Under the pieces are notes generated by a model that had not been told where the DNA came from, searched no databases, and worked only from the letters and a program-made list of their open reading frames with translations. This document shows, piece by piece, positions 1 through 62,404 of a DNA stretch of 62,404 nucleotides (position 1 is the stretch's first letter; each line of letters starts with the position of its first letter). The translations under genes and the position numbers were made by a program. This stretch comes from a virus, in IMG/VR virus record IMGVR_UViG_3300037507_000835, positions 1 to 62,404 of that record; one strand, written 5' to 3'.

Positions 1-125
1 CCTAACCCAGCGGTGGTACCCCATACCCTGATGACGCTTGCGTCGTCAATAGTTAGTCTATCTTCATGCTCAGTGACGTCACCCATCACTACCCAGCCTG
101 ATGTAATTACTACGATTTTCTTCAT
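1..125 (-). CDS. Partial copy of the small beta-rich cassette protein (DUF6948-like?), cut by window edge
   Basis: This is the N-terminal 41 codons of a protein nearly identical to the intact 79-residue copy at 450-689. It starts [17 protein letters not shown] and is cut by the left edge after TAGLG. The rest of a matching copy (IALNGPTTST onward) lies at the right edge (62294-62404). Joined end to end, only four bases (CTCA on the + strand) are missing relative to the intact copy. Its start overlaps the stop of the repeat-protein gene at 122 by ATGA, and an AGGAAT ribosome-binding site precedes it. Function unknown. Confidence 0.8.
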
Positions 126-463
126 TGGTTTATTCCTATTATTTGTGATTGATAAGCTGCAGCTAGCACAGGGTCTACGTCTGGTATAAGTAGTCTAGTT
201 GTGTATGAGATTTCTTTGCCGTTGCCTCTGTCGTAGCCGTCGCTGTCGCCGTTGCCTCTGCCGTTACCGTTGCCGTAGCCGTAGCCTCTGCCGTCGCCTC
301 TGCCGTTGCCTCTGCCGTAGCCGTCGCTGTCGCCGTCGCCGTGGCCGTCGCCGTAGCCGTGGCCGTAGCCGTCGCCTCTGCCGTTGCCGTAGCCGTAGCC
401 GTAGCCGTTACCTCTGCCGTCGCCGTTGCCTCTGCCGTCGCCGTAGCCGTTATCTAACATCAT
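122..463 (-). CDS. Glycine-dipeptide repeat protein, copy 1 (113 aa)
   Basis: After a short start (MMLD) there are 39 dipeptides, nearly all X-Gly with X = Asn, Tyr, Asp, His or Arg. A conserved tail follows ([17 protein letters not shown]). The DNA is a run of the hexamer GGC-NAC with the first base of NAC variable, plus AGA codons for Arg. I chose the ATG at 463 because the matching copy at 991 starts there behind a clear GGAG site. The start lies inside the 3' end of the upstream 79-aa gene, so translation is probably coupled. Similar repeat proteins occur in other phages next to a small protein like the upstream one, as far as I recall. Function unknown. A polybasic frame on the other strand is a by-product of the repeat. 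Confidence 0.75.
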
Positions 464-685
464 AAGTGCAGGGGATTTGCATAACGACTGCAGGTTTATA
501 CACCTCCACAACACCTGCAGGGTCTAAGACGGTACTTGTTGTTGGCCCGTTAAGGGCAATCTCACCTAACCCAGCGGTGGTACCCCATACCCTGATGACG
601 CTTGCGTCGTCAATAGTTAGTCTATCTTCATGCTCAGTGACGTCACCCATCACTACCCAGCCCGATGTAATTACTACGATTTTCT

Positions 686-689
<4 letters not shown>
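450..689 (-). CDS. Small beta-rich cassette protein (79 aa), DUF6948-like?
   Basis: A 79-residue protein with a beta-rich pattern: an N-terminal hydrophobic strand ([16 protein letters not shown]), a middle [18 protein letters not shown] and a C-terminal strand run VVEVYKPAVVMQI. The pattern (variable edge, then ASVIRxWGT, GLGE, GP, T-LDP) recurs in phage proteins, and I believe it resembles DUF6948, with low certainty. An AGGAAT site precedes the ATG. The start overlaps the stop of repeat copy 2 (ATGA), and its 3' end contains the start of repeat copy 1, so the two genes form one cassette. Copies also lie across the window ends. Confidence 0.8.
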
Positions 690-987
<298 letters not shown>

Positions 988-991
<4 letters not shown>

Positions 992-1155
992 AGTTTATAC
1001 TCCGCTGACCAGCGGTGTCGTGTCGGCACGACATTCTTTCTGGTGATGTCCACCCAGCTGACGCCTTTATGGGTATGTATCTCAGCTAGGCGATAGCCGA
1101 TTTGGTGGGATACTGTAGCTATTCCGATTAATAACATGACTAATAGGACTCTCAT
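988..1155 (-). CDS. Small membrane or exported protein (55 aa)
   Basis: The start at 1155 gives MRVLLVMLLIGIATV, a hydrophobic segment that could be a signal anchor or signal peptide, then a polar tail. It overlaps the upstream gene's stop by ATGA (1152-1155). A longer frame from 1224 would sit inside that gene and is not supported. The 3' end holds the GGAG site for repeat copy 2. Function unknown. Confidence 0.65.
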
Positions 1156-1673
1156 CGCTCCCACCTCACTAATGCTTCTGCACCGTCCTGCTCGGCATAC
1201 TGTCTGCCGTAATACCCACCGCACGACTCGACTACCTCATCATCGGCATCAGTGATAGCGTAGTAATACACCTCGCCTGTTAGGTAGCAGTCATAGGTTT
1301 TTACATCAGACCGCATTAGAGCGAGCGCTTGCTCTTTTTTCTTTTGTGTTACCCGCTTACCACCGAAAGTGGACAGCATCTGTTCCTTGCTCATGGTTAT
1401 CCATCCCACCTGACCACTATCCCAACGGCATGTGAACGGGGTTGTTGACATCGTTATCTCTGAGTGGTCATAAAGGTAGAGTGGCAGAGCTACTACGTAG
1501 TCGATTGTGGTCAGCACGTCATCCCAGTTCTCGTATTTGCCGGCGTCTATCTGCTTGTCGCCTAGGTTGTATCGGCTATGACTGCACCACATGGTGCATG
1601 GGTTATCCCAATCCCGTGGGTTGTCAGGATAGTCGTCATGGGTTATTTCTAGTTTGTATGTTGGTCTTTCCAT
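1152..1673 (-). CDS. Conserved phage hypothetical protein (173 aa)
   Basis: The acidic N-terminus carries the pattern NPRDWDNPCTMWC followed by RYNLGD. The C-terminal half has YDCYLTGEVYYYAI and ESCGGYYG. This arrangement (PRDWDN-GTM-C ... RYNLGD ... L-G-VYGY ... S-WG-YG) is familiar from many phage genomes, but no function is established to my knowledge. An AGGAT site precedes the ATG. It heads a run of tightly overlapping leftward genes that leads into the repeat cassette. Confidence 0.8.
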   Translation of the reverse strand: MERPTYKLEITHDDYPDNPRDWDNPCTMWCSHSRYNLGDKQIDAGKYENWDDVLTTIDYVVALPLYLYDHSEITMSTTPFTCRWDSGQVGWITMSKEQMLSTFGGKRVTQKKKEQALALMRSDVKTYDCYLTGEVYYYAITDADDEVVESCGGYYGRQYAEQDGAEALVRWER

Positions 1674-1683
1674 TGGGTTTATC

Positions 1684-1833
1684 CTATCTTTGTTGGTAAT
1701 ACTTCATTACACCTTCACCCGCTACACGGGCATCGGCTTCTGACGTGAACCCCGCTACGCAATCAATCAGCTCGTCGTCGTTCCACAGGGCATACGCCCA
1801 CTCGTTTTTGATTTGAAAGGTTTTTAGTCTCAT
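1684..1833 (-). CDS. Small hypothetical protein (49 aa)
   Basis: A short gene starting MRLKTFQIKNEWAYALWNDD and ending MKYYQQR. It is supported by a strong AGGAGA site seven bases before the ATG and by its fit in the gap between its neighbours. It is acidic to neutral, with no membrane segment or recognised motif. Function unknown. Confidence 0.6.
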   Translation of the reverse strand: MRLKTFQIKNEWAYALWNDDELIDCVAGFTSEADARVAGEGVMKYYQQR

Positions 1834-1844
1834 GGTGGTTTCTC

Positions 1845-2444
1845 CTACACTTTCACAAAACCAACATGTTTGAACACATTGGTTTTTACTACCGAATCAT
1901 CTTCCTTGACGGTTTCAACACTTTCTCGTTGAGAGAAAGCATAAACAGGGGTTATCCCCTGTGCTTTTAATGCCCGCTCTAAAGCAGACATCAAATACGG
2001 GGCGCCACCAATCATGGCTAGCTTACATTTGCTAATGTAAGCGTATTCCGCGAGCTTTACAGCTCGCTCTTCAATGTCACTCGCAGATGGAATGACATCA
2101 AAAGTTAACAACGCTTTTATATGCGCGTTGTATGGTGGTGAAACCACACCCGCGTCACGCTGGTCAGTGGTAGCCTCATGCTGTGTTAAGTTCACAACAC
2201 CAACAGCCGCGCGGCATACGCTGTCACATGCCGCTTCAAATAGGTTTTGGTCACCCAAAACCTGCTGAACGGTTTCCCGTTCTAACATGACTGATATACC
2301 GTCACGCCCCTGTGTTACGGTTCCCGCTGGGTAGAAATACTCCCCAGCTATGTTTAAAACAACATTAGCCGCCCCGGCTGGAACATACCAGCCGGGATTA
2401 TTGGTTGTCACTTCGACTTCTATTTTAGTTATTTGGTTTGTCAT
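1845..2444 (-). CDS. Hypothetical protein with a Rossmann-like C-terminal domain (199 aa)
   Basis: There are two parts. Residues 1-80 are a beta-rich domain without a recognised match. Residues 84-199 carry a conserved series: VNLTQHEAT (84-92), AGVV, KALLTFDVIPS (110-120), a helix, AMIGGAPYLM (143-152), PVYAFSQRESVE and a final FKHVGFV. The second part is familiar from phage and proteobacterial small proteins and looks like an alpha/beta fold. A CARF or ring-nuclease-like role is only a guess. An AGGAG-type site lies before the ATG, and the dispersed palindrome lies 48 bases upstream. Confidence 0.65.
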   Translation of the reverse strand: MTNQITKIEVEVTTNNPGWYVPAGAANVVLNIAGEYFYPAGTVTQGRDGISVMLERETVQQVLGDQNLFEAACDSVCRAAVGVVNLTQHEATTDQRDAGVVSPPYNAHIKALLTFDVIPSASDIEERAVKLAEYAYISKCKLAMIGGAPYLMSALERALKAQGITPVYAFSQRESVETVKEDDSVVKTNVFKHVGFVKV

Positions 2445-2474
2445 GGGTTTCTCCTAAGATGCTGTCGTGCCGCT

Positions 2475-2513
2475 CTTATTGTGGTTGTTAACGTAGTGCA
2501 GGCACTACGATTG
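2475..2513. repeat. 39-bp direct repeat, copy 1
   Basis: This stretch is identical to 2867-2905. It contains the 18-bp palindrome CGTAGTGCAGGCACTACG and the flank TTGTGGTTGTTAA. Here the repeat overlaps the last codons (IVVPALR and stop) of the gene at 2488-2850. In the second copy the same bases supply the stop of the next gene. The unit looks like a duplicated regulatory block that has been absorbed into coding sequence. Confidence 0.85.
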
Positions 2514-2850
2514 GATTGGTGGCCTGCTCAACCTCGGCAACCTCGAAGGAGCCGTACTCGCATGCTGAGCGCCCAGTCTCGCTTCGAAACGCGCGTAGCC
2601 ACTCTCTAACCCACGCCTCGGCCTCTTCTTTAGGCAAAGCTGGGCTCTTGAGGACTTCCCAGCCCCCTTCTTCGTTTTTGTATGTGACAGCACACCTGCC
2701 AGTTTTTCCGGCAAACTTTGCCGAAGTTTCGGCATTTCTAGCCGCTGTCCATGCGGCTAGATACGCTTGACCTTCCCCTGCTTGGCGTTCAGCCAAGCCT
2801 TCGTTTCTTGTTGCACCCATGCCAGCGCCAGCGTTGTATCCTAAACTCAT
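2488..2850 (-). CDS. Hypothetical protein (120 aa)
   Basis: The N-terminus is Gly/Ala-rich (MSLGYNAGAGMGATRNEGL), with a middle helix rich in Ala and Glu and a C-terminal section with two Trp (AEAWVREWLRAF). The start has a strong AGGAG site. Its last seven codons lie in the 39-bp repeat. No family recognised; no membrane segment. Confidence 0.6.
   Translation of the reverse strand: MSLGYNAGAGMGATRNEGLAERQAGEGQAYLAAWTAARNAETSAKFAGKTGRCAVTYKNEEGGWEVLKSPALPKEEAEAWVREWLRAFRSETGRSACEYGSFEVAEVEQATNPIVVPALR
2492..2509. promoter_or_regulatory. Dispersed 18-bp palindrome, site 1
   Basis: CGTAGTGCAGGCACTACG, perfect 8-base arms around AG. It lies 48 bases before the gene start at 2444 and within the last codons of the gene at 2488. 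Confidence 0.75.
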
Positions 2851-2866
2851 ATTGTTTTTCTCCTTT

Positions 2867-2905
2867 CTTATTGTGGTTGTTAACGTAGTGCAGGCACTAC
2901 GATTG
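2867..2905. repeat. 39-bp direct repeat, copy 2
   Basis: Identical to 2475-2513. The palindrome inside it (2884-2901) sits 34 bases before the start of the gene at 2850 and provides the TAG stop of the homing-endonuclease gene upstream. Confidence 0.85.
2884..2901. promoter_or_regulatory. Dispersed 18-bp palindrome, site 2
   Basis: CGTAGTGCAGGCACTACG, identical to site 1, 34 bases before the gene start at 2850. Confidence 0.75.
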
Positions 2906-3658
2906 TTTGATGGTCAGGTTTGACCATCTATTGTCGTTCTTGTCACCATTGAGGTGAGTCACTCGCCCTTCAGGGTATGCACCTGTGTGCAGTATAAAAG
3001 CTGCTATATGGCATGGGCAGTTACTTTTTGCCCCTGTAATCTTATCCCTGAAGCTCAATGTGCGTGACCCATTACCCTTAACTGGAGTGCCTATAGTCCA
3101 GTCTTCATATTTGTCATGTATCCGCATGAAGAGCCCGTTATCAGGGTTGTATTTATACAACCGCCAAACAGCATCTGCGATGTCTTTATTCCGCTGCATA
3201 TCTTTAGCGGCTTTAGCGGCTTTAGCTTTTAGTTGCTCATCAACGGCACGCTGAATTACAGTTTCCCTTTGAGCACTAAGTAACCGTGACTTCTCACGGT
3301 CAGTTGTGAGATTGACCCACCGATTATCATACTTATCCCCATTTATATGCGATACACGGTGCCATTTACCTGTGTGTAGTGCATACCCTAAGGTATGCGC
3401 GGGATATGTTCTGCCCTCGATGCGCAGCACGTAACCTAGATGCTCGACCTTGTCGGGTGCAGGAATAGACCGCAAAAACTCGCCAGTAACAGGGTCATAC
3501 ACCCGCGTAAACAGTCCACGGTATATCTTAGTTACCGGTGTTCCGGCAAAAATGCCTAAAGGTCTTCCTCGACTTCGCTCAAGCCACGTGAACATACCTG
3601 TAAGGGGGTCGTACTCAATCATGGTACGTAATTTGTCTATAGAAATATCTCGACGCAT
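2897..3658 (-). CDS. Tandem HNH-like homing endonuclease or DNA-binding protein (253 aa)
   Basis: Two copies of one HNH-type unit lie in one chain. Unit 1 (about residues 14-117) ends AHTLGYALHTGKWHRVSHINGD followed by NRWVNL. Unit 2 (about 150-253) ends with AAFILHTGAY, RVTHLNGD and NRWSNL. In phage HNH enzymes this motif normally reads IDHINGD-x-x-DNR. Here the Asp before the His is Ser in unit 1 and Thr in unit 2, which may weaken catalysis. I place the start at 3658 because a TTGAGG site lies just upstream and because an earlier start at 3703 would fall on the promoter. It stands alone behind its own promoter, as free-standing mobile genes often do. Confidence 0.75.
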   Translation of the reverse strand: MRRDISIDKLRTMIEYDPLTGMFTWLERSRGRPLGIFAGTPVTKIYRGLFTRVYDPVTGEFLRSIPAPDKVEHLGYVLRIEGRTYPAHTLGYALHTGKWHRVSHINGDKYDNRWVNLTTDREKSRLLSAQRETVIQRAVDEQLKAKAAKAAKDMQRNKDIADAVWRLYKYNPDNGLFMRIHDKYEDWTIGTPVKGNGSRTLSFRDKITGAKSNCPCHIAAFILHTGAYPEGRVTHLNGDKNDNRWSNLTIKQS

Positions 3659-3694
3659 TTTAGACCTCAAATCTGTGTTGTTGTAGGAATGTGT

Positions 3695-3723
3695 ATAATA
3701 CATTCGGTAATACTGTAAGTCAA
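3695..3723 (-). promoter_or_regulatory. Sigma-70 promoter for the leftward accessory operon
   Basis: On the minus strand: TTGACT (3718-3723), 17-base spacer, TATTAT (3695-3700). Transcription would begin near 3688, upstream of the start codon at 3658. It could serve the genes that run leftward through the repeat cassette. Confidence 0.7.
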
Positions 3724-3937
3724 ACTACCTGTACGGGTGTGTAGAATGTTAGTTAGTGTACGTGTATGGGAAACTATATCACAGAGAAGCTAAGTGTACG
3801 AAGTGGTGAAACTAACACTAACTTGTCTTACAGTTATCGTAATATTTGGTGCTGGTGTGTACAAATTTAACACCGTTTATTTAGGCTACTTTAAGTATAA
3901 TGCGGGCTGTAGCCTTGTGTATATATTAATGTAAATT

Positions 3938-3987
3938 CTATATGTAGGTTGGAACATTGAGGTTTGATTATTCCAATATACATATAG
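3938..3987. repeat. Hairpin/inverted-repeat module A
   Basis: Arms CTATATGTAGGTTGGAA (3938-3954) and TTCCAATATACATATAG (3971-3987) pair over 17 positions with one 2-base mismatch, around a 16-base loop. The left arm plus loop edge (22 bases, 3938-3959) recurs in inverted form at 4243-4264. Together with module B it suggests a protein-bound DNA site, a replication origin element or an RNA stem. Confidence 0.75.
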
Positions 3988-4217
3988 ACGGTTATTGCAG
4001 GTGTGCTGCGGGGTATGTGAACATATCTACATGTTCAGAATACAATTTACATTGAGTTAAGCATTTTATACCTGCACTTAGAGATTAAGAGAGAGGGGGG
4101 GTAAGGGAAAACAAAAAGTTATTGGGGGCTATATAAAAACTCTAACTTAATGTAAATAATAATCTAAATATATAGACAAATAACTTAACCCCTTGATTTG
4201 ATTGCAGTTATCCGATA

Positions 4218-4264
4218 AATGTAGGTTGGAATTGCCGCGCCCCAATGTTCCAACCTACATATAG
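4218..4264. repeat. Hairpin/inverted-repeat module B
   Basis: Arms ATGTAGGTTGGAA (4219-4231) and TTCCAACCTACAT (4248-4260) pair perfectly over 13 bases around a 16-base GC-rich loop. The right side continues ATATAG, matching module A in inverted form for 22 bases. The surrounding 3704-4284 stretch otherwise shows scattered AATGTAAAT/ATTTACATT repeats, a GAACAT..ATGTTC dyad (4019-4036) and a purine tract with seven G (about 4079-4105); I see no gene in it. Confidence 0.75.
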
Positions 4265-4284
4265 TTTTTATATTAACATGTAGA

Positions 4285-4371
4285 CTAGTACCCGCAAATA
4301 AACCCCGTAAATGCCACAATCATCACAAACAAGACCCAAATAATGCCGATTACTTCCCAAATGCTTGGCAT
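4285..4371 (-). CDS. 28-residue membrane microprotein
   Basis: ATG CCA AGC at 4371 lies behind GGAGG at a spacing of four. The product starts MPSIWEVIGIIWVLFVMI and ends GFICGY, essentially one membrane helix. It is alone in the otherwise non-coding control region. Support rests on the ribosome-binding site and the hydrophobic pattern. Function unknown. Confidence 0.55.
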   Translation of the reverse strand: MPSIWEVIGIIWVLFVMIVAFTGFICGY

Positions 4372-4402
4372 AATGCCTCCAAAAAGCTTAAATAGAGCCA
4401 CG

Positions 4403-4484
4403 TAGCACCGTCTTTATTGAGCGAAAAAAACGGACTTAAGTAAACGTGGCAGTTTAAAATTATCGCGCCGTAAAGACGGTGCTA
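4403..4484. repeat. 14-bp perfect inverted repeat with nested arms
   Basis: TAGCACCGTCTTTA (4403-4416) and TAAAGACGGTGCTA (4471-4484) are exact reverse complements 54 bases apart. Inside, GCCACGT (4397-4403) and ACGTGGC (4444-4450) form a second, overlapping pair. The arrangement could be a cruciform, a repressor looping site or a folded leader. Confidence 0.7.
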
Positions 4485-4491
4485 GTTAAAA

Positions 4492-4509
4492 CGTAGTGCG
4501 CGCACTACA
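4492..4509. promoter_or_regulatory. Dispersed 18-bp palindrome, site 3
   Basis: CGTAGTGCGCGCACTACA, one mismatch from a perfect dyad. It lies 121 bases before the 28-aa gene start. Confidence 0.7.
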
Positions 4510-4560
4510 ATTGCGCGAAAAGTCATCGCATCTCGCATCTTACGTCACTGGTATCAATAA

Positions 4561-4578
4561 CGTAGTGTGTGCACTACG
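4561..4578. promoter_or_regulatory. Dispersed 18-bp palindrome, site 4
   Basis: CGTAGTGTGTGCACTACG. The dyad extends outward here (ATAACGTAGTG...CACTACGTTAT), giving 11-base arms around a 4-base centre. It lies just beyond the leftward terminator at 4601-4624. Confidence 0.7.
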
Positions 4579-4600
4579 TTATATAAAAACGATAGACACA

Positions 4601-4624
4601 AAAAAGCCCGCGTAACGCGGGCTT
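4601..4624 (-). terminator. Rho-independent terminator (leftward)
   Basis: On the minus strand AAGCCCGCG, loop TTA, CGCGGGCTT, then TTTTTTG. It ends the transcript of the gene at 4641-5354, so the next leftward genes need their own promoter. Confidence 0.9.
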
Positions 4625-4640
4625 AGTGTTTAGTGGTTGG

Positions 4641-5354
4641 TTATTTAAGTTGGGCTTGTAATGCTGCTATCTGTGCTTGAAGCTCTTCGTTTAAGCGTGC
4701 CTTTTCAGTACGCTTTTCAATCATGTACTTAGTGAAGGCATCCAAGTCTAGCGAACCTGTATCCGCTATAAAAGCGACAAGGTGGTGGAATTCAGGATGC
4801 TCATCAAGTCTCGTGGCCGTAGCTTCAATGCTGTCACCCATAAGTTTAGCCGAGTATTCAGACTCTAGCTTTTCTTGTTTTTCAGCCGCCTTTTCAGCGT
4901 CTGTTTTCTTAGGCTTTGCAGCCTTTTTTATAGTGCCTTGCACTATGTTTTCCTCTTCGTCTGGGATCACTCTATCTTTTATTTGACGCGCTATACTGTC
5001 TTTTACTGCGCTGTTGCTTTGTAGCGTGGTAACAGCGGTTACGCTGTCATAATATAAAGTAAGAAATGAAACTATATCCTTAACACGCTGTTCAGATAAA
5101 CCAGTCTCCGCGATAAAGTCGCGCAGTTTAGCGCGTGTCGGATTGGTGCGGGTGTCGCCTGATAGCACCGCACCTGTTTCACGCAAATCAGCCAATAGTT
5201 TTGTTAGCCGCTCTTTCGAGCCACGTGCGAAACTTTCTGCACTGTCTACGTCCGCGCTAGCGCGGCTAATGTCATACAATAGATCATCAATACCGTTGAC
5301 GATAGGTGCGTTAGTGATAACGGTTTGAGTTGCGTTGTCAATTGTTGTGTTCAT
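4641..5354 (-). CDS. Early protein with coiled-coil C-terminus (237 aa)
   Basis: First gene of the leftward arm, transcribed alone from a near-perfect sigma-70 promoter and closed by a terminator, so probably a strongly expressed early protein. The N-terminus is Thr/Asn-rich. Residues 60-110 are helical (TRAKLRDFIAETGLSEQRVKD), a Lys-rich stretch follows (KKAAKPKKTDAEKAAEKQEK), and the C-terminal 35 residues form a coiled coil ending ELQAQIAALQAQLK. AGGAAA precedes the ATG. No family recognised; a DNA-binding or host-takeover role is possible but unproven. Confidence 0.7.
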   Translation of the reverse strand: MNTTIDNATQTVITNAPIVNGIDDLLYDISRASADVDSAESFARGSKERLTKLLADLRETGAVLSGDTRTNPTRAKLRDFIAETGLSEQRVKDIVSFLTLYYDSVTAVTTLQSNSAVKDSIARQIKDRVIPDEEENIVQGTIKKAAKPKKTDAEKAAEKQEKLESEYSAKLMGDSIEATATRLDEHPEFHHLVAFIADTGSLDLDAFTKYMIEKRTEKARLNEELQAQIAALQAQLK

Positions 5355-5382
5355 GGTTTTTCCTATTAATTAAGTGATTAAT

Positions 5383-5400
5383 CGTAGTGTCAGCACTACG
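5383..5400. promoter_or_regulatory. Dispersed 18-bp palindrome, site 5
   Basis: CGTAGTGTCAGCACTACG, an 8-base dyad with centre CA, apart from one arm mismatch. It lies in the 5' leader of the 4641-5354 gene, 29 bases before its ATG and about 60 bases after the predicted transcription start. Confidence 0.7.
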
Positions 5401-5469
5401 TTTTGGCGAAATGCCTATATAAAAGAGCGTGGCCGTCTGGCCGTTTCGAGTTCACTCAAAACATGTGCT

Positions 5470-5497
5470 ATTATACCAACAAATCTTTTTTTGTCAA
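5470..5497 (-). promoter_or_regulatory. Strong leftward sigma-70 promoter
   Basis: Minus strand TTGACA (5492-5497), 16-base spacer, TATAAT (5470-5475): both hexamers match consensus. It drives the gene at 4641-5354. Confidence 0.85.
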
Positions 5498-5643
5498 CCC
5501 CAGTCATACGGGGTACACCCCCCACCCCCCGAATTCGGCCACTTCGCGCACGATACTACGTATCTCGAATTTCGCCACTCAACCGCAAAAATTCCTGATT
5601 ACCCCCCACAATGACCCTAAAATTTTTATGCATATAAATTTTC

Positions 5644-5672
5644 TTGACCCACCCCGCTATCCATGTTAAAAT
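5644..5672 (+). promoter_or_regulatory. Rightward sigma-70 promoter for the structural operon
   Basis: TTGACC (5644-5649), 17-base spacer, TAAAAT (5667-5672). It faces the terminase genes. The 5355-5795 region has no gene. Besides the promoters it holds C-rich runs and an AT-rich element around 5619-5643 repeated around 5731-5753. Confidence 0.65.
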
Positions 5673-5737
5673 CAGCCCACTGATTTTCCCCCACCAGCAC
5701 CCACCCCCTCAAACAAAAAGCGCCCCTGTCAAAAATT

Positions 5738-5766
5738 TTGCATAAAAATTTTTAGACCCTTACAAT
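5738..5766 (+). promoter_or_regulatory. Second rightward promoter
   Basis: TTGCAT (5738-5743), 17-base spacer, TACAAT (5761-5766), only 30 bases before the small-terminase ATG. The -35 is weaker than that of the 5644 promoter. Both promoters are associated with copies of the same AAAATTTTTxTGCATA-type element. Confidence 0.5.
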
Positions 5767-5795
5767 GCAGTCATTCTGGCTCACCCGCCACACTT

Positions 5796-6284
5796 ATGGA
5801 CACAAACATCCTGAACTTCATCTGGACCACAGATAGACCAATTGCCGACTTATGGAATGCAGCCTGCTGCGATCCAGACTTTATTACGGCCAATGAATTA
5901 GACCCCTCGTCAACGTCAGATGACGAACGCGAAGCTCGCGCCATTGTTTTCCAAACACCTTCCGCGCCCGCTAAACCATCAACCCCCGGTGCTGCCAATG
6001 CGGTACGTCGGTTACTGCAGCGATACGATTTCTCTATGGCAGATGAGTCTGCCCGATTACGTACCTATGCCATCTCACGTTTACTTGACCTTGCTGAAAG
6101 CGAGAAAGAGAATATAGCCCTAGGTGCTATAGAGAAGATCGGTAAGATTGCCGAGGTAGGACTTTTCGAGACTAAGATCACTGTCGACATCAATAAAAAA
6201 CCCACTGATGAGCTAGAGAAGGACTTACAGTCCTTGTTAGGTAAGTACATGAACGAGCTGAAGGTTATCAACCCTGATGACTAA
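5796..6284 (+). CDS. terS: Small terminase subunit (putative, 162 aa)
   Basis: By position (directly before and overlapping the large subunit) and size this is the DNA-recognition subunit of packaging. The middle (about residues 65-115) is helical with RRLLQRYDFSM and RLRTYAISRLLDLAESEKEN, then EKIGKIAEVGLFETKI, a pattern of small terminase oligomerisation regions. The C-terminal tail is acidic. No clear helix-turn-helix is visible. No good ribosome-binding site precedes the ATG. The stop overlaps the next start. Confidence 0.65.
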   Translation: MDTNILNFIWTTDRPIADLWNAACCDPDFITANELDPSSTSDDEREARAIVFQTPSAPAKPSTPGAANAVRRLLQRYDFSMADESARLRTYAISRLLDLAESEKENIALGAIEKIGKIAEVGLFETKITVDINKKPTDELEKDLQSLLGKYMNELKVINPDD

Positions 6285-7155
6285 TATTGCACCTAACATT
6301 CTCCTACAGATGTCTGAGACAGACAGGATAAAAGCCTTAGAGCTTTTGTCAGAGATTGAGAGTCGCAAAAAACGTGAAGCAGCCCAGAAAGACTTTCTTG
6401 AGTTTGTTAAGGTGATGTGGCCTGAGTTTATTCACGGATCACACCATGCGAAGATGGCTAGAGCGTTTGAGCGGGTAGCAAAAGGGGAGCTTAAACGGTT
6501 AATAGTATGTCTTGCACCTAGACACACGAAGTCTGAATTTGCATCATACCTACTTCCAGCGTGGTATTTAGGGCTACACCCGAACAGACAAATCATGCAG
6601 CTTTCACATACGGCAGACCTAGCTGAAGGGTTTGGTCGTAAAGTAAGGAACTTGGTTGACTCTGATTTGTACCACACGATATTTCCTGATACACGCCTGC
6701 GACGTGACTCAACTGCTGCAGCTCGATGGAATACGGACAAGAATGGTGTCTATATCGCGATGGGTGTTGGTGGTGCGGTAGCAGGTAAAGGTGCTGACCT
6801 CTGTGTGAAGGTAGGGTCGTTAGTAAAAACACATAAGGGTTACACACCGATAGAACAAATAGAAGTAGGGGATTTGGTTTTAGCAGAGGAAGGGTATGTG
6901 ACTGTTTTGCATACACTGACGTCTGAATCTAGTATAGAGACACGTATTAACGGGGAATACACATTCACCCCAAACCACCCTATATGGACGAAAAACAGAG
7001 GGTGGGTACCTGCTGAAGAGGTAAAGCCGGGGGATATATTGACGATGACCCCACTAAGGGTTATCATAAAGTCTTATACACAAATGTGGAGACTACAATG
7101 GCTAAAGGTAAAACAGGTACTACATCACAACGTGAATACAATATTTGGGCGATGA
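6277..7155 (+). CDS. terL: Large terminase, N-terminal fragment fused to split-intein N half
   Basis: Residues 1-175 are the N-terminal part of the ATPase domain of the packaging motor, with a Walker A variant APRHTKSE at 80-87. At Cys176 an intein begins (CVKVGSLVKT...PIEQIEVGDLVLA), with the block B motif TPNHPIWT and then GWVPAEEVKPGDIL. The reading frame ends at 7155 inside the following endonuclease gene. The Walker B half of the enzyme is encoded separately from 7681. A full terminase therefore needs protein trans-splicing at Leu175/Cys176. This is the fractured-gene arrangement described by Dassa and colleagues in 2009. Confidence 0.85.
   Translation: MTNIAPNILLQMSETDRIKALELLSEIESRKKREAAQKDFLEFVKVMWPEFIHGSHHAKMARAFERVAKGELKRLIVCLAPRHTKSEFASYLLPAWYLGLHPNRQIMQLSHTADLAEGFGRKVRNLVDSDLYHTIFPDTRLRRDSTAAARWNTDKNGVYIAMGVGGAVAGKGADLCVKVGSLVKTHKGYTPIEQIEVGDLVLAEEGYVTVLHTLTSESSIETRINGEYTFTPNHPIWTKNRGWVPAEEVKPGDILTMTPLRVIIKSYTQMWRLQWLKVKQVLHHNVNTIFGR
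6802..7155 (+). other. Split intein, N-terminal half (IntN)
   Basis: Begins with the nucleophile Cys (TGT at 6802). Hint-domain blocks A and B are present through about codon 255 of the host frame. The last 23 codons overlap the endonuclease gene and probably are not part of the Hint fold. The insertion site is immediately before the Walker B aspartates. Confidence 0.85.
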
Positions 7156-7697
7156 TGCGGCAAAGATGCAATAACCCAAAGGCGGAAAACTACCCTAATT
7201 ATGGAGGTAAAGGGGTTTCTGTTGCAGATAGATGGGGTAGGTATTCTAATTTCTACGAAGATATGGGACCATGCCCAGATGAGTTCACACTTGATCGTAT
7301 AGATACTGCAGGGGACTATGAACCAAGTAACTGTCGTTGGGCGTCTAAAGAGACACAACAAAATAACAAGCGCAACACAATCCGTATAACAGTTTTTGGG
7401 GAAACACTAGGTATAGCACAATGGGTTAGGCGCACAGGCCTTACTAGGGATATGATCCACCACAGGATATATGTGATGGGAATGACACCAGAAGAAGCTA
7501 TACAAGCACCTAGGATGAGCCATGTTATCCGTAAAGTACATCAGTACACAAAAGAGGGTGAATTCATTGCTGAGTATCCATCATTAGGTGCAGCAGCTAA
7601 AGCCTTAGGTGTGGATAAACGGTCGATATATCCAGCTATAGCTGGAAAAGCAAAAACGGCTATAGGGTATAAGTGGAGTTATGCTGAAAAAGATTAA
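7098..7697 (+). CDS. Free-standing homing endonuclease inside the terminase (199 aa)
   Basis: The start at 7098 has GGAG six bases upstream, overlapping the end of the intein N half by 58 bases. The N-terminal domain has YNIWAMMRQRCNNP, NYGGKGVSVADRW, FTLDRIDTAGDYEPSNCRW and QQNNKR, a His-Me-finger-like nuclease family common in phages. The middle (TVFGETLGIAQWVRRTGL) and the C-terminal NUMOD1-like unit (HQYTKEGEFIAEYPSLGAA...GYKW) are DNA-binding parts. It is in a different frame from both terminase pieces. It should cut intein-free terminase genes and so spread the insertion. The stop overlaps the next start by 17 bases. Confidence 0.85.
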   Translation: MAKGKTGTTSQREYNIWAMMRQRCNNPKAENYPNYGGKGVSVADRWGRYSNFYEDMGPCPDEFTLDRIDTAGDYEPSNCRWASKETQQNNKRNTIRITVFGETLGIAQWVRRTGLTRDMIHHRIYVMGMTPEEAIQAPRMSHVIRKVHQYTKEGEFIAEYPSLGAAAKALGVDKRSIYPAIAGKAKTAIGYKWSYAEKD

Positions 7698-7842
7698 ACA
7701 GTTTTTTACCCGTGAAATCGTTGTAGAGACTGTAAATACAGTCTCTATACCATCAGAGATCTTTTACAATTTACATGTAAACGGTAGTAATACTTACTAC
7801 GTTGGTAACCCTACAAACAAGAGGTTAATTTTAACCCATAAT
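7681..7842 (+). other. Split intein, C-terminal half (IntC)
   Basis: 54 codons. Block F is IFYNLHVNGSNTYYVG and block G is LILTHN followed by Cys+1 (TGT at 7843). It has its own ATG at 7681 with GGAG two bases upstream. Confidence 0.85.
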
Positions 7843-8817
7843 TGTATCATCGATGACCCTTTAAGTGAACAAGAAGGTAAGAGTAACGACCCTAAAGTGT
7901 TTGATGCTGTGTATGATTACTATATGACAGGTCCTCGTCAGCGGTTACAGCCGGGCGGGGCTTTGATAGTGGTTATGACTCGATGGTCGAAAAGGGACTT
8001 AGTAGGGCGACTTATTGATAACATGATACGGAATCCAGACGGCGATCAATGGGAAGTGCTTGAGTTCCCTGCAATCTTACCAAGTGGGCAACCGGTATGG
8101 CCGGAGTTCTGGAAGCTTGAAGAGCTAGAGAAAACCAAGATCTCTCTGGATAACCGGTTCTGGCAAGCACAGTACCAACAGAACCCGACGTCCGAAGAAG
8201 GTGCGATTATCAAGCGTGAGTGGTGGAGAGTCTGGGATAGAGATGCACCACCTAATAATATCGAGTTCACACTACTGTCGTGGGATACCGCGTTCGAGAA
8301 GCATAACCGGGCTGACTACAGTGCGTTGACGGTGTGGGGTGTGTTTTATATAGAGGATGAGGAAGGGGTTTTACGCCCGAATATCATCCTGCTTGATGCT
8401 GTTAAGAAGCGTGTGGAGTTCCCAGAGCTAAAGGAGTGGGCATACGAGGCGTATCAAGAGTGGCAACCAGATAGTGTCATCATCGAGAAACGGGCTTCTG
8501 GTGCGTCATTAATACAAGAGTTGCGTCGTATGGGTGTGCCGGTGCAGGAGTACACGCCGACTAAAGGTAATGACAAGATTTCAAGACTTAACAGTGTGGC
8601 TGATATATTTGCATCGGGGTTCGTGTGGGCGCCGGAGGCAAGATGGGCTGATGAGCTGATAGATGACGTTGCCTCTTTCCCAGCAGGAACGCACGACGAC
8701 CTTGTCGATACAGTTTCACAAGCAATGCTAAGGTTCCGCCAAGGTGGGTTCATCGGCACAAAAATGGATGAACCGGAAGAGGAACATTACTTTAGACGAA
8801 AGGTGGCGTATTACTGA
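7681..8817 (+). CDS. terL: Large terminase, C-terminal fragment preceded by split-intein C half
   Basis: Residues 1-54 are the intein C half. The terminase resumes at Cys55 with CIIDDPLSEQEG, the Walker B motif. The RNase H-fold nuclease follows: SWDTAFEKHNRADYSA (first acidic residue), VIIEKRASGASLIQEL and HDDLVDTVSQAMLRF (last acidic pair). The spliced product would be 175 + 324 = 499 residues, a normal length for this enzyme. It cuts concatemeric DNA and drives it into the prohead. The stop overlaps the next ATG (ATGA). Confidence 0.88.
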   Translation: MLKKIKQFFTREIVVETVNTVSIPSEIFYNLHVNGSNTYYVGNPTNKRLILTHNCIIDDPLSEQEGKSNDPKVFDAVYDYYMTGPRQRLQPGGALIVVMTRWSKRDLVGRLIDNMIRNPDGDQWEVLEFPAILPSGQPVWPEFWKLEELEKTKISLDNRFWQAQYQQNPTSEEGAIIKREWWRVWDRDAPPNNIEFTLLSWDTAFEKHNRADYSALTVWGVFYIEDEEGVLRPNIILLDAVKKRVEFPELKEWAYEAYQEWQPDSVIIEKRASGASLIQELRRMGVPVQEYTPTKGNDKISRLNSVADIFASGFVWAPEARWADELIDDVASFPAGTHDDLVDTVSQAMLRFRQGGFIGTKMDEPEEEHYFRRKVAYY

Positions 8818-9083
8818 TGACTATAGCAGAGAGAATTGTGAGTTACTTTGAGACTCGAGCGCGGATAAAGCAGATGCGTAAAACGCTAGAGAGTGAGACT
8901 GCGGCTATCCCACAAGATGCAAAGGTACCAACAGATTTTGAAGCCGTTCGTATGGTATATGAAGTTAACACTGAAGGTGTTGTTGATTTGAGCAATATAA
9001 TAGAGGAATTGATACAAGATAATCCCGAATTGTATAGAGTGCATTTTAAAGGTATAAACACGAGACAAAACACAACTACTTGA
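8817..9083 (+). CDS. Small hypothetical protein (88 aa)
   Basis: Starts with ATGA overlap on terL. The N-terminal helix is basic (IVSYFETRARIKQMRKTLE), the rest acidic with VDLSNIIEELIQDNPELY. No family recognised. Small proteins at this place between terminase and portal are common; the role is unknown. Confidence 0.65.
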   Translation: MTIAERIVSYFETRARIKQMRKTLESETAAIPQDAKVPTDFEAVRMVYEVNTEGVVDLSNIIEELIQDNPELYRVHFKGINTRQNTTT

Positions 9084-9097
9084 AAGGATTACCCGAC

Positions 9098-11641
9098 ATG
9101 GCAATTGATAAATCGTTATACCAAGCCCCACAAGGCATTGGCTCATTACCCGAAACACCGGACTTAGAGATCGAAATTGAGAACCCTGATGATGTCACAA
9201 TGACAATCGGTGGTATAGAGATCGACTTGATGCCTGATAGAGACATGTCTGAAGATTTCAACGCTAACTTAGCGGAAGAAATGGATGAGAAAGACCTGTT
9301 AACTCTAGCCGGCGACTTACTGTCTGACTTTGATGATGATATAGCCTCCAGAAAAGACTGGATGCAAACATATGTCGACGGTATTGAGCTGTTAGGTATG
9401 AAGATTGAGGAGCGGTCAGAGCCTTGGGAAGGCGCTTGTGGTGTGTATCACCCGCTGTTAAGCGAGGCGTTGGTTAAATTCCAAGCTGAAACCATGATGA
9501 GTACGTTCCCTGCAGCGGGTCCGGTTAAAACTCAGATTATTGGTAAAGAAACGCAAGAGAAAAAAGACGCAGCGGTACGTGTCCAAGAGGACATGAACTA
9601 TCAGTTGACTGATGAGATGACCGAATTTAGGCCAGAACACGAGCGTATGCTGTGGGGCTTAGGTATGTCAGGTAATGCGTTCAAGAAAGTGTACTTCGAT
9701 CCGCATTTAGACCGTCAAGTTTCCGTATTTGTACCTGCTGAAGACCTTGTTGTGCCTTATGGTGCGATGAATTTAGAACAAGCAGAGCGTGTAACTCATG
9801 TAATGCGTAAAACAGAGAACGAATTACGTCGTTTGCAGGTCGCAGGGTTCTATAGAGACATTGATTTGGGTGAACCAGACAACGTTTTGGACGAAGTCGA
9901 GAAGAAAATTGCCGAAAAGATGGGTTTTAGAGCGACATCTGACGACCGATACAAGGTGTTGGAGATGCACGTTGACCTCGATTTGCCGGGTTTTGAGCAT
10001 GAAGAAGACGGGGAAACGACCGGTATTGCGTTGCCATACGTGGTTACCGTTGAGAAAGGCAGCAACACAATCTTATCTATTCGCAGAAACTGGGAAGAAG
10101 GCGATGAATCTTATCAAAAACGTCAGCATTTCGTGCATTACGGCTATGTGCCGGGTTTTGGCTTTTATTGTTTCGGGCTTATTCATCTTGTTGGCACTTT
10201 TGCTAAATCTGGCACTTCTCTTATTAGACAGCTTGTGGACGCAGGTACATTATCTAACCTCCCGGGTGGCTTCAAAGCTAGAGGAATGCGGATTAAAGGT
10301 GATGACACCCCGATAGCCCCGGGTGAATGGCGTGATGTAGACGTACCAAGTGGCGCAATGCGCGATAACATCATCCCACTACCATATAAAGAACCTAGCC
10401 AGACATTAATGGCGTTGCTTAACCAGATTGTTGATGAGGGTAGACGATTTGCTAACGCGGCTGACCTACAAGTAGCGGATATGTCAGGCCAAGCGCCGGT
10501 AGGTACCACGCTGGCTATTTTAGAACGTACTTTGAAGTCAATGAGTGCGATTCAAGCACGGGTTCACTACAGCTTTAAACAAGAATTGGTACTGTTAAAA
10601 GGCATCATCGCTGCCTATGCACCGGAAGACTACAACTACGAGCCAGATACCGGTAATAGAAAGGCTAAACGCTCTGACTATTCGATGGTTGACGTTATTC
10701 CTGTGTCTGATCCGAACGCCTCTACAATGGCGCAGAAGATTGTCCAATACCAAGCGGTACTACAGCTGGCTCAGCAGTCGCCTCAAATCTACAACATGCC
10801 GTTGTTACATCGTCAGATGCTGGATGTATTGGGTATTAAAGACGCTCAGAAGTTAGTACCGATGGCTGAGGATATGAAACCGTTAGACCCGATTACAGAA
10901 AATCAAAACATCTTGGCGATGAAACCGGTCAAAGCGTTTATAAACCAAGATCACCAAGCACATATCCAAGTACATATGGCTGCTATACAAGACCCAAAAA
11001 TCCAACAGATGCTACAGAATAGTCCAGCAGCACCTCAGATTGCAGCGGCAGCTCAAGCACATATTGCTGAGCATTTAGGGTTTGAGTACCGCAAACAGAT
11101 TGAACAGCAGTTAGGTTTTGCATTGCCACCACAAAAAGACGAGTCAGGTGAAGACATTCACATGGACCCTGAAGTGGAAGCTAAGTTATCGCCTTTATTG
11201 GCTCAAGCAGCACAGCAGTTGTTACAGAGCAATCAAGCGGAAATGGCTCAAAAACAGGCGCAACAACAAGCGCAAGACCCATTGGTTCAGATGCAGATGC
11301 AAGAGTTGCAGTTAAAAGCGGCGGAGCAGCAGCGCAAAGCCCAGAAAGACCAAGCGGATATTCAGCTGAAATCACAGCAGATCCAAGTTGAACGTGAGCG
11401 TATTGCAGCACAAGAACGTACAGCAGCACAAACCAATAAGGTGAACTCGTTGAAATCTGCGGCAGAGCTAACTGCTAAACGTGATGGTGACGCCACTCGA
11501 TTGAAAATTGATGGTTTAAAAACAGCAGCACAGGTTACTGAACAGAAACGCAGTAGCAATCAGAAGATGGCTATTGATGCGTTGAAAACAGCGGCAACGC
11601 TAGAAGCTCAGACAAAAAACAAACCGGCAAAAGGTGAATAA
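9098..11641 (+). CDS. Portal protein (847 aa)
   Basis: The portal ring forms the DNA entry vertex and tail attachment point. Identified by size, position after terL and before the scaffold, and the body pattern: WEGACGVYHPLLSEALVKFQ, ERMLWGLGMSGNAFKKVYFD, LVVPYGA and the RRNW and PGFGFY segments, typical of the long portals of podovirus-like phages. Residues from about 640 on are a Gln/Ala-rich helical tail (QQAQDPLVQMQMQELQLK and on), as in portals with a long barrel. The ATG at 9098 follows AAAGGA. An upstream TTG in the same frame is less likely. Confidence 0.85.
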   Translation: MAIDKSLYQAPQGIGSLPETPDLEIEIENPDDVTMTIGGIEIDLMPDRDMSEDFNANLAEEMDEKDLLTLAGDLLSDFDDDIASRKDWMQTYVDGIELLGMKIEERSEPWEGACGVYHPLLSEALVKFQAETMMSTFPAAGPVKTQIIGKETQEKKDAAVRVQEDMNYQLTDEMTEFRPEHERMLWGLGMSGNAFKKVYFDPHLDRQVSVFVPAEDLVVPYGAMNLEQAERVTHVMRKTENELRRLQVAGFYRDIDLGEPDNVLDEVEKKIAEKMGFRATSDDRYKVLEMHVDLDLPGFEHEEDGETTGIALPYVVTVEKGSNTILSIRRNWEEGDESYQKRQHFVHYGYVPGFGFYCFGLIHLVGTFAKSGTSLIRQLVDAGTLSNLPGGFKARGMRIKGDDTPIAPGEWRDVDVPSGAMRDNIIPLPYKEPSQTLMALLNQIVDEGRRFANAADLQVADMSGQAPVGTTLAILERTLKSMSAIQARVHYSFKQELVLLKGIIAAYAPEDYNYEPDTGNRKAKRSDYSMVDVIPVSDPNASTMAQKIVQYQAVLQLAQQSPQIYNMPLLHRQMLDVLGIKDAQKLVPMAEDMKPLDPITENQNILAMKPVKAFINQDHQAHIQVHMAAIQDPKIQQMLQNSPAAPQIAAAAQAHIAEHLGFEYRKQIEQQLGFALPPQKDESGEDIHMDPEVEAKLSPLLAQAAQQLLQSNQAEMAQKQAQQQAQDPLVQMQMQELQLKAAEQQRKAQKDQADIQLKSQQIQVERERIAAQERTAAQTNKVNSLKSAAELTAKRDGDATRLKIDGLKTAAQVTEQKRSSNQKMAIDALKTAATLEAQTKNKPAKGE

Positions 11642-11829
11642 TGAACGCATTTGAATTATTGATCCAACAGATCAATGAGGAAGTCGAACTAATCCAAAAC
11701 GCTATCTGCCACGGGAAGGCGGATAGTTTTGACGAATATAAACGGCTCTGTGGTGAGGTACGAGGGTTACTCATCGCTAGGGAATTAACTGAAACCCTTA
11801 GAAACAAAATGGAGAACTCAGATGACTGA
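11641..11829 (+). CDS. Small hypothetical protein (62 aa)
   Basis: Begins at the last base of the portal stop (TAATG). One helix-rich chain: FELLIQQINEEVELIQNAI, then a region with FDEYKRLCGEVRGLLIARE. Very similar small proteins follow portals in other phages. No function known. Confidence 0.65.
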   Translation: MNAFELLIQQINEEVELIQNAICHGKADSFDEYKRLCGEVRGLLIARELTETLRNKMENSDD

Positions 11830-12235
11830 GATATTACTGGCTACAAACCCCAGTAAACCGCAAGTAGTTGGTGCTGTTAACTTGGAAGCCACCCCTGAAG
11901 AGAAAGCAAGCCAGCTACCTAAACCATCGGGTTACCGCATCTTATGTGCTATTCCTGAAGTAGAAAAGGAATACGAAAGCGGCATCATTAAAGCTGATGT
12001 CACTATGAAGCACGAAGAAGTATTAACCACTGTTTTATTCGTAGTTGCTTTAGGTCCAGATTGCTACCCAGAAGAGAAGTTCCCTAGTGGTCCTTGGTGC
12101 AAGGTAGGTGATTTTATTTTGGTTAGACCGAACGCTGGCTCACGACTAAAGATTCACGGTCGAGAAATGCGAATTATCAATGATGACTCAGTTGAAGCGG
12201 TCGTTCAGGACCCTCGCGGCATAAAGAGAGCATAA
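11822..12235 (+). CDS. GroES-like co-chaperonin (137 aa)
   Basis: After an extended N-terminus of about 37 residues the chain follows the GroES pattern: SGYRILCAIPEVEK (beta strand 1), ESGIIKAD (the mobile-loop region), VLFVVALGPDCYPEEKF, then CKVGDFILVRPNAGSRLKI and IINDDSVEAVV. Phage co-chaperonins (such as T4 gp31) replace host GroES to fold the capsid protein, which fits its place next to the scaffold and capsid genes. Pairing with host GroEL is inferred. Confidence 0.7.
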   Translation: MTEILLATNPSKPQVVGAVNLEATPEEKASQLPKPSGYRILCAIPEVEKEYESGIIKADVTMKHEEVLTTVLFVVALGPDCYPEEKFPSGPWCKVGDFILVRPNAGSRLKIHGREMRIINDDSVEAVVQDPRGIKRA

Positions 12236-12245
12236 GGAGTAGAAC

Positions 12246-13157
12246 ATGGCTGAATACGAAGAATATAAATTCCCAGACGAACAAGATCAGAACAATGAGC
12301 TTGATATTGAAATCGAGATTGAAGATGATACCCCGGAGGAAGACCGAGGCCGTCAACCCATGCCTAAAGAGATTGTTGACGATTTAGATCGTGATGAACT
12401 TGAAGAGTATGACGAAGGGGTTAAACAGAAGCTGAAACAGCTTAAAAAGGTTTGGCATGATGAACGTAGAGCTAAAGAACAGTTGGCTAGAGAGCAAGAA
12501 GAAGCTTTAGCGGTAGCTAGACGTTTATATGAAGAGAACCAAAAATTACGTTCTGCATACAGCACCGGTGAGAAGGAATACATCTCTACCACACAAACTA
12601 ACGCGCAAATGGAAATGGACGCTGCTAGACGCGCGTACAGAGAAGCTTACGAGTCTGGCGACACCGACGGTGTGATTGCAGCGCAAGAAAAGATGAATTT
12701 GGCGCAATTAAAGGTACTTCGTGCAGAGAGTTTAAAGGAAACCCCTTTACAAGAACCCGGAGATATTGTACAACAGCGCCGTGAAGAACGACCTGTACAG
12801 CCTCAAGCCGTACAACCTGACCGTAAAGCGCAAGCGTGGCAAGAACGCAACAGCTGGTTTGGTAAGGATGAGGAGATGACAGCAGCGGCATTAGGCTTAC
12901 ACCAGAAGCTAGTAAATAGTGGCGTTGAAGTAGGTTCTGACGAATACTACAGCACATTGGACAAGACGATGCGCACAAGGTTTAGCGAGCATTTTGGGGA
13001 ACCCAAGGCAAAACCACGCACAGTCGTAGCGCCGGCAACCCGTAGCACATCCTCGAATAAGATAAGACTTACTCAGAGTCAGGTCCAAATTGCCAAAAAG
13101 TTTGGTCTAACCCCTGAAGTTTACGCTAGAGAAGTTTTAAAATTGGAGAATAAATAA
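12246..13157 (+). CDS. Scaffolding protein (putative, 303 aa)
   Basis: Very acidic N-terminus (LDIEIEIEDDTPEEDRG), a long charged coiled-coil from about residue 50 to 150 (GVKQKLKQLKKVWHDERRAK), Gln/Pro-rich middle and a basic C-terminal part (SNKIRLTQSQVQIAKKFGLT). This composition and the location between portal and capsid genes fit an internal scaffold that shapes the prohead and leaves it. AAGGAG precedes the ATG; it overlaps the next gene by one base. Confidence 0.75.
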   Translation: MAEYEEYKFPDEQDQNNELDIEIEIEDDTPEEDRGRQPMPKEIVDDLDRDELEEYDEGVKQKLKQLKKVWHDERRAKEQLAREQEEALAVARRLYEENQKLRSAYSTGEKEYISTTQTNAQMEMDAARRAYREAYESGDTDGVIAAQEKMNLAQLKVLRAESLKETPLQEPGDIVQQRREERPVQPQAVQPDRKAQAWQERNSWFGKDEEMTAAALGLHQKLVNSGVEVGSDEYYSTLDKTMRTRFSEHFGEPKAKPRTVVAPATRSTSSNKIRLTQSQVQIAKKFGLTPEVYAREVLKLENK

Positions 13158-13612
13158 TGGCTACTACACAAAACAGAATAACTCGCGAGCTAGAAACCAG
13201 AGCACTAACAGAGCGTCCTAAGCAGTGGATGCCACCTGAAGCGCTCCCTGAACCTGACAAAGAGGATGGTTTCGCCTATAGATGGATTCGCGTTTCAATG
13301 CTGAACAAAGATGACCCTAGCAACATTTCGAAATCGTTTCGTGAGGGTTGGGAACCAGTAAGAATTGAAGAGCAACCAAAATACACACTGTTAGCCTCTG
13401 GCGAGGGTCGATATAAAGACAACATCGAAATTGGCGGCCTATTGTTATGCAAGATCCCTAAAGAATTTATGGACCAACGTAGAGCACATTATGCTAACGC
13501 CACAGAATCTCAAGCGAGTGCAGTAGACAATAGTTTTATGAGAGAAAATGATGCGCGTATGCCTCTGTTTAGAGAACGCAAATCAACAACTTCTTTCGGT
13601 AAAGGTTCTTAA
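13157..13612 (+). CDS. Virion-associated protein near capsid (151 aa)
   Basis: Pattern: PKQWMPPEALPEPDKEDGFA, YRWIRVSM, NISKSFREGWEPVRIEEQP, GGLLLCKIPKEFMDQRRAHY. This series is familiar from phages with the same capsid arrangement, always just before the capsid gene. It may be a structural or assembly protein. No enzymatic motif is visible. Confidence 0.65.
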   Translation: MATTQNRITRELETRALTERPKQWMPPEALPEPDKEDGFAYRWIRVSMLNKDDPSNISKSFREGWEPVRIEEQPKYTLLASGEGRYKDNIEIGGLLLCKIPKEFMDQRRAHYANATESQASAVDNSFMRENDARMPLFRERKSTTSFGKGS

Positions 13613-13628
13613 TTTTTAGGAGTTTATA

Positions 13629-14456
13629 ATGGCTTATCCTGTCGTTTCAGCCCCATATGGGTACAAGCCGGTAAATTTGTTAGGCGGTCAAGTATTCTCG
13701 GGTTCTACACGTAATGTGCAAATCCAATACAACTACGCTACAGCAATTTACTTTGGCGATGCAATTAAAGAAGTTAACGGCTTCGTAACTCGTGCGTCTA
13801 TCGCATCTGCTACTACTGCTAACCAAACAACCGGTATTTTCTTAGGTTGTTACTACACTAGCCCGTCAACCAAACAACGGTTGTGGAGCCAGTATTATCC
13901 GGGCAACATTGCTGCTGGTGACATCACTGCGATTATCTCTGATGATCCAGACATCGTTATCAGAGCGGTTATGTGCACTTCTGCAGCAAATATTGGTTCT
14001 GCTGCTCAAGTAATGGTGGGCTCTAACGTAGGTGGTATTACCACTAACGCAGGTAGCGCTAATACCGGTGACTCAGCTAACGCGATTTTGGTTCCAACTG
14101 CATTAAGCACTGCGACCTTACCATTCCGTGTTATTGACATCGTTCGTGATACTGCTGTGTCTTTGGGTACTGCAACTTTCGTATCGGGTGCATCTACAAC
14201 TTTAACAACTAGTGCGTTACCACAAGCGTTGGTGATTGGTACTGATGTTGGTTCTTTGGATTCTGCTGGTCAGGTGATTCAAAGTGGTTCATTCGTGTCA
14301 GCCGCTGCCGCTGCAGGCGCTACCTCTGTAACCATTAATGCTGCGCCAACTACAGCTTTTGCAGCTGGTTCAACATTGGTGTTCACCCAGTACCCAGAAG
14401 TGCTCGTGAAGTTTAACTTCGGTTATCACGGTTACTATTCTGCTACAGCAGTTTAA
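13629..14456 (+). CDS. Head protein, probably decoration or fibre (275 aa)
   Basis: Starts MAYPVVSAPYGYKPVNLLGG, with GIFLGCYYTSPSTKQRLWSQ near residue 75. It is Thr/Ser/Ala-rich and beta-predicted, with few charges, as in external virion proteins. It sits directly before the major capsid gene behind TTTAGGAG and probably is a head component made in quantity. Confidence 0.65.
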   Translation: MAYPVVSAPYGYKPVNLLGGQVFSGSTRNVQIQYNYATAIYFGDAIKEVNGFVTRASIASATTANQTTGIFLGCYYTSPSTKQRLWSQYYPGNIAAGDITAIISDDPDIVIRAVMCTSAANIGSAAQVMVGSNVGGITTNAGSANTGDSANAILVPTALSTATLPFRVIDIVRDTAVSLGTATFVSGASTTLTTSALPQALVIGTDVGSLDSAGQVIQSGSFVSAAAAAGATSVTINAAPTTAFAAGSTLVFTQYPEVLVKFNFGYHGYYSATAV

Positions 14457-14470
14457 TTAGGAGTTGATTA

Positions 14471-15379
14471 ATGGCAATTTCACGCGCCCAGCTATTAAAA
14501 GAGTTGTTACCGGGTCTGAACGCTTTGTTCGGTTTGGAATACGCTCGTTACGGTGAAGAACATAAAGAAATCTACGAAACAGAGACTTCTGAACGTTCTT
14601 TTGAAGAAGAAACAAAACTGTCTGGTTTCTCAGCAGCTCCTGTCAAAAATGAAGGCTCAGCTCTTCAATATGACAATGCTCAAGAAGCTTGGACTGCACG
14701 ATACAACCACGAAACAATTGCTTTGGGCTTCAGCTTAACTGAAGAAGCTATCGAAGATAACTTGTATGACTCTTTGTCTGCTCGTTATACAAAAGCATTG
14801 GCTCGTGCTATGGCTTACACCAAACAGGTTAAAGCAGCTAACGTTTTAAACAACGGTTTCAGCGCAGCTGTTACTGGTGGTGACGGTGTATCTTTGTTCA
14901 GTGCTGCTCACCCATTGGTGAATGGTGGCACAAACAGCAACATCCCATCTACCGCCGCTGACTTAAACGAAACTTCATTGGAAAATGCTGTGATCCAAAT
15001 CGCTGCATGGACTGACGAACGTGGTTTATTGATTGCTGCTAAACCTAAGAAGTTGATCGTTCCACCAGCATTGCAATTCGTTGCAACTCGTTTGTTGGAA
15101 ACTGAACTTCGTGTTGGTACAACCGACAATGACATCAACGCGTTGAAAAACAATGGTGCTGTTCCTGAAGGCTATGCTATCAACCACTTCTTGACTGACA
15201 CCAACGCTTGGTTCTTAACCACGGACGTGCCAAACGGGTTGAAACATTTCGTTCGTAGTCCATTAACTAACTCAATGGACGGGGATTTTGATACGGGCAA
15301 CGTACGTTATAAAGCGAGAGAAAGATATTCATTTGGCTATTCCGATCCGCTTTCGATTTACGGCTCAACCGGTTCTTAA
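14471..15379 (+). CDS. Major capsid protein (302 aa)
   Basis: Begins MAISRAQLLKELLPGLNALFG and contains FEEETKLSGFSAAP, ALGFSLTEEAIEDNLYDSL, LFSAAHPLVNGG and LIAAKPKKLIVPPALQFVA, all characteristic of the Mu-like-head-subunit type of HK97-fold capsid protein. Length fits an unprocessed capsid subunit with a separate scaffold. TTAGGAG precedes the ATG. A terminator follows at 15404, separating capsid expression from the tail genes. Confidence 0.88.
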   Translation: MAISRAQLLKELLPGLNALFGLEYARYGEEHKEIYETETSERSFEEETKLSGFSAAPVKNEGSALQYDNAQEAWTARYNHETIALGFSLTEEAIEDNLYDSLSARYTKALARAMAYTKQVKAANVLNNGFSAAVTGGDGVSLFSAAHPLVNGGTNSNIPSTAADLNETSLENAVIQIAAWTDERGLLIAAKPKKLIVPPALQFVATRLLETELRVGTTDNDINALKNNGAVPEGYAINHFLTDTNAWFLTTDVPNGLKHFVRSPLTNSMDGDFDTGNVRYKARERYSFGYSDPLSIYGSTGS

Positions 15380-15403
15380 GTAAAATCAAACACTTAGGTG
15401 TTA

Positions 15404-15428
15404 TAAGCCCTCTTCGGAGGGCTTTTTT
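15404..15428 (+). terminator. Rho-independent terminator after the capsid gene
   Basis: AAGCCCTC, loop TTCG, GAGGGCTT, then TTTT. A stable UUCG tetraloop hairpin. Confidence 0.92.
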
Positions 15429-15492
15429 ATGACTAGTTGTGTTATTTGTTAAGATGGTGTAATATACTTACAAAACATAACTAGGAGTAGAA

Positions 15493-16200
15493 ATGGCTAG
15501 GGGTATCTATAAAATAATTAATATAGTCAATAATAAATTTTATGTGGGTAGTGCAGTAAACTTAGGACGAAGAAAAAGTAAACATTTTTCCGAACTACGT
15601 AAAGGAAAACACAATAACCGCCGCCTACAGGCAGCTTGGGATAAATACGGAGAAAGTTCTTTTATATTTGCAGTGGTCCAAGAATTAAAAGGTGATGAAG
15701 ACACATTAGCTGCAGAAAATATATGGTTAAAACAACATGTTGGTAAGAACTATTGCTATAACATAGGAGTTGACGCTACAGCACCAATGCTAGGTATGTA
15801 TGGGGAATTAAGCCCTACTTGGGGGTATAAGCATACAGAAGAAACTAAACAGAAAATAAGTGAAGCAGGAAAAGGACGAAAACAATCAAAGGAAACAAAA
15901 GTGAAACGCGTAAAAACAATGCAAGGACACCAAGTGTTGCGGAGTACGCGAGATAAAATAAGTAAAACACTATCGGGAGAGGGTAACTTTTGGTATGGTA
16001 AGAAAAGACCTGATCACGGGGGTAAAGTCAGTAAAGTTGTTATTTTTACAGACGCAAACGGTATACCTACTAGGTATGACAGCATATTAAAGCTTAGAGA
16101 AACTTTAGGAGTTACACCAACTACCGTTAATAGGGCTTTGAAATCTAGTAAACCTTTTAAAAAAGGGAAATTTATTGGGTGTAGTATTTCATACGAATAA
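15493..16200 (+). CDS. GIY-YIG homing endonuclease, free-standing (235 aa)
   Basis: GIY at residues 4-6 and YVG at 17-19, then NLGRRKSKHFSELRKGKHNN and the Asn/Glu positions of the nuclease domain (AENIWLKQH). After that come NUMOD3-like repeats (YKHTEETKQKISEAGKGR, MQGHQVL, NFWYGKKRPDHGG) and a C-terminal NUMOD1-like part (PTRYDSILKLRETLGVTPTT). It sits between the capsid terminator and the next structural gene, with AGGAG before its ATG and a weak promoter-like TTGTGT-17-TAATAT upstream. Its lower GC than its neighbours fits lateral acquisition. Confidence 0.88.
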   Translation: MARGIYKIINIVNNKFYVGSAVNLGRRKSKHFSELRKGKHNNRRLQAAWDKYGESSFIFAVVQELKGDEDTLAAENIWLKQHVGKNYCYNIGVDATAPMLGMYGELSPTWGYKHTEETKQKISEAGKGRKQSKETKVKRVKTMQGHQVLRSTRDKISKTLSGEGNFWYGKKRPDHGGKVSKVVIFTDANGIPTRYDSILKLRETLGVTPTTVNRALKSSKPFKKGKFIGCSISYE

Positions 16201-16232
16201 ACCTCTTGCACTTCCCAACCATTCAGGTAATA

Positions 16233-16286
16233 TGCGAGTCGAGTCTAGGATTAATTCTCTGCGTCGACTGACCTAGCAGGCTCGCA
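16233..16286 (+). promoter_or_regulatory. Folded leader before the decoration-protein gene
   Basis: Outer stem TGCGAG (16233-16238) with CTCGCA (16281-16286) and inner stem CTAGG (16245-16249) with CCTAG (16272-16276). A very weak promoter-like pair (TTGCAC, TAATAT) lies upstream at about 16207-16234. This may be a leader or the insertion footprint of the endonuclease gene. Confidence 0.4.
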
Positions 16287-16321
16287 CAAGACGACGCGGA
16301 ACAGTGCATTTGGAGATTAAA

Positions 16322-16795
16322 ATGGCTTTCGCTTCTCACGTTGGTCCTTGGTTATTAGGTACCGTTAAAAACACCACCGGCACAACTGCCGGCACAATCC
16401 GTAACATGGGCGCTACTGTTGTAGGTCAAACAGACGCTATCACCTATGCTGATGCAGCAGGTACAAGAGCTTTCGTTCTTCCTGCCGGTTCAGTCATCAC
16501 AGAGATTGACTTTATCACCACTGCAGCATTCTCATCAGCGGCTACACTCAAATTGACCATCGGTGCTACCGACATCACTACAGCAACTACTGTAACTAAC
16601 TTAGGTGCAACAGCTTTGACTGTTGCAGCAACTACAGCTGCTACAGCTTTGATTGCTAACGTGGGTAGTACAGATGCTATTGTTACTTTTACTGTTGCGG
16701 GTACATCATTGACAACAGGTGCAGGTGTAATCGTGATTAAGTACATGGTACGTAATTCTGACGGTTCTGCTAACCCAACAGCACAGCAAGCGTAA
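16322..16795 (+). CDS. Virion decoration-type protein (157 aa)
   Basis: The start at 16322 follows TTTGGAG. The chain is dominated by Thr, Ala, Val and Gly (SSAATLKLTIGATDITTATT) with alternating beta pattern, like small beta-sandwich head decoration proteins. The C-terminus is IVIKYMVRNSDGSA. Function by composition and position only. Confidence 0.6.
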   Translation: MAFASHVGPWLLGTVKNTTGTTAGTIRNMGATVVGQTDAITYADAAGTRAFVLPAGSVITEIDFITTAAFSSAATLKLTIGATDITTATTVTNLGATALTVAATTAATALIANVGSTDAIVTFTVAGTSLTTGAGVIVIKYMVRNSDGSANPTAQQA

Positions 16796-16800
16796 TTGAT

Positions 16801-16828
16801 CTGGGGAGTTTCGGCTCCCCATCTTTTA
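16801..16828 (+). terminator. Probable terminator
   Basis: TGGGGAG, loop TTTCGG, CTCCCCA, then TCTTTT. The T tract is short, so partial read-through is likely. Confidence 0.6.
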
Positions 16829-16844
16829 ACTGAGGAGATTGATT

Positions 16845-17114
16845 ATGGCTAAGACTACTTCATTGGCTGTAGGACGTGGTGAAAAGTTACCTGTGTCTAA
16901 AGGTGCAGGATTAACTGCAAAGGGGCGCGCTAAGTACAATAGGGCCACAGGATCAAACCTAAAAGCCCCTGCACCCCACCCAAAGTCAGAGAAAGATGCT
17001 AAGCGTCGTAAATCGTTTTGTGCGCGTATGTCAGGGATGCCGGGTCCTATGAAGGATGAGAAAGGTAGACCGACCCGTAAAGCAGCCTCACTAAAACGGT
17101 GGAACTGCAAATGA
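16845..17114 (+). CDS. Small basic protein (DUF6321-like, 89 aa)
   Basis: Contains GAGLTAKGRAKYNRATGSNL, PHPKSEKDAKRRKSFCARM and a final KAASLKRWNC, a series I recognise as a phage family (DUF6321-like). Highly basic, two Cys. TGAGGAG precedes the ATG. Probably a minor virion or nucleic-acid-binding protein; unproven. Confidence 0.65.
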   Translation: MAKTTSLAVGRGEKLPVSKGAGLTAKGRAKYNRATGSNLKAPAPHPKSEKDAKRRKSFCARMSGMPGPMKDEKGRPTRKAASLKRWNCK

Positions 17115-17350
17115 ACGATTCTGTTGAAATGATTAAAGACTTAGCTGTACACGATGTAGAGATTAAGCACTTGCAGGATGACATGGACAAGATGGTCAAA
17201 GAGATGGCTGAGATCAAAAAGAGTTTAGCCCTCATACAAGCAACGTTATCTGAAGCCAAAGGCGGGTGGAAAACACTTCTTATGGTTGGTGGTGCTGCTG
17301 CGACTGTTGGTGGTGCTATTAGCTGGTTACTCCAACATATAGGTAAGTAA
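17111..17350 (+). CDS. Small coiled-coil plus membrane-anchor protein, possible holin (79 aa)
   Basis: Residues 1-50 form a heptad-type helix (EIKHLQDDMDKMVKEMAEIK); residues 55-74 are hydrophobic (LLMVGGAAATVGGAISWLL). The ATGA overlap with the previous gene sets the start at 17111. Proteins of this design are often annotated as holin-like in phages, yet a better two-helix holin candidate lies at 25353. Confidence 0.6.
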   Translation: MNDSVEMIKDLAVHDVEIKHLQDDMDKMVKEMAEIKKSLALIQATLSEAKGGWKTLLMVGGAAATVGGAISWLLQHIGK

Positions 17351-17351
17351 A

Positions 17352-17831
17352 GTGCCTAGTACTAGCAAGAAACAGCGCAATTTTATGGCTGCCGCCGCTC
17401 ACAACCCTGAGTTCGCTAAGAAAGCAGGTATACCGGTCAGTGTAGCTAAAGAGTTTAATCAAGCCGATAAAGGCAAAAAATTTAATAGAGGTGGCAACGT
17501 GGCTAACTTAAAGAAACTATTCAAAGGCAAAGAGACTTATAAAGAAGAGCTGAAAGAAGGCAAAGCAATTAAGTCCGGCAAAATCACACCTGAACAATAT
17601 GCGAAAGGCGAAGCGATGGAAAAGAAAATGAAGAAAGGTGGTAAATGTTACGCTGGTGGCGGTGCTGTTAAAAGTGATGAGCTTAGAAACGCCGATATTC
17701 AACGCGAAATGGCAAACCAAGCTAGAGCAGTTAAGAAAGCTACAGGTGGTTGCACTAAAATGGCTAAAGGCGGTGTGACTCGTGCCGACGGTTGCGTGAC
17801 TAAAGGTCACACTAAAGGCAAATTTGTATGA
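17352..17831 (+). CDS. Lys-rich virion-type protein, GTG start (159 aa)
   Basis: Starts at GTG 17352 with PSTSKKQRNFMAAAAHNPEF and KAGIPVSVAKEFNQADKGK, a common phage N-terminus. The remainder is Lys/Gly-rich with GGxxGGKC-type clusters (MKKGGKCYAGGGAV, GGCTKMAKGG). The family is frequent in phage structural operons; function unknown. No ATG exists near the start. Confidence 0.65.
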   Translation: MPSTSKKQRNFMAAAAHNPEFAKKAGIPVSVAKEFNQADKGKKFNRGGNVANLKKLFKGKETYKEELKEGKAIKSGKITPEQYAKGEAMEKKMKKGGKCYAGGGAVKSDELRNADIQREMANQARAVKKATGGCTKMAKGGVTRADGCVTKGHTKGKFV

Positions 17832-17962
17832 TGGAATCGCGGGGTATGGGCGATATAAACCCTAGTAAAATGCCCGGCAAGAAAACCATCAAACGTAAAG
17901 ACAATCCGCAAGACGTAGAGATGTACAAGAAAGGCGGAAAAGTTAAAAGGAAAACTAAATGA
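17828..17962 (+). CDS. Small basic protein (44 aa)
   Basis: MMESRGMGDINPSKMPGKKT with a Lys-rich end. Overlaps the stop upstream and, by ATGA, the next start. It resembles the Lys/Gly-rich C-termini of the gene before it. Not long enough to classify. Confidence 0.55.
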   Translation: MMESRGMGDINPSKMPGKKTIKRKDNPQDVEMYKKGGKVKRKTK

Positions 17963-18255
17963 GACCGATTACACAATCTGTTACCGGTGTAGCAAACAGT
18001 GCAGGTATTCCAATGGACTACTACATCTCCCCATTTAACGTGGGTTTTGGTGTGGTTGTCTCTGGCACTATTACCTATTCTATTCAGCATACGTTTGATG
18101 GGACTAACTGGTTTAATCACCCGACTGTAATTTCACAGACCACTAACCAAGATGGTAACTATGCGTTTCCGGTTTTACAGATCCGGTTAGCGAACTTGTC
18201 AGGTAGCGGTACTGCTACATTGACTGCTATTCAAGCAGGTCAGGTAGGCGGTTAA
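17959..18255 (+). CDS. Virion structural protein (98 aa)
   Basis: A compact beta-pattern chain: NVGFGVVVSGTITYSIQHTF, DGTNWFNHP and a final ATLTAIQAG. This family of about 100 residues is common upstream of fibre genes and is probably a head or tail component. The start lies within an AAAGGA-led overlap. Confidence 0.65.
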   Translation: MRPITQSVTGVANSAGIPMDYYISPFNVGFGVVVSGTITYSIQHTFDGTNWFNHPTVISQTTNQDGNYAFPVLQIRLANLSGSGTATLTAIQAGQVGG

Positions 18256-18256
18256 T

Positions 18257-21256
18257 ATGGGTGTTGGAAGCGCAAGCGTTGTAGATTACGCAAATACATA
18301 TCCCGGCACAGCCTCGCATGTTAATGCTACAGGTAGCGTTGGTGACTTTGAGGTTGTGGTGGATGGGAGCGGTGCGACTACCTTAAGCTTGAACTTCCAA
18401 ACCGCAACGTCTTTAGATCCAAGAATTACTTTCAGCCGCACCAGCAATGCCACGGTTGTCGGTTCTGATGGTTTGATTCAGTATGCCCCACACAACTTAC
18501 TGACTTATTCTGAACAGTTTGATAATGCGGCTTGGACAAAGCGAAGTGGCTCAACTGTAAATGCTAATACTTTAATAGCTCCAGACGGCACTTTAACAGC
18601 AGATACCCAGACTAATACAGATACTACTACTAATGGTACTTATATAAGAAAAATTGGAGCATTTACTGCTGACAATACTGTTTATTGCGCTTCTTGTTAT
18701 TTTAAACAAGGCTCACAGCCAATTGCGTTGATTACAATGTATTCTAGGTTATCACCTGGTAGTAATTTAAGAGTATTATATGATTTAAATGCTGGAACAT
18801 ATACATTATCAAATATTGGAAGTGTATCTGGCGGAACTGCTGGAATGGAATATATAGGTAATGGTTGGTGGAGAGTATGGGCATCAGCAAATATGCTAGC
18901 TGGTTCAGATACAACTGGAGTACAGTTTACGCCATCTGGATGGGCGATACCATCAGCGATTGGTTCAGAATATGGATACATCTGGGGCGCACAACTAAAC
19001 GAAGGTGCATTACAGCCTTACTACACTACAACTGTTAAAAACCTACTCGGTTACAGCCAGAGCTTTGAAAATGCGGCTTGGACTAAGAGTAATAGTAGTG
19101 TTCTTTATAATTTACTGACTTATAGTAGTGAGTTTGATAATGCGGCTTGGGCAAAAACTAATGCTACTGTAAGCGCCAACACAATTACTGCACCAGATGG
19201 TACAACTACAGCTGATACAGTGGTTTATTCAGGTGCTTCTGGAACCCCATCGCAAACTATAACAAGCGCGACTACTACTTACACAATATCTACTTATGTT
19301 AAGTCAAGCAATACTTCATTTTGTAGATTGCGGGTTTCTGCTGTTGGGGGTGGCAGCACAGCGTTCAGTTCTTACTTTAATATTATTACAGGTACTGTTT
19401 CGGCAACTAATGTACCTACAGTTGATTTTGGTTCGTTACTGCCAAGTATTACATCAGTAGGTAATGGATGGTATCGAATATCAGTTACATTTACTGTATT
19501 GTCAGCATTAACCTCTATTACATATGGGATTGTAGCAGCTCAAACTTCTGGCAGTGCATCAGCCGCTGGTGATGAACTTTATATATGGGGCGCACAATTA
19601 GTTCAAAGCACTTCACCGGAAGAATACACAGCTACAACATCAGCTTCAGCACCGATACAAGCTATAGGACCTTTCGGGTTTGATGGTGGTCAGAAGTTGG
19701 TTGAGAATACTACAGCTTCTGTAGGGCATTATATTCAACCGTTACCGTCTCCATCGTTTACAGTTGGTCAGGTGTTGACCTATAGTGTCTATACTAAAGC
19801 TGCTGAACGCACTTTCCTACAGTTGATATTAACTGGTGTAGGTTCCGGTGGAGCCAACTTAGTGGCTGGGTTTGATTTAACTAATGGCGTAGCAGGCACC
19901 CCCAATGCAGGGACTTCTACAATAGTACCTATTGGTAATGGTTGGTTTAGATGTAGTTTTACCATATCAGTATTAACAGCAGCTTCTACTGGAGCGCAAA
20001 TAAGACTATCAGCCAATAGTTCAAGTACACCGTCATCATACACAGGCGATGGTACATCCGGTATCTACATCTTTGGCGCTCAGTTATCAGACTCAGCTTC
20101 ATTAGACCCTTACAGCTATAATCCAGTAGCAGCACCAACTTCTACTGCTTACTATGGCCCAAGATTCGACTACGACCCTGCTACATTAGCGCCAAAAGGT
20201 TTGTTGATTGAAGAACAGCGGACTAATTTACTGACTTATAGTAGTGAGTGTGATAATGCTGTTTGGTTTAAGGATGGTATAACAGTAACAGCTAATACAA
20301 CTGTAAGCCCTGATGGTACACAAGGTGCAGACACTATTGTAGAGTCAGCCTCAACCGCTGTACATTATATAGTAGCTACAAATACTTCTTTGACCTCTGG
20401 TGTTGCATATACCTTATCTATTTATGCTAAAGCGAAAGAAAGAACATTCATACAAGTATGTGGCTCATTTTCTACTTTTGGCTCAAATGTTTGGGGTAAC
20501 TTTAATTTAGCAGACGGTACTGTTGGTTTTGTTGGTTCTTCTGCTATAGCAACTATCACAAACGCTGGTAATGGATGGTATCGGTGTTCTATTACAGCAA
20601 GTGCAACAATAACAGCAAGTGGTACAATCGCTGTATCCTTATTAAACGCTAACACAAACTCTCGTTTGCCATCATATACAGGCGATGGCACTTCAGGGCT
20701 ATATATCTGGGGCGCTCAACTAGAAGCAGGCGCTTTCCCAACTTCATACATCCCAACAACCTCAGCTACCGTAACTCGTGCGGCAGATAATGCTTCAATG
20801 GTGGGTAGTAACTTTAGCAGTTGGTATAACCAGAGTGAAGGGACTATTTATGCTAGTGCTGATAGAATTTATACAGGTAATTTTGTAGGGTATCCGTACA
20901 TAGCTAATCTCAGCGATGGTACAAATTCTTCTAACGAAATAGCAATTTACGGAAACAGTGGCAATGTACACGTGACGACTGAAATGAAAGTTTCAGGAAC
21001 TCAACAATTAAACTATATGTTCGGGGTATGGGCAGATGGGTTTAATAAATCGGCAGTTGCTTATAAACAAAACGATACTGTATTTGCTTTTAACGGTTCT
21101 ACTAAAACTACAGATACTAGCTGTAATGTACCTACGGTTGACAGGCTAAACATTGGGTTTAGAAATCCTAGCAATCAACTAAACGGTCACATCCAATCCA
21201 TCAAATACTACCCAACACGTTTACCTAACGGCACATTACAAGGGTTAACAGCATGA
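18257..21256 (+). CDS. Modular tail or head fibre protein (999 aa)
   Basis: Built from repeated carbohydrate-binding-like beta modules. Each module starts with NLLTYS(E/S)xFDNAAWxK and a PDGTxTADT segment, and closes with a YIWGAQLxxG turn. Module starts lie near nt 18500, 19030, 19100 and 20230; the second is truncated to about 20 residues and abuts the third. The C-terminal part (from about residue 845) looks like a LamG/concanavalin-type domain. Probably receptor-binding, and shaped by recombination between modules. Confidence 0.75.
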   Translation: MGVGSASVVDYANTYPGTASHVNATGSVGDFEVVVDGSGATTLSLNFQTATSLDPRITFSRTSNATVVGSDGLIQYAPHNLLTYSEQFDNAAWTKRSGSTVNANTLIAPDGTLTADTQTNTDTTTNGTYIRKIGAFTADNTVYCASCYFKQGSQPIALITMYSRLSPGSNLRVLYDLNAGTYTLSNIGSVSGGTAGMEYIGNGWWRVWASANMLAGSDTTGVQFTPSGWAIPSAIGSEYGYIWGAQLNEGALQPYYTTTVKNLLGYSQSFENAAWTKSNSSVLYNLLTYSSEFDNAAWAKTNATVSANTITAPDGTTTADTVVYSGASGTPSQTITSATTTYTISTYVKSSNTSFCRLRVSAVGGGSTAFSSYFNIITGTVSATNVPTVDFGSLLPSITSVGNGWYRISVTFTVLSALTSITYGIVAAQTSGSASAAGDELYIWGAQLVQSTSPEEYTATTSASAPIQAIGPFGFDGGQKLVENTTASVGHYIQPLPSPSFTVGQVLTYSVYTKAAERTFLQLILTGVGSGGANLVAGFDLTNGVAGTPNAGTSTIVPIGNGWFRCSFTISVLTAASTGAQIRLSANSSSTPSSYTGDGTSGIYIFGAQLSDSASLDPYSYNPVAAPTSTAYYGPRFDYDPATLAPKGLLIEEQRTNLLTYSSECDNAVWFKDGITVTANTTVSPDGTQGADTIVESASTAVHYIVATNTSLTSGVAYTLSIYAKAKERTFIQVCGSFSTFGSNVWGNFNLADGTVGFVGSSAIATITNAGNGWYRCSITASATITASGTIAVSLLNANTNSRLPSYTGDGTSGLYIWGAQLEAGAFPTSYIPTTSATVTRAADNASMVGSNFSSWYNQSEGTIYASADRIYTGNFVGYPYIANLSDGTNSSNEIAIYGNSGNVHVTTEMKVSGTQQLNYMFGVWADGFNKSAVAYKQNDTVFAFNGSTKTTDTSCNVPTVDRLNIGFRNPSNQLNGHIQSIKYYPTRLPNGTLQGLTA

Positions 21257-21507
21257 TTGATTACTGCTTAAAGTTTAAAGACCAAGCTGAAGCTGACAAA
21301 GTATTAACCGACATCAATGCATCGGTTGACGTGATCGGAACAATCCATAAGCCGACGGGTAAAATGCTGAAAGATGAAGATGGCAACGAATATCCAGCGT
21401 TTGCAGCAATAGACGGTTATCATGTGAATGTCAGAGCAGGTGAAGAAATCCCTGTTTTAGATACTTACAAAATCGAACCAAAAACACCTTCAAGGGTTTG
21501 GGCATGA
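21253..21507 (+). CDS. Small fibre-associated protein, possible chaperone (84 aa)
   Basis: Overlaps the fibre gene by ATGA. Starts MIDYCLKFKDQAEADKVL and has GYHVNVRAGEEIPVLD. Small proteins at this position often help fibre folding, but the match is by context only. Confidence 0.55.
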   Translation: MIDYCLKFKDQAEADKVLTDINASVDVIGTIHKPTGKMLKDEDGNEYPAFAAIDGYHVNVRAGEEIPVLDTYKIEPKTPSRVWA

Positions 21508-22235
21508 CAACATCAGGAACCAGCAGTTTTAACCTATCAATCACAGACATTGTCGAAGATGCTTTTGAACGCTGTGGGCAAGAACTTCGCACGGGTTATG
21601 ATTTACGTACAGCTAGACGCTCGTTGAACTTGATGACAATCGAATGGGCGAATCGGGGTATTAATCTTTGGACAATCGAAGAAGGTGTTATTCCACTTTA
21701 CCCTAACCAGATTGCTTATGATCTGCCTGTAGACACCATTGATTTATTAGACCAAGTTGTACGTACAGGTTCAGGGCAACAGCAAACTGACATCAACATT
21801 AACCGAATTTCATCCTCTACCTATGCGACTATCCCTAATAAGAACGCTACAGGTAGACCGATTCAAGTGTGGGTTAATAGACAGTCCGGTGCAACTTATC
21901 CGGTTACCGGTGTTGCAAATCCACAGATTAATGTGTGGCCTACACCCGATCAAGGTTCTGTAGCTACTCCATACTATTACTTTGTGTACTGGAGACTACG
22001 CCGCATTCAGGATGCGGGTAATGGTGACGATACACAAGATATTCCGTTTCGCTTTTTAAACGCGATGGTTGCAGGTCTGGCATATTATTTATCGGCTAAA
22101 CTACCTAACGTAGACCCAAATCGCATAGCTATGCTTAAAGCTGATTATGAACAACAGTTCCAATTGGCAGCCGACGAGGACCGTGAAAAGGCTAGTGATC
22201 GTTTTGTTCCTAGAGTTTTGTTTTACGGACGTTAA
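21504..22235 (+). CDS. Head-to-tail adaptor (P22 gp4 / T7 tubular-A type, 243 aa)
   Basis: Contains DIVEDAFERCGQELRTGYDL, ARRSLNLMTIEWANRGINLW and PLYPNQIAYDLP, then INVWPTPDQ and YYYFVYWRLRRIQDAG. This series marks the adaptor family that binds below the portal. The ATG at 21504 overlaps the previous stop. Present together with a second adaptor-type protein at 23063. Confidence 0.75.
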   Translation: MTTSGTSSFNLSITDIVEDAFERCGQELRTGYDLRTARRSLNLMTIEWANRGINLWTIEEGVIPLYPNQIAYDLPVDTIDLLDQVVRTGSGQQQTDININRISSSTYATIPNKNATGRPIQVWVNRQSGATYPVTGVANPQINVWPTPDQGSVATPYYYFVYWRLRRIQDAGNGDDTQDIPFRFLNAMVAGLAYYLSAKLPNVDPNRIAMLKADYEQQFQLAADEDREKASDRFVPRVLFYGR

Positions 22236-22625
22236 ATGGCTACTAAATTTGCAGTTGGTAAATGGGCTTTTGGTTTTTGTGATATATGCAATCAGCGGTA
22301 TAAGCTTGCAGAGTTACGTAAACTAACAATTAAGACCAAACAAGTTAGCATTAAAGCTTGTCCCGAATGTTGGAACCCAGATCATCCCCAGTTACAATTA
22401 GGGATGTATCCTGTACAAGACGCTTGGGCTTTACGAGAACCTCGCCCAGACAACAGTTATCAAACATCAGGATTAGGGGTTGATGGGTATCAAGGTGAAG
22501 GTAGTCGAGTGTTTCAGTGGGGCTGGAACCCAACCGGTGGATCACGAGCAAGTGATGCAGGGCTAACACCGAATTATTTAGTGGCGACAACTTCTGTCGG
22601 CACAGTTACAATCACAGTATCTTAG
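22236..22625 (+). CDS. Zinc-ribbon structural protein (129 aa)
   Basis: Four Cys in two pairs: CDICNQRY and ACPECWNPDHP, which fit a zinc ribbon. The tail (VFQWGWNPTGG, NYLVATTSVGTVTITVS) is beta-rich. Similar proteins occur beside adaptors in related phages. Starts directly after the adaptor's stop. Confidence 0.65.
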   Translation: MATKFAVGKWAFGFCDICNQRYKLAELRKLTIKTKQVSIKACPECWNPDHPQLQLGMYPVQDAWALREPRPDNSYQTSGLGVDGYQGEGSRVFQWGWNPTGGSRASDAGLTPNYLVATTSVGTVTITVS

Positions 22626-22634
22626 GAGTACAAC

Positions 22635-22829
22635 ATGGCATACAAATCAGCAGCAGACGGTATTACTAAATCAGGCAAAACCAAAGGTAAAAACTTAGGT
22701 GACGACGGTGCTAAAAAAGGCATCGACGGCGACGTTGCTAAAGGTGGTAAAGCAAAAACCGTCACTAACCAAAACCTCCGTAAATTCGGTCGCAATATGG
22801 CCCGAGCTAAAAACCAAGGTGGCAAATAA
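22635..22829 (+). CDS. Small Lys/Gly-rich protein (64 aa)
   Basis: TTAGGAG precedes the ATG. Composition is dominated by Lys and Gly (SGKTKGKNLGDDGAKKG). Probably disordered; unknown function. Confidence 0.6.
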   Translation: MAYKSAADGITKSGKTKGKNLGDDGAKKGIDGDVAKGGKAKTVTNQNLRKFGRNMARAKNQGGK

Positions 22830-23050
22830 TGGCTAAAGAAAACAAACCTGCATCAGCTTATGCTGGTCGTTACAAAGAAGTCGATATGAAAGGTGTTGTT
22901 ACTAAGTCTGGTAATGGTATCTCTGAGTTGAATATCTCTGCCGGTAACGTGGGTAAGTATAACTATGCACCAGAAAAAACTGAGGGCATTAAAATCCGTG
23001 GCACAGGCGCTGCAACAAAAGGCGTGAAGGCTAGAGGGCCTTTAGCATAG
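22829..23050 (+). CDS. Small hypothetical protein (73 aa)
   Basis: One-base overlap with the previous gene (TAATG). Contains YAGRYKEVDMKGVVTKSGN and GNVGKYNYAP. Basic, with no known motif. Confidence 0.6.
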   Translation: MAKENKPASAYAGRYKEVDMKGVVTKSGNGISELNISAGNVGKYNYAPEKTEGIKIRGTGAATKGVKARGPLA

Positions 23051-23062
23051 GACTATACCACT

Positions 23063-23716
23063 ATGATGACCTACACCCAGCTTTGTACAAACATTCAAGA
23101 CTACGTTGAGAATAGTTTTTCTGCAGACCAACTTGCGAATTTTACTCAGCAAGCGGAACAGCGTATCTACAATTCTGTGCAGTTACCTGCATTGCGCAAA
23201 ACAGCTACGCTGACTGCAACCTCAAGTAGCCCGTATCTAAACTGCCCTAATGACTACTTATCTACGTTTTCTTTGGCTGTTATTGATGCGCTAGGTGATT
23301 ATTATTTCCTATTGGATAAAGATGTAAGCTACATCCGTGAGGCATACCCTAGCGCAGCTACAACGGCTCAACCCAAATACTATGCATTGTTTGGAGGTCA
23401 AGTGGCTGATGACGCAGAACTTAGGTTTATACTAGGGCCGACTCCTAACAGTGCGTACAGTTTAGAGCTTCAGTATTTCTATTATCCAGAGTCTATTGTT
23501 ACTGCAGGGCAGACATGGTTAGGTGATAACTTTGATTCCGCTTTATTGTGGGGTTCAATTGTTGAAGCATATCACTTCTTAAAAGGTGAACCTGAATTAA
23601 TAGCTGTATACCAAAATAGATATCAAGAGGCTTTAGCTCTGCTGAAAATGTTGGGTGACGGGAAAGAGCGGGGTGATGCATATCGTGACGGTCAAGTTAA
23701 ACTGAAGGTGATGTAA
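23063..23716 (+). CDS. Second adaptor-type or tail-tube protein (217 aa)
   Basis: Helical start (QLCTNIQDYVENSFSADQLA, FTQQAEQRIYNSVQLPALRK) then beta part with CPNDYLSTFSLAVID and LQYFYYPESIV, ending in a long helix (YQNRYQEALALLKMLGDGKE). This is a head-tail connector family pattern. It likely forms a ring between adaptor and tail hub. Confidence 0.7.
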   Translation: MMTYTQLCTNIQDYVENSFSADQLANFTQQAEQRIYNSVQLPALRKTATLTATSSSPYLNCPNDYLSTFSLAVIDALGDYYFLLDKDVSYIREAYPSAATTAQPKYYALFGGQVADDAELRFILGPTPNSAYSLELQYFYYPESIVTAGQTWLGDNFDSALLWGSIVEAYHFLKGEPELIAVYQNRYQEALALLKMLGDGKERGDAYRDGQVKLKVM

Positions 23717-23717
23717 T

Positions 23718-24134
23718 ATGAGCTTAGTTCAGACACAAACCACAAGCTTTAAGGTTGAGCTGCCACAAGCAGTACACAACCTATTAACGGATAACATTTA
23801 CATCGCCCTGTATACAGCTGACGCCGACTTAAACCAAGCAACCACTGTCTATACCAGTACAGGTGAAGTGGTAGCTTCAGGATATACAGCTGGCGGTCAA
23901 CAACTAATGTCTCCAAGCATCGGGTCATCAGGCGGTACAGCCTATGTAGATTTTGCAGATCCTTCATGGAGTGCGGCTATTACAGCACGTGGAGCATTAA
24001 TCTATAATGCAAGTAAAAGTAACAAGTCTATTGCAGTGCTGGACTTCGGTGCAGATAAATCATCGACACAAACATTCGTTGTGACTTTTCCAGCTAATAC
24101 TGCAGACAGCGCGATATTGCGGTTTTCAAATTAG
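23718..24134 (+). CDS. Tail structural protein (138 aa)
   Basis: Starts MSLVQTQTTSFKVELPQAVH, followed by NIYIALYTADADLNQATTVY and GYTAGGQQL, a familiar phage beta-domain family. The end is FVVTFPANTADSAILRF. Probably a minor tail or fibre-base component. Confidence 0.65.
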   Translation: MSLVQTQTTSFKVELPQAVHNLLTDNIYIALYTADADLNQATTVYTSTGEVVASGYTAGGQQLMSPSIGSSGGTAYVDFADPSWSAAITARGALIYNASKSNKSIAVLDFGADKSSTQTFVVTFPANTADSAILRFSN

Positions 24135-24143
24135 GAGATAACA

Positions 24144-24182
24144 ATGTTAGGTGAGCAAATTAATAATTTCGGAACAGCATAA
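24144..24182 (+). CDS. 12-codon microgene (MLGEQINNFGTA)
   Basis: Preceded by TTAGGAG seven bases before the ATG and ending in a TAATG overlap with the next gene. Its strong ribosome-binding site may serve to start coupled translation of the fibre gene, which has none of its own. Confidence 0.4.
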   Translation: MLGEQINNFGTA

Positions 24183-25192
24183 TGACGACTTCATATACTA
24201 CGCTTTTAGGGTTGGCGCTTCCTGTACCCGGTGAATTAGATGGTACTTGGGGGGATGTTGTAAACAACAGCATTACTCAGCTTGTAGAAGATTCAATTGC
24301 TAACTCAGCTACAGCAGATGTGACTGCTAGTGACTGGACGTTGACTACCACAGGATCAGGTGCAGCAAACCAAGCGCGTATGGCGGTACTTATCCCTACG
24401 GGCACTCCGGGTGTAAGTAGAAATATCATTGCGCCTTCGCACAACAAAGCTTACATAGTAATTAACCAGTCTAATGGGACAGTGGTAGTTAAAGGTGCTG
24501 CAACAACGGGTACACCAATAGCTGCAGGTCAAAGAACAATAGTAGTGTGGAACGGGTCAGATTTTATTGAGATCGCCCCTACAAACGCAACAAACGCAAC
24601 AAACGCAACAAACGCAACAAACGCAACAAACGCAACAAACGCAACAAACGCAACAAATTTACTTAGTGGTACAGCTGGTAGCATACCGTATCAAACAGGC
24701 GTGGGTGCAACGAGTTTTACAGCAGTGGGTAGTACAGGACAGGTTTTATCCAGCACGGGTACCGGGGCACCTGTATGGGCAAGTCCGCAAGGTTTATCAC
24801 TACTAGCAACTGTGACGCCTGCTAACGGTGTGACTTCAGCTTCTGTGACGGGATTAGTTCCTAATAAAAATATCGTGATAACTACTGATACTCTAGGGGT
24901 ATCAGGTACATCATCAGGGGGTGTTAGTGTAGCATTAAGTTCTAACAATGGATCATCTTATGGACAAGCAGTACAGTTCACAGCTTTTAGCGGCGCCGCG
25001 CTAACGGGTTACATTTCTTTCTATAGGTGTGATGTGTCTGGTAGCAAGCCTTACTTTACTGTACATGGTAATACTGGGATCGCCTATGCTTTATCTTACC
25101 CGCCAACAACTGGGAGTATCAACGCTATTCGGTTTACCGTCTACAGCTCATTCACCGGTGTAGGTTCAATATATATCTACGGAGCAAACTAA
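24182..25192 (+). CDS. Tail fibre-like protein with (Asn-Ala-Thr)8 linker (336 aa)
   Basis: N-terminal attachment-type region (YTTLLGLALPVPGELDGTWG, then VVNNSITQLVEDSI) typical of phage fibre proteins. Residues 135-158 are eight Asn-Ala-Thr units. After them come a short collagen-free region (IPYQTGVGATSFTAVGSTGQ) and a C-terminal beta domain (AIRFTVYSSFTGVGSIYIYG). The N-X-T units would be sequons in a glycosylating host, but in this context they are more likely a length-variable linker. Confidence 0.72.
   Translation: MTTSYTTLLGLALPVPGELDGTWGDVVNNSITQLVEDSIANSATADVTASDWTLTTTGSGAANQARMAVLIPTGTPGVSRNIIAPSHNKAYIVINQSNGTVVVKGAATTGTPIAAGQRTIVVWNGSDFIEIAPTNATNATNATNATNATNATNATNATNLLSGTAGSIPYQTGVGATSFTAVGSTGQVLSSTGTGAPVWASPQGLSLLATVTPANGVTSASVTGLVPNKNIVITTDTLGVSGTSSGGVSVALSSNNGSSYGQAVQFTAFSGAALTGYISFYRCDVSGSKPYFTVHGNTGIAYALSYPPTTGSINAIRFTVYSSFTGVGSIYIYGAN
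24584..24655 (+). repeat. Eight tandem copies of a 9-bp unit
   Basis: AACGCAACA repeated eight times without change, in frame within the fibre gene. The identity of all copies suggests recent expansion by slippage; any change keeps the frame. Confidence 0.95.
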
Positions 25193-25356
25193 TGAGCAGA
25201 CCACTAATACAGATTGATGATGAGGTCCGTGAGATGACTGAAAGTGAATTTTTGCAATGGCAGAAAGACACGGCGGCTAAAAACCCAGAAGTAACTAAAG
25301 ATCAGTTATTGGCTGAAGTGCAATTACTGATGGCTAAAATAGAGGCAATGGGATGA
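25192..25356 (+). CDS. Small acidic protein of the lysis region (54 aa)
   Basis: Starts with TAATG overlap on the fibre gene: MSRPLIQIDDEVREMTESEF, then a helix QLLAEVQLLMAKIEAMG. Similar short proteins are often found after fibre genes. It overlaps the holin candidate by ATGA. Confidence 0.6.
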   Translation: MSRPLIQIDDEVREMTESEFLQWQKDTAAKNPEVTKDQLLAEVQLLMAKIEAMG

Positions 25357-25511
25357 AAACTTGGATTGTAAATTGGTTAAGCGAAAAGACTACGTGGTTA
25401 GGCTTTTTTGCTGTTGGTTCTGCATTTGGTTTTGATTTGTCAGAACCGCAGCGAACAGCATTGGCAGCGCTTGGTGCTTCTCTATTCATTATGAACGACC
25501 GGAGTAAGTGA
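25353..25511 (+). CDS. Holin (putative, 52 aa)
   Basis: Two hydrophobic segments: WLGFFAVGSAFGF (about 15-27) and ALAALGASLFIM (about 37-48), with a charged C-terminus (NDRSK). Size and position two genes before the endolysin fit a small holin that opens the inner membrane. Overlaps both neighbours by ATGA/TGATG. Confidence 0.65.
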   Translation: MKTWIVNWLSEKTTWLGFFAVGSAFGFDLSEPQRTALAALGASLFIMNDRSK

Positions 25512-25594
25512 TGGAACAGGTACTACATGACGTTGTAAAGCTCATTATTGATGTACTCAAATGGTTAGATATAACGGACGTACTTATCCCATAA
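25511..25594 (+). CDS. 27-residue membrane-associated microprotein
   Basis: MEQVLHDVVKLIIDVLKWLD, an amphipathic or membrane-dipping helix. Starts in the holin stop and ends in TAATG with the endolysin gene. Could be a lysis regulator or a coupling leader. Confidence 0.45.
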   Translation: MEQVLHDVVKLIIDVLKWLDITDVLIP

Positions 25595-26028
25595 TGCAAT
25601 TATCAGAACACTTTACGCTTAAAGAATTAACTGAGTCAGATACCGCTGCGCGGTTGGGTATAGACAATACGCCCCCTACTTACGTTGTTGAGAACCTAAA
25701 GCGTTTATGTATGGTATTAGAAGAAGTGCGACATGCAGTTGGTAAACCTATCCGTGTATCAAGCGGATACCGCTGTCTCAAAGTTAATCATGCAGTGGGC
25801 AGCAAGGATACTAGCCAACACATAGTAGGTTGCGCAGCGGATATTAAAATTGAGGGGGTTAAACCTGACGAGTTAATGAAAGCTATAATAGGTGCAGGTA
25901 TAAAGTTTGACCAGTTAATCCGTGAGTTTGATAGCTGGGTTCATATCAGTGTGCCGAATACTCCGGTGGATAAACCTAGACACTCTATGCTAATCATAGA
26001 CCGTAAGGGCATTAGACCATACATATAA
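25594..26028 (+). CDS. Endolysin, peptidase M15 family (144 aa)
   Basis: Zinc peptidase of the D-Ala-D-Ala carboxypeptidase/L-Ala-D-Glu type that cuts peptidoglycan cross-links. Start motif QLSEHFTLKELTESDTA. The zinc ligands are visible as His76 and Asp83 in SQHIVGCAADIK and His117 in WVHIS. I use the ATG at 25594 because of the TAATG overlap and the family's normal length. An ATG at 25561 lacks a ribosome-binding site. No signal peptide, so export depends on the holin. Confidence 0.88.
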   Translation: MQLSEHFTLKELTESDTAARLGIDNTPPTYVVENLKRLCMVLEEVRHAVGKPIRVSSGYRCLKVNHAVGSKDTSQHIVGCAADIKIEGVKPDELMKAIIGAGIKFDQLIREFDSWVHISVPNTPVDKPRHSMLIIDRKGIRPYI

Positions 26029-26037
26029 GGGCTAACG

Positions 26038-28143
26038 ATGTTAAAAAAGCTAAGTTTCAAAAGTGGGGTTAACCGTGAAAACACTCGCTATACCACAGAA
26101 GGTGGGTACTATGAGTGCGACAAGATTCGCTTCAGACAAGGTACACCTCAGAAAATTGGTGGATGGCAAAAAATATCAAACAGTACTTTTTTAGGTGTAT
26201 GCCGTTCATTATGGAACTGGCTTGCCCTTAATAATGTTACATATATAGGCGTTGGGACTAATCTTAAGTTTTATATTTGTCGTGGCGGGGCGTATTTTGA
26301 CGTTACACCAATTCGTACAGCGGTAAACTTAACAAACCCATTCACTGCGCATACTGGCTCATCAATAGTTACTGTTGCTCATACAGCTCATGGGTGCCAA
26401 AATGGTGATTTTGTAACATACAATGGTGCTACTGGTCTGGGTGGCACTATCACGGCAAGTCTATTAAACCGCGAATATCAGATTACTTTTGTTGACGTGA
26501 ACACCTACACTATTGATGTAGGTACAAATGCTAATGGATCTGATACAGGTCATGGCGGTACTGTCCGTGCAGTTTATCAAATTAATACCGGGCCTGAGTA
26601 CGAAACACCAAACGTCGGTTGGGGCGCAGGTCCTTGGGGTTATGGGACTTGGGGTTATGGAACTACGTCGCAGAATGCATTGCAACTTTGGAGCCAAAGC
26701 AATTTTGGCCAAGACCTGATATTTGGTCCTCGCGGCGGAGGCATATATTATTCGACGGTTAGTCTAGGCGTGTCCGAAGTACCGTTCACTGTAACTATTG
26801 CAGCAACAGCGGTTTTGACTACGAATGCCAACTTAAGTAATTTACAAGCCATTACGTTAACAACATCAGGCGCGTTACCTACAGGTTTAGCGACGGGTAC
26901 GGTTTACTATGTCAGAAATTTCAATGACATTACTAACACTTGCAATTTGTCATCCACGCCTACAGGCGCCTTAATAGGCACCTCGGGAACTCAATCAGGC
27001 AGTCATGCAATCTCCCCTAGAGCGATTAATTTATCTAGCTTATCAGGCGCATCAGATGTACCAACTGTACAAAATTACATATACGTATCGGACACCTATC
27101 GGTTTGTTCTTGCTTTTGGTTGTAACGATTATGACTCTACTACGCAAGACCCAATGCTGATTAGATGGTCAGATCAAGAAGACGCTGTAACATGGACGCC
27201 GTCAGCGACAAACCAAGCGGGTAGTATTAGGCTATCTCATGGTTCTGAAATAGTTACTGTAATGCAAACTAGGCAAGAACTAATAGTTTTGACTGATTCT
27301 TCAGCCTATTCACTACAGTACCTAGGTCCTCCTTATGTTTGGAGTGCTCAACTTCTAGGTGACAACATATCTATAATGGGACAAAACGCTACAGCAATCG
27401 GTTCTGGTATTGTTTACTGGATGGGCATAGATAAATTCTATATGTATGACGGTCGGGTACAAACATTACGATGCGACTTAAAAGAATACGTCTTTAATGA
27501 TTTTAATATCAGTCAAGCACATCAAGTATATGGCGGGAGTAATGAGCGCTTTAATGAAATCTGGTGGTTCTATTGCTCTGCTAACAGTACAACTATGGAT
27601 AGATATGTTGTATACAACTACTTAGAAAACGTTTGGTATTACGGCACTATGGCTCGTACTGCATGGTTAGATTCAGGTACGATTGATAATCCTATTGCTG
27701 CAACGTACACTAAAAACATAGTTAGCCACGAGTTTGGGTTAAATGACTATGAAGGTATTAGTGCGCTACCTATTTACTCATACGTCACTACATCTGAGTT
27801 TGACCTAGATGAAGATGGGCACAAGTTCATGTTTATTAGAAGAATATTGCCGGACGTAACTTTTAGGGGTTCTACAGCTGATAACCCTACTGTAACCATG
27901 TCAGTCATCCCTTTAAATAATTCTGGTTCGGGGTATACCGATCCAGCTTCTGTTGGGGGAGTAGATAGCGCATTAGTCACGCGAACCGCAGTCGTGCCTA
28001 TCGAGGAATTTACAGGTCAAGTATTTATTAGGGTTAGAGGTAGACAATTTTCTTTTAAAATAGAATCTAATCAACTCGATATGACTTGGCAACTAGGCAG
28101 TCCTCGTTGCGATTTCCAGTATGACGGCCGTAGGTCTACCTAA
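26038..28143 (+). CDS. Tail hub or stabilisation protein (701 aa)
   Basis: Begins LKKLSFKSGVNRENTRYTTE, GGYYECDKIRFRQGTPQKIG, the known opening of a podovirus tail-hub family (P22 gp10-like position). Beta-rich throughout, with repeated WGYGTWGYGT near residue 200 and a C-terminal MSVIPLNNSGSG region. It probably closes the portal channel beneath the adaptors and holds the fibres. Confidence 0.7.
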   Translation: MLKKLSFKSGVNRENTRYTTEGGYYECDKIRFRQGTPQKIGGWQKISNSTFLGVCRSLWNWLALNNVTYIGVGTNLKFYICRGGAYFDVTPIRTAVNLTNPFTAHTGSSIVTVAHTAHGCQNGDFVTYNGATGLGGTITASLLNREYQITFVDVNTYTIDVGTNANGSDTGHGGTVRAVYQINTGPEYETPNVGWGAGPWGYGTWGYGTTSQNALQLWSQSNFGQDLIFGPRGGGIYYSTVSLGVSEVPFTVTIAATAVLTTNANLSNLQAITLTTSGALPTGLATGTVYYVRNFNDITNTCNLSSTPTGALIGTSGTQSGSHAISPRAINLSSLSGASDVPTVQNYIYVSDTYRFVLAFGCNDYDSTTQDPMLIRWSDQEDAVTWTPSATNQAGSIRLSHGSEIVTVMQTRQELIVLTDSSAYSLQYLGPPYVWSAQLLGDNISIMGQNATAIGSGIVYWMGIDKFYMYDGRVQTLRCDLKEYVFNDFNISQAHQVYGGSNERFNEIWWFYCSANSTTMDRYVVYNYLENVWYYGTMARTAWLDSGTIDNPIAATYTKNIVSHEFGLNDYEGISALPIYSYVTTSEFDLDEDGHKFMFIRRILPDVTFRGSTADNPTVTMSVIPLNNSGSGYTDPASVGGVDSALVTRTAVVPIEEFTGQVFIRVRGRQFSFKIESNQLDMTWQLGSPRCDFQYDGRRST

Positions 28144-28997
28144 TGAAACCAATCATAAACCCCGCAGTACCTAACTTACCGTTAGCGACAAAAGACTATG
28201 AGTCGTTGTACCAAGAGCAGCTTAACAATACGCTGCGTTTGTATTTTAACCAACTTAACAACTTGAACTCTGTGCTTATTGGTTCTACGGGCGGTGCGTT
28301 CTTGCAGTTCCCTAACGGAGCTTGGCATCAGGACGGCTATACTACGTTGGCAGTTAGTTTAACAAACACATCAACTACCCCTATTCAAGTAGCGTCTACT
28401 GCTGGCTTTTTATCTGCTGGCGCACTTATTATTGGTTCTGAGTTAATTAAGTATACGGGAAAAACAGCCACCACATTTACAGGCATTACCCGTGGCGCTT
28501 ATGGATCATCACAGGCTTCACATACGGCAGGGGTTTATGTTGCTGAGGCGCAACCTGTACCTTCATCAACGACAGAACTTGTCGTGAGTTTAACTGCCAC
28601 AGATACGGCAAATGGTATAGACCTTGACCCTACAGATATTACAAAAGTAGTTGCCGCTGTTGCAGGGTATTACAACATTCAATTTAGTGCGCAGTTGCTA
28701 ACCTTTGACTCTTCTATAGATAATGTAACTTTGTGGTTTAGACAGAATGGTGTTGATGTGCCTTATAGCGCAGGTATTGTTTCTATCCCAGCCATTCATG
28801 GTGGCAAACCCGGCGCTGCAATTGTATCTTGGAACCTAGTCATGGCGTTAAATGCAGGGGATTACTTCCAATTGATTATGGCCTCAGACTCTGGAAATAC
28901 TGTAGCGGCTACCTATCCTCCCGGAACAGCACCTGTGCATCCGGCATCACCCTCGATAATCCTAACGGCTACGTTTGTTTCAGCGTTATATACCTGA
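28143..28997 (+). CDS. Tail protein with jelly-roll C-terminus (284 aa)
   Basis: N-terminal helical section (KDYESLYQEQLNNTLRLYFN), middle FLSAGALIIGSELIKYTG with GITRGAYGSSQASH, C-terminal part (AAVAGYYNIQFSAQLLTF, DNVTLWFRQNGVDV) resembling TNF/C1q-like jelly rolls. Overlaps the hub gene by TAATG. Probably a structural tail piece. Confidence 0.65.
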   Translation: MKPIINPAVPNLPLATKDYESLYQEQLNNTLRLYFNQLNNLNSVLIGSTGGAFLQFPNGAWHQDGYTTLAVSLTNTSTTPIQVASTAGFLSAGALIIGSELIKYTGKTATTFTGITRGAYGSSQASHTAGVYVAEAQPVPSSTTELVVSLTATDTANGIDLDPTDITKVVAAVAGYYNIQFSAQLLTFDSSIDNVTLWFRQNGVDVPYSAGIVSIPAIHGGKPGAAIVSWNLVMALNAGDYFQLIMASDSGNTVAATYPPGTAPVHPASPSIILTATFVSALYT

Positions 28998-29009
28998 TAG
29001 TATTGCGGT

Positions 29010-29444
29010 ATGGATAATTTAGCTGAACAAGGTAATACCCCCGCGATAATGGCGATTGAACAAGTTATGTTGGCTTCGTTCGACCAAGAAGCGCTTAAAG
29101 CGCAAACCGATACGCAGCATTATCAGATAAAAGGGGTTTACGCACGGACAATGTTTGTGCCAGCAGGTATGTTAGTAACCGGTAAGATTCACAACTTTGA
29201 GAGTATAGGTATCCTAGCACAAGGGACTATGCGAATCACCAATGGTGAGACAAGTGTGTTAGTGTCAGCACCTTATATATCGGTGGATAAACCCGGCATT
29301 AAACGCTTAGGCTACGCAGAAACAGATTGTACGTTTATATCTGTGCATCGCACAGACGCAGAAGAGATTACTGACATCGAGGACGAATTAGTCTCCGATA
29401 CTTTTGAAGAATTTGAGATTAAGCGATTGGGGAGACCTATATGA
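29010..29444 (+). CDS. Cupin-like protein (144 aa)
   Basis: YQIKGVYARTMFVPAGMLVT, GKIHNFESIGILAQGTMRIT and VLVSAPYISVDKPGIKRLG follow a double-stranded beta-helix pattern with one His that could bind metal. The family recurs between tail and ejection genes. Enzyme activity is not evident. Confidence 0.65.
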   Translation: MDNLAEQGNTPAIMAIEQVMLASFDQEALKAQTDTQHYQIKGVYARTMFVPAGMLVTGKIHNFESIGILAQGTMRITNGETSVLVSAPYISVDKPGIKRLGYAETDCTFISVHRTDAEEITDIEDELVSDTFEEFEIKRLGRPI

Positions 29445-30709
29445 GTTTTGTTACAGCATTAGCAGGTATTGGTATTACAGGCTTAGCCGGTACGATTGGT
29501 GGGGGTATGTTAACTGGTGCCGCGATTGGTGCTGGCGGTGCAGCACTTACTGGTGGTGATGTGGGAGAAGGTGCGCTTTTTGGTGGGATAACAGGTGGTA
29601 TAGGTAGTGGTGTGGGCGCAGGACTAAGTGCCGCAGGTAATGCGGCGACAGCAGCCAATACGGTTAATGCTTCCACAGTGGGTTCTGGCATTACCGCGGG
29701 GCCCATATCAGGAGTAGACAAAGCCTTTGCTGGTATAAGTTCACCTGCTGCGCAAATGCAAGCAGTAGCATCACCCTTAAATGTGTCGCAAGCAACCATG
29801 CCGAGTATCGGCGGGGCTACAGTGGCAAATGCATCTCCAACAGTTAATAATTTAGGGTTGCTAGGTGAAGCTGGTCAAGCATGGAACAATCTATCACCTA
29901 TGGGTCAAACCATCGGTAAGGGGGTTATTGGTTTAGGGGCGACATCAATGCTTGATTCGGCAATGGCATCTGATCCGACTATTCCAGAACAGCAAAAAAT
30001 GAAAAACCGTTATGCGTACAACAAACAGTTTAACTATGCACCTCAATATGCTGCTGGGGGTATCACTGACCTAGATACTTATATGTCTAATGCTCAGAAT
30101 ATACCTAATCCTAGAGAAGTGGCCGACCCAGAAGGATACGGCGGAAGTTCTATGCAGATGTTGGCCGGAGGTGGTATCAGTAAGTTGATCCCGGGCGGTG
30201 AAGGTATGGCCGATTCTTTAGTCTCTAGTTCATTACCGGGTATGATTTTTGGGTGGGAACACGCAAGTGATTTACCGATAATCGGGGAGTTGTTTAACAG
30301 GCCGGAAGACATTGCAACACTTACTCCTGACGAAAAGAAAAAGCTAATGGCTATGGTAGGCAACCAACCGGGGCAAGTAGCTGCACCTCAACAAATGGCT
30401 CAAGGTGGTATTGCAGATCTCGGTGGCTATGCTACTGGTGGCAGACCTAACTTACTTAACGGTGTTGGTGACGGTGTTAGTGATTCAATCCCTGCATCTA
30501 TTGCTGGCAAACAACCTGCACGCCTTGCAGCGGGTGAATATGTGGTTCCAGCTAGAATTGTATCTGAGCTAGGTAATGGATCAACTGACGCCGGCGCTCA
30601 ACGACTAGATGAGATGGTTAAGAAAATCCAAGCAGGTAGAAGTAAATCTATGGGTAGCAAAAAACAGTTTGCTAATGACACCAAAGCATACAAACACTTG
30701 CCAGTATGA
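29441..30709 (+). CDS. Ejection-type protein with glycine zipper (422 aa)
   Basis: The N-terminal 70 residues are a long Gly/Ala zipper (GGGMLTGAAIGAGGAALTGG) able to insert in membranes. The C-terminus has RLAAGEYVVPARIVSELGNG, RLDEMVKKI and a basic tail, a recurrent phage ending. It probably takes part in forming the DNA-transfer channel through the cell envelope. Overlaps the previous stop by ATGA. Confidence 0.6.
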   Translation: MSFVTALAGIGITGLAGTIGGGMLTGAAIGAGGAALTGGDVGEGALFGGITGGIGSGVGAGLSAAGNAATAANTVNASTVGSGITAGPISGVDKAFAGISSPAAQMQAVASPLNVSQATMPSIGGATVANASPTVNNLGLLGEAGQAWNNLSPMGQTIGKGVIGLGATSMLDSAMASDPTIPEQQKMKNRYAYNKQFNYAPQYAAGGITDLDTYMSNAQNIPNPREVADPEGYGGSSMQMLAGGGISKLIPGGEGMADSLVSSSLPGMIFGWEHASDLPIIGELFNRPEDIATLTPDEKKKLMAMVGNQPGQVAAPQQMAQGGIADLGGYATGGRPNLLNGVGDGVSDSIPASIAGKQPARLAAGEYVVPARIVSELGNGSTDAGAQRLDEMVKKIQAGRSKSMGSKKQFANDTKAYKHLPV

Positions 30710-31125
30710 TGATTTTACGTCCCGTAGCTTTAGAACATGTACATCTTACATGGCCGTTGGTTAAGCACTATATTGAAGACGGCTTAACTATAGGTGAGGT
30801 TGGCGAAAAATTCCTGACCATAGACCATATGTTAGCCAAGGTAACATCAGGTCAAACTTTGTTGTGTGTATTTGTTGATGAAGATAACAAAATACATGGG
30901 GCATTAACTATGGCATTCTATAACGAACCTTTACACAGGGTCGCACTTGTCTCATCACTTGGGGGTAAGCTGGTGTGTAATGCTTCTACATTGGCACAAA
31001 TAAGGGCTGTAGCAAAGATGAATGGGGCCACAATCCTTCAAGCTTATGGAAGACCCTCCATAGTCCGTATGTTAAGAAAATTTGATATTAAACCTACCTA
31101 CACTACGGTGGAGCAACTATTATGA
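30706..31125 (+). CDS. GNAT-like small protein (139 aa)
   Basis: ILRPVALEHVHLTWPLVKHY and LLCVFVDEDNKIHGALTMAF are reminiscent of acetyltransferase-fold phage proteins such as T7 gp13. No clear acetyl-CoA loop is visible, so an assembly role is more likely than catalysis. Overlaps both neighbours by ATGA. Confidence 0.6.
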   Translation: MMILRPVALEHVHLTWPLVKHYIEDGLTIGEVGEKFLTIDHMLAKVTSGQTLLCVFVDEDNKIHGALTMAFYNEPLHRVALVSSLGGKLVCNASTLAQIRAVAKMNGATILQAYGRPSIVRMLRKFDIKPTYTTVEQLL

Positions 31126-32726
31126 TTAAATTACACCGCTGGAACCCATTCAGAATATTTTACATAGACAATGGCACCGTGCTCTGCAAGTTTGTACCTA
31201 TGCTATTTAAGAAAGGTGGTGGTGGTGGTGGTGGCAATACTACGTCAACCGTAAACCAGAATAATATCCCACCAGAATTGATGCCTTATGTAGAGTCAAT
31301 GTTGGGGGAGGCAACTAATCAGATATTCGATACAAAACTTAACCCAAAAACGGGCAAGTACGATATTACTGGAATTAAAGGTTATACGCCGTATAACACT
31401 GATCCAGAAGCTTATGTTGCTGGCTTTGCTGCACCCCAGCAGCAAGCGTATCACGCAGCTATGGGTTTACAACTGCCGGGACAATATGCCCAAGCAACAG
31501 ATTTTGCTAACGCAGCGGGTCAAGGCGGTCTTCAATCGGCACAGCAAACATTGGGTTATGGTGCTCAAGGTGCGCGATCAGGAGCAACAGGTCAACAGTT
31601 CGGCCTACAGTCTGCTCAAAATGCACAAAACATGGCGCAGAACTACGGCGCTCTAGGCGCAGGATATGGGCAAAGAGCGGCTAATATTGGTGAGATGGCT
31701 CTTCAAGCACAAGACTATGGCCGTCAAATAGGCGATCAAGCTCAAAGGTATGCTGCTCAATCTGCTAGTGCTGGCCAAGACTATTTAAACCAAATATCCA
31801 ACCAAGCTAATGTGCAGCAGTTTATGTCCCCGTACCAACAAGCGGTGACTGACCAAGCTAAGCAAGCTGCTATGAGGGAATTTCAAGTTGGTCAAACATA
31901 CCGTCAAGGTAATGCCGCCAAATCTGGTGCTTATGGTGGAGCAAGACAAGCTATCGAGAACGCAGAAGCGCAACGTAACTTAAACACACAGTTACAAACT
32001 TTAGACGTACAAGGTCGACAAAACGCATATAACCAAGCAATTGCAAACATTGGTCAAGGCACTCAATATGGGCTATCAGGTTTACAAGGTGCTCAAACAG
32101 GTTTAAATACCGCGCTATCTGGTGGTCAGTTAGGTTTGTCAGGTATCGGTCAAGCTATTTCTGGGCAACAAGTAGGTATACAAGGAGCTAATACAGGACT
32201 ATCAGGCGTGGGTCAGTACATTAACGCCGGCAACTTAGGTTTGGCTGGTACTGCACAAGGTATGCAGGGTGCTGAACTAGGTTTAAAAGGTGTACAAGGC
32301 GCTCAAGCAGGTTATGGTTTAGCCAATACTGCTGGTACAAATTTGGCAAATATTGGTACAGCTCAACAGGATGCGCAGTTAGGTATTATTAATCAACAAG
32401 CTAACTTTGGTGCTCAGGAACGACAGTACTATCAAGACGTTATTAACGCTGACATTCAAAACTACGCGAATACGCAACAGTATCCACTGCAGCAGTTAGG
32501 TACTTATAGTGCTCTGATTCGTGGTACCCCGTTGACCGATTCTACACAAACAGTTTATGGGACAAATCCAAGTGTTATGTCTCAACTTGGCGGTTTAGCA
32601 GCAACGGGGTTAGGTGCATATATGGCTAAGTCAGCTAAGACTGGTGGTGTGATCGACGAACCTAAAAAGTACAAGTCCGGCGGTATTGTAGATTTAGCAA
32701 TTGCACACGCAATGGGAGAAGCGTAA
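31122..32726 (+). CDS. Internal virion/ejection protein, Gln/Gly-rich (534 aa)
   Basis: Starts at ATG 31122 behind GGAG. KKGGGGGGGNTTSTVNQNNI is followed by PPELMPYVESMLGEATNQIF. Residues 130-450 are Ala/Gln/Gly-rich helices with many GLxGAQxGL repeats (GYGLSGLQGAQTGLNTALSG in type). The end has KTGGVIDEPKKYKSGGIVD. Typical of DNA-ejection proteins stored in the head or tail. Confidence 0.65.
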   Translation: MIKLHRWNPFRIFYIDNGTVLCKFVPMLFKKGGGGGGGNTTSTVNQNNIPPELMPYVESMLGEATNQIFDTKLNPKTGKYDITGIKGYTPYNTDPEAYVAGFAAPQQQAYHAAMGLQLPGQYAQATDFANAAGQGGLQSAQQTLGYGAQGARSGATGQQFGLQSAQNAQNMAQNYGALGAGYGQRAANIGEMALQAQDYGRQIGDQAQRYAAQSASAGQDYLNQISNQANVQQFMSPYQQAVTDQAKQAAMREFQVGQTYRQGNAAKSGAYGGARQAIENAEAQRNLNTQLQTLDVQGRQNAYNQAIANIGQGTQYGLSGLQGAQTGLNTALSGGQLGLSGIGQAISGQQVGIQGANTGLSGVGQYINAGNLGLAGTAQGMQGAELGLKGVQGAQAGYGLANTAGTNLANIGTAQQDAQLGIINQQANFGAQERQYYQDVINADIQNYANTQQYPLQQLGTYSALIRGTPLTDSTQTVYGTNPSVMSQLGGLAATGLGAYMAKSAKTGGVIDEPKKYKSGGIVDLAIAHAMGEA

Positions 32727-34852
32727 TGAATCCGATGACTATTATGTCTCAAGCTGAAAAGCTTAGCGTTCCAGAACTGCAACGTTCCATCCAAAGTGGT
32801 GTTATTCCTGCATTTATTGGCGTTCCTTTGCTTCAAGAGAAGGTTAAGCGGGCAAAGCAAATGCAGATGGGTATGGCTGCCCAACAACCAAAAAGACCGT
32901 CAGTTGCAGAACAAGTAGGTCAAGAAGCAAGACAAGCTTCTGTCGAAGATATGATGCGCGAACGCGCTCGTATGATGCAAGGTGAGATGGGTCAGACGGG
33001 CGGTATTTCAGGTTTCCTACCTAAACCTGCTGAAGAAACTTATGCGAAGGGTGGTCCGATTGCTTTTGCTGAGAGGGGGTATGTTAATCCTGACTTTTTA
33101 GATGCTGCATCTGATATGGATTTTGACACATGGAGAAGACGTCAAGGTATACCGGGTGGGCAGTTGCCATTTTCAGAGGATCAATTACCGCAAAGCGGAG
33201 CTCGTGCAACCATGCCAAGTGCAGCGCTATATGGAAGCGATTTAGGTATAGACGAAGCAACTGCGTTACGCGCATTAACGCCTGCGCAGCGCGAGTATTA
33301 TAGTATGTTCCCTAATGGGAAAGCGTTGGCGGTTAAGCATGGTATGCAAGAGCTAAGTAAGCAGCCCGGTGCATTTGTTGGAACACCTGATGTTACACCT
33401 AGTAAACACACTTCAAAGGTACCCTATTTCAAAACAGAAGCCCCCCAACCAAAAGACCCATTACGGATGTCACTTGAGGACTACGTTAACAGAAAAGGTG
33501 CACCTACTCCTGAGTGGTATACAGAAGGTGGTAAGTATGCAGATAAAGCAGGGGACTATTTAACCCGAAAAGGGGTGGCAGGTACCGCTATAGATGCGTC
33601 TAAAAAAGCGTATCTTTCAGGTAAAAACGTCATACAAGGCGCGGGAGAAAGTTTAAGTGAAGGGTATGATTATGCTGCGCCGATAGCTAATAGAATAATG
33701 TGGGGGACTGAAGGGCAAGCTATTCCTCAAGAAGCAAAACCCACAATAAACCCTAAAGACCTAGTTACACAAGCTAGAGCTAAGCCTTTCGGGGAATCTA
33801 ATTTACCTATGCTAGAAGGTTATGGTAACAACCTAATGCCTGTAGCTATAGATAGAAGAGCGCCTGAAGGGCAATCAGCACCTGTCATTGACAAAGCTGA
33901 GTTAATAAAGCCACAAATAGGTGGTGCTGACCAGCGCACAATGGCAGATCGTATGCAGTTAAGACCAGCTCAAGTGGGTAGCGCTGCACCTTCAAGAACA
34001 CCATATGCTCAAGCAATTCAACCATCAGCACCAGCTGCTCAACAGGCGCAGCCTCAACAGCAAGAAGAGCAAGACCTTTCTTTATCTGATTACATGAAGC
34101 AGTACCGCGAGGTAACTGGTGAGAATAAGGGTATCGGTGCTCTGCAAAACCGATTGAGTGAAAGAGAGGCAAGATTAGCTAAGGAAGAAGACCGTATACC
34201 GGGGATGGCATTGATGCAAGCGGGTATAGCTATGATGGCGGGTACTTCTTCTAATGCTATGACTAACATTGCTCATGGTCTTATGTCTGGTTCACAAACC
34301 TACATCAACTCGATGAATAAACTAGAAGACGCTAAAGATAAGAGCTTTGACATCCAAGCTAAACTCGAAGATGCACATCGAGCTGAGGAATTAGCGGCGG
34401 CTAAGTATGGTTTAGAGAGTGTCCAAGCAGATAAAAAAGCTAAACAGACTGCGCGGTTAGAACGTGAAAAAATGGCAAATGATGTATTAATTCACGATAG
34501 AACTAATGCTGCAAATTTAGAAAGAGAAAGAATGCAAGTAGGGGCCACTAAATATGCTGTTGATGCGCGTAACGCAGCTTATGGTGGTACAGGTAAACCA
34601 ACTAAGCTGACCGATCAACAAAACTATTTTAATCGTGTGGTTGAAGCGTTAGAGGCTAACCCTACATGGAGACCTGATTTACGACATGCTGATGGTAGCC
34701 CTAACCCTATTGCTATTGAAGCTGAACGTAAAAAAACTAGCACTGATAGACGTATGGAAGGGTTTATGGGCGATAGTATGGGTACCAGTATGGGTAGTGG
34801 TATGATGTCGACACAACCTGATCCCAGATACAGAATACTAAGTCAGCAATAG
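32726..34852 (+). CDS. Ejection-type protein (708 aa)
   Basis: The N-terminal helix pattern NPMTIMSQAEKLSVPELQRS and IPAFIGVPLLQEK recurs in phage ejection genes. Around residues 480-640 lies a long helical region (NRLSEREARLAKEEDRIPGM, KLEDAKDKSFDIQAKLEDAH) and before it MAGTSSNAMTNIAHGL, a membrane-friendly turn. Together with its neighbours it probably forms the injected channel. Confidence 0.6.
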   Translation: MNPMTIMSQAEKLSVPELQRSIQSGVIPAFIGVPLLQEKVKRAKQMQMGMAAQQPKRPSVAEQVGQEARQASVEDMMRERARMMQGEMGQTGGISGFLPKPAEETYAKGGPIAFAERGYVNPDFLDAASDMDFDTWRRRQGIPGGQLPFSEDQLPQSGARATMPSAALYGSDLGIDEATALRALTPAQREYYSMFPNGKALAVKHGMQELSKQPGAFVGTPDVTPSKHTSKVPYFKTEAPQPKDPLRMSLEDYVNRKGAPTPEWYTEGGKYADKAGDYLTRKGVAGTAIDASKKAYLSGKNVIQGAGESLSEGYDYAAPIANRIMWGTEGQAIPQEAKPTINPKDLVTQARAKPFGESNLPMLEGYGNNLMPVAIDRRAPEGQSAPVIDKAELIKPQIGGADQRTMADRMQLRPAQVGSAAPSRTPYAQAIQPSAPAAQQAQPQQQEEQDLSLSDYMKQYREVTGENKGIGALQNRLSEREARLAKEEDRIPGMALMQAGIAMMAGTSSNAMTNIAHGLMSGSQTYINSMNKLEDAKDKSFDIQAKLEDAHRAEELAAAKYGLESVQADKKAKQTARLEREKMANDVLIHDRTNAANLERERMQVGATKYAVDARNAAYGGTGKPTKLTDQQNYFNRVVEALEANPTWRPDLRHADGSPNPIAIEAERKKTSTDRRMEGFMGDSMGTSMGSGMMSTQPDPRYRILSQQ

Positions 34853-34861
34853 GATATACAT

Positions 34862-37800
34862 ATGGCTATATACAAAGTTCAAGGTCCTGACGGAAGAATA
34901 TTAACCGTAGAAGGCCCAGCTAATGCACCTGAAGCTGAGGTAATACAACAGGCCCACCTACTTTACACCCAACAACAAGCACACGAAGCTAAGACAGGTA
35001 TCGGTGCAGCGTTTAAGCATGGGTTAACGGAAGGTAAAGCATCAGCTGAACAAGGTATAGCCACGTTATTAGACGCTGCGGGTATGAAAAACTACTCGCA
35101 AGACTGGTTAAATTCGTCTGAAGCTGCACGTAAAGAAGCAGCTGGTATGTATGAAGGTACTACAGAGGAAGACATTGCTAGAGCTAGAGCAGAGAACGGT
35201 CCTATAGCAGAGCTGTTGGCTAAAGGTAAAAAGCATATTGCGGAACCTTTAGGTGAGATGGGCGGTCGTTTTGGACCAACTATGGTTATGAGTGCTCCTA
35301 TGTTTGGACCCTTAGGTCTAGCCGCTGCAGGGGTAAATGAATACCTAGCCTCAGTTGGTGAAGTTAAACATCGTGGTGGTGATGATACAGAATCCATGCT
35401 TTACGGTGGGCCATTAGCTGCATTGAACGTTGCTAAAATTCCGACTGGTCGATTAGGTACCTATGCGTCAGAAGCTGTCGCAAAAGGTTTAGGGCGTGTA
35501 ACACCTGAAGCCGCTGAAGCGGGTGTTAGAGAAGCTGCGTTAGCAGCACGAGAAGCAAAAGCTGCGGAAGTAGCAGGCGTAGCCAATAAGGGCGATTTAG
35601 GTCCTCTAAGTCCTGTAGAGAATTTAGCTGCACAAGAAGCCAAAGCAGCGCCATTTCAAGCAGCACAAGAAGCAGCAACTAGAGCAGCTACAGAAGTTCC
35701 GGGTCAACGTACTTGGGGTGGTTTTGCAGGTGACGTAGCGGCAGGTGCAGCGGGTAATGCTGCAGTTAATATCCCATTATCACTAGCTAGTGAAGCCTTG
35801 ACTCGCCACGCAACAGGCGAGAAACCGATGACCACTGAAGAAGCTGGTGAACTATCGCAACAGTTAGCTTTATTATCCCCGATCTTTGGTGCAGGTCATG
35901 CTGTATTACACAACCCTGTCAGAGAAGCTAAGCTACGAGCAGAAGGCGCAGCGACAGCAGAGGGCGTATCACCTGAAGCTATTGATGCTAGAAAAGACGT
36001 TGCTGCAGCACAAGAACTAAAAGATCAGTACGACATAGACAACACACCTTTCCACCCTGAGCAATCTACCGACCAGCTCTGGGAAACCCTACGCACACAA
36101 TCCGGCAGAGACGATGTCCCTGCATACTCTGATTTATCAGATAAACAACGAAAAGGGTTTAACGACGCAGTAAAAGCCAAAGGCACTGCAACACGCGAAA
36201 GTAAAGATCAACCGGGCGTGTACGAACCGAAGAAAAATACACTTACAGCCTTTGAACGTATAGCGGGTAAACCAGAAAAGGTACCAGTGCCTGAAGCGGG
36301 AGCGGAATTAGCTACACCTGAATTGGGAGCGGAATTAGCTACACCTGAATTGGGAGCGGAATTAGCTACACCTACACATACACCTGACTATGTAGCTCCG
36401 CCAACAGTGCGTCCTAATAAACCTGCGGATATAAGAAAACAGATATCTGATGTATCAGCACAGTTATTTGAGCAGCATTACCCCGGTGAAGACTTTACGT
36501 CTCTTCCTGATAATGTGAAGAAAAGTTGGGATGGCACAATAAATAGTAAATGGAAAAACCCAGAATCATTTACTGTGCCTACAACAGTACGTAAGTATTT
36601 TGAGACCAATACTCCCGAGAAAGCTTATCAGGAAGCTGTAGGTAAACTTAAGGTTGAACCTGTATCTATAGAGGAACTTAAAAACACTCCGCCGGATATG
36701 GAGGGGGATACTATTTGGGACTCTATATCTAAGTTACACACGCCCGGTAAACCTCTAAACATTGATAGAGTCACCCAGAATGTTAAGGCATACCACGAAC
36801 TTAAAGTTAATGCAGCAAGAGATGCTGAACGTCAAAAGATAGCTGCTGAACAAAGCGCTGAGGAAGAAGCTGTTAGACAGGCTGAATTAGAGCAACAAAA
36901 ACAGGATTACAACGAAGTTGTTGCTGCCAGTAGCGAAGATACAAGGCAAATAGTTAAGACGTATGATGAAGGTGTATCACATATTGTGACTGATAAACAA
37001 GCTGCTGCACATATACTAACCGATGATCAGATAGCTAAACGCGAGGCACAAAAAGCTAAGTCTGTAGAACTTACTACACCTGTAGAAAAGACCGCTGCGC
37101 CTGAAGCGAAGGTGGAAGAACCTGTTGCGCCTATCTCATACCCTGAATATGCATCTATGAGTAAGGGGCAACTGGCTAGTGAGCGAGATAGATTACAGAC
37201 TATTGATGAGCTTGACCCACAGTATGAGGAGAAACGGGATCGGTATGCCGCTATTCGTGCAAGAGAAACTGAGTTAGGTAAAAAACCTACCCTAACCAAA
37301 CTACCGGATGACGATGTAAGAACAGTGGTAGGGATAAACCAAGAAGCTAAAAATTGGGCAGACCCAGATGACGTGGGTGTTACGGGTGACGTTGATCCTA
37401 TTGTAACTGCTGCACATAAACGTGCTGAAGAAGCCATTGCGGACAATAACGAAAACCCAACAGCCGAAACCGCGGGTAATGCTGTAGATGCGGTAATTAA
37501 CCTCGATAATACGCAAGAGAAAATCGAAGAGAAAAAGCGTAAAGTCACTGAGGCTGCAAAGGAAAAGCGTAAAGCCAATCGTGAAGCTAAAAATGCAGCT
37601 AAACTTAAAGCAGAACAGGATGAACGAGATAAGGTAGCAGAGCAGGCAGAAAAAGATCGTATAGCTGCACAAGCGGAAAAAGATCGTATAAAAGAGGAAG
37701 CGAAAACTGCAAAGTTGAAAGCTGAAGCTGCAGAAGCACTAAAAGTTGCAGAAGAGAATGCCAAAAGAGCTGAGTATGACGCCGCTATATCCCATGTAGC

Positions 37801-40800
37801 TAAAGAGTTAAGTATCCCTAAAGACAGGGTTGTTTATTATGACCCTGAAACTAATCATGGGCTGCTGACTAATAGAGCTATGTTTACAGGCGTAACTTTC
37901 TACGTACCGTTTGTTAACAAAGGAAAAGATGGCATTTCATACGGTAGATCTGATGTATCTAATGTATCTTGGTTAGATCCAACCGTAAAACAATCCTTAG
38001 TAGCCAAAGCTGACCAACTCAAAAAAGAGTCTTTCGCTGCAGGGGATAAGCAGATGAAAGCTATGTTTGGTGATGGTCAGATAGCTGTGAAGCTTAGTGA
38101 TCCTGTACTGTCTAAGATTGTTTCTGTATGGTCTACGCAATTAGGTCTTGATCGTTTACCTAACAGTAAACGTGTATTCATTACAGACAAAGAGTGGGCA
38201 CAAAAAAACAAACTCAAAGGGTCATTAGAGGGTGTTGCTCATTCAGATCTATCTTCAGAACATGGATTACATTTACCTCTACATGATATAGAAGGTAAGC
38301 TTACCGGCGATTATGCAATTACAATAGATAATACGCTAACACCACAAGAGCAGTTGGAAGTCCTATCCCATGAGATGGGTCATACTGTAGAGAAAGTCTA
38401 TTTAAATGCTGCACCTAAAGATGTTCAAGCGGCCATCAAAGCGGATTTTAATAGGTATCTTGAAGCTCACGGTAAAGCTGCTACATCCCATGACGTAGCT
38501 GAATTATTTTATCCGCCCGCATTAGCAAAGAAATCTAATATACATGCACCTATCCCAAGGGAACGATTAAATAGTTACACTAAAAGTTTTAGTGAGTGGT
38601 TTGCCAACCAAACAGCTAGATGGGCTACATCCGCTGAGCAACCACGGTCAGTAGTGGATAAGTTCTTTGCAGGGTTAGGCAAAATTCTACGTGAATTCTT
38701 CACCAAAAATAAAGAGTATCTACCTGAAAAGTCTGTAGCTGAGTTTTTAAACTCGATCAAAGATCGTACAGATGAATATGCAACAAGTCAGGAAGAAGGC
38801 AGTACTGTAGGTGAAATACAACGTAGTGCGTCTATACAAACAAACGATCCGCTCATCAAACGTGCAGTAGGTTCAGGGTACACAACGATGAAAGACATCG
38901 AAGCGCCTAAGACTATTCCTGAGCGTGTGAAAGGTATGAACTCTTGGATGGATAGTTTCTTCCAGAAGTTTGTCAATGAATGGCATGGTGTAGAGACTAC
39001 GTTGGCACCACATCTAGGTAAGATGGTCGGTGAAAAGCAACGTGCAGATCTTGTCGGACGCTTTATGTCTACTGCACCGAACTTCATCACCAATGCACTA
39101 CAGATGGGTGGTATCGAGTTGTTGAAAGACGGCACGATGGACATCACGAAGATCCCTGTACGGTTAAGTTCTGGCAAAGTGGTCAATGCGTCTATCTATG
39201 AGATGCAGCGTCAAGTAGACAAGATCGGTAAAGAGGGTCGAGACCTGTTCAACCATGTAGCCTACGTATTGGATGCAGCTGACCAATTGAAACGTGATCC
39301 GAGTAAAGTAGGTAAACACATCACCGGCAACATGGCTGAGTTCAGACAGCACGAGAAAGACGTAGCTGACTTACGGGCTAAGTACCCTGAGCTGAATGAT
39401 GCGCTTGATATGTGGCGTGAGATCAACAAGTCTCTGATTAAATCTGCATTTGACTCAGGTTTAATCAATAGGAAAACACGTGACGTGTTTATGAAAAACG
39501 CCAGCTACTCACCTCGCTACATGCTACGTGAAGAGGTACTACAGCGTTTAGGTGTACAAGAAGGTAAACCTACTGAGGTGGGCAACACTCGGACTAAAGT
39601 GTTTAGAGAACGTACAGCGGCTGAACATCAAGTAAACGTCTGGGAAAACATGACACGGCACTATGCTGGTATGACGCTCGGTATCATGGCGAATGAGACC
39701 AAGAAAGCTATCGGTGAGCAGTTTGTTGCTGTAGGTGCTGCACGTGAAGTTGAACGTGCCGTCAAGAAAGAGCTGCAGGGTAACCTAGCGGTTATGGTGA
39801 ACGGTGAGCGGAAGTTCTATAAGGTCGATAGCCCAGAACTTATTCCGTCATTGATGCAAGTACAGATGGATTTTGGTCCTCTGATGAAAGTGGCTCGTGG
39901 CGCTACACAAATGCTACGTGCAGGTGCATTAAACAACCCGGGCAACTGGATACGTCAGATTGCGAGAGATCCAATTGCGGCTACATTGGCTACTAATTTA
40001 GGTTGGATAACACCTGCTCACACCATGAAAGAGCTTACTAGCATTATGCAGGGCAATAACCCTACGTATGACATGTTGGCTCGTCGTGGTGTTATTGGTC
40101 ATGTTGACCCTTCAGTAAATGCTAGTGATGTCCACCATTTTATGGATACTTTAAGTACCAGAATGAAGAACAAAGGTGCCATAGCAGCTGCGGTAGACAA
40201 AGGTGCAACTCTCTTAAACAAAACGCACATAGCAGTAGACGGCGCGACTCGTGTGGCTATTTACAAAGAAGCATTGCTTAGAGCGGCTAAAGAAGGTCTA
40301 CATGGTAAAGACGCGGAAAACTATGCAGTTATGATGGCTAGAGAGAACATCAACTTCTCGGTAACTGGGTCTTCTCAAGCGATGAAGCAGGCCCGTCTGT
40401 TGATTCCATTCTTGTCTGCAGGTATTAACGGTCTGGAGTTAATGCGAAAAGCGATTACTGCATCTAACATACCAATGAAAGACAGAGCGGAGTTCAGACG
40501 TCAGTTCTTAGGTAAAGTGGCTACTATCGGTATGCTGTCTACGGCATACACTATGTACATGAGTGGTAGTGAGGAGTACGAAAATATTCCAGACAGTAAA
40601 CGCTACACAAACTGGATATTTCCCACAGGTATAAAAGATCACCCAATGGCTATCGCGTTACCGCCAGAGTTTGCTTTCATTAAGTGGTTGCCTGAAATGA
40701 TGGTACGGTATGGTATGGGTACAAAGTCAGCACAGCAACTTATGGCTGCCGCTGCAGATCAAGTTAAAGGTATGGTGCCGGGTGGTATGGGGTATTCATT

Positions 40801-41449
40801 GTTGCCTGTCCCACAAATTATGAAACCTATAGTTGAGAACTGGATAAATCGGTCTTTTTATACTGGAGAAGACATTGAGACCAAAGGCGAGCATTACCAA
40901 CTAGAATCAGACCGCTCTAGCGCAACAGCAAATCTGCTGTCTAAAACAGGTATATCAGCACCTATGTGGGATAACTTGTTCCGTGGTTATGGTGCTGAAT
41001 TAGGTATGGCCGCTGTATGGTTGGCCGATAATGTACTTAAACCAGACAACGCGCCAGTCAAACCGAGTAAGGATTTTGTAGAACTACCGGGTTTAGGTTT
41101 GAAGGGTATATTTGGTACTAAGTATGCGAGCCAGCAACGGACAGACTTCTATACACATAAAGAAGATCTGGATAGTTTCCGTTCACGTTTGAAGACATTA
41201 CAGGATCAGGGACGTCAGGAAGAGGTAGAAAAACTGGCAGCAGATCCAGATGTGAAAAAGAAACTGGGTATGGCTACGGTGTACGATCAGATCGGTAGAC
41301 AGATGCAGCAGTTAGGCAAAGAGATAAAAATGCTTGAAGCTAATACTGATATGAATGAAGCAACTCGGAATGAGCGTATTGACCAGCGCAAACGGATGAT
41401 AAACACCCTTGCAGCTAAAGCTGAGAAGATATACCGCGACAAGATGTAG
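34862..41449 (+). CDS. Giant polyvalent protein with metallopeptidase and LPD38-like region (2195 aa)
   Basis: Domains in order: N-terminal YKVQGPDGRILTVEGPANAP (1-20); a Gly/Ala membrane-like region (about 135-160); an Ala/Glu-rich helix with a 9-residue tandem repeat (about 480-503); a charged coiled coil (about 880-970); a zinc peptidase with VLSHEMGHTVEK (HExxH at 1170-1174) and SEWFANQTARW as possible third-ligand region; then a long helical C-terminal half with NNPGNWIRQIARDPIAATLA, as in large polyvalent protein associated domain 38. It is the last gene of the late arm and is likely injected with the DNA. No RNA polymerase motif found. Confidence 0.7.
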   Translation: MAIYKVQGPDGRILTVEGPANAPEAEVIQQAHLLYTQQQAHEAKTGIGAAFKHGLTEGKASAEQGIATLLDAAGMKNYSQDWLNSSEAARKEAAGMYEGTTEEDIARARAENGPIAELLAKGKKHIAEPLGEMGGRFGPTMVMSAPMFGPLGLAAAGVNEYLASVGEVKHRGGDDTESMLYGGPLAALNVAKIPTGRLGTYASEAVAKGLGRVTPEAAEAGVREAALAAREAKAAEVAGVANKGDLGPLSPVENLAAQEAKAAPFQAAQEAATRAATEVPGQRTWGGFAGDVAAGAAGNAAVNIPLSLASEALTRHATGEKPMTTEEAGELSQQLALLSPIFGAGHAVLHNPVREAKLRAEGAATAEGVSPEAIDARKDVAAAQELKDQYDIDNTPFHPEQSTDQLWETLRTQSGRDDVPAYSDLSDKQRKGFNDAVKAKGTATRESKDQPGVYEPKKNTLTAFERIAGKPEKVPVPEAGAELATPELGAELATPELGAELATPTHTPDYVAPPTVRPNKPADIRKQISDVSAQLFEQHYPGEDFTSLPDNVKKSWDGTINSKWKNPESFTVPTTVRKYFETNTPEKAYQEAVGKLKVEPVSIEELKNTPPDMEGDTIWDSISKLHTPGKPLNIDRVTQNVKAYHELKVNAARDAERQKIAAEQSAEEEAVRQAELEQQKQDYNEVVAASSEDTRQIVKTYDEGVSHIVTDKQAAAHILTDDQIAKREAQKAKSVELTTPVEKTAAPEAKVEEPVAPISYPEYASMSKGQLASERDRLQTIDELDPQYEEKRDRYAAIRARETELGKKPTLTKLPDDDVRTVVGINQEAKNWADPDDVGVTGDVDPIVTAAHKRAEEAIADNNENPTAETAGNAVDAVINLDNTQEKIEEKKRKVTEAAKEKRKANREAKNAAKLKAEQDERDKVAEQAEKDRIAAQAEKDRIKEEAKTAKLKAEAAEALKVAEENAKRAEYDAAISHVAKELSIPKDRVVYYDPETNHGLLTNRAMFTGVTFYVPFVNKGKDGISYGRSDVSNVSWLDPTVKQSLVAKADQLKKESFAAGDKQMKAMFGDGQIAVKLSDPVLSKIVSVWSTQLGLDRLPNSKRVFITDKEWAQKNKLKGSLEGVAHSDLSSEHGLHLPLHDIEGKLTGDYAITIDNTLTPQEQLEVLSHEMGHTVEKVYLNAAPKDVQAAIKADFNRYLEAHGKAATSHDVAELFYPPALAKKSNIHAPIPRERLNSYTKSFSEWFANQTARWATSAEQPRSVVDKFFAGLGKILREFFTKNKEYLPEKSVAEFLNSIKDRTDEYATSQEEGSTVGEIQRSASIQTNDPLIKRAVGSGYTTMKDIEAPKTIPERVKGMNSWMDSFFQKFVNEWHGVETTLAPHLGKMVGEKQRADLVGRFMSTAPNFITNALQMGGIELLKDGTMDITKIPVRLSSGKVVNASIYEMQRQVDKIGKEGRDLFNHVAYVLDAADQLKRDPSKVGKHITGNMAEFRQHEKDVADLRAKYPELNDALDMWREINKSLIKSAFDSGLINRKTRDVFMKNASYSPRYMLREEVLQRLGVQEGKPTEVGNTRTKVFRERTAAEHQVNVWENMTRHYAGMTLGIMANETKKAIGEQFVAVGAAREVERAVKKELQGNLAVMVNGERKFYKVDSPELIPSLMQVQMDFGPLMKVARGATQMLRAGALNNPGNWIRQIARDPIAATLATNLGWITPAHTMKELTSIMQGNNPTYDMLARRGVIGHVDPSVNASDVHHFMDTLSTRMKNKGAIAAAVDKGATLLNKTHIAVDGATRVAIYKEALLRAAKEGLHGKDAENYAVMMARENINFSVTGSSQAMKQARLLIPFLSAGINGLELMRKAITASNIPMKDRAEFRRQFLGKVATIGMLSTAYTMYMSGSEEYENIPDSKRYTNWIFPTGIKDHPMAIALPPEFAFIKWLPEMMVRYGMGTKSAQQLMAAAADQVKGMVPGGMGYSLLPVPQIMKPIVENWINRSFYTGEDIETKGEHYQLESDRSSATANLLSKTGISAPMWDNLFRGYGAELGMAAVWLADNVLKPDNAPVKPSKDFVELPGLGLKGIFGTKYASQQRTDFYTHKEDLDSFRSRLKTLQDQGRQEEVEKLAADPDVKKKLGMATVYDQIGRQMQQLGKEIKMLEANTDMNEATRNERIDQRKRMINTLAAKAEKIYRDKM
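36298..36371 (+). repeat. 27-bp tandem repeat, two full copies and a partial third
   Basis: The unit encodes GAELATPEL. It lies in a linker of the giant protein, and copy number can change without breaking the frame. Confidence 0.9.
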
Positions 41450-41452
41450 AAC

Positions 41453-41477
41453 AAAAAAGACCCCGCCTAGGCGGGGT
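41453..41477 (-). terminator. Terminator between the convergent arms
   Basis: ACCCCGCC, TA, GGCGGGGT with AAAAAA before it on the + strand, so the leftward transcript reads the hairpin followed by TTTTTT. It is strong for the leftward arm and weaker for the rightward arm, whose downstream side reads TGAGTTGT. Confidence 0.85.
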
Positions 41478-41489
41478 TGAGTTGTCGCA

Positions 41490-44423
41490 TCACAGGAGCG
41501 ATTCTATATCTCCGAGTTTATCAATGTCCATACGTAAACATCGGATGTTAACTGTAGAAGTTAGATCAAGCCGGTAAGGGGTTATTATCCCGCCGGCTTC
41601 GTTTTCCATTGCTTCTATTACATTGTTAATAGGTACACCATGATCGGTACACCAAGACTTTAACCTACTCAAACAGACATACACATGGTTTTCATCTCTT
41701 AACTGCTTCACATGGACTATGCCACTAGCAGAGTCCCGCATAATACTAACCTTACCGTGTGCAGAAGTTACAGCAACGGTAAACGGCACCATCTCATGTA
41801 AGAACTCTTTCATCTGGTCAATCAATGGGATGCGGTTAAGTTCAGCTTCCTCAGAGCTAGTGCGACATAGTGACACTACCCAGCTCTCGAACTTATCTAA
41901 GTCTACGTCATGGATACCTAAACGTTTACTGACCGTAGCGCCAAGCATAGCGACACTACATAGCGCAGAGTAATACCGTTCTCTCTGAGTTAATCCAGCT
42001 CGTACGTCTATACGACGTCTAATCTCCATAAGCTCAGCTTTGCACTCTTCCGTATGGGTGACGTAATACTTCAACAACTTGTCACCAACAACACCGTATG
42101 ACGCCATCAAATCCTCAGAGAACATGCGGTCAGTCATGGCTTTGTTTACTGGATCTTGCAGTTCTCTATCTGGGTATACTTCCATCTCCATCACACGCAT
42201 AGCCTCACCATCAGCTACGAGTTTGTATTGGGTCATAAGCTGATGTAGACCGTTGTTGCCCGATGTGATTACCGGTGTGCGCCACTCAGTAACATTAGAC
42301 CGCATACGGTTGGAGTGAGACTCCATACGATGTCTACCCCGACCAGACGACACGTCGAAACAGAACTGGCATAGCTTCTCAGGCTCAATGGTAGTGATCT
42401 CATCAATACACATAGCGATATTACGTAGAACACCAAGGTGTTGCAGTACAGATAGTTTAGTATCGTTCAGGTTCATCAATGTGTTTTTATCAGGTACACC
42501 CCACACACTGTTGGCCACATGCTGCACAGATGATTTACCTACACCAGACTCTTTACTAACAAGGTGCAGCATAACGCCATCAATGTTGGTAAAGAAGGCA
42601 AACATCGGACTGCCCATACTAACGAACACAGCGAATAGTCTAGGCTCCTGACGTGGTCTATCGTGAAGCTTAAATATCGACTGCCATGTGTTCATCATAC
42701 GGTTAATCTTATCATCGTCAGTCGAACCTTCTACTTTACTCAGGTTCTTCATACCATAATGCTGCGATGCAAACTCTGTTGCTTCTGACGGTAAACAAAA
42801 CTCGATCTCACCCGTAGACATGTACCTACGAGTACCTAAAACAAACGAGCTGTAGTCTGCATCCCAACCGAAACTGGCAGGGCATTTGATCTTGTCCGTG
42901 GTGCGCTGCAGTTTAGTAACGAAAGCCTTCACATACTCCATCAACTCTTTGTAGTTCGGTGCCGCAATACCATGCTTGGATACGGCATCAGTAAACTCTG
43001 ATAATGCGGTTACCTTATTCAACGGAATAGCAAAACGGACTAAGGGTTGTCTAGGTTGTTTCAACACCAATACGATAACTTCACCCGCTAAAGGATCAAC
43101 CTGAATGCTGTCTACCCACAGGTCATACTCATAGACAAGTTTACCTTGTAGTTCTTGTACTGAAGGTACATCACCGTTCTCCATCACATCTAAGCGAGCA
43201 CGTTTATACACCCCACCACCTTCGCGTCGGCTGTAGGGTGATGGATAGGTTTCCACAGGGATACTGACTGTAATGCTTGTACCGGTAGACTCATCGACTG
43301 CATCAATAACGCTGTCTTCAGCAGAGGCTTCTTTATGAGTAATGCACAAAGATATAGGTGATTTAATCGTTTTACGGTGTACACATAAATCGCAGTATGA
43401 CTTACCGTCTGGTGGTGTAGGTATTGTGTTATCCATGACAGCAAATACTGTTCTGAAATTGTCACACGTATGAGGTGCTTCAATCCCTGCAGCTTTCTTC
43501 TCAGTGTCAGCTTTTGAGTACCCCGGATACTTTTTAGATATAGCATGGATACCCTTATCACGGTCGTTACAGAACTGAGCGATACTTAATGCTGACCGCC
43601 ATTGAGGTTCTGTCATAACTTCCTGACGTTGGTAGGCCAGCTTAATGTACTCACACCCTACGCCTTGCATACTGTGCATTACACCTTGTTGGAAGAGCTT
43701 GTGTTGTGATGCGCCAGCTAAGATATTCTGCGTGGCGGTATCCATAACCGGTTGAAGCATGTGCTCCAACTCATCGAAAGAATCACGCTCAACGTAACCT
43801 ATTAAGGCTTTAAACAGATCAAACTCTATCGGTGTACCAATATGTCCACACACGCAGCGTTTCGGACTGTCTGGGTCTTTCATGTTGTATGTGTCTGGAA
43901 CGCGCAAGATACGTGAGGTGTCAGCTGTACAGGTAGGGTCAGCATAGAATTTGCTGTCTACACACAACTGCTTGAGGTGTTCAGCTACTCTACGCCATTC
44001 AAAGGTAGGTATAGCCTCAGTTAATACCCAATATGCATGGATACCATTACCAGAATCCACAATCGTAGGTGCTGGCAGTTCTAAATTTGTGTAAAAGTTC
44101 TGTAATGCGCCAAAAGCTATTTTCTTATCTTTATAGTCTTTTAAATCTACGTCAACAAAGAAGGCTTTATGTTGAACTATAGACTCACGTTTACGGCTTT
44201 CGGTTCTTGATGCTGCGACTAAGTAAAACGTATTCCATATACCATCAGGTGGGTTGCTTGTTGCTTCAATTAACTCATCTACTGTACGGTGGAATCTCTG
44301 TATAGTACGTTCTATATTACTATCCCTATCGTTCTTACCTATAAATACAGAACAGTAGTATTGCCCGTTTTGTTCCGATGGTAATACTGCCCGTAAGAAC
44401 TCGGCTTTAGAGTATCCAGTCAT
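41490..44423 (-). CDS. Primase-helicase (AEP primase fused to DUF927-like ATPase, 977 aa)
   Basis: N-terminal archaeo-eukaryotic-type primase: HKAFFVDVDLKDY (Asp91, Asp93), DSGNGIHAYWVL (His129) and TSRILRVPDTYNMKD. A Cys cluster CDLCVHR lies in the middle. The ATPase follows with SKESGVGKSSVQ (Walker A, near 620) and IAMCIDEITTI (Walker B). It would prime and unwind DNA at the phage fork. I place the start at 44423; a GTG at 44465 falls in the terminator of the previous gene. Last gene of the leftward arm. Confidence 0.82.
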   Translation of the reverse strand: MTGYSKAEFLRAVLPSEQNGQYYCSVFIGKNDRDSNIERTIQRFHRTVDELIEATSNPPDGIWNTFYLVAASRTESRKRESIVQHKAFFVDVDLKDYKDKKIAFGALQNFYTNLELPAPTIVDSGNGIHAYWVLTEAIPTFEWRRVAEHLKQLCVDSKFYADPTCTADTSRILRVPDTYNMKDPDSPKRCVCGHIGTPIEFDLFKALIGYVERDSFDELEHMLQPVMDTATQNILAGASQHKLFQQGVMHSMQGVGCEYIKLAYQRQEVMTEPQWRSALSIAQFCNDRDKGIHAISKKYPGYSKADTEKKAAGIEAPHTCDNFRTVFAVMDNTIPTPPDGKSYCDLCVHRKTIKSPISLCITHKEASAEDSVIDAVDESTGTSITVSIPVETYPSPYSRREGGGVYKRARLDVMENGDVPSVQELQGKLVYEYDLWVDSIQVDPLAGEVIVLVLKQPRQPLVRFAIPLNKVTALSEFTDAVSKHGIAAPNYKELMEYVKAFVTKLQRTTDKIKCPASFGWDADYSSFVLGTRRYMSTGEIEFCLPSEATEFASQHYGMKNLSKVEGSTDDDKINRMMNTWQSIFKLHDRPRQEPRLFAVFVSMGSPMFAFFTNIDGVMLHLVSKESGVGKSSVQHVANSVWGVPDKNTLMNLNDTKLSVLQHLGVLRNIAMCIDEITTIEPEKLCQFCFDVSSGRGRHRMESHSNRMRSNVTEWRTPVITSGNNGLHQLMTQYKLVADGEAMRVMEMEVYPDRELQDPVNKAMTDRMFSEDLMASYGVVGDKLLKYYVTHTEECKAELMEIRRRIDVRAGLTQRERYYSALCSVAMLGATVSKRLGIHDVDLDKFESWVVSLCRTSSEEAELNRIPLIDQMKEFLHEMVPFTVAVTSAHGKVSIMRDSASGIVHVKQLRDENHVYVCLSRLKSWCTDHGVPINNVIEAMENEAGGIITPYRLDLTSTVNIRCLRMDIDKLGDIESLL

Positions 44424-44440
44424 AAAATGTCCGTAGGTTA

Positions 44441-44465
44441 AAAAGGTGGGGCGTTGCCGCCCCAC
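44441..44465 (-). terminator. Leftward terminator after the SSB-like gene
   Basis: Minus strand GTGGGGCG, loop GCAA, CGCCCCAC, then CTTTTT. It may reduce transcription of the primase gene relative to the SSB-like gene. Confidence 0.85.
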
Positions 44466-44476
44466 ACAAGGAAGAC

Positions 44477-45367
44477 TTAATCGTCGTCCCAGTCAGCTAA
44501 TAGTTGATCTATGTCTTGCTTAGCTTCAGCAGGTTTAGCAGCTGCAGGTTTTTCACGTACCGTAGGTTCCGCTACTTCTTCCGCTACAGGAGCAGGAGCA
44601 GGTGTAGCGGGTTTAGGTGCTTCAACCGCAGGTGTATTTGATTTCGATACAACCTGCGTGTAGTTAGGGGCAGCAATGGCATAGCGCGAATCTTCCGTTT
44701 CGCTTTGACTGATAACCGTTTGATATTCAGCTTGGCTTAATGGACGCTCCGCAGAGAATATCAGTTTTGGTGTTGCACTGTCCAAATCAAATTGCGCTTT
44801 AGTTACAACAGCACGGATAGGTAACCCATGACCAGCCAGCTTTTTGGTGTATTGTTGTAACGGCATATGGGAGTCATCACCTTTACCAAAGATAGATGTT
44901 GCAGCAACTGTTAGGTTGTATACATCACCGTCCAAATTGTTGGCCAAGGCAACTGCTAAACGTTGTGAATAGCGACAAGCTTTACTCTCACCCTGTCCTG
45001 AACCTTTGACGTTCATCGGACAGTCGTTACAGGTTTTACCCATTGGTGCTGGTACCGTAGTATCAGGTTTTACACCGTCATCTGACCAACAGGTAGGTGC
45101 TACGGTTACACCTTCTTGGTATGTACCTTTGTAGTAGGTACGAGAAACGCTAGGTGATGCGTCAACAACAACGATATTCAAATGACGGTCTGATGATTTA
45201 GCCACTTCCTGACCTGACACCATCATACGGAATACACCGCCACGGATTGAAATACGTTTACCGCCTGAACTACCGGCAAGTTGTTTTGTTAGTGGATCGT
45301 CAATACCTTTCAAATAAGACAAGTCAACTTCGGTGTTACTATTAAATAATGCTACTTCATTAGCCAT
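44477..45367 (-). CDS. SSB-like DNA-binding protein (296 aa)
   Basis: A beta-rich N-terminal domain (KRISIRGGVFRMMVSGQEVA, HLNIVVVDASPSVSRTYYKG) with a four-Cys set (TCWSDD, TCNDCPMN, ACRYSQ) that may bind zinc. A Pro/Ala linker (about 230-275) and the acidic tail QLLADWDDD follow, like bacterial SSB tails that recruit partners. Position between helicase and primase and the strong terminator after it fit an abundant single-strand-binding protein. Confidence 0.7.
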   Translation of the reverse strand: MANEVALFNSNTEVDLSYLKGIDDPLTKQLAGSSGGKRISIRGGVFRMMVSGQEVAKSSDRHLNIVVVDASPSVSRTYYKGTYQEGVTVAPTCWSDDGVKPDTTVPAPMGKTCNDCPMNVKGSGQGESKACRYSQRLAVALANNLDGDVYNLTVAATSIFGKGDDSHMPLQQYTKKLAGHGLPIRAVVTKAQFDLDSATPKLIFSAERPLSQAEYQTVISQSETEDSRYAIAAPNYTQVVSKSNTPAVEAPKPATPAPAPVAEEVAEPTVREKPAAAKPAEAKQDIDQLLADWDDD

Positions 45368-45545
45368 TTTGATCTCCAGATTGATTTAAATACTCTTCAA
45401 ATGCTTCACGGGTTACACGAATGCTCGTCCCTACCCGAAGGGTTTTTATTTTGCCAGAGTTGCATAAGTCATATGCAGTCTGGCGCGATACTCTTAACAT
45501 GTTCTGTATATCTTTCACCGTATAGATGACGGGGATGTCGTTCAT
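45360..45545 (-). CDS. Excisionase-like winged helix DNA-binding protein (61 aa)
   Basis: YTVKDIQNMLRVSRQTAYDL, SGKIKTLRVGTSIRVTREAF is the helix-turn-helix of the AlpA/excisionase-type family. It may act as a regulator or recombination factor; with no integrase in view, regulation is more likely. Confidence 0.8.
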   Translation of the reverse strand: MNDIPVIYTVKDIQNMLRVSRQTAYDLCNSGKIKTLRVGTSIRVTREAFEEYLNQSGDQNG

Positions 45546-45946
45546 TTTGCTTTCCTCACACTAATTGTATATTCACTGTCTTGGTTAAGGCCGGGTGGTA
45601 GTAGCTCGGGGTGTTCTGCAAGAAACTGTTTTATGTGCGTTTGGTGCAGTCGTTGCTCTAACAGGTCATAGGCTTCATGCTGTTTGATGAAGTCGTACAT
45701 TGAGTGCCAATCGCTTGTCCAGTAACGTGTTTTAACTGAACGTATAACAGTACCAGAATCTGTCTTGATACTGTTTGCATCATCACGTTTACATACCTCT
45801 AACAACAGTTTAGAAACTGCGTCTTGTTGTTCCTTAATAGCTGCATCTTCTGTTTCATATTGTTTGGCGAGCTGTGCTCGCTTCTCACGCATTTTAATAT
45901 AGATGCGTGTTAATTTTGCTACGTTTAATTCAGTTGCTTCACTCAT
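45542..45946 (-). CDS. Hypothetical protein (134 aa)
   Basis: Helical N-terminus (TRIYIKMREKRAQLAKQYET, DAAIKEQQDAVSKLLLEVC) then SVKTRYWTSDWHSMYDFI and a C-terminal PPGLNQDSEYTISVRKA. This form recurs in phage replication regions; function not known. It is the first gene behind the promoter at 45990. Confidence 0.65.
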   Translation of the reverse strand: MSEATELNVAKLTRIYIKMREKRAQLAKQYETEDAAIKEQQDAVSKLLLEVCKRDDANSIKTDSGTVIRSVKTRYWTSDWHSMYDFIKQHEAYDLLEQRLHQTHIKQFLAEHPELLPPGLNQDSEYTISVRKAK

Positions 45947-45989
45947 AAAAGTCTCCAGTTCACTACCGCAACCCCGGTAGGTGGGTCAT

Positions 45990-46017
45990 ATAATATACTA
46001 AAATGTACTAATGTCAA
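45990..46017 (-). promoter_or_regulatory. Internal leftward sigma-70 promoter
   Basis: Minus strand TTGACA (46012-46017), 16-base spacer, TATTAT (45990-45995). It overlaps the end of the helicase gene and would boost the 45946-44477 gene group. A short hairpin CTACCG...CGGTAG follows in the leader. Confidence 0.75.
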
Positions 46018-47567
46018 CTATTCAATAGCGATTTATACATACCTAATAGGTTTATTTGATTACTCTCCCGTGTTTGTAATGCAGTATACAAATGTTTTTC
46101 TACAGGGCTACCCTGCAAATGCACCACAGTGCATGGGTTTTTCTGCCCTGCTCGATGTACACGGGCATTAGCCTGTGCGTATGTTTCATAGCTTGTAGTG
46201 GGTGACCACCACACAACGGTGTTAGCCGCATGTAGCGTTACACCGTGAGATGCAGATTGAGGCTGGATAACTAGCATCTGTTTTTTACCTGATGTTTGAA
46301 ACTTGTCGAATATCTCTGTACGGTTTTTTAGTGTAACACCGCCATGAATCACATCGACGTCATAGCCTGACGCTACGAGTTTTTCCTGTAGCATAGCAAT
46401 CGAATGCCTAAACGCGCAGAACACAAGGACACTATGTGAACTATCTTCAATCACATTGACCAGCTCGTTGTATCGTGTCTTACAGTCAAAGTCTATAACC
46501 TCTCCATTATCTGTATAACAACCGCCGGCAGAGATCTGCAAAAGCTTGTTCATGTTAACAGCGGCATTGACCGATGTGATCTCGTTACCTGCTACCTCAA
46601 ACAACATCTCACGCTTAAGTGTGTCGTAGTATTTCTGTTGTTGTTTAGTCAGAGGTACATCACGCGTTTGGTACATGAGTTCTGGTAGATCCAGACACTC
46701 CTCCTTAGTGAACCGTATGGCCGGTTGCATTAGTTGGTGGATATAAGCGTTTGCTTCAGGGCGCGGTCTCCATGTGAACGTAGACACCTTCTGCATGACG
46801 CGATCTTTAAACATGTACTCTGTACGGTCTACCTTGTGCGGGTGCATCATTCTAACCAACCCATACGCATCCACAGGCGACTGTGCAGCAGGTGTACCTG
46901 TCATCAACCACAACCATGATTCAGGGGTCAGTATCTGGTTTATCGCTTTCCATCGGTTAGTGTTTTGACGTTTTATAGCGGATGCTTCGTCAATAATCAC
47001 CATGTCGAACTTACCCCTAAGTAGGTCGTTAAGCGCGATCTCGACACCGTCAAAGTTGATAATCACTATCTCAGCGTCAGACAGGATAACTTTCTTACGC
47101 TGTACCGCTGTGCCGTGCGCTATACCTACCCTACGGTGCATAACAGTCTTGAACAAATCATTTTGCCAAGCTGACTGCATGATAGATAGTGGGCAGATGA
47201 TTAACACACGTTTTACTAGGTTCTTATTCATCAGATAGTCTAAAGCCCATGCAGACGATGAGGTCTTGCCTGTACCCATTTCTGATAATACATAGGCGCG
47301 TCTGTTTACAGACAGGAAGCTGGCCGTTGTCTTTTGGTGGTCAAACGGTGTGTATATACCTGCCCATGTGTAGTCTTTCAGTATAGGCGAAGGTATTTTA
47401 GTGAAACCTAAATTATGTAGTACACGTACTTCATCTAACCCCCAATGGATTATTACTGTCGCAACACCGCCATCCCAACGTAGCAATTTACTTTTGGGTA
47501 TGATGGACGTAATACGTTCAGGGTATTTTGTACGCAGCTCTATAGCTTTATTGTCTATTATTCTCAT
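46014..47567 (-). CDS. SNF2/DEAD-type helicase (517 aa)
   Basis: Motif I LSEMGTGKTSSSAW, motif Ia VLIICPLSIM, motif II MVIIDEASAIK, motif III WLMTGTPAAQS, and near the end VVWWSPTTSYETYAQANARV with HRAGQKNPCTVVHL (motifs V and VI). This is a superfamily 2 helicase of the phage SNF2-like kind, probably remodelling forks or recombination intermediates. Start at ATG 47567 (GGAC upstream); a TTG at 47591 is less likely. Confidence 0.85.
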   Translation of the reverse strand: MRIIDNKAIELRTKYPERITSIIPKSKLLRWDGGVATVIIHWGLDEVRVLHNLGFTKIPSPILKDYTWAGIYTPFDHQKTTASFLSVNRRAYVLSEMGTGKTSSSAWALDYLMNKNLVKRVLIICPLSIMQSAWQNDLFKTVMHRRVGIAHGTAVQRKKVILSDAEIVIINFDGVEIALNDLLRGKFDMVIIDEASAIKRQNTNRWKAINQILTPESWLWLMTGTPAAQSPVDAYGLVRMMHPHKVDRTEYMFKDRVMQKVSTFTWRPRPEANAYIHQLMQPAIRFTKEECLDLPELMYQTRDVPLTKQQQKYYDTLKREMLFEVAGNEITSVNAAVNMNKLLQISAGGCYTDNGEVIDFDCKTRYNELVNVIEDSSHSVLVFCAFRHSIAMLQEKLVASGYDVDVIHGGVTLKNRTEIFDKFQTSGKKQMLVIQPQSASHGVTLHAANTVVWWSPTTSYETYAQANARVHRAGQKNPCTVVHLQGSPVEKHLYTALQTRESNQINLLGMYKSLLNS

Positions 47568-47604
47568 ATAAGTCCATTGCGTTAAACGCAAGAAAAAGGT
47601 CTAG

Positions 47605-47706
47605 CTAAATTAAATCGTCGTCATCGTTAAACCATTCATAGGTATAAAACATAATCACACCCACGACAACCATAGTCACTAAAGACATAAATATATCTGT
47701 AACCAT
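47605..47706 (-). CDS. 33-residue membrane microprotein
   Basis: MVTDIFMSLVTMVVVGVIMF, then an acidic end NDDDDLI. GGAGG lies before the ATG, and the start overlaps the stop of the gene upstream (TAATG). One membrane helix with an acidic tail. Confidence 0.6.
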   Translation of the reverse strand: MVTDIFMSLVTMVVVGVIMFYTYEWFNDDDDLI

Positions 47707-47912
47707 TACTCCTCCAAAATCTCGAATAGTTGGCATTTAGTTGGGTTGCTGTCAAAGTACCAAGCTCTGACTCTTTGTTGGTCTTTCTTACGTTGACCAG
47801 AAGCGACACGTAACGCGAACGCTTCCAGAAGATCTTGATGCTGGACTAAAAAGGCGTCACTTAATCCAGCATCTCTTGCGTATTGTCGTATTGCTGCTGT
47901 TGGAAGCTGCAT
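47706..47912 (-). CDS. Small hypothetical protein (68 aa)
   Basis: QLPTAAIRQYARDAGLSDAF, then KCQLFEILEE. Helical, no known motif. Starts in a one-base overlap with the HNH gene. Confidence 0.6.
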   Translation of the reverse strand: MQLPTAAIRQYARDAGLSDAFLVQHQDLLEAFALRVASGQRKKDQQRVRAWYFDSNPTKCQLFEILEE

Positions 47913-48208
47913 TATTTATTTACCTTTCTACTACCGGGATTTTTATTCATAACAGTTTTCCCTTTCGTTTGAGAAAACGCTCTGTTTGTTTCAGGTGATA
48001 CTAACCGCAAGTTACTTTTGGTATTCAAACCACCTTTAGATAACGGCTTGATATGGTCAATGTCTTTGCCCTTTCTATCTACACCCGCTTTATCCATTGC
48101 TCTACGTGCTTTTTGACGCTCCGCACGTAATTTACGAGCTTTTGGTTTTTGCATCTCTAAACGATGCTCGTGTTTGTAATCTCTATCTTTCGGATCTGCA
48201 TATGGCAT
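47912..48208 (-). CDS. HNH nuclease (98 aa)
   Basis: KDIDHIKPLSKGGLNTKSNL and RLVSPETNRAF form the beta-beta-metal HNH core (Asp-His, His, Asn). The Arg/Lys-rich N-terminal half (KARKLRAERQKARRAMD) would bind DNA. May be a packaging- or recombination-related nicking enzyme, or a mobile gene. The ATG at 48208 overlaps the stop of the gene upstream. Confidence 0.8.
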   Translation of the reverse strand: MPYADPKDRDYKHEHRLEMQKPKARKLRAERQKARRAMDKAGVDRKGKDIDHIKPLSKGGLNTKSNLRLVSPETNRAFSQTKGKTVMNKNPGSRKVNK

Positions 48209-48903
48209 TATCGTCTCCCATTGAACTCGCAGTCTACGACAGGGCACCACCCTCTACATAAACCGTTCTGTGTTTTGTTAAAAACCCCTGTCTCATACGC
48301 AACCGTTCTACGGTGCAGCACCTCATCGAGTTGCTCAAACACTTTAAACTTTTCCGCATTAGGGTATGAAGTTTTTATTATATCCCTACATAATACAAAT
48401 AACAGCATACCTTTAACCCGCTGTATCTCTGGGAATAGTAGGAATACACAGGCCGCCATAAGTTGTAACTGCAGTGGGTCTGCATATTTGGACGACTTAC
48501 CTGTTTTGTAGTCCACTACATAGGCTACTTGTTTCTTATGGTCTACAATCAGTAGGTCGGCTACACCTCTAAACCACGCTTCTTTGTCAAAGAAATCGCA
48601 TGGCTCTAGCACACCGTTCTTTCGGGTAATACCCATCTTACGTTCAACAAACTTCTCACCCTGTATAGCTTTGAGTTTGTCTAAGTATGACTTTATGTAA
48701 GAGAACTGAGGCGGCAATGGTTTGTCTTCCCCGATATACTCTTCAGCCGCTTTATGCAGCTCTGTACCGTAAATAATAGCGTCAGTATCAGGTTCTCTAG
48801 GAATATCCCTGACCACTTTCTCCCGCATGTATCTATGTGGGCATTGTTTAAAGGTACTCAGTGAGCTATAGCTCCACGGTTGGATAGTATATTTTGGTTC
48901 CAT
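48208..48903 (-). CDS. RecB/Cas4-like PD-(D/E)XK nuclease (231 aa)
   Basis: YSSLSTFKQCPHRY (Cys21) opens the chain as in Cas4/AddB-type nucleases. GVADLLIVDH and VAYVVDYKTGKSS carry the catalytic Asp and D-x-K, with LQLQLMAACVFLL (motif IV). Three Cys at the end (LCRGWCPVVDC) and Cys21 make a four-Cys set fit for an iron-sulphur staple. Role in DNA end processing or recombination is inferred. GAGG precedes the ATG. Confidence 0.82.
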   Translation of the reverse strand: MEPKYTIQPWSYSSLSTFKQCPHRYMREKVVRDIPREPDTDAIIYGTELHKAAEEYIGEDKPLPPQFSYIKSYLDKLKAIQGEKFVERKMGITRKNGVLEPCDFFDKEAWFRGVADLLIVDHKKQVAYVVDYKTGKSSKYADPLQLQLMAACVFLLFPEIQRVKGMLLFVLCRDIIKTSYPNAEKFKVFEQLDEVLHRRTVAYETGVFNKTQNGLCRGWCPVVDCEFNGRR

Positions 48904-48933
48904 TATCGCCTCGATTCAGTACAACTATGCACG

Positions 48934-49170
48934 TCAGCCAAGTATACCATAATGGTAAGCAGCCCATAAGCCGTTAGTTACCAGCAACCCTGCAACTAAA
49001 AAAGAGATCACCAATTTCTGGAAATATATTCGCCCCGCGGCTAGTTGCACCAAAGGTATGGCATCATCAACACACTCACCTGACACAGAAAAACCCATAA
49101 GGCTTACTGATATTAACTTGTTTGATATATTAAGTATGAGTGGAACGTGTATTGTTTTTTTGTTTTCCAT
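48934..49170 (-). CDS. Small membrane protein (78 aa)
   Basis: C-terminal hydrophobic segment KLVISFLVAGLLVTNGLWAA. The N-terminal half is beta-like with SLMGFSVSGECVDDAIP. Could be a superinfection-exclusion or lysis-timing factor; no evidence for either. Confidence 0.6.
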   Translation of the reverse strand: MENKKTIHVPLILNISNKLISVSLMGFSVSGECVDDAIPLVQLAAGRIYFQKLVISFLVAGLLVTNGLWAAYHYGILG

Positions 49171-49171
49171 C

Positions 49172-51085
49172 TTAAACCTCTTTTAAGTTACGTCCAATAT
49201 GACCTTCAACACCTAACACAATGCCGGGCAACCATGACGGTGCTCGCACCATCTCATCTTCTACAAACTTCAACGCTTCATCAGCATATTGCTCCCGTAC
49301 AGTTAGGTAGTTAGCGTCATGCAGAGTTAATGCTAGAGGGTATTTTTTGTTGATACGTACCATAGATTCACCAATTACACAGCGAGCTAATGCTTGCACA
49401 GTTCCTTGAAACACCTTGGCGCCATAGACGCGGTCTATTTCTTTTGACGACTTGTCGTACACCCACTCAAGCTTCTGTTTGTCATTGTACTGCTGACGTA
49501 AATTTGGATACGCTAAGTGCAAACCTGAAGGTAAGCGGATGCCAGTGCCCCCTTCTACAGCACAAAGATTGTTGTACCCGAAGTCCATACCGTAATTGTT
49601 TGCAACAGCAGAGATAACCTCACCACCGGTACGCCACATACCAGCCACGTCGCTGTAGTCTTCACGATACATAGCTACGATACGTTTAGCTTCAATTTCA
49701 CCTATATCTTTACCTGAACCTTGTTTGATCGCATTGCGTAGTTTCCCTGCGCCGACCCCGTAAATAAGGGACAACGAACTCGTTTTACCAATAAACCTTT
49801 GGTCTTTATCAACGTCATCATACGGCACATTAAACACAGAACTGGCAAAGTCTTTGTACAGGTCTTTACCTTCCTGAAGTAGTTGCAGTTTATCCATCTG
49901 CCCCGCAAACCATAACCCAACCCTTAACTCAATGTTAGATAAGTCAGCCCCGATAATGACATACCCGGGTGGCGCTACCACACCCTGCTTTAAGTCTGAT
50001 TTGTTAGGTAGGTTTTGAAACTGCAACCCCTGTGTAGCCGACCACCGCCCTGTGCGAGCACCATAATAATTAAGTCCAATAGGTAAGTACCCATTATTGC
50101 GGTCACCTGTATCTATTAGACGTTGTGTGCGCGTTTCTTCTAGTGAACTTTTTACACCCAACCTTGCAGCTGCAAGTGCTTGAACATCAGGGTTCTCGTG
50201 CTCAAGTAAAGCCTTCATACCTTCATCTGTTTTAGCTAAAGCATAAGTATCTTTACCTGTAGTCAGTGAAGTTTTCATCGGAGGTTCTACACCATAACTG
50301 CGCAGCAGTTCTGCAAACTTTGGGTTAGACCGCAAAGTTTTTAACGCTTTATCTCTACGTTCAGGTGTTACTGGTCCTAATACATCGAGTACAACCTCAT
50401 CAGGGTTACTTATACCAACTTCTATGAAATCTAAACGTCTAGCTATATCGTTGATAATGCCCTCTCGTTTGTCTTGGACTTCTTTTAAATGCTGCACTAA
50501 GAACTCTCTGTCGTACATAAACTTAGGTTCGGTGTACATACGGATGGTCATATCAATCAGCTTTAACTCAGTCTGATTGAACTTAGACCGCATCAGATCA
50601 AATATCTGTTTAGTGAGGTTTACGTCTTGCTTGCAGTATTCACCATAGGCCGCTAGTTCTTGTGGTGTAAACGTATCTCTATGATAGTCAATGAAGTTAT
50701 GCACCTCTGTACCCTTCTCACCTACACCATAGTATTCGGCTAGGCGTTTAAGGCTGTTACCTACTGTCGCACCATGTAGTGCTCTAGCCATTGCTAAGGT
50801 GTCTAATATAACTTTAGGGTAGATACCAAAGTGAAACGCTAAGATACTCGCATCGAACATCGCGTTGTGCATAATGACTGCATTGTTATCTAAATCGAAC
50901 TGAACCAACCAGTCGTGTGTCTCTTGCTTTGTACCGCTGAACCATTGTGTTGGTTCGCTGTTTCTCTTTACCCCTACACCGATAACTTCAAACTGGTCAT
51001 CATTGATATATTCATCGTAGGTAAGTTTAGATAAGCTGAATGTGCGGGAATAAAAAGACTCAAAGTCTAGGGTAAAAAGTTTCAT
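49172..51085 (-). CDS. polA: DNA polymerase family A (637 aa)
   Basis: Proofreading domain: MKLFTLDFESFYS (Asp7, Glu9) and AVIMHNAMFDASILAFH. Polymerase domain: VIIGADLSNIELRVG (motif A), the motif B region QRFIGKTSSLSLIYGVGAGK, and LTLHDANYLTV (motif C). No 5' nuclease domain, as usual for phage replicases. I use ATG 51085 (weak GAGAAA site) since it begins exactly at the exonuclease strand. The chain to 51163 would overlap the upstream gene more. Confidence 0.9.
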   Translation of the reverse strand: MKLFTLDFESFYSRTFSLSKLTYDEYINDDQFEVIGVGVKRNSEPTQWFSGTKQETHDWLVQFDLDNNAVIMHNAMFDASILAFHFGIYPKVILDTLAMARALHGATVGNSLKRLAEYYGVGEKGTEVHNFIDYHRDTFTPQELAAYGEYCKQDVNLTKQIFDLMRSKFNQTELKLIDMTIRMYTEPKFMYDREFLVQHLKEVQDKREGIINDIARRLDFIEVGISNPDEVVLDVLGPVTPERRDKALKTLRSNPKFAELLRSYGVEPPMKTSLTTGKDTYALAKTDEGMKALLEHENPDVQALAAARLGVKSSLEETRTQRLIDTGDRNNGYLPIGLNYYGARTGRWSATQGLQFQNLPNKSDLKQGVVAPPGYVIIGADLSNIELRVGLWFAGQMDKLQLLQEGKDLYKDFASSVFNVPYDDVDKDQRFIGKTSSLSLIYGVGAGKLRNAIKQGSGKDIGEIEAKRIVAMYREDYSDVAGMWRTGGEVISAVANNYGMDFGYNNLCAVEGGTGIRLPSGLHLAYPNLRQQYNDKQKLEWVYDKSSKEIDRVYGAKVFQGTVQALARCVIGESMVRINKKYPLALTLHDANYLTVREQYADEALKFVEDEMVRAPSWLPGIVLGVEGHIGRNLKEV

Positions 51086-51119
51086 AGGTTTCTCATAGTC
51101 ACGTAATTGTTTAGGGAGG

Positions 51120-51350
51120 CTATACAGATTTATCGGAGGAAACCTCATTAGATTCAAGCTCAATCAAAAGGTCGATAAAATGCCTCGCTTTCTTTAAATC
51201 TTCTATACCGTTCTTCGCTCTCCATCGAGTGATATATTTGATTACACTACCCTCACAGAAACCTAAACCATTAGCGTGGGTATACTCCACCGGTTGAATC
51301 TTTAAATCTTTATAGTGACTCCCGCCTGTTTGTACATCTAATGCTCTCAT
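51120..51350 (-). CDS. DUF3310 protein (T7 gp1.7-like, 76 aa)
   Basis: QTGGSHYKDLKIQPVEYTHA, LGFCEGSVIKYITRWRAKNG and EDLKKARHFIDLLIELE are the full DUF3310 pattern. In T7 the gp1.7 relative is a nucleotide kinase. Start at 51350 overlaps the upstream stop by ATGA. Confidence 0.85.
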   Translation of the reverse strand: MRALDVQTGGSHYKDLKIQPVEYTHANGLGFCEGSVIKYITRWRAKNGIEDLKKARHFIDLLIELESNEVSSDKSV

Positions 51351-51622
51351 AGCCCAAAACTCCACCCAACTAACTTACCAACGACCATACCCATCATCGC
51401 CATGATGATGTAATAAAGCACACGAACTCTTACTTCTAAATGCTTAACCTTCCTACGCTCCTCCCATTTCCTTGCTTGCTCTTCTTTATAATGTTCATAC
51501 ATCAGCTGTTCTTGAGCTACGTAATCGTCTATTACTTGTTTACTATCCTCATACCGAACAAACTCACCTTGCTCCGCTTCTTTCATACTGCGCCAAATTT
51601 GTTTTATTGTGTATCTTTGCAT
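51347..51622 (-). CDS. Helical protein with C-terminal membrane anchor (91 aa)
   Basis: A charged helix (QEQLMYEHYKEEQARKWEER) then VRVLYYIIMAMMGMVVGKLV. A tail-anchored membrane protein. Start at ATG 51622 in a TGATG overlap. Confidence 0.6.
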   Translation of the reverse strand: MQRYTIKQIWRSMKEAEQGEFVRYEDSKQVIDDYVAQEQLMYEHYKEEQARKWEERRKVKHLEVRVRVLYYIIMAMMGMVVGKLVGWSFGL

Positions 51623-51795
51623 CACCAGACCTCCGTCCCTACTGTGTGTTTATTGTGTGCTTGTAATCGTTTCTTCCAACTCAGATGAGATTCTCTATTA
51701 CTCACCATCGCTACAAATTTCCTGCGGTTCAATCGCGAATCTGATAGCACTATAGATAAGGTGCTGTTGGTTATTCTGTATTCTTTTCTAATCAT
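51622..51795 (-). CDS. Small basic protein (57 aa)
   Basis: MIRKEYRITNSTLSIVLSDS, then SHLSWKKRLQAHNKH. GGGAG precedes the ATG. It overlaps both neighbours. Strongly basic and perhaps nucleic-acid-binding; no family known. Confidence 0.55.
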   Translation of the reverse strand: MIRKEYRITNSTLSIVLSDSRLNRRKFVAMVSNRESHLSWKKRLQAHNKHTVGTEVW

Positions 51796-52009
51796 TCGTT
51801 TTCTCCCGTTCAGCCAGCATGGCATCTGCATATTGATATGCCCATTTTGCGACCTCCTCTATTCTTAGACTAATGTTGCCTGATATATGGCTTTGCATAG
51901 CCTTGGCCGCAAAATAATCGCGAGTTGATAAGCCGCTATGCGCTTCATGCGCATTATCTGGATACACTATAGCGTGTGGAAACGCTGGCCCACCGCTTTT
52001 AATACTCAT
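51788..52009 (-). CDS. Conserved phage small protein (73 aa)
   Basis: SGGPAFPHAIVYPDNAHEAH, SGLSTRDYFAAKAMQSH and YQYADAMLAERE are the hallmark of a protein found in many phage and prophage early regions. No function known. Confidence 0.75.
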   Translation of the reverse strand: MSIKSGGPAFPHAIVYPDNAHEAHSGLSTRDYFAAKAMQSHISGNISLRIEEVAKWAYQYADAMLAEREKTND

Positions 52010-52536
52010 TGTTGTTCTCCTTTAGCTTTAGCAATTGCCCGAAGTGCATCACCTAGTACGCCTTTCTTGTCAGCGTAGTAGCTCATAGGTAGTTCATCAC
52101 CTGTATGAAGCTTGGGTAGAGCGTTGATTAATGCTTCCAACAATTCATCCCGCTGTGAAGCCTTTATTTGTAATTCTGTCAGCTTATTTTCTGGTAATGT
52201 AACTGTACTTATTTCACCCTCGTATGCTTCCGGTGGTGTGCAGGTATGTACCCAATCAGGGTTACCTGATAATCGTTTTCCGCACCGTGGACAGAAGTTA
52301 AATTTTACCGCTTGCTCTTGGTCTGCCTGTCCTTGTATTCCCGCACCTTCAACATGCTCTCGAAGCTTGCTTTCTCGTTGTCGTCCATCGCTTTCGGCAG
52401 TATGAACCCCTTCATCCAATTCGACCCTTTCTTCGTTGGCTTTTTTGTTAAATATCGCTTCGTAATTTTCATCGAATCGTCTCTTGTTTGTTGGGCGTGG
52501 GGTGCTACCCTTGCCGCCGTGTGTTTGACCTTTCAT
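52006..52536 (-). CDS. Zinc-ribbon protein (176 aa)
   Basis: The N-terminus KGSTPRPTNKRRFDENYEAI is a motif common in phage small proteins. In the middle FNFCPRCGKRLSG has one Cys pair, with HTC following after 20 residues. The C-terminal part is helical. GGGGAG precedes the ATG. Confidence 0.65.
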   Translation of the reverse strand: MKGQTHGGKGSTPRPTNKRRFDENYEAIFNKKANEERVELDEGVHTAESDGRQRESKLREHVEGAGIQGQADQEQAVKFNFCPRCGKRLSGNPDWVHTCTPPEAYEGEISTVTLPENKLTELQIKASQRDELLEALINALPKLHTGDELPMSYYADKKGVLGDALRAIAKAKGEQQ

Positions 52537-53333
52537 CGTATTCTCCCCGTTTCTTTAATTTGTTTCTCAGCCTCACGTCTTACTGCAACGGCTTCCTCTA
52601 ATGTCTTAAACGTACCTAAGTTGTAGTCGATACTTTTACACTTCATACGTGCTACATATGTACCGTTAGGTCTAAGTTGAACACCTTTCGGTAAACCTTT
52701 TTTAGTGGCAGAGACAACATTCCTTATCTTACCATTAACCCGTAGGTCCTCTTCTGCGGCAACTCGTGCATCAATCGCTTTACTTAATGTGTCAAATGAT
52801 CCTAAGTTGTACTCAACCTTGTTGAACTTAATCTTTACCCTGTAGGTGTTATGTGGCGTTTTATGCACCCCAGTCGGCAGACCATTAGCACCAATCACAG
52901 CAAGTCTAACTCGTCCTTTAGACCCTGTATCAGTAGGTTTCATCGACCACTCAGACTCAATCGTCATACGTGTTGTCTTCGGTTTGTTACGCTTAGCTAT
53001 TGCCATCATTGCTTCGCGCTTGGCCTGTGCCTCCTGCGGTAGGTATGCACCTTTCAGAAACGTTGATGCCATCTTATTGAAGGTTGGTTTAGCATCACCT
53101 TGGTTCGGGTATACACCGTGCTTATCGAAGTACCGCTCTGCCGCTATTAGCGCCGTTACGTTATGATCTAGCATGAACTCCTCATACTCACGCTTACTGA
53201 ACAACGCTGGCTGTGTGCCTGATGTAACGACGACAGGTTCTGGCGCTCCGATACGCTTTCTAAACGCACGAAGGGTTGTATAGGGAAGCTTGAGTAGCTC
53301 AGCGGCTTCCGCGTAGGTGATACGATCAGTCAT
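52533..53333 (-). CDS. HTH plus double AP2-domain regulator (266 aa)
   Basis: Residues 1-50 have a helix-turn-helix (ITYAEAAELLKLPYTTLRAF). Residues 150-200 and 215-262 are two AP2-type DNA-binding units: GLPTGVHKTPHNTYRVKIKF, NKVEYNLGSFDTLSKAI; and GLPKGVQLRPNGTYVARMKC, KSIDYNLGTFKTLEEAV. No nuclease domain is seen. It could be a transcription factor or a homing nuclease that lost its catalytic part. Confidence 0.78.
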   Translation of the reverse strand: MTDRITYAEAAELLKLPYTTLRAFRKRIGAPEPVVVTSGTQPALFSKREYEEFMLDHNVTALIAAERYFDKHGVYPNQGDAKPTFNKMASTFLKGAYLPQEAQAKREAMMAIAKRNKPKTTRMTIESEWSMKPTDTGSKGRVRLAVIGANGLPTGVHKTPHNTYRVKIKFNKVEYNLGSFDTLSKAIDARVAAEEDLRVNGKIRNVVSATKKGLPKGVQLRPNGTYVARMKCKSIDYNLGTFKTLEEAVAVRREAEKQIKETGRIR

Positions 53334-53689
53334 CGTTTATCCTCTATACCAAACAGCGCATTTAACTTTGGAAGTAGCTCCTCTACTAATTGGCCTCGAT
53401 ATTTTACCCCTGAAGGTTCTGGTTCATTTTGTGACTCTTGGTATGGTTCAGCTAAATACCCTATGTCAGCCCCCCAAAACGCTAATTTTACTGGGCGTAA
53501 ATCGTGAATAAGCCTACTTGATTCTGGTAGCTTAGTAATGTAAGCCCTTGCATCGTCTTCACACTGAAACGCTGGGGATAATTGATCTTCACGCCACAGC
53601 CCTTCTTGGTTAAGCTCAATAGTCTTTTCGGTTTGATTCCATCCACAACTACGTTCTTTATAGATCGCTATTACCCATACACTATTCAT
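53330..53689 (-). CDS. Hypothetical protein (119 aa)
   Basis: SVWVIAIYKERSCGWNQTEK, FQCEDDARAYITKLPES, then an acidic linker and LVEELLPKLNALFGIED. Common type of phage early protein; role unknown. Confidence 0.6.
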   Translation of the reverse strand: MNSVWVIAIYKERSCGWNQTEKTIELNQEGLWREDQLSPAFQCEDDARAYITKLPESSRLIHDLRPVKLAFWGADIGYLAEPYQESQNEPEPSGVKYRGQLVEELLPKLNALFGIEDKR

Positions 53690-53937
53690 CGTTTAAAAGC
53701 CTCGATCTCTTCGTTAGTTAACGGCACCAAATCATCTGTATACCTCGCTTCATCCGCAAGCGTAAAGATGCAACCAAACTGCTTACTTCTTACCAAAACC
53801 CCGTGCTTCGGCATGTTGCGCCACCACTTAACTTTTTTGGGTCGATCAGTTAATTCAACTAATTCATCTAATTTATTGTTCATTATCCGCAGTTGTTTGT
53901 TTATGTTTGATAGTGCTACTGCTGTTTCATGTTTCAT
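53686..53937 (-). CDS. Hypothetical protein (83 aa)
   Basis: Helical N-terminal half (AVALSNINKQLRIMNNKLDE), then KVKWWRNMPKHGVLVRSKQF and PLTNEEIEAFKR. AGGAGAG site. No family recognised. Confidence 0.6.
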   Translation of the reverse strand: MKHETAVALSNINKQLRIMNNKLDELVELTDRPKKVKWWRNMPKHGVLVRSKQFGCIFTLADEARYTDDLVPLTNEEIEAFKR

Positions 53938-53946
53938 CGTTCTCTC

Positions 53947-54093
53947 CTACCTCTGATGTTTAATTAACGGTTTCTGTCCTTCGTCCAGCTCCCACGGGTA
54001 CTTCGTGCCACAGTCGATGCACCACTTCATTCTCAAAGAATAAAACAAACCCATTCCGACCTTGCATTTAGGGCATATGTTTTTTGGGTTCAT
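53947..54093 (-). CDS. Small zinc-ribbon protein (48 aa)
   Basis: ICPKCKVGMG and WCIDCGTKY give two CxxC pairs; LDEGQKPLIK follows. GGAG lies 10 bases before the ATG. It overlaps the 3' end of the gene upstream by 26 bases. Confidence 0.65.
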   Translation of the reverse strand: MNPKNICPKCKVGMGLFYSLRMKWCIDCGTKYPWELDEGQKPLIKHQR

Positions 54094-54358
54094 TTTTTAG
54101 TTTCTCCAATACCACTTTCTCAACAGCCATTACCAAATCGTAATCTTCAGACGTTACAAATTGAAGTGCCACCGCTTGAACAATAGTCTTAATCTCATCA
54201 TCCGTTAAAGGCTCATAGTCATCGAGCGACACATACCCAAGATCAATAGTTTCATACCCAGCGTTTCGCCAATACTCTTCCGCCTTCACAGCCAACAACT
54301 TGTTTAAGTTATGAACGTAGACTTTAAGATCGTGGTAGTCCATTTCTTCCGGCTTCAT
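54068..54358 (-). CDS. Hypothetical protein (96 aa)
   Basis: Acidic, helical: DLKVYVHNLNKLLAVKAEEY, DDYEPLTDDEIKTIVQAVAL. The start at 54358 overlaps the stop upstream by ATGA; an earlier GTG at 54370 is less likely. Confidence 0.6.
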   Translation of the reverse strand: MKPEEMDYHDLKVYVHNLNKLLAVKAEEYWRNAGYETIDLGYVSLDDYEPLTDDEIKTIVQAVALQFVTSEDYDLVMAVEKVVLEKLKNEPKKHMP

Positions 54359-54504
54359 TTTTTGACACACAGGGCTTTATAATCCCATCGAATAAGGTAC
54401 GCATCGGTGTAAATCCTTGCTGCTTCCTCACAGCTTGCTTGACTATTAAATTCTTGGGTATGTACAGCGTGTCCCGCAATAACCAAAATCAACACGTAAA
54501 TCAT
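54355..54504 (-). CDS. Small exported or membrane protein (49 aa)
   Basis: MIYVLILVIAGHAVHTQEF looks like a signal or anchor segment. Two Cys (SCEEAARIY, ALCVKK) may pair outside the cytoplasm. GGAG before the ATG; ATGA overlaps at both ends. Confidence 0.6.
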   Translation of the reverse strand: MIYVLILVIAGHAVHTQEFNSQASCEEAARIYTDAYLIRWDYKALCVKK

Positions 54505-54620
54505 TTAATTCTCCGTTCAATACTAGGTAAGTTATCTATCCACTCATCTACCATGTAAATTCCAAGCATAGCTATAGCCCAGAACAGCACGAGTAGACCA
54601 TTCAATACATTCTTACTCAT
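54501..54620 (-). CDS. 39-residue membrane microprotein
   Basis: SKNVLNGLLVLFWAIAMLGI is one membrane helix, with an acidic/basic tail. GGGGAG is placed four bases before the ATG at 54620. First gene after the non-coding block. Confidence 0.6.
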   Translation of the reverse strand: MSKNVLNGLLVLFWAIAMLGIYMVDEWIDNLPSIERRIK

Positions 54621-55216
54621 CATACTCCCCAGTCACTCAAAGTGACGTTATTTAGAAACTATCAAGTGAATACCACTACGACCACGTTTCCGCACTCCGA
54701 CCTGTCCTTCTGTTACATTTCTAAGCTGCCTATGCGGCAGCACCTATGTGTTACAGGCAGTGGTATTCCTTCATAGTGCTGGCCTTTAACATCGCCAGCG
54801 CGGATGTGATTATGCTCGGAATTGCTAAACCAACATAATCAAACGCCAACTTTTGCCCATAGGGTCTTTACTGCTCACCTTTTAACTCGCAGGATGAGGA
54901 CTGCGTGACGTTGTTTTTACTGCTCAAGAGTGCTAACAATCTGATGGTTACTAAATAGAATCCCAGTAGTCGAGCCACATCGTTCACCATCAAGTGATTG
55001 GTACTGTCGCCGTAGGTGTTAGGCTGGCGCAAAGCCGTTAATCCCTATCCAATACCAATCACTTGATGGTGCTGGTTACGTTATCCAGCAATTAATTCTG
55101 TGACAAATTAACTCGTAAGTACGACCGTCATCAAGGGGTACGAAAACCCCCGGAGCAAGAGCACTATGTAAACTTGGATGACTCCGTACTCGCAGTTTTT
55201 ATAACCCCAATCACTG
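54621..55216 (-). ncRNA. Candidate large structured RNA (about 600 nt)
   Basis: No gene of either strand fits, in an operon where genes otherwise overlap. Stems (plus coordinates): 19 bp 54985-55003 with 55053-55071; 10 bp 54668-54677 with 54759-54768, enclosing 6 bp 54725-54730 with 54736-54741; 6 bp 54778-54783 with 54794-54799; 8 bp 54807-54814 with 54834-54841; 6 bp 54632-54637 with 54641-54646; 5 bp 54888-54892 with 54901-54905; 4 bp 55135-55138 with 55147-55150. An alternative pairing of 54739-54748 with 54772-54780 would make a pseudoknot. Strand is inferred from the operon. The size is like ROOL (about 580) or GOLLD (about 800) RNAs of phages, but identity is untested. Confidence 0.5.
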
Positions 55217-55393
55217 CTAATCGGGTGGTAACAACATAGTCAATCGTTCTATGTGAGCTTTCTCTTCTTTCAAACCGTTAACACGGTAGGCCGTATACCT
55301 TCGCCTACATTCATCGTGATACAGCTTAGTAGGAAAGTTCGTTTCAATAATTTTACCGCACCATTTACACGATGTCTTGTATTTTTTCTCCAT
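55217..55393 (-). CDS. Small zinc-finger-like protein (58 aa)
   Basis: SCKWCGKI and LYHDECRRRY give a CxxC...HxxxC set. Starts inside the thyX 3' end with a 29-base overlap and no strong ribosome-binding site, so translation is probably coupled. Common zinc-finger style in phage early regions. Confidence 0.6.
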   Translation of the reverse strand: MEKKYKTSCKWCGKIIETNFPTKLYHDECRRRYTAYRVNGLKEEKAHIERLTMLLPPD

Positions 55394-55943
55394 AGATCAC
55401 AGGTGCAATCTCTTGCAGTTGTCGCTCAATCTCTGCGGCTACATCACGCACTTCTTTCTGTGCGTGTTTGGTATTCCTAAGCGCGATAAAGTCTTTAAAC
55501 GCTTGATAATTGCCAGCAACATATAACTCAGTTGCTTGGGCTTGGGGTAACCAGAACCGAGCATCTTGTTTAGACATGCCAGCACCGCGTAATTCGTTGT
55601 ACAACTCTCTGGCTTCTTGTTCAAACAAAATAATAGAGTCTTTCACATCACCATTTAACTTATCAAACCCCGGCGGTCTTATGAATTCCGCATCAGATTC
55701 ATCGCAATAGCGACTAGATCGTACAAGATAATCAAGATGCTTACTACGAGTAAGTTGAGCGAGGCATACTCTACTAATGCCTTCAACTTTAAATACGACA
55801 TGACCAAAGCGTAAAACACTAAGATGTCCGACACTAATAATATGAGCCAGTCTAGCATCATCATTTCCTTCTCTCCCGTAACATATTCCTGCCATACGAC
55901 CCAAGTTAGATGGGTCTGTGTATTGTTCTAATGTAACCTTCAT
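55365..55943 (-). CDS. thyX: Flavin-dependent thymidylate synthase, divergent (ThyX, 192 aa)
   Basis: ThyX makes dTMP from dUMP with FAD and folate. HIISVGHLSVLRFGHVVFKV and QLTRSKHLDYLVRSSRYC match the core fold. The signature normally reads RHR-x7-S; here residues 66-68 are Arg-Ser-Lys, so it is divergent at FAD-binding positions, while Ser76/77-Arg78-Tyr79 remain. Length is a little below bacterial ThyX. GGAGGGG precedes the ATG. Confidence 0.8.
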   Translation of the reverse strand: MKVTLEQYTDPSNLGRMAGICYGREGNDDARLAHIISVGHLSVLRFGHVVFKVEGISRVCLAQLTRSKHLDYLVRSSRYCDESDAEFIRPPGFDKLNGDVKDSIILFEQEARELYNELRGAGMSKQDARFWLPQAQATELYVAGNYQAFKDFIALRNTKHAQKEVRDVAAEIERQLQEIAPVIYGEKIQDIV

Positions 55944-56230
55944 AACCCCTCCAATGCTGTTTTAAGTTCATCTATATTATGTTCGTTAATGACAAGTGCT
56001 ATACCACCGGACTCTTGTATAGCTTTAAGGTTTTTCAACTGCAATGCAGTCGGTTTGTTCTTACCAGCCTTCGCCTCTATACCAATGAACCGCCCTTTAA
56101 CAACAGCGATCACGTCTGGAACCCCGCTGTTACCAAAGCCGAAGCTCATGGGTGTTACATAATATGCGCTATGTTCAGCGAGTATCTGCATGATTTGTTT
56201 CTTCACTAACCCCTCAGGTGTTTTAGCCAT
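55940..56230 (-). CDS. VRR-NUC domain nuclease (96 aa)
   Basis: GNSGVPDVIAVVKGRFIGIE with EAKAGKNKPTALQ carries the PD...ExK active site (Asp39, Glu52, Lys54). Phage VRR-NUC proteins resolve branched DNA such as Holliday junctions. Overlaps thyX by ATGA. Confidence 0.88.
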   Translation of the reverse strand: MAKTPEGLVKKQIMQILAEHSAYYVTPMSFGFGNSGVPDVIAVVKGRFIGIEAKAGKNKPTALQLKNLKAIQESGGIALVINEHNIDELKTALEGL

Positions 56231-56400
56231 TACCCACCCCGCTTAGGTAAACATGACTCCGGTGGGTAGTACAGTTTGCTTAGTCTCTCCAACTCATCCA
56301 TCGTACGTAAGACTAATACTGCATCGGTGTTGGCGTCTTTATCATGCAGTCTCCCTGCTAATTCTCTCAGACTCTGTATCATTTCTTGTTGCATTGTCAT
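56230..56400 (-). CDS. Small helical protein (56 aa)
   Basis: MTMQQEMIQSLRELAGRL, then VLVLRTMDELERLSKLYY. Start taken at 56400 because AAGG lies eight bases upstream. It overlaps the next gene on its 5' side by 59 bases in another frame. Confidence 0.5.
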   Translation of the reverse strand: MTMQQEMIQSLRELAGRLHDKDANTDAVLVLRTMDELERLSKLYYPPESCLPKRGG

Positions 56401-56515
56401 CGTATGTACCTTCATGTGTTATCTGTATTTCAGCTAAGAGGTGTGCATCCTCTGAACACACACCCTGTTTCTTTAAGTAGTCGCACCTAAGTTCAATTGC
56501 TTCTTGTTTCGTCAT
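56342..56515 (-). CDS. Small hypothetical protein (57 aa)
   Basis: MTKQEAIELRCDYLKKQGVC, polar C-terminal tail with DDNATRNDTESERIS. The ATGA overlap with the upstream gene supports the start. The long overlap with 56230-56400 is unusual. Confidence 0.55.
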   Translation of the reverse strand: MTKQEAIELRCDYLKKQGVCSEDAHLLAEIQITHEGTYDDNATRNDTESERISRETA

Positions 56516-56769
56516 GTCGTTTTCACCAAATAGAAATCAGACGAGCCTTGTTTCTGCGCCTCGTCGAGTAGTAGTTTACATCGGTCAATGATTGTACTCG
56601 GTGATGGGTAAGCTATCAATAATGATGCTACGTGTTTAGGGACATTTAATCGACGTAATACTTTACCCTGCAGTTCACTGATGAATACCCTCCCGTTACG
56701 GTCGTATATTTGATACGAGGCATCGTCTGTATTAAGTTCTTTAATGGTTGTCATGTTTCTTGTTGCCAT
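56512..56769 (-). CDS. Hypothetical protein (85 aa)
   Basis: SYQIYDRNGRVFISELQGKV, then VPKHVASLLIAYPSP. TAGGAG before the ATG. Begins within the 3' end of the hydrolase gene upstream. No family known. Confidence 0.6.
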   Translation of the reverse strand: MATRNMTTIKELNTDDASYQIYDRNGRVFISELQGKVLRRLNVPKHVASLLIAYPSPSTIIDRCKLLLDEAQKQGSSDFYLVKTT

Positions 56770-57154
56770 AGTCGCTCCTATAAAATGTATGGTTGCCGAT
56801 GCGCACAGGCTTTTTTATATGTCTAGCCCACAGCGGGCGTCGACTATACGCATCGAAGCTATCTCTATCACCAATTGGTGAGGCTATTTTCCCAGTTAAG
56901 ATCAGCTTACTAATCTTAACGAATTCTTCTCTATCATTAGCGGGTATCCAGCGCTGAGTATACCCAGCGCTTACTATGTGGCAGACAGTTTTACCTGTCT
57001 GCTTCTTTCGGTTTATCACGGTGTACCCTACAGCTATCTGTCCAATCATCTGCTCACCTCTCGATTCTGCATAGATTGTTTTAGCGAGACACTCAACTTC
57101 ATTAGCTGATACTGAACCGCATACTAATAATAGTATTAAAGGTAGTTTGTTCAT
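56741..57154 (-). CDS. SleB-like cell-wall hydrolase with signal peptide (137 aa)
   Basis: MNKLPLILLLVCGSVSA is a signal peptide. The domain has CLAKTIYAESRGEQMIGQIA and VGYTVINRK, with the catalytic Glu of the hydrolase-2 (SleB-like lytic transglycosylase) family, and SDYGN near the end. Length agrees with a single domain. Being exported by itself and in the early arm, it is separate from the M15 endolysin at 25594 and could loosen peptidoglycan or work early in infection. Confidence 0.82.
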   Translation of the reverse strand: MNKLPLILLLVCGSVSANEVECLAKTIYAESRGEQMIGQIAVGYTVINRKKQTGKTVCHIVSAGYTQRWIPANDREEFVKISKLILTGKIASPIGDRDSFDAYSRRPLWARHIKKPVRIGNHTFYRSDYGNKKHDNH

Positions 57155-57233
57155 ATCTAATCTCCATCTATACCTCCTAGTACAGTCAATTAAATTGACG
57201 ATGGCTCAAGGGTATCATGGTTTTATTTAGGTG

Positions 57234-57446
57234 TCACTTATAAGGAGTAACTTCACCGTTGATATACCGGTTCCAGTAGTGGTTCATAGCTTCTTGTCTT
57301 GTTCCTCCATACGACAGCGTTGTGTGATTCCCTAACCACACATACCACCTGTTTGATATCGGTACATCAGCTGAGCTTATCTCAGTTTTCCATTGCACAC
57401 CTGCAACATCGGCTAATGCTTCGAGTTCTTCTTCTGTGTGTGTCAT
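57234..57446 (-). CDS. Hypothetical protein (70 aa)
   Basis: WKTEISSADVPISNRWYVWL, then GGTRQEAMNHYWNRYINGE. Resembles the small DUF-like proteins that repeat in this region (compare 59371-59625). GGAG site. Overlaps the upstream gene by ATGA. Confidence 0.6.
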   Translation of the reverse strand: MTHTEEELEALADVAGVQWKTEISSADVPISNRWYVWLGNHTTLSYGGTRQEAMNHYWNRYINGEVTPYK

Positions 57447-57736
57447 ATACGTTCACTCCAGTTATCTAATACGTACTGCTCCATCTGTTCGGGTGATGGG
57501 TGTAGACGCTTAGTTACGTCGTTTGTATCCCAACTACAACAACGGATAAACACACCCAACGCGATGTGAAACCACTCATCACCTATATCTTTAGGTGGAA
57601 CGCCGTCATGGACGGCGTCACGTAGTTGACTACTGAAGTTCACGATTATCGGTGGGTTACCATAAGCATGTTTGATGTGGGCATACATACTATGTATGTA
57701 GTCTATAAAGCGATCTTGTATCTGTTTATCGTCCAT
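57443..57736 (-). CDS. Hypothetical protein (97 aa)
   Basis: MDDKQIQDRFIDYIHSMYAH, FHIALGVFIRCCSWDTND. Starts in TAATG overlap with the DUF3150-like gene. No family recognised. Confidence 0.6.
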   Translation of the reverse strand: MDDKQIQDRFIDYIHSMYAHIKHAYGNPPIIVNFSSQLRDAVHDGVPPKDIGDEWFHIALGVFIRCCSWDTNDVTKRLHPSPEQMEQYVLDNWSERI

Positions 57737-58599
57737 TAGAAATCCCATTTGTCTAAGATGTCACTTGCCGCCTCACGAACCCTACGACGCATAAGGTCGT
57801 CATCTTTTAGGTCTTCGGTTTCCACGCCGTCGATGACATCGAGTAGTTGCTGTCTCGCATACTCCAGCTGTGTGTCGTTAGCTATATTCATAGCCGGCAT
57901 AAGTTCGATTAAATCACGTGCATTACCTAATAACGACTCGTAGATACGTGGCCGTTTCTCCCCTTCAGGCACCTCACGTAGCTGTGTGACCATACGGGTT
58001 AAGATTGTTTTGAACCGTTCAGACAGATCTGACATGGCTACACTCACAGCAGATTGCAGTTGTGTGTCGTACTTAGACCGCAGTTCGTTTAGTCCTTCGT
58101 TACCTATATCGACACGGAAGTCACCGCTCTCTGGTAATGGGCTGAACTGGAGGTTGAACTTGAAGCGTGTGGCTACTTCAGTCTCACTTGGGTAATCGTC
58201 CTTATCAAACAAATCGCCCAGCTTGAACGCCTGCGCACCGATGATAGTGCTGTAGTTGGTGAGGAAGGCAGATACTAGGGCCTCGCGTTCCTTCTCTCGC
58301 TGACCCATCATATTTAAGTAGGTCATGTAATTGCCCATAGGTAATAGTGCAACGCCTGAATATGCCCAAGGTAATGTATATTGTTTATGTATCTGCCGTG
58401 TTTCACTGTCGTGCTGCCCGATAGCTTTGAGCGTCTGCTCATCGGCAAACAATGACTTGGTGTACTTACCTGCACGGGTCTGGGTATTCTTGCTGTGGTC
58501 GATCTCGTCAGATACAGACCGGTCGAGCTTGTTGCCGCTATATGCTGACAACGACAAGGTTACTAGTAATGCAGATGATGATAGTGATATGTTGTTCAT
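57736..58599 (-). CDS. DUF3150-like protein of the MoxR-VWA module (287 aa)
   Basis: Pattern: SSALLVTLSLSAYSGNKLDR, a Lys/Asn-rich RAGKYTKSLFADEQTLKAIG, YTLPWAYSGVALLPMGNYMT, FKLGDLFDKDDYPSETEVAT and PLPESGDFRVDIGNEGLNEL, which I recognise as the DUF3150-like phage family, mainly helical after residue 170. This family often lies with AAA ATPase and VWA genes, as here. The N-terminal hydrophobic part does not look like a cleavable signal. Confidence 0.72.
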   Translation of the reverse strand: MNNISLSSSALLVTLSLSAYSGNKLDRSVSDEIDHSKNTQTRAGKYTKSLFADEQTLKAIGQHDSETRQIHKQYTLPWAYSGVALLPMGNYMTYLNMMGQREKEREALVSAFLTNYSTIIGAQAFKLGDLFDKDDYPSETEVATRFKFNLQFSPLPESGDFRVDIGNEGLNELRSKYDTQLQSAVSVAMSDLSERFKTILTRMVTQLREVPEGEKRPRIYESLLGNARDLIELMPAMNIANDTQLEYARQQLLDVIDGVETEDLKDDDLMRRRVREAASDILDKWDF

Positions 58600-58609
58600 A
58601 GGTTTCTCC

Positions 58610-59374
58610 TTACTTGATGTATTCTATTTTTACGATAGTTGATGCATTAAGGGCACACTCGACCGTGTCATATACATTGAGGCGTTTGTATGCATCGTTA
58701 CGTACAGCAGTGTTTAGCTTTTCTTTGGTTACGTGCTTAGACCCAACAGATATAAACTCTCCACACCACATAACCACACACAGCATATATTGATAATAGT
58801 TATCTTCCTCCATTTGGTCGTAGTCTATCTGCCATGCGGTGTTCTTTTTTATCTCGTCATAACTTACAACCCAGTCCATAATAGTCAACAGGCTGTCACA
58901 GTAATCTAAGAATGGTTTGATGAGTTCACGTACTTTCTTACTACGCTCACGGTTAACCTGCATTTTGTACGCTACAACTTTACCTACTAGGTGCACCTTG
59001 CCCATATCATCTACACGGAAGAATGTGGTTTGGCCTGGATCAATAGGTAGTGATGTGTAGTGTTCACCGTCCCTATACACGTTATATACACACAATATAC
59101 CGTTGCGCATATATACCCTAAGCGGTGTGTAATCGTTAATAAATTCCCGTGTTGTGGGTGTGTTCCACCCACCTAAATGTAACTCAATCGTTCCATCAGA
59201 TAGGCACGTCACAACTCGTGTGGAATACAGCACGTAAGAATACGCGTCGTCGTTGAGTTTAACTATCCGTCGGGTATGCTCACGCATCTTTAACGGTCTG
59301 ATGTCATCAGCATTACCTCGGATTGGTTTGATTGCGTTGTATAAATCTCTTGCTTTGTTGAAGTGTCTTATCAT
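58610..59374 (-). CDS. Conserved hypothetical protein (254 aa)
   Basis: YVLYSTRVVTCLSDGTIELH, LGGWNTPTTREFINDYTP is a familiar phage motif (often seen as short proteins about HGxxIATY...GGWxTxTTK). The C-terminal half is helical (RELIKPFLDYCDSLLTIMDW). It lies within the MoxR module. Function unknown. Confidence 0.65.
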   Translation of the reverse strand: MIRHFNKARDLYNAIKPIRGNADDIRPLKMREHTRRIVKLNDDAYSYVLYSTRVVTCLSDGTIELHLGGWNTPTTREFINDYTPLRVYMRNGILCVYNVYRDGEHYTSLPIDPGQTTFFRVDDMGKVHLVGKVVAYKMQVNRERSKKVRELIKPFLDYCDSLLTIMDWVVSYDEIKKNTAWQIDYDQMEEDNYYQYMLCVVMWCGEFISVGSKHVTKEKLNTAVRNDAYKRLNVYDTVECALNASTIVKIEYIK

Positions 59375-59625
59375 TTGGTTTTTCCTATGAAATTATCTAA
59401 TGCTGCATTACAGGCTTCTTGTTTGGTTTTGTGTATGCCGTGGTAACTATTAGTTTCCCCCTCTTTTAATGTATATAGCGGTGTTGTGCCTGTGTATATA
59501 TCCATCCATGAGGTTCTACGCTCATCTACCTGCGCCCACCACAACCCAGTTGTCGTACTCTGGACGTAGAACATATTTACGCCCATCACCGTTAATATCG
59601 CTTCAATCTCCTCTATGGATCTCAT
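59371..59625 (-). CDS. Small hypothetical protein (84 aa)
   Basis: RSIEEIEAILTVMGVNMFYV, YHGIHKTKQEACNAALDNFI. Same plan as 61797-62009 (IDTILHMLGYRYHYS start). ATGA overlap with both neighbours. Confidence 0.6.
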   Translation of the reverse strand: MRSIEEIEAILTVMGVNMFYVQSTTTGLWWAQVDERRTSWMDIYTGTTPLYTLKEGETNSYHGIHKTKQEACNAALDNFIGKTK

Positions 59626-60740
59626 ATATACACCGTCACACCTACCGGTGGAACACAGCTCTTGTTGTCAACTATCGCCCACAACACAGGACATGACCAT
59701 TGACCAAAACCGTCATACAGATAACCGTCAGTGAAGTTGATGACTGCAACAGGATTAAGTTGCTGCTGTTTGATGTATTCCGTTACGCATGTAACACTTG
59801 TGCCGCCACCACCCGCAGGTTTTAGTTTAGCTATCATGTTGTCGTACTCGTCAGGCATAAAGATGTCGTGCTTCTGCACGATAGTGTCCCACCACAACAA
59901 ATGGACACGCTCAGGTGGTGATGTCTTGACGATACCCACCAGCTCGCTAAGGAACCGTGATAGCGTAGCGTCGTCAATACTACCTGATGTATCTATACCA
60001 ATGACCAACTCACCGACCGACTCGGCCATCGTTGACGGCATATAGAGACCCTGCGCTAGGTAGCGTCGGTTTGGTTTACGCCATGTGGCGTAATCTTTAC
60101 CCTGCACAACAGTATGGATAAAATCCTGCAAGACCTGCTTCCAGTCAATCTTAGGCTCGGTGATGTCAGTGAATGATCTCGGTATGTTACCTTTGATTTT
60201 GCCTGCCAGTATCTGACCTTGACGTATGGCCGCATCAATCTCGCGTTCAAGCGCTTGGCCATCCATATCCTGCGCCCCCTCAAAATCGTGCTCATCAAAT
60301 GAAGAGCCGGTACCAGTGCCTTCCTGCATTAGCTTTTGGTATACCTGATAGGTGTCCATACCTTGATATTGTTTGTCTATACACCCACCCTCAGGTAATG
60401 CTACGTCTGGGTGAATACTAATAATCTCTAGGTTGATGACATAGTCCATCGCCATGTTGAGCACCTGCTTGTTCTCTAGGTGTCGCCATAACCAGATTTG
60501 GCGATATGCTTTATGTAAGGCTTCGTGCAGCACGAGACCTCGTAGCTCTTGGTCAGTTAACTTGGTGACGAAGTCAGGGTTGTATATGACGTTAAGTCCG
60601 TCAGTTGCCGCAGTGGGTACCTCGTCTGATAGCGATACTCTACCTACCATCAACAGTCCAGCAAATGCTGCTGTCTCGGGTTGTGACATGAGCCACACAT
60701 GTGTGCGCTCGATACGTTGCTTGGGTGTGTAGTTATTCAT
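59622..60740 (-). CDS. VWA-domain metallopeptidase-like protein (DUF2201-type, 372 aa)
   Basis: LVLHEALHKAYRQIWLWR has HExxH (72-76), a zinc-site pattern in the N-terminal domain. The C-terminal domain has VIGIDTSGSIDDATL (DxSGS, residues 250-254, a metal-binding MIDAS), then LLWWDTIV, AGGGGTSV and AVINFTDGYL. This is the DUF2201-type partner of MoxR ATPases, which remodel or load metal-dependent targets. ATG at 60740 follows GGAG. Confidence 0.83.
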   Translation of the reverse strand: MNNYTPKQRIERTHVWLMSQPETAAFAGLLMVGRVSLSDEVPTAATDGLNVIYNPDFVTKLTDQELRGLVLHEALHKAYRQIWLWRHLENKQVLNMAMDYVINLEIISIHPDVALPEGGCIDKQYQGMDTYQVYQKLMQEGTGTGSSFDEHDFEGAQDMDGQALEREIDAAIRQGQILAGKIKGNIPRSFTDITEPKIDWKQVLQDFIHTVVQGKDYATWRKPNRRYLAQGLYMPSTMAESVGELVIGIDTSGSIDDATLSRFLSELVGIVKTSPPERVHLLWWDTIVQKHDIFMPDEYDNMIAKLKPAGGGGTSVTCVTEYIKQQQLNPVAVINFTDGYLYDGFGQWSCPVLWAIVDNKSCVPPVGVTVYI

Positions 60741-60762
60741 TGGTTTCTCCAATAGATGCTAA

Positions 60763-60780
60763 CGTAGTGTCTACACTACT
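60763..60780. promoter_or_regulatory. Dispersed 18-bp palindrome, site 6
   Basis: CGTAGTGTCTACACTACT, a weaker copy. It sits between the MoxR stop and the VWA-gene start, 23 bases before the ATG. Confidence 0.6.
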
Positions 60781-61828
60781 ATTTGAATAAATAGTTAAGT
60801 TCACTGCAGAGCTTGACCATCTCTCTGTTTGTCGCGGCGAGCTTGAGCTTGCCTGATGATGGCGTCATAATCTGACGGGCGAACAATGCTTGAGCCTCAC
60901 GGCTCAGTCTACCTAGGTAGATAAGCCAGTTGTCGAATGAGTCAGCATCAACCCGCACTATCGCACGATAGATAAGCATTGCTAACGCCGCACCGTTAGT
61001 CGGTGCCTTGGCCGTATTAGGGTCGGCAATGATCTCTTTCCATGAGGGTAACTCAGCATCAAGGCGTAAGACTGCTAACATATCGGATGCAGCTGGTGCA
61101 CCTATCGTGCCGCACAATGCGGCGAACAATACCGTTTCAGGTAAGTGTCGTGTTTGCTTGATGATGTTACTTGCCGCATATAGCGAGCGAGGGGTTACGA
61201 ACGCGGCACGTTGAGCGCGTGGATCGTTGATGTAGTGATTCGCGTTCGGTGTGTCGTACTCGGTATAACTAGATAGCATCTGAGGGAACTCATTGACTGT
61301 TGCCAACACGACTGGCTCGACGTCATTACCCATCGCCCACGCTATCCACTCGTCAGCAGTAGGTTTACTGATCTGCACCGTGACGATACGATTTCTCGCA
61401 TGAGGCGGCATACTGTCGCCTAACCCTTCTTGTGCAAGGTTGGTTGTCGCGAATACAATGCTACCTTCAGGTAGTTTGTGTGTACCTATCACACGTTCCT
61501 GCATGATACGTAAGCAGGCATTTAATACAGTCTTGTTCTTACCTATCTCGTCCAACATTAACAAGATAGGCTTGCCTGTATCTATACCAAACTCTGGGTT
61601 GGGGATGAAGTCGACTTTACCATCTGTAACCCACGGTGTCATAAAATCACCTATGTCTGCCTTTGTCGTGAGGTCGAAGTACGCAGGGTGATGGTCGGGA
61701 TACCGACGTTTAAGTTCGGTGAGCATACTGGATTTGCCACACCCCATCTCGCCTTGGACGAGTACTGTATGTTGTGCGCCTACTGCCGCAATAAGGTTAG
61801 ATGCTTCTGCTAATGTGATTGTTGTCAT
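60779..61828 (-). CDS. MoxR-type AAA+ ATPase (349 aa)
   Basis: Walker A GEMGCGKSS (26-34) and Walker B ILLMLDEIGKNKT (Asp93, Glu94) define the AAA+ fold; VFATTNLAQEGLGDSMPPHA with the Arg of HARNRIV is sensor 1 and arginine finger region. MoxR ATPases work as chaperones with VWA proteins, and such a protein is the next gene. TAGGAG precedes the ATG. Substrate unknown. Confidence 0.85.
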   Translation of the reverse strand: MTTITLAEASNLIAAVGAQHTVLVQGEMGCGKSSMLTELKRRYPDHHPAYFDLTTKADIGDFMTPWVTDGKVDFIPNPEFGIDTGKPILLMLDEIGKNKTVLNACLRIMQERVIGTHKLPEGSIVFATTNLAQEGLGDSMPPHARNRIVTVQISKPTADEWIAWAMGNDVEPVVLATVNEFPQMLSSYTEYDTPNANHYINDPRAQRAAFVTPRSLYAASNIIKQTRHLPETVLFAALCGTIGAPAASDMLAVLRLDAELPSWKEIIADPNTAKAPTNGAALAMLIYRAIVRVDADSFDNWLIYLGRLSREAQALFARQIMTPSSGKLKLAATNREMVKLCSELNYLFK

Positions 61829-62009
61829 GGTTTATTTCTCCTAATAGTTTTAAGTACGTTTTGTACTTTGTTTGTGTTGTGTTTTTGCCTGAGACCTGCA
61901 CATAAAATATGCGCTCTTTATGTATGCACTCACCTGCACGTATCAGGTACGAATAGTGGTACCTATACCCTAACATGTGTAATATTGTGTCAATCTCTTG
62001 CGATGTCAT
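61797..62009 (-). CDS. Small hypothetical protein (70 aa)
   Basis: SQEIDTILHMLGYRYHYSYL, then KNTTQTKYKTYLKLLGEI. It overlaps the MoxR gene by 32 bases and the repeat copy 3 gene by 20. Similar in start to 59371-59625. Confidence 0.55.
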   Translation of the reverse strand: MTSQEIDTILHMLGYRYHYSYLIRAGECIHKERIFYVQVSGKNTTQTKYKTYLKLLGEINHDNNHISRSI

Positions 62010-62307
62010 GCATTAACCTCGACTGATAAGCTACAGACAGCACAGGGTCTACGTCTGGTATAAGTAACCTAGTTGTGTATAGGTTTTCTTTGCCTCTGCC
62101 GTAGCCTCTGCCGTCGCCGTTGCCGTAGCCGTCGCCGTAGCCGTTGCCGTTGCCGTTGCCGTAGCCGTAGCCGTAGCCGTAGCCGTCGCCGTTGCCGTAG
62201 CCGTCGCCGTCGCCGTTGCCGGTGCCGTTGCCGTTGCCGTCGCCGTAGCCGTAGCCGTCGCCGTTGCCGGTGCCGTTGCCGTAGCCGTAGCCGCTACTCC
62301 GCATCAT
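61990..62307 (-). CDS. Glycine-dipeptide repeat protein, copy 3 (105 aa)
   Basis: MMRS, then 34 X-Gly dipeptides with Tyr, Asn and Asp dominant and two Thr (ACC codons), then the conserved tail [17 protein letters not shown], which diverges at its end (MHDIARD) from copies 1 and 2. Its start lies in the 3' end of the partial 79-aa gene copy. This third unit proves that the cassette spans the window ends. Confidence 0.75.
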   Translation of the reverse strand: MMRSSGYGYGNGTGNGDGYGYGDGNGNGTGNGDGDGYGNGDGYGYGYGYGNGNGNGYGDGYGNGDGRGYGRGKENLYTTRLLIPDVDPVLSVAYQSRLMHDIARD

Positions 62308-62404
62308 ATGTGCAGGGGATTTGCATAACGACTGCAGGTTTATACACCTCCACAACACCTGCAGGGTCTAAGACGGTACTTGTTGTTGGCCCGTTAAGGG
62401 CAAT
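62294..62404 (-). CDS. Partial small cassette protein, C-terminal end
   Basis: IALNGPTTSTVLDPAG, then [17 protein letters not shown] and TAG. It continues beyond the right edge. With the fragment at 1-125 it makes a whole gene if four bases are added. The DNA 62309-62404 matches 465-560 almost base for base. Confidence 0.8.
   Translation of the reverse strand: MALNGPTTSTVLDPAGVVEVYKPAVVMQIPCTYDAE

What the first reader, a model, noticed from the sequence alone, without database searches (positions are those of the whole stretch)
6277..8817. Fractured terminase: split intein with a homing endonuclease between its halves
The large terminase is encoded in two pieces. IntN starts at Cys (nt 6802) and IntC ends in HN before Cys+1 (nt 7843), exactly ahead of the Walker B aspartates. 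A separate nuclease gene in another frame with its own ribosome-binding site lies between them and overlaps both. The exteins join to a normal 499-residue enzyme. The arrangement agrees with the fractured genes known from metagenomes (Dassa et al. 2009). The endonuclease here appears to be of the DRID...NCRW/NUMOD1 type rather than the Vsr-like type I recall from those reports. Packaging would depend on trans-splicing.
Basis: partly seen in the sequence, partly recalled or inferred. Interest (0 to 1): 0.88.

Follow-up and report, generated by a model that had tools for sequence, protein, structure and literature searches.

The report
Split terminase intein around a nuclease
A phage's DNA-packaging motor gene is cut in two by a mobile element made of two self-splicing protein halves with a DNA-cutting enzyme gene between them; related phages carry the same enzyme gene hidden in another reading frame of an unbroken self-splicing element, which suggests how such split genes arise.

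Summary
TerL is encoded in two pieces (6277-7155, 7681-8817) that end and begin in the halves of a class-1-type intein (Cys1 at 6802, His-Asn before Cys+1 at 7843). An HNH/NUMOD1 endonuclease gene (7098-7697), in another frame with its own Shine-Dalgarno, overlaps both pieces.

The strongest evidence is natural. Vacant alleles in IMG/VR lack exactly nt 6802-7842 (1041 bp). Vacant L002 encodes the identical 499-residue TerL, with 34 synonymous and 0 nonsynonymous codon differences. Two other contigs carry the occupied allele, and L036 has the same geometry at 41-63% identity, so a read-level frameshift is excluded.

The unexpected result is the sister clade. In about ten further lineages, at this or a neighbouring TerL position, the intein is one continuous open frame and the HNH gene is nested inside it in a different frame. 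That frame has 0 stops; 0 of 199 pyrimidine-ending codons that could create a stop use T, against 46% elsewhere (P about 1e-45). Split and free-standing homologues show no such bias. The frame in which the nuclease sits seems to decide whether the intein is split or stays whole.

The window locus is a new variant of the known 'fractured gene'. The dual-frame inteins appear unreported in the papers searched. Splicing and homing are inferred.

The parts
6277..6801 (+). TerL N-extein (175 aa, ATPase N part)
   Evidence: phrog_38/phrog_4758; identical to the uninterrupted L002 protein
6802..7155 (+). IntN (117 aa) and stop TGA 7153-7155; Cys1 at 6802; block B TPNH
   Evidence: Hint_2 in Pfam; PDB Pho RadA, NrdJ-1 and gp41-1 inteins; alignment A3. 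The TGA comes from the ATGATG (Met-Met) of the nuclease gene
7088..7091 (+). Shine-Dalgarno GGAG of the nuclease gene
   Evidence: sequence; SD-like sequence upstream of nearly all related nuclease starts
7098..7697 (+). HNH homing endonuclease gene (199 aa), +2 frame relative to the intein
   Evidence: phrog_3377; Foldseek best hit I-HmuI 1u3e E 6.9e-5
7533..7631 (+). NUMOD1 DNA-binding module of the nuclease (residues 146-178)
   Evidence: Pfam PF07453, 30.5 bits, cut-off 22.8
7098..7155 (+). 58-nt overlap of IntN with the nuclease gene
   Evidence: coordinates; 58 nt also in L036, 46 nt in L053
7681..7842 (+). IntC (54 aa) with its own ATG, which is formed by TATG of a nuclease Tyr codon; ends THN
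7843..8817 (+). TerL C-extein from Cys+1 (324 aa; rest of ATPase and RNase H-like nuclease)
   Evidence: Terminase_6C 5.7e-12; phrog_38
6802..7842 (+). whole mobile insert, 1041 bp
   Evidence: exactly absent from vacant alleles L002, L003, L004, L018

Best explanation
The 1041-bp insert is a mobile, naturally split intein module in TerL. SHOWN from sequence: it sits exactly between two codons of TerL, vacant alleles exist, the joined exteins equal the vacant protein, the splicing residues are present, and an HNH/NUMOD1 endonuclease gene separates the two intein halves and overlaps both. INFERRED: three polypeptides are made from one transcript. TerL-N~IntN and IntC~TerL-C associate and trans-splice to 499-aa TerL. 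The endonuclease cuts the vacant site in co-infecting relatives and the insert is copied in by break repair. Architecture follows from the frame of the nuclease. In the frame found here, the nuclease's Met-Met motif gives a TGA that ends IntN, and a nuclease codon boundary near its end supplies the IntC ATG, so the intein must be split. In the sister clade the nuclease lies in the other frame, the intein frame has been kept free of stops, and the intein stays whole as a cis-splicing intein with an overprinted nuclease gene.
For: Exact vacant alleles L002/L003/L004/L018, 96-98% nt identical in the flanks; window exteins joined = L002 TerL, 34 syn: 0 nonsyn. Hint residues C1, [TS]xxH and HN|C are kept in nearly all split and whole relatives. 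AlphaFold of the whole relative L041 gives a confident Hint core (1-83, 285-323) around a disordered linker, best PDB match gp41-1 intein. Nuclease model best match I-HmuI. The same split geometry recurs in L036 and, with an unrelated nuclease and intein, in L053, whose flanks are about 95% identical to L036. IntN ends at the Met-Met TGA in all three. Nuclease tree: window+L036 (99/95) sister to the whole-intein clade (98/91), jointly 100/99; L053 and L127 arise elsewhere. Dual-frame selection: 0/199 hazard codons use T; synonymous-shuffle P about 0.02 or less at each tested locus, mostly 0/5000.
Against: No experiment. The IntC start has only a poorly spaced Shine-Dalgarno. Block F His is Asn (GSNTYY) in most members. 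IntN and IntC could not be modelled together here. Nuclease activity and target are untested. Vacant Cys+1 alleles could be either targets or scars of loss.
Confidence: 0.9

Rival explanations
1. One long bifunctional intein (IntN-nuclease-IntC) whose frames are broken by sequencing errors or joined by two programmed frameshifts.
For: IntN and IntC share a frame and the insert is a multiple of 3 (1041 bp).
Against: Needs two shifts. Three contigs are identical. L036 shows the same geometry at 62% nuclease identity. The nuclease has its own Shine-Dalgarno and ATG. The sister clade carries the nuclease in a different frame with an open intein frame.
Confidence: 0.03
2. A decayed intein: the TerL halves are made separately and act without splicing, or the gene is dead.
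For: No splicing assay; IntC initiation signal is weak.
Against: Catalytic residues intact in two diverged split relatives. Exteins are at 0 nonsynonymous differences from vacant L002. TerL is essential in tailed phages (general knowledge). The split falls inside the Hint fold, leaving about 117-aa and 54-aa extensions at the ATPase core.
Confidence: 0.06
3. A self-splicing intron with an intron-encoded endonuclease.
For: HNH endonucleases of this kind are common in phage introns (general knowledge); the insert is precise.
Against: No Rfam match up to E = 5 on either strand of 6100-9000. Both coding ends carry intein blocks ending in HN|C. Relatives keep an open protein frame through the insert.
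Confidence: 0.01

Closest known systems
Fractured genes with split inteins and a free endonuclease gene between the halves (Dassa et al. 2009, NAR 37:2560; known to me by citation and general knowledge, text not held)
   Same: Host gene cut in two at an intein, the endonuclease gene in between
   Different: Nuclease is HNH/NUMOD1 I-HmuI-like here; as I recall, that report's nuclease family was Vsr-like/EDxHD. TerL Walker B site with vacant alleles, and a sister clade with whole inteins.
PolB split intein of Pseudomonas phage MIJ3 (PMC6892783)
   Same: Split phage intein with an HNH endonuclease ORF (orf154) between the two gene pieces (orfs 153, 155)
   Different: Different host gene; no vacant alleles or alternative architecture described in the passages read
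GOS-TerL and AceL-TerL natural split inteins (PMC11766414)
   Same: Naturally split inteins of phage TerL from metagenomes
   Different: Those are atypically split (IntN 37 and 25 aa, IntC 115 and 104 aa). Here the split is at the usual endonuclease position (117 and 54 aa), with the endonuclease gene in between.
ShiLan domain, out-of-frame HNH in a phage methylase (PMC11855218)
   Same: HNH gene hidden in another frame of an insert that keeps the host frame open, as in the sister clade
   Different: ShiLan has no splicing domains and no detectable ribosome-binding site. The dual-frame TerL elements are true inteins and have Shine-Dalgarno sequences. The window itself is split, with 13 stops.
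I-HmuI, HNH homing endonuclease (PDB 1u3e)
   Same: Best fold match of the nuclease model (E 6.9e-5); NUMOD-type DNA-binding tail
   Different: I-HmuI is encoded in a group I intron (general knowledge); here DRID...NCRW stands in place of the usual HNH motif letters

Membership tests
Intein (class 1) | Cys/Ser at position 1, block B TxxH, terminal His-Asn, Cys/Ser/Thr at +1 | tested here: met
   C1, TPNH, THN, C+1
Intein (class 1) | Hint fold | tested here: inconclusive
   Modelled only for whole relative L041, confident Hint, best PDB match gp41-1; for the window, only sequence matches
Intein (class 1) | Precise insertion: exteins joined equal an intein-free allele | tested here: met
   L002 protein identical, 500 = 500 letters including stop
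Intein (class 1) | Protein splicing activity | not testable with these tools
   needs expression and mass spectrometry
Fractured gene (split intein plus HEG between halves) | Host gene in two ORFs, each carrying one intein half | tested here: met
Fractured gene (split intein plus HEG between halves) | Free-standing endonuclease ORF between the halves | tested here: met
   7098-7697, own SD
HNH homing endonuclease (I-HmuI type) | HNH fold plus NUMOD module | tested here: met
   phrog_3377, NUMOD1, Foldseek 1u3e
HNH homing endonuclease (I-HmuI type) | Cleaves the vacant allele | not testable with these tools
   needs cleavage assay
Vsr-like/EDxHD endonuclease | Vsr-type catalytic domain | tested here: not met
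   Profile and fold hits are HNH/NUMOD only
Dual-frame (ShiLan-like) hidden HNH | Host frame open through the HNH gene | tested here: not met
   13 stops in the window and 11 in L036; met in the sister clade L037-L047, L058, L121-L126 and in the separate case L127
Self-splicing intron | Rfam group I or II match | tested here: not met
   no match up to E = 5

The most novel reading that the evidence does not exclude
There is an unrecognised kind of mobile intein in which the homing endonuclease is not a domain of the intein but a separate gene overprinted in another reading frame (once, in E. coli phage BUCT618, apparently on the opposite strand). The window's split intein is the other outcome of the same conflict: the frame of the nuclease decides between splitting the host gene and overprinting it.
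Probability: 0.75. Interest if true: 0.85.

Novelty: new variant of a known kind. Interest (0 to 1): 0.76.

Why it matters
It is an essential viral gene caught with vacant, split (two unrelated modules) and overprinted-intein alleles in relatives. That makes the origin of split inteins testable: a nuclease gene in one frame fractures the host, in the other it is carried silently. It also shows strong dual-frame coding selection, offers new natural split inteins at a conserved ATPase site, and warns that inteins with long 'linkers' may hide endonuclease genes.

Tried and rejected
Intron: no Rfam match. Frameshifted single ORF: rejected by replicate contigs and L036. Vsr-type nuclease: no support. 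Close relatives in cultured phages: none found; tblastn with the L041 and L044 intein N-parts gave no match, and the TerL best hits listed are mostly uninterrupted. Bacterial genomes: the nuclease scan gave related HNH genes but no other TerL intein; L189 is a ShiLan-like case in a large phage protein. L143, L172 and L180 have a short open alternate frame that is not part of a host protein. Pseudomonas phage Aurca01 'RecB' is a misannotated HNH gene. Literature on an out-of-frame endonuclease inside an intein: only papers on out-of-frame HNH in phage methylases found. Direction of change (split to whole or the reverse) could not be rooted.

Full report
What is in the window. TerL-N plus IntN runs 6277-7155, an HNH/NUMOD1 nuclease 7098-7697, and IntC plus TerL-C 7681-8817. 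Profile searches place the outer pieces in the TerL families and the middle piece in HNH endonuclease families. IntN resembles solved inteins (Pho RadA, NrdJ-1, gp41-1). The record is an IMG/VR virus contig. Portal, head, tail, primase/helicase and polymerase genes show an ordinary tailed phage.

Natural vacant alleles. A scan of IMG/VR with TerL-N returned the occupied allele twice more at 100% (L001, L005) and four vacant alleles (L002, L003, L004, L018) at 98-100% protein identity. At DNA level the vacant alleles lack exactly nt 6802-7842, with TerL flanks about 96-98% identical. The vacant L002 gene encodes the same 499-aa protein as the joined exteins, with 34 synonymous and no nonsynonymous codon differences. 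So the insert is precise and recently gained or lost, and the joined product is under purifying selection. Inteins do this; introns would too, but no intron RNA is detected and the coding ends carry intein blocks.

Related inserts. Scans with the nuclease and with IntC plus TerL-C found more occupied alleles. L036 is split with the same geometry: 58-nt overlap at the front, and an IntC ATG inside the nuclease gene. L053 is split with an unrelated nuclease and intein, although its flanks are about 95% identical to L036; one site in close relatives has thus received two different modules. In all three split loci IntN ends at a TGA formed by a Met-Met pair of the nuclease. In the window and L036 the IntC ATG is formed across a nuclease Tyr codon (TATG).

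Whole inteins with an out-of-frame nuclease. In L037/L038, L039/L121, L040, L041/L042, L043, L044-L047, L058/L122, L123 and L124-L126, IntN and IntC lie in one open frame with no stop, and the nuclease is nested in another frame, always the same one, nearly always after a Shine-Dalgarno-like sequence. L127 shows the same in another TerL family, at another site, with a nuclease of separate origin. Insertion positions differ: GADL|C in most, one codon later in L123/L124, about six codons later in L043-L047.

Is the open frame more than chance? With the nuclease protein and its codons kept and synonymous codons shuffled, 3-11 stops are expected in the intein frame; each whole locus has 0 (P from 0/5000 to 0.02). 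The same frame in the split loci holds 25, 26 and 34 stops. In 98 nuclease homologues outside the TerL-site clade (some redundant) the median is 8.8 stops per 100 codons, and the only two with none are L222 (= L127) and L189, both nested in long ORFs. Among codons where a T-ending synonym would create a stop, whole loci use T 0 times in 199, against 46% elsewhere (Fisher 9e-46); split loci 76% against 69% and free-standing ones 47% against 47% show no bias. In close pairs the nuclease frame has dN/dS of about 0.08-0.25 and the intein-frame linker about 1-1.8 (crude for overlapping frames; the pair L045/L046, with six differences, is uninformative). So both frames are used: the nuclease as a protein, the intein frame only as an open linker. 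AlphaFold of L041 agrees: confident Hint core, disordered 84-284, nearest to the gp41-1 intein. The window nuclease model is nearest to I-HmuI.

History. In the nuclease tree window+L036 is sister to the whole-intein clade; L053 and L127 join free-standing nucleases. Splitting and overprinting have therefore each arisen at least twice. In the TerL tree, vacant alleles with Cys at +1 occur only in the three clades that also hold occupied alleles; the other vacant alleles have Leu or Ala. Either Cys+1 makes a gene receptive, or it is a scar of loss.

Reading. Frame decides outcome. In the window's frame the Met-Met TGA forces IntN to stop, so only a split intein can survive. In the other frame the intein can stay whole if stops are purged. 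Splicing, homing and expression remain untested. Dassa et al. 2009 could not be read here; statements about it are from general knowledge. The closest published precedent for a hidden HNH gene, ShiLan, lacks splicing domains.

Noticed in passing
L235:1384-3753 (Escherichia phage BUCT618, OM735461.1): TerL of a cultured E. coli phage seems to hold a whole intein (Cys1...SN|CIIIDDP; Pfam Intein_splicing below cut-off) with a 223-aa NUMOD4+HNH_3 gene on the opposite strand inside it (2101-2772); it uses no TTA/CTA/TCA codon, P about 0.0005.
   Followed up: partly
L189:4902-10052 (Hyphomicrobiales MAG): An HNH gene with a stop-free alternate frame inside a 1716-aa ORF, beside a second HNH; ShiLan-like, no intein seen.
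   Followed up: partly
L019-L032: Viral contigs with distant intein N-parts (32-60% identity), often two about 1.7 kb apart; host genes not identified.
   Followed up: no
L036 and L053: Phages about 95% identical around TerL carry unrelated split-intein/nuclease modules at the same position; L054 and L055 are vacant kin.
   Followed up: yes
window 59622-60752 (-): A second HNH endonuclease-like gene (phrog_1314, 376 aa) far from TerL.
   Followed up: no
window 2474-2513 and 2866-2905: A 40-bp perfect repeat seen in the self-comparison with L001.
   Followed up: no
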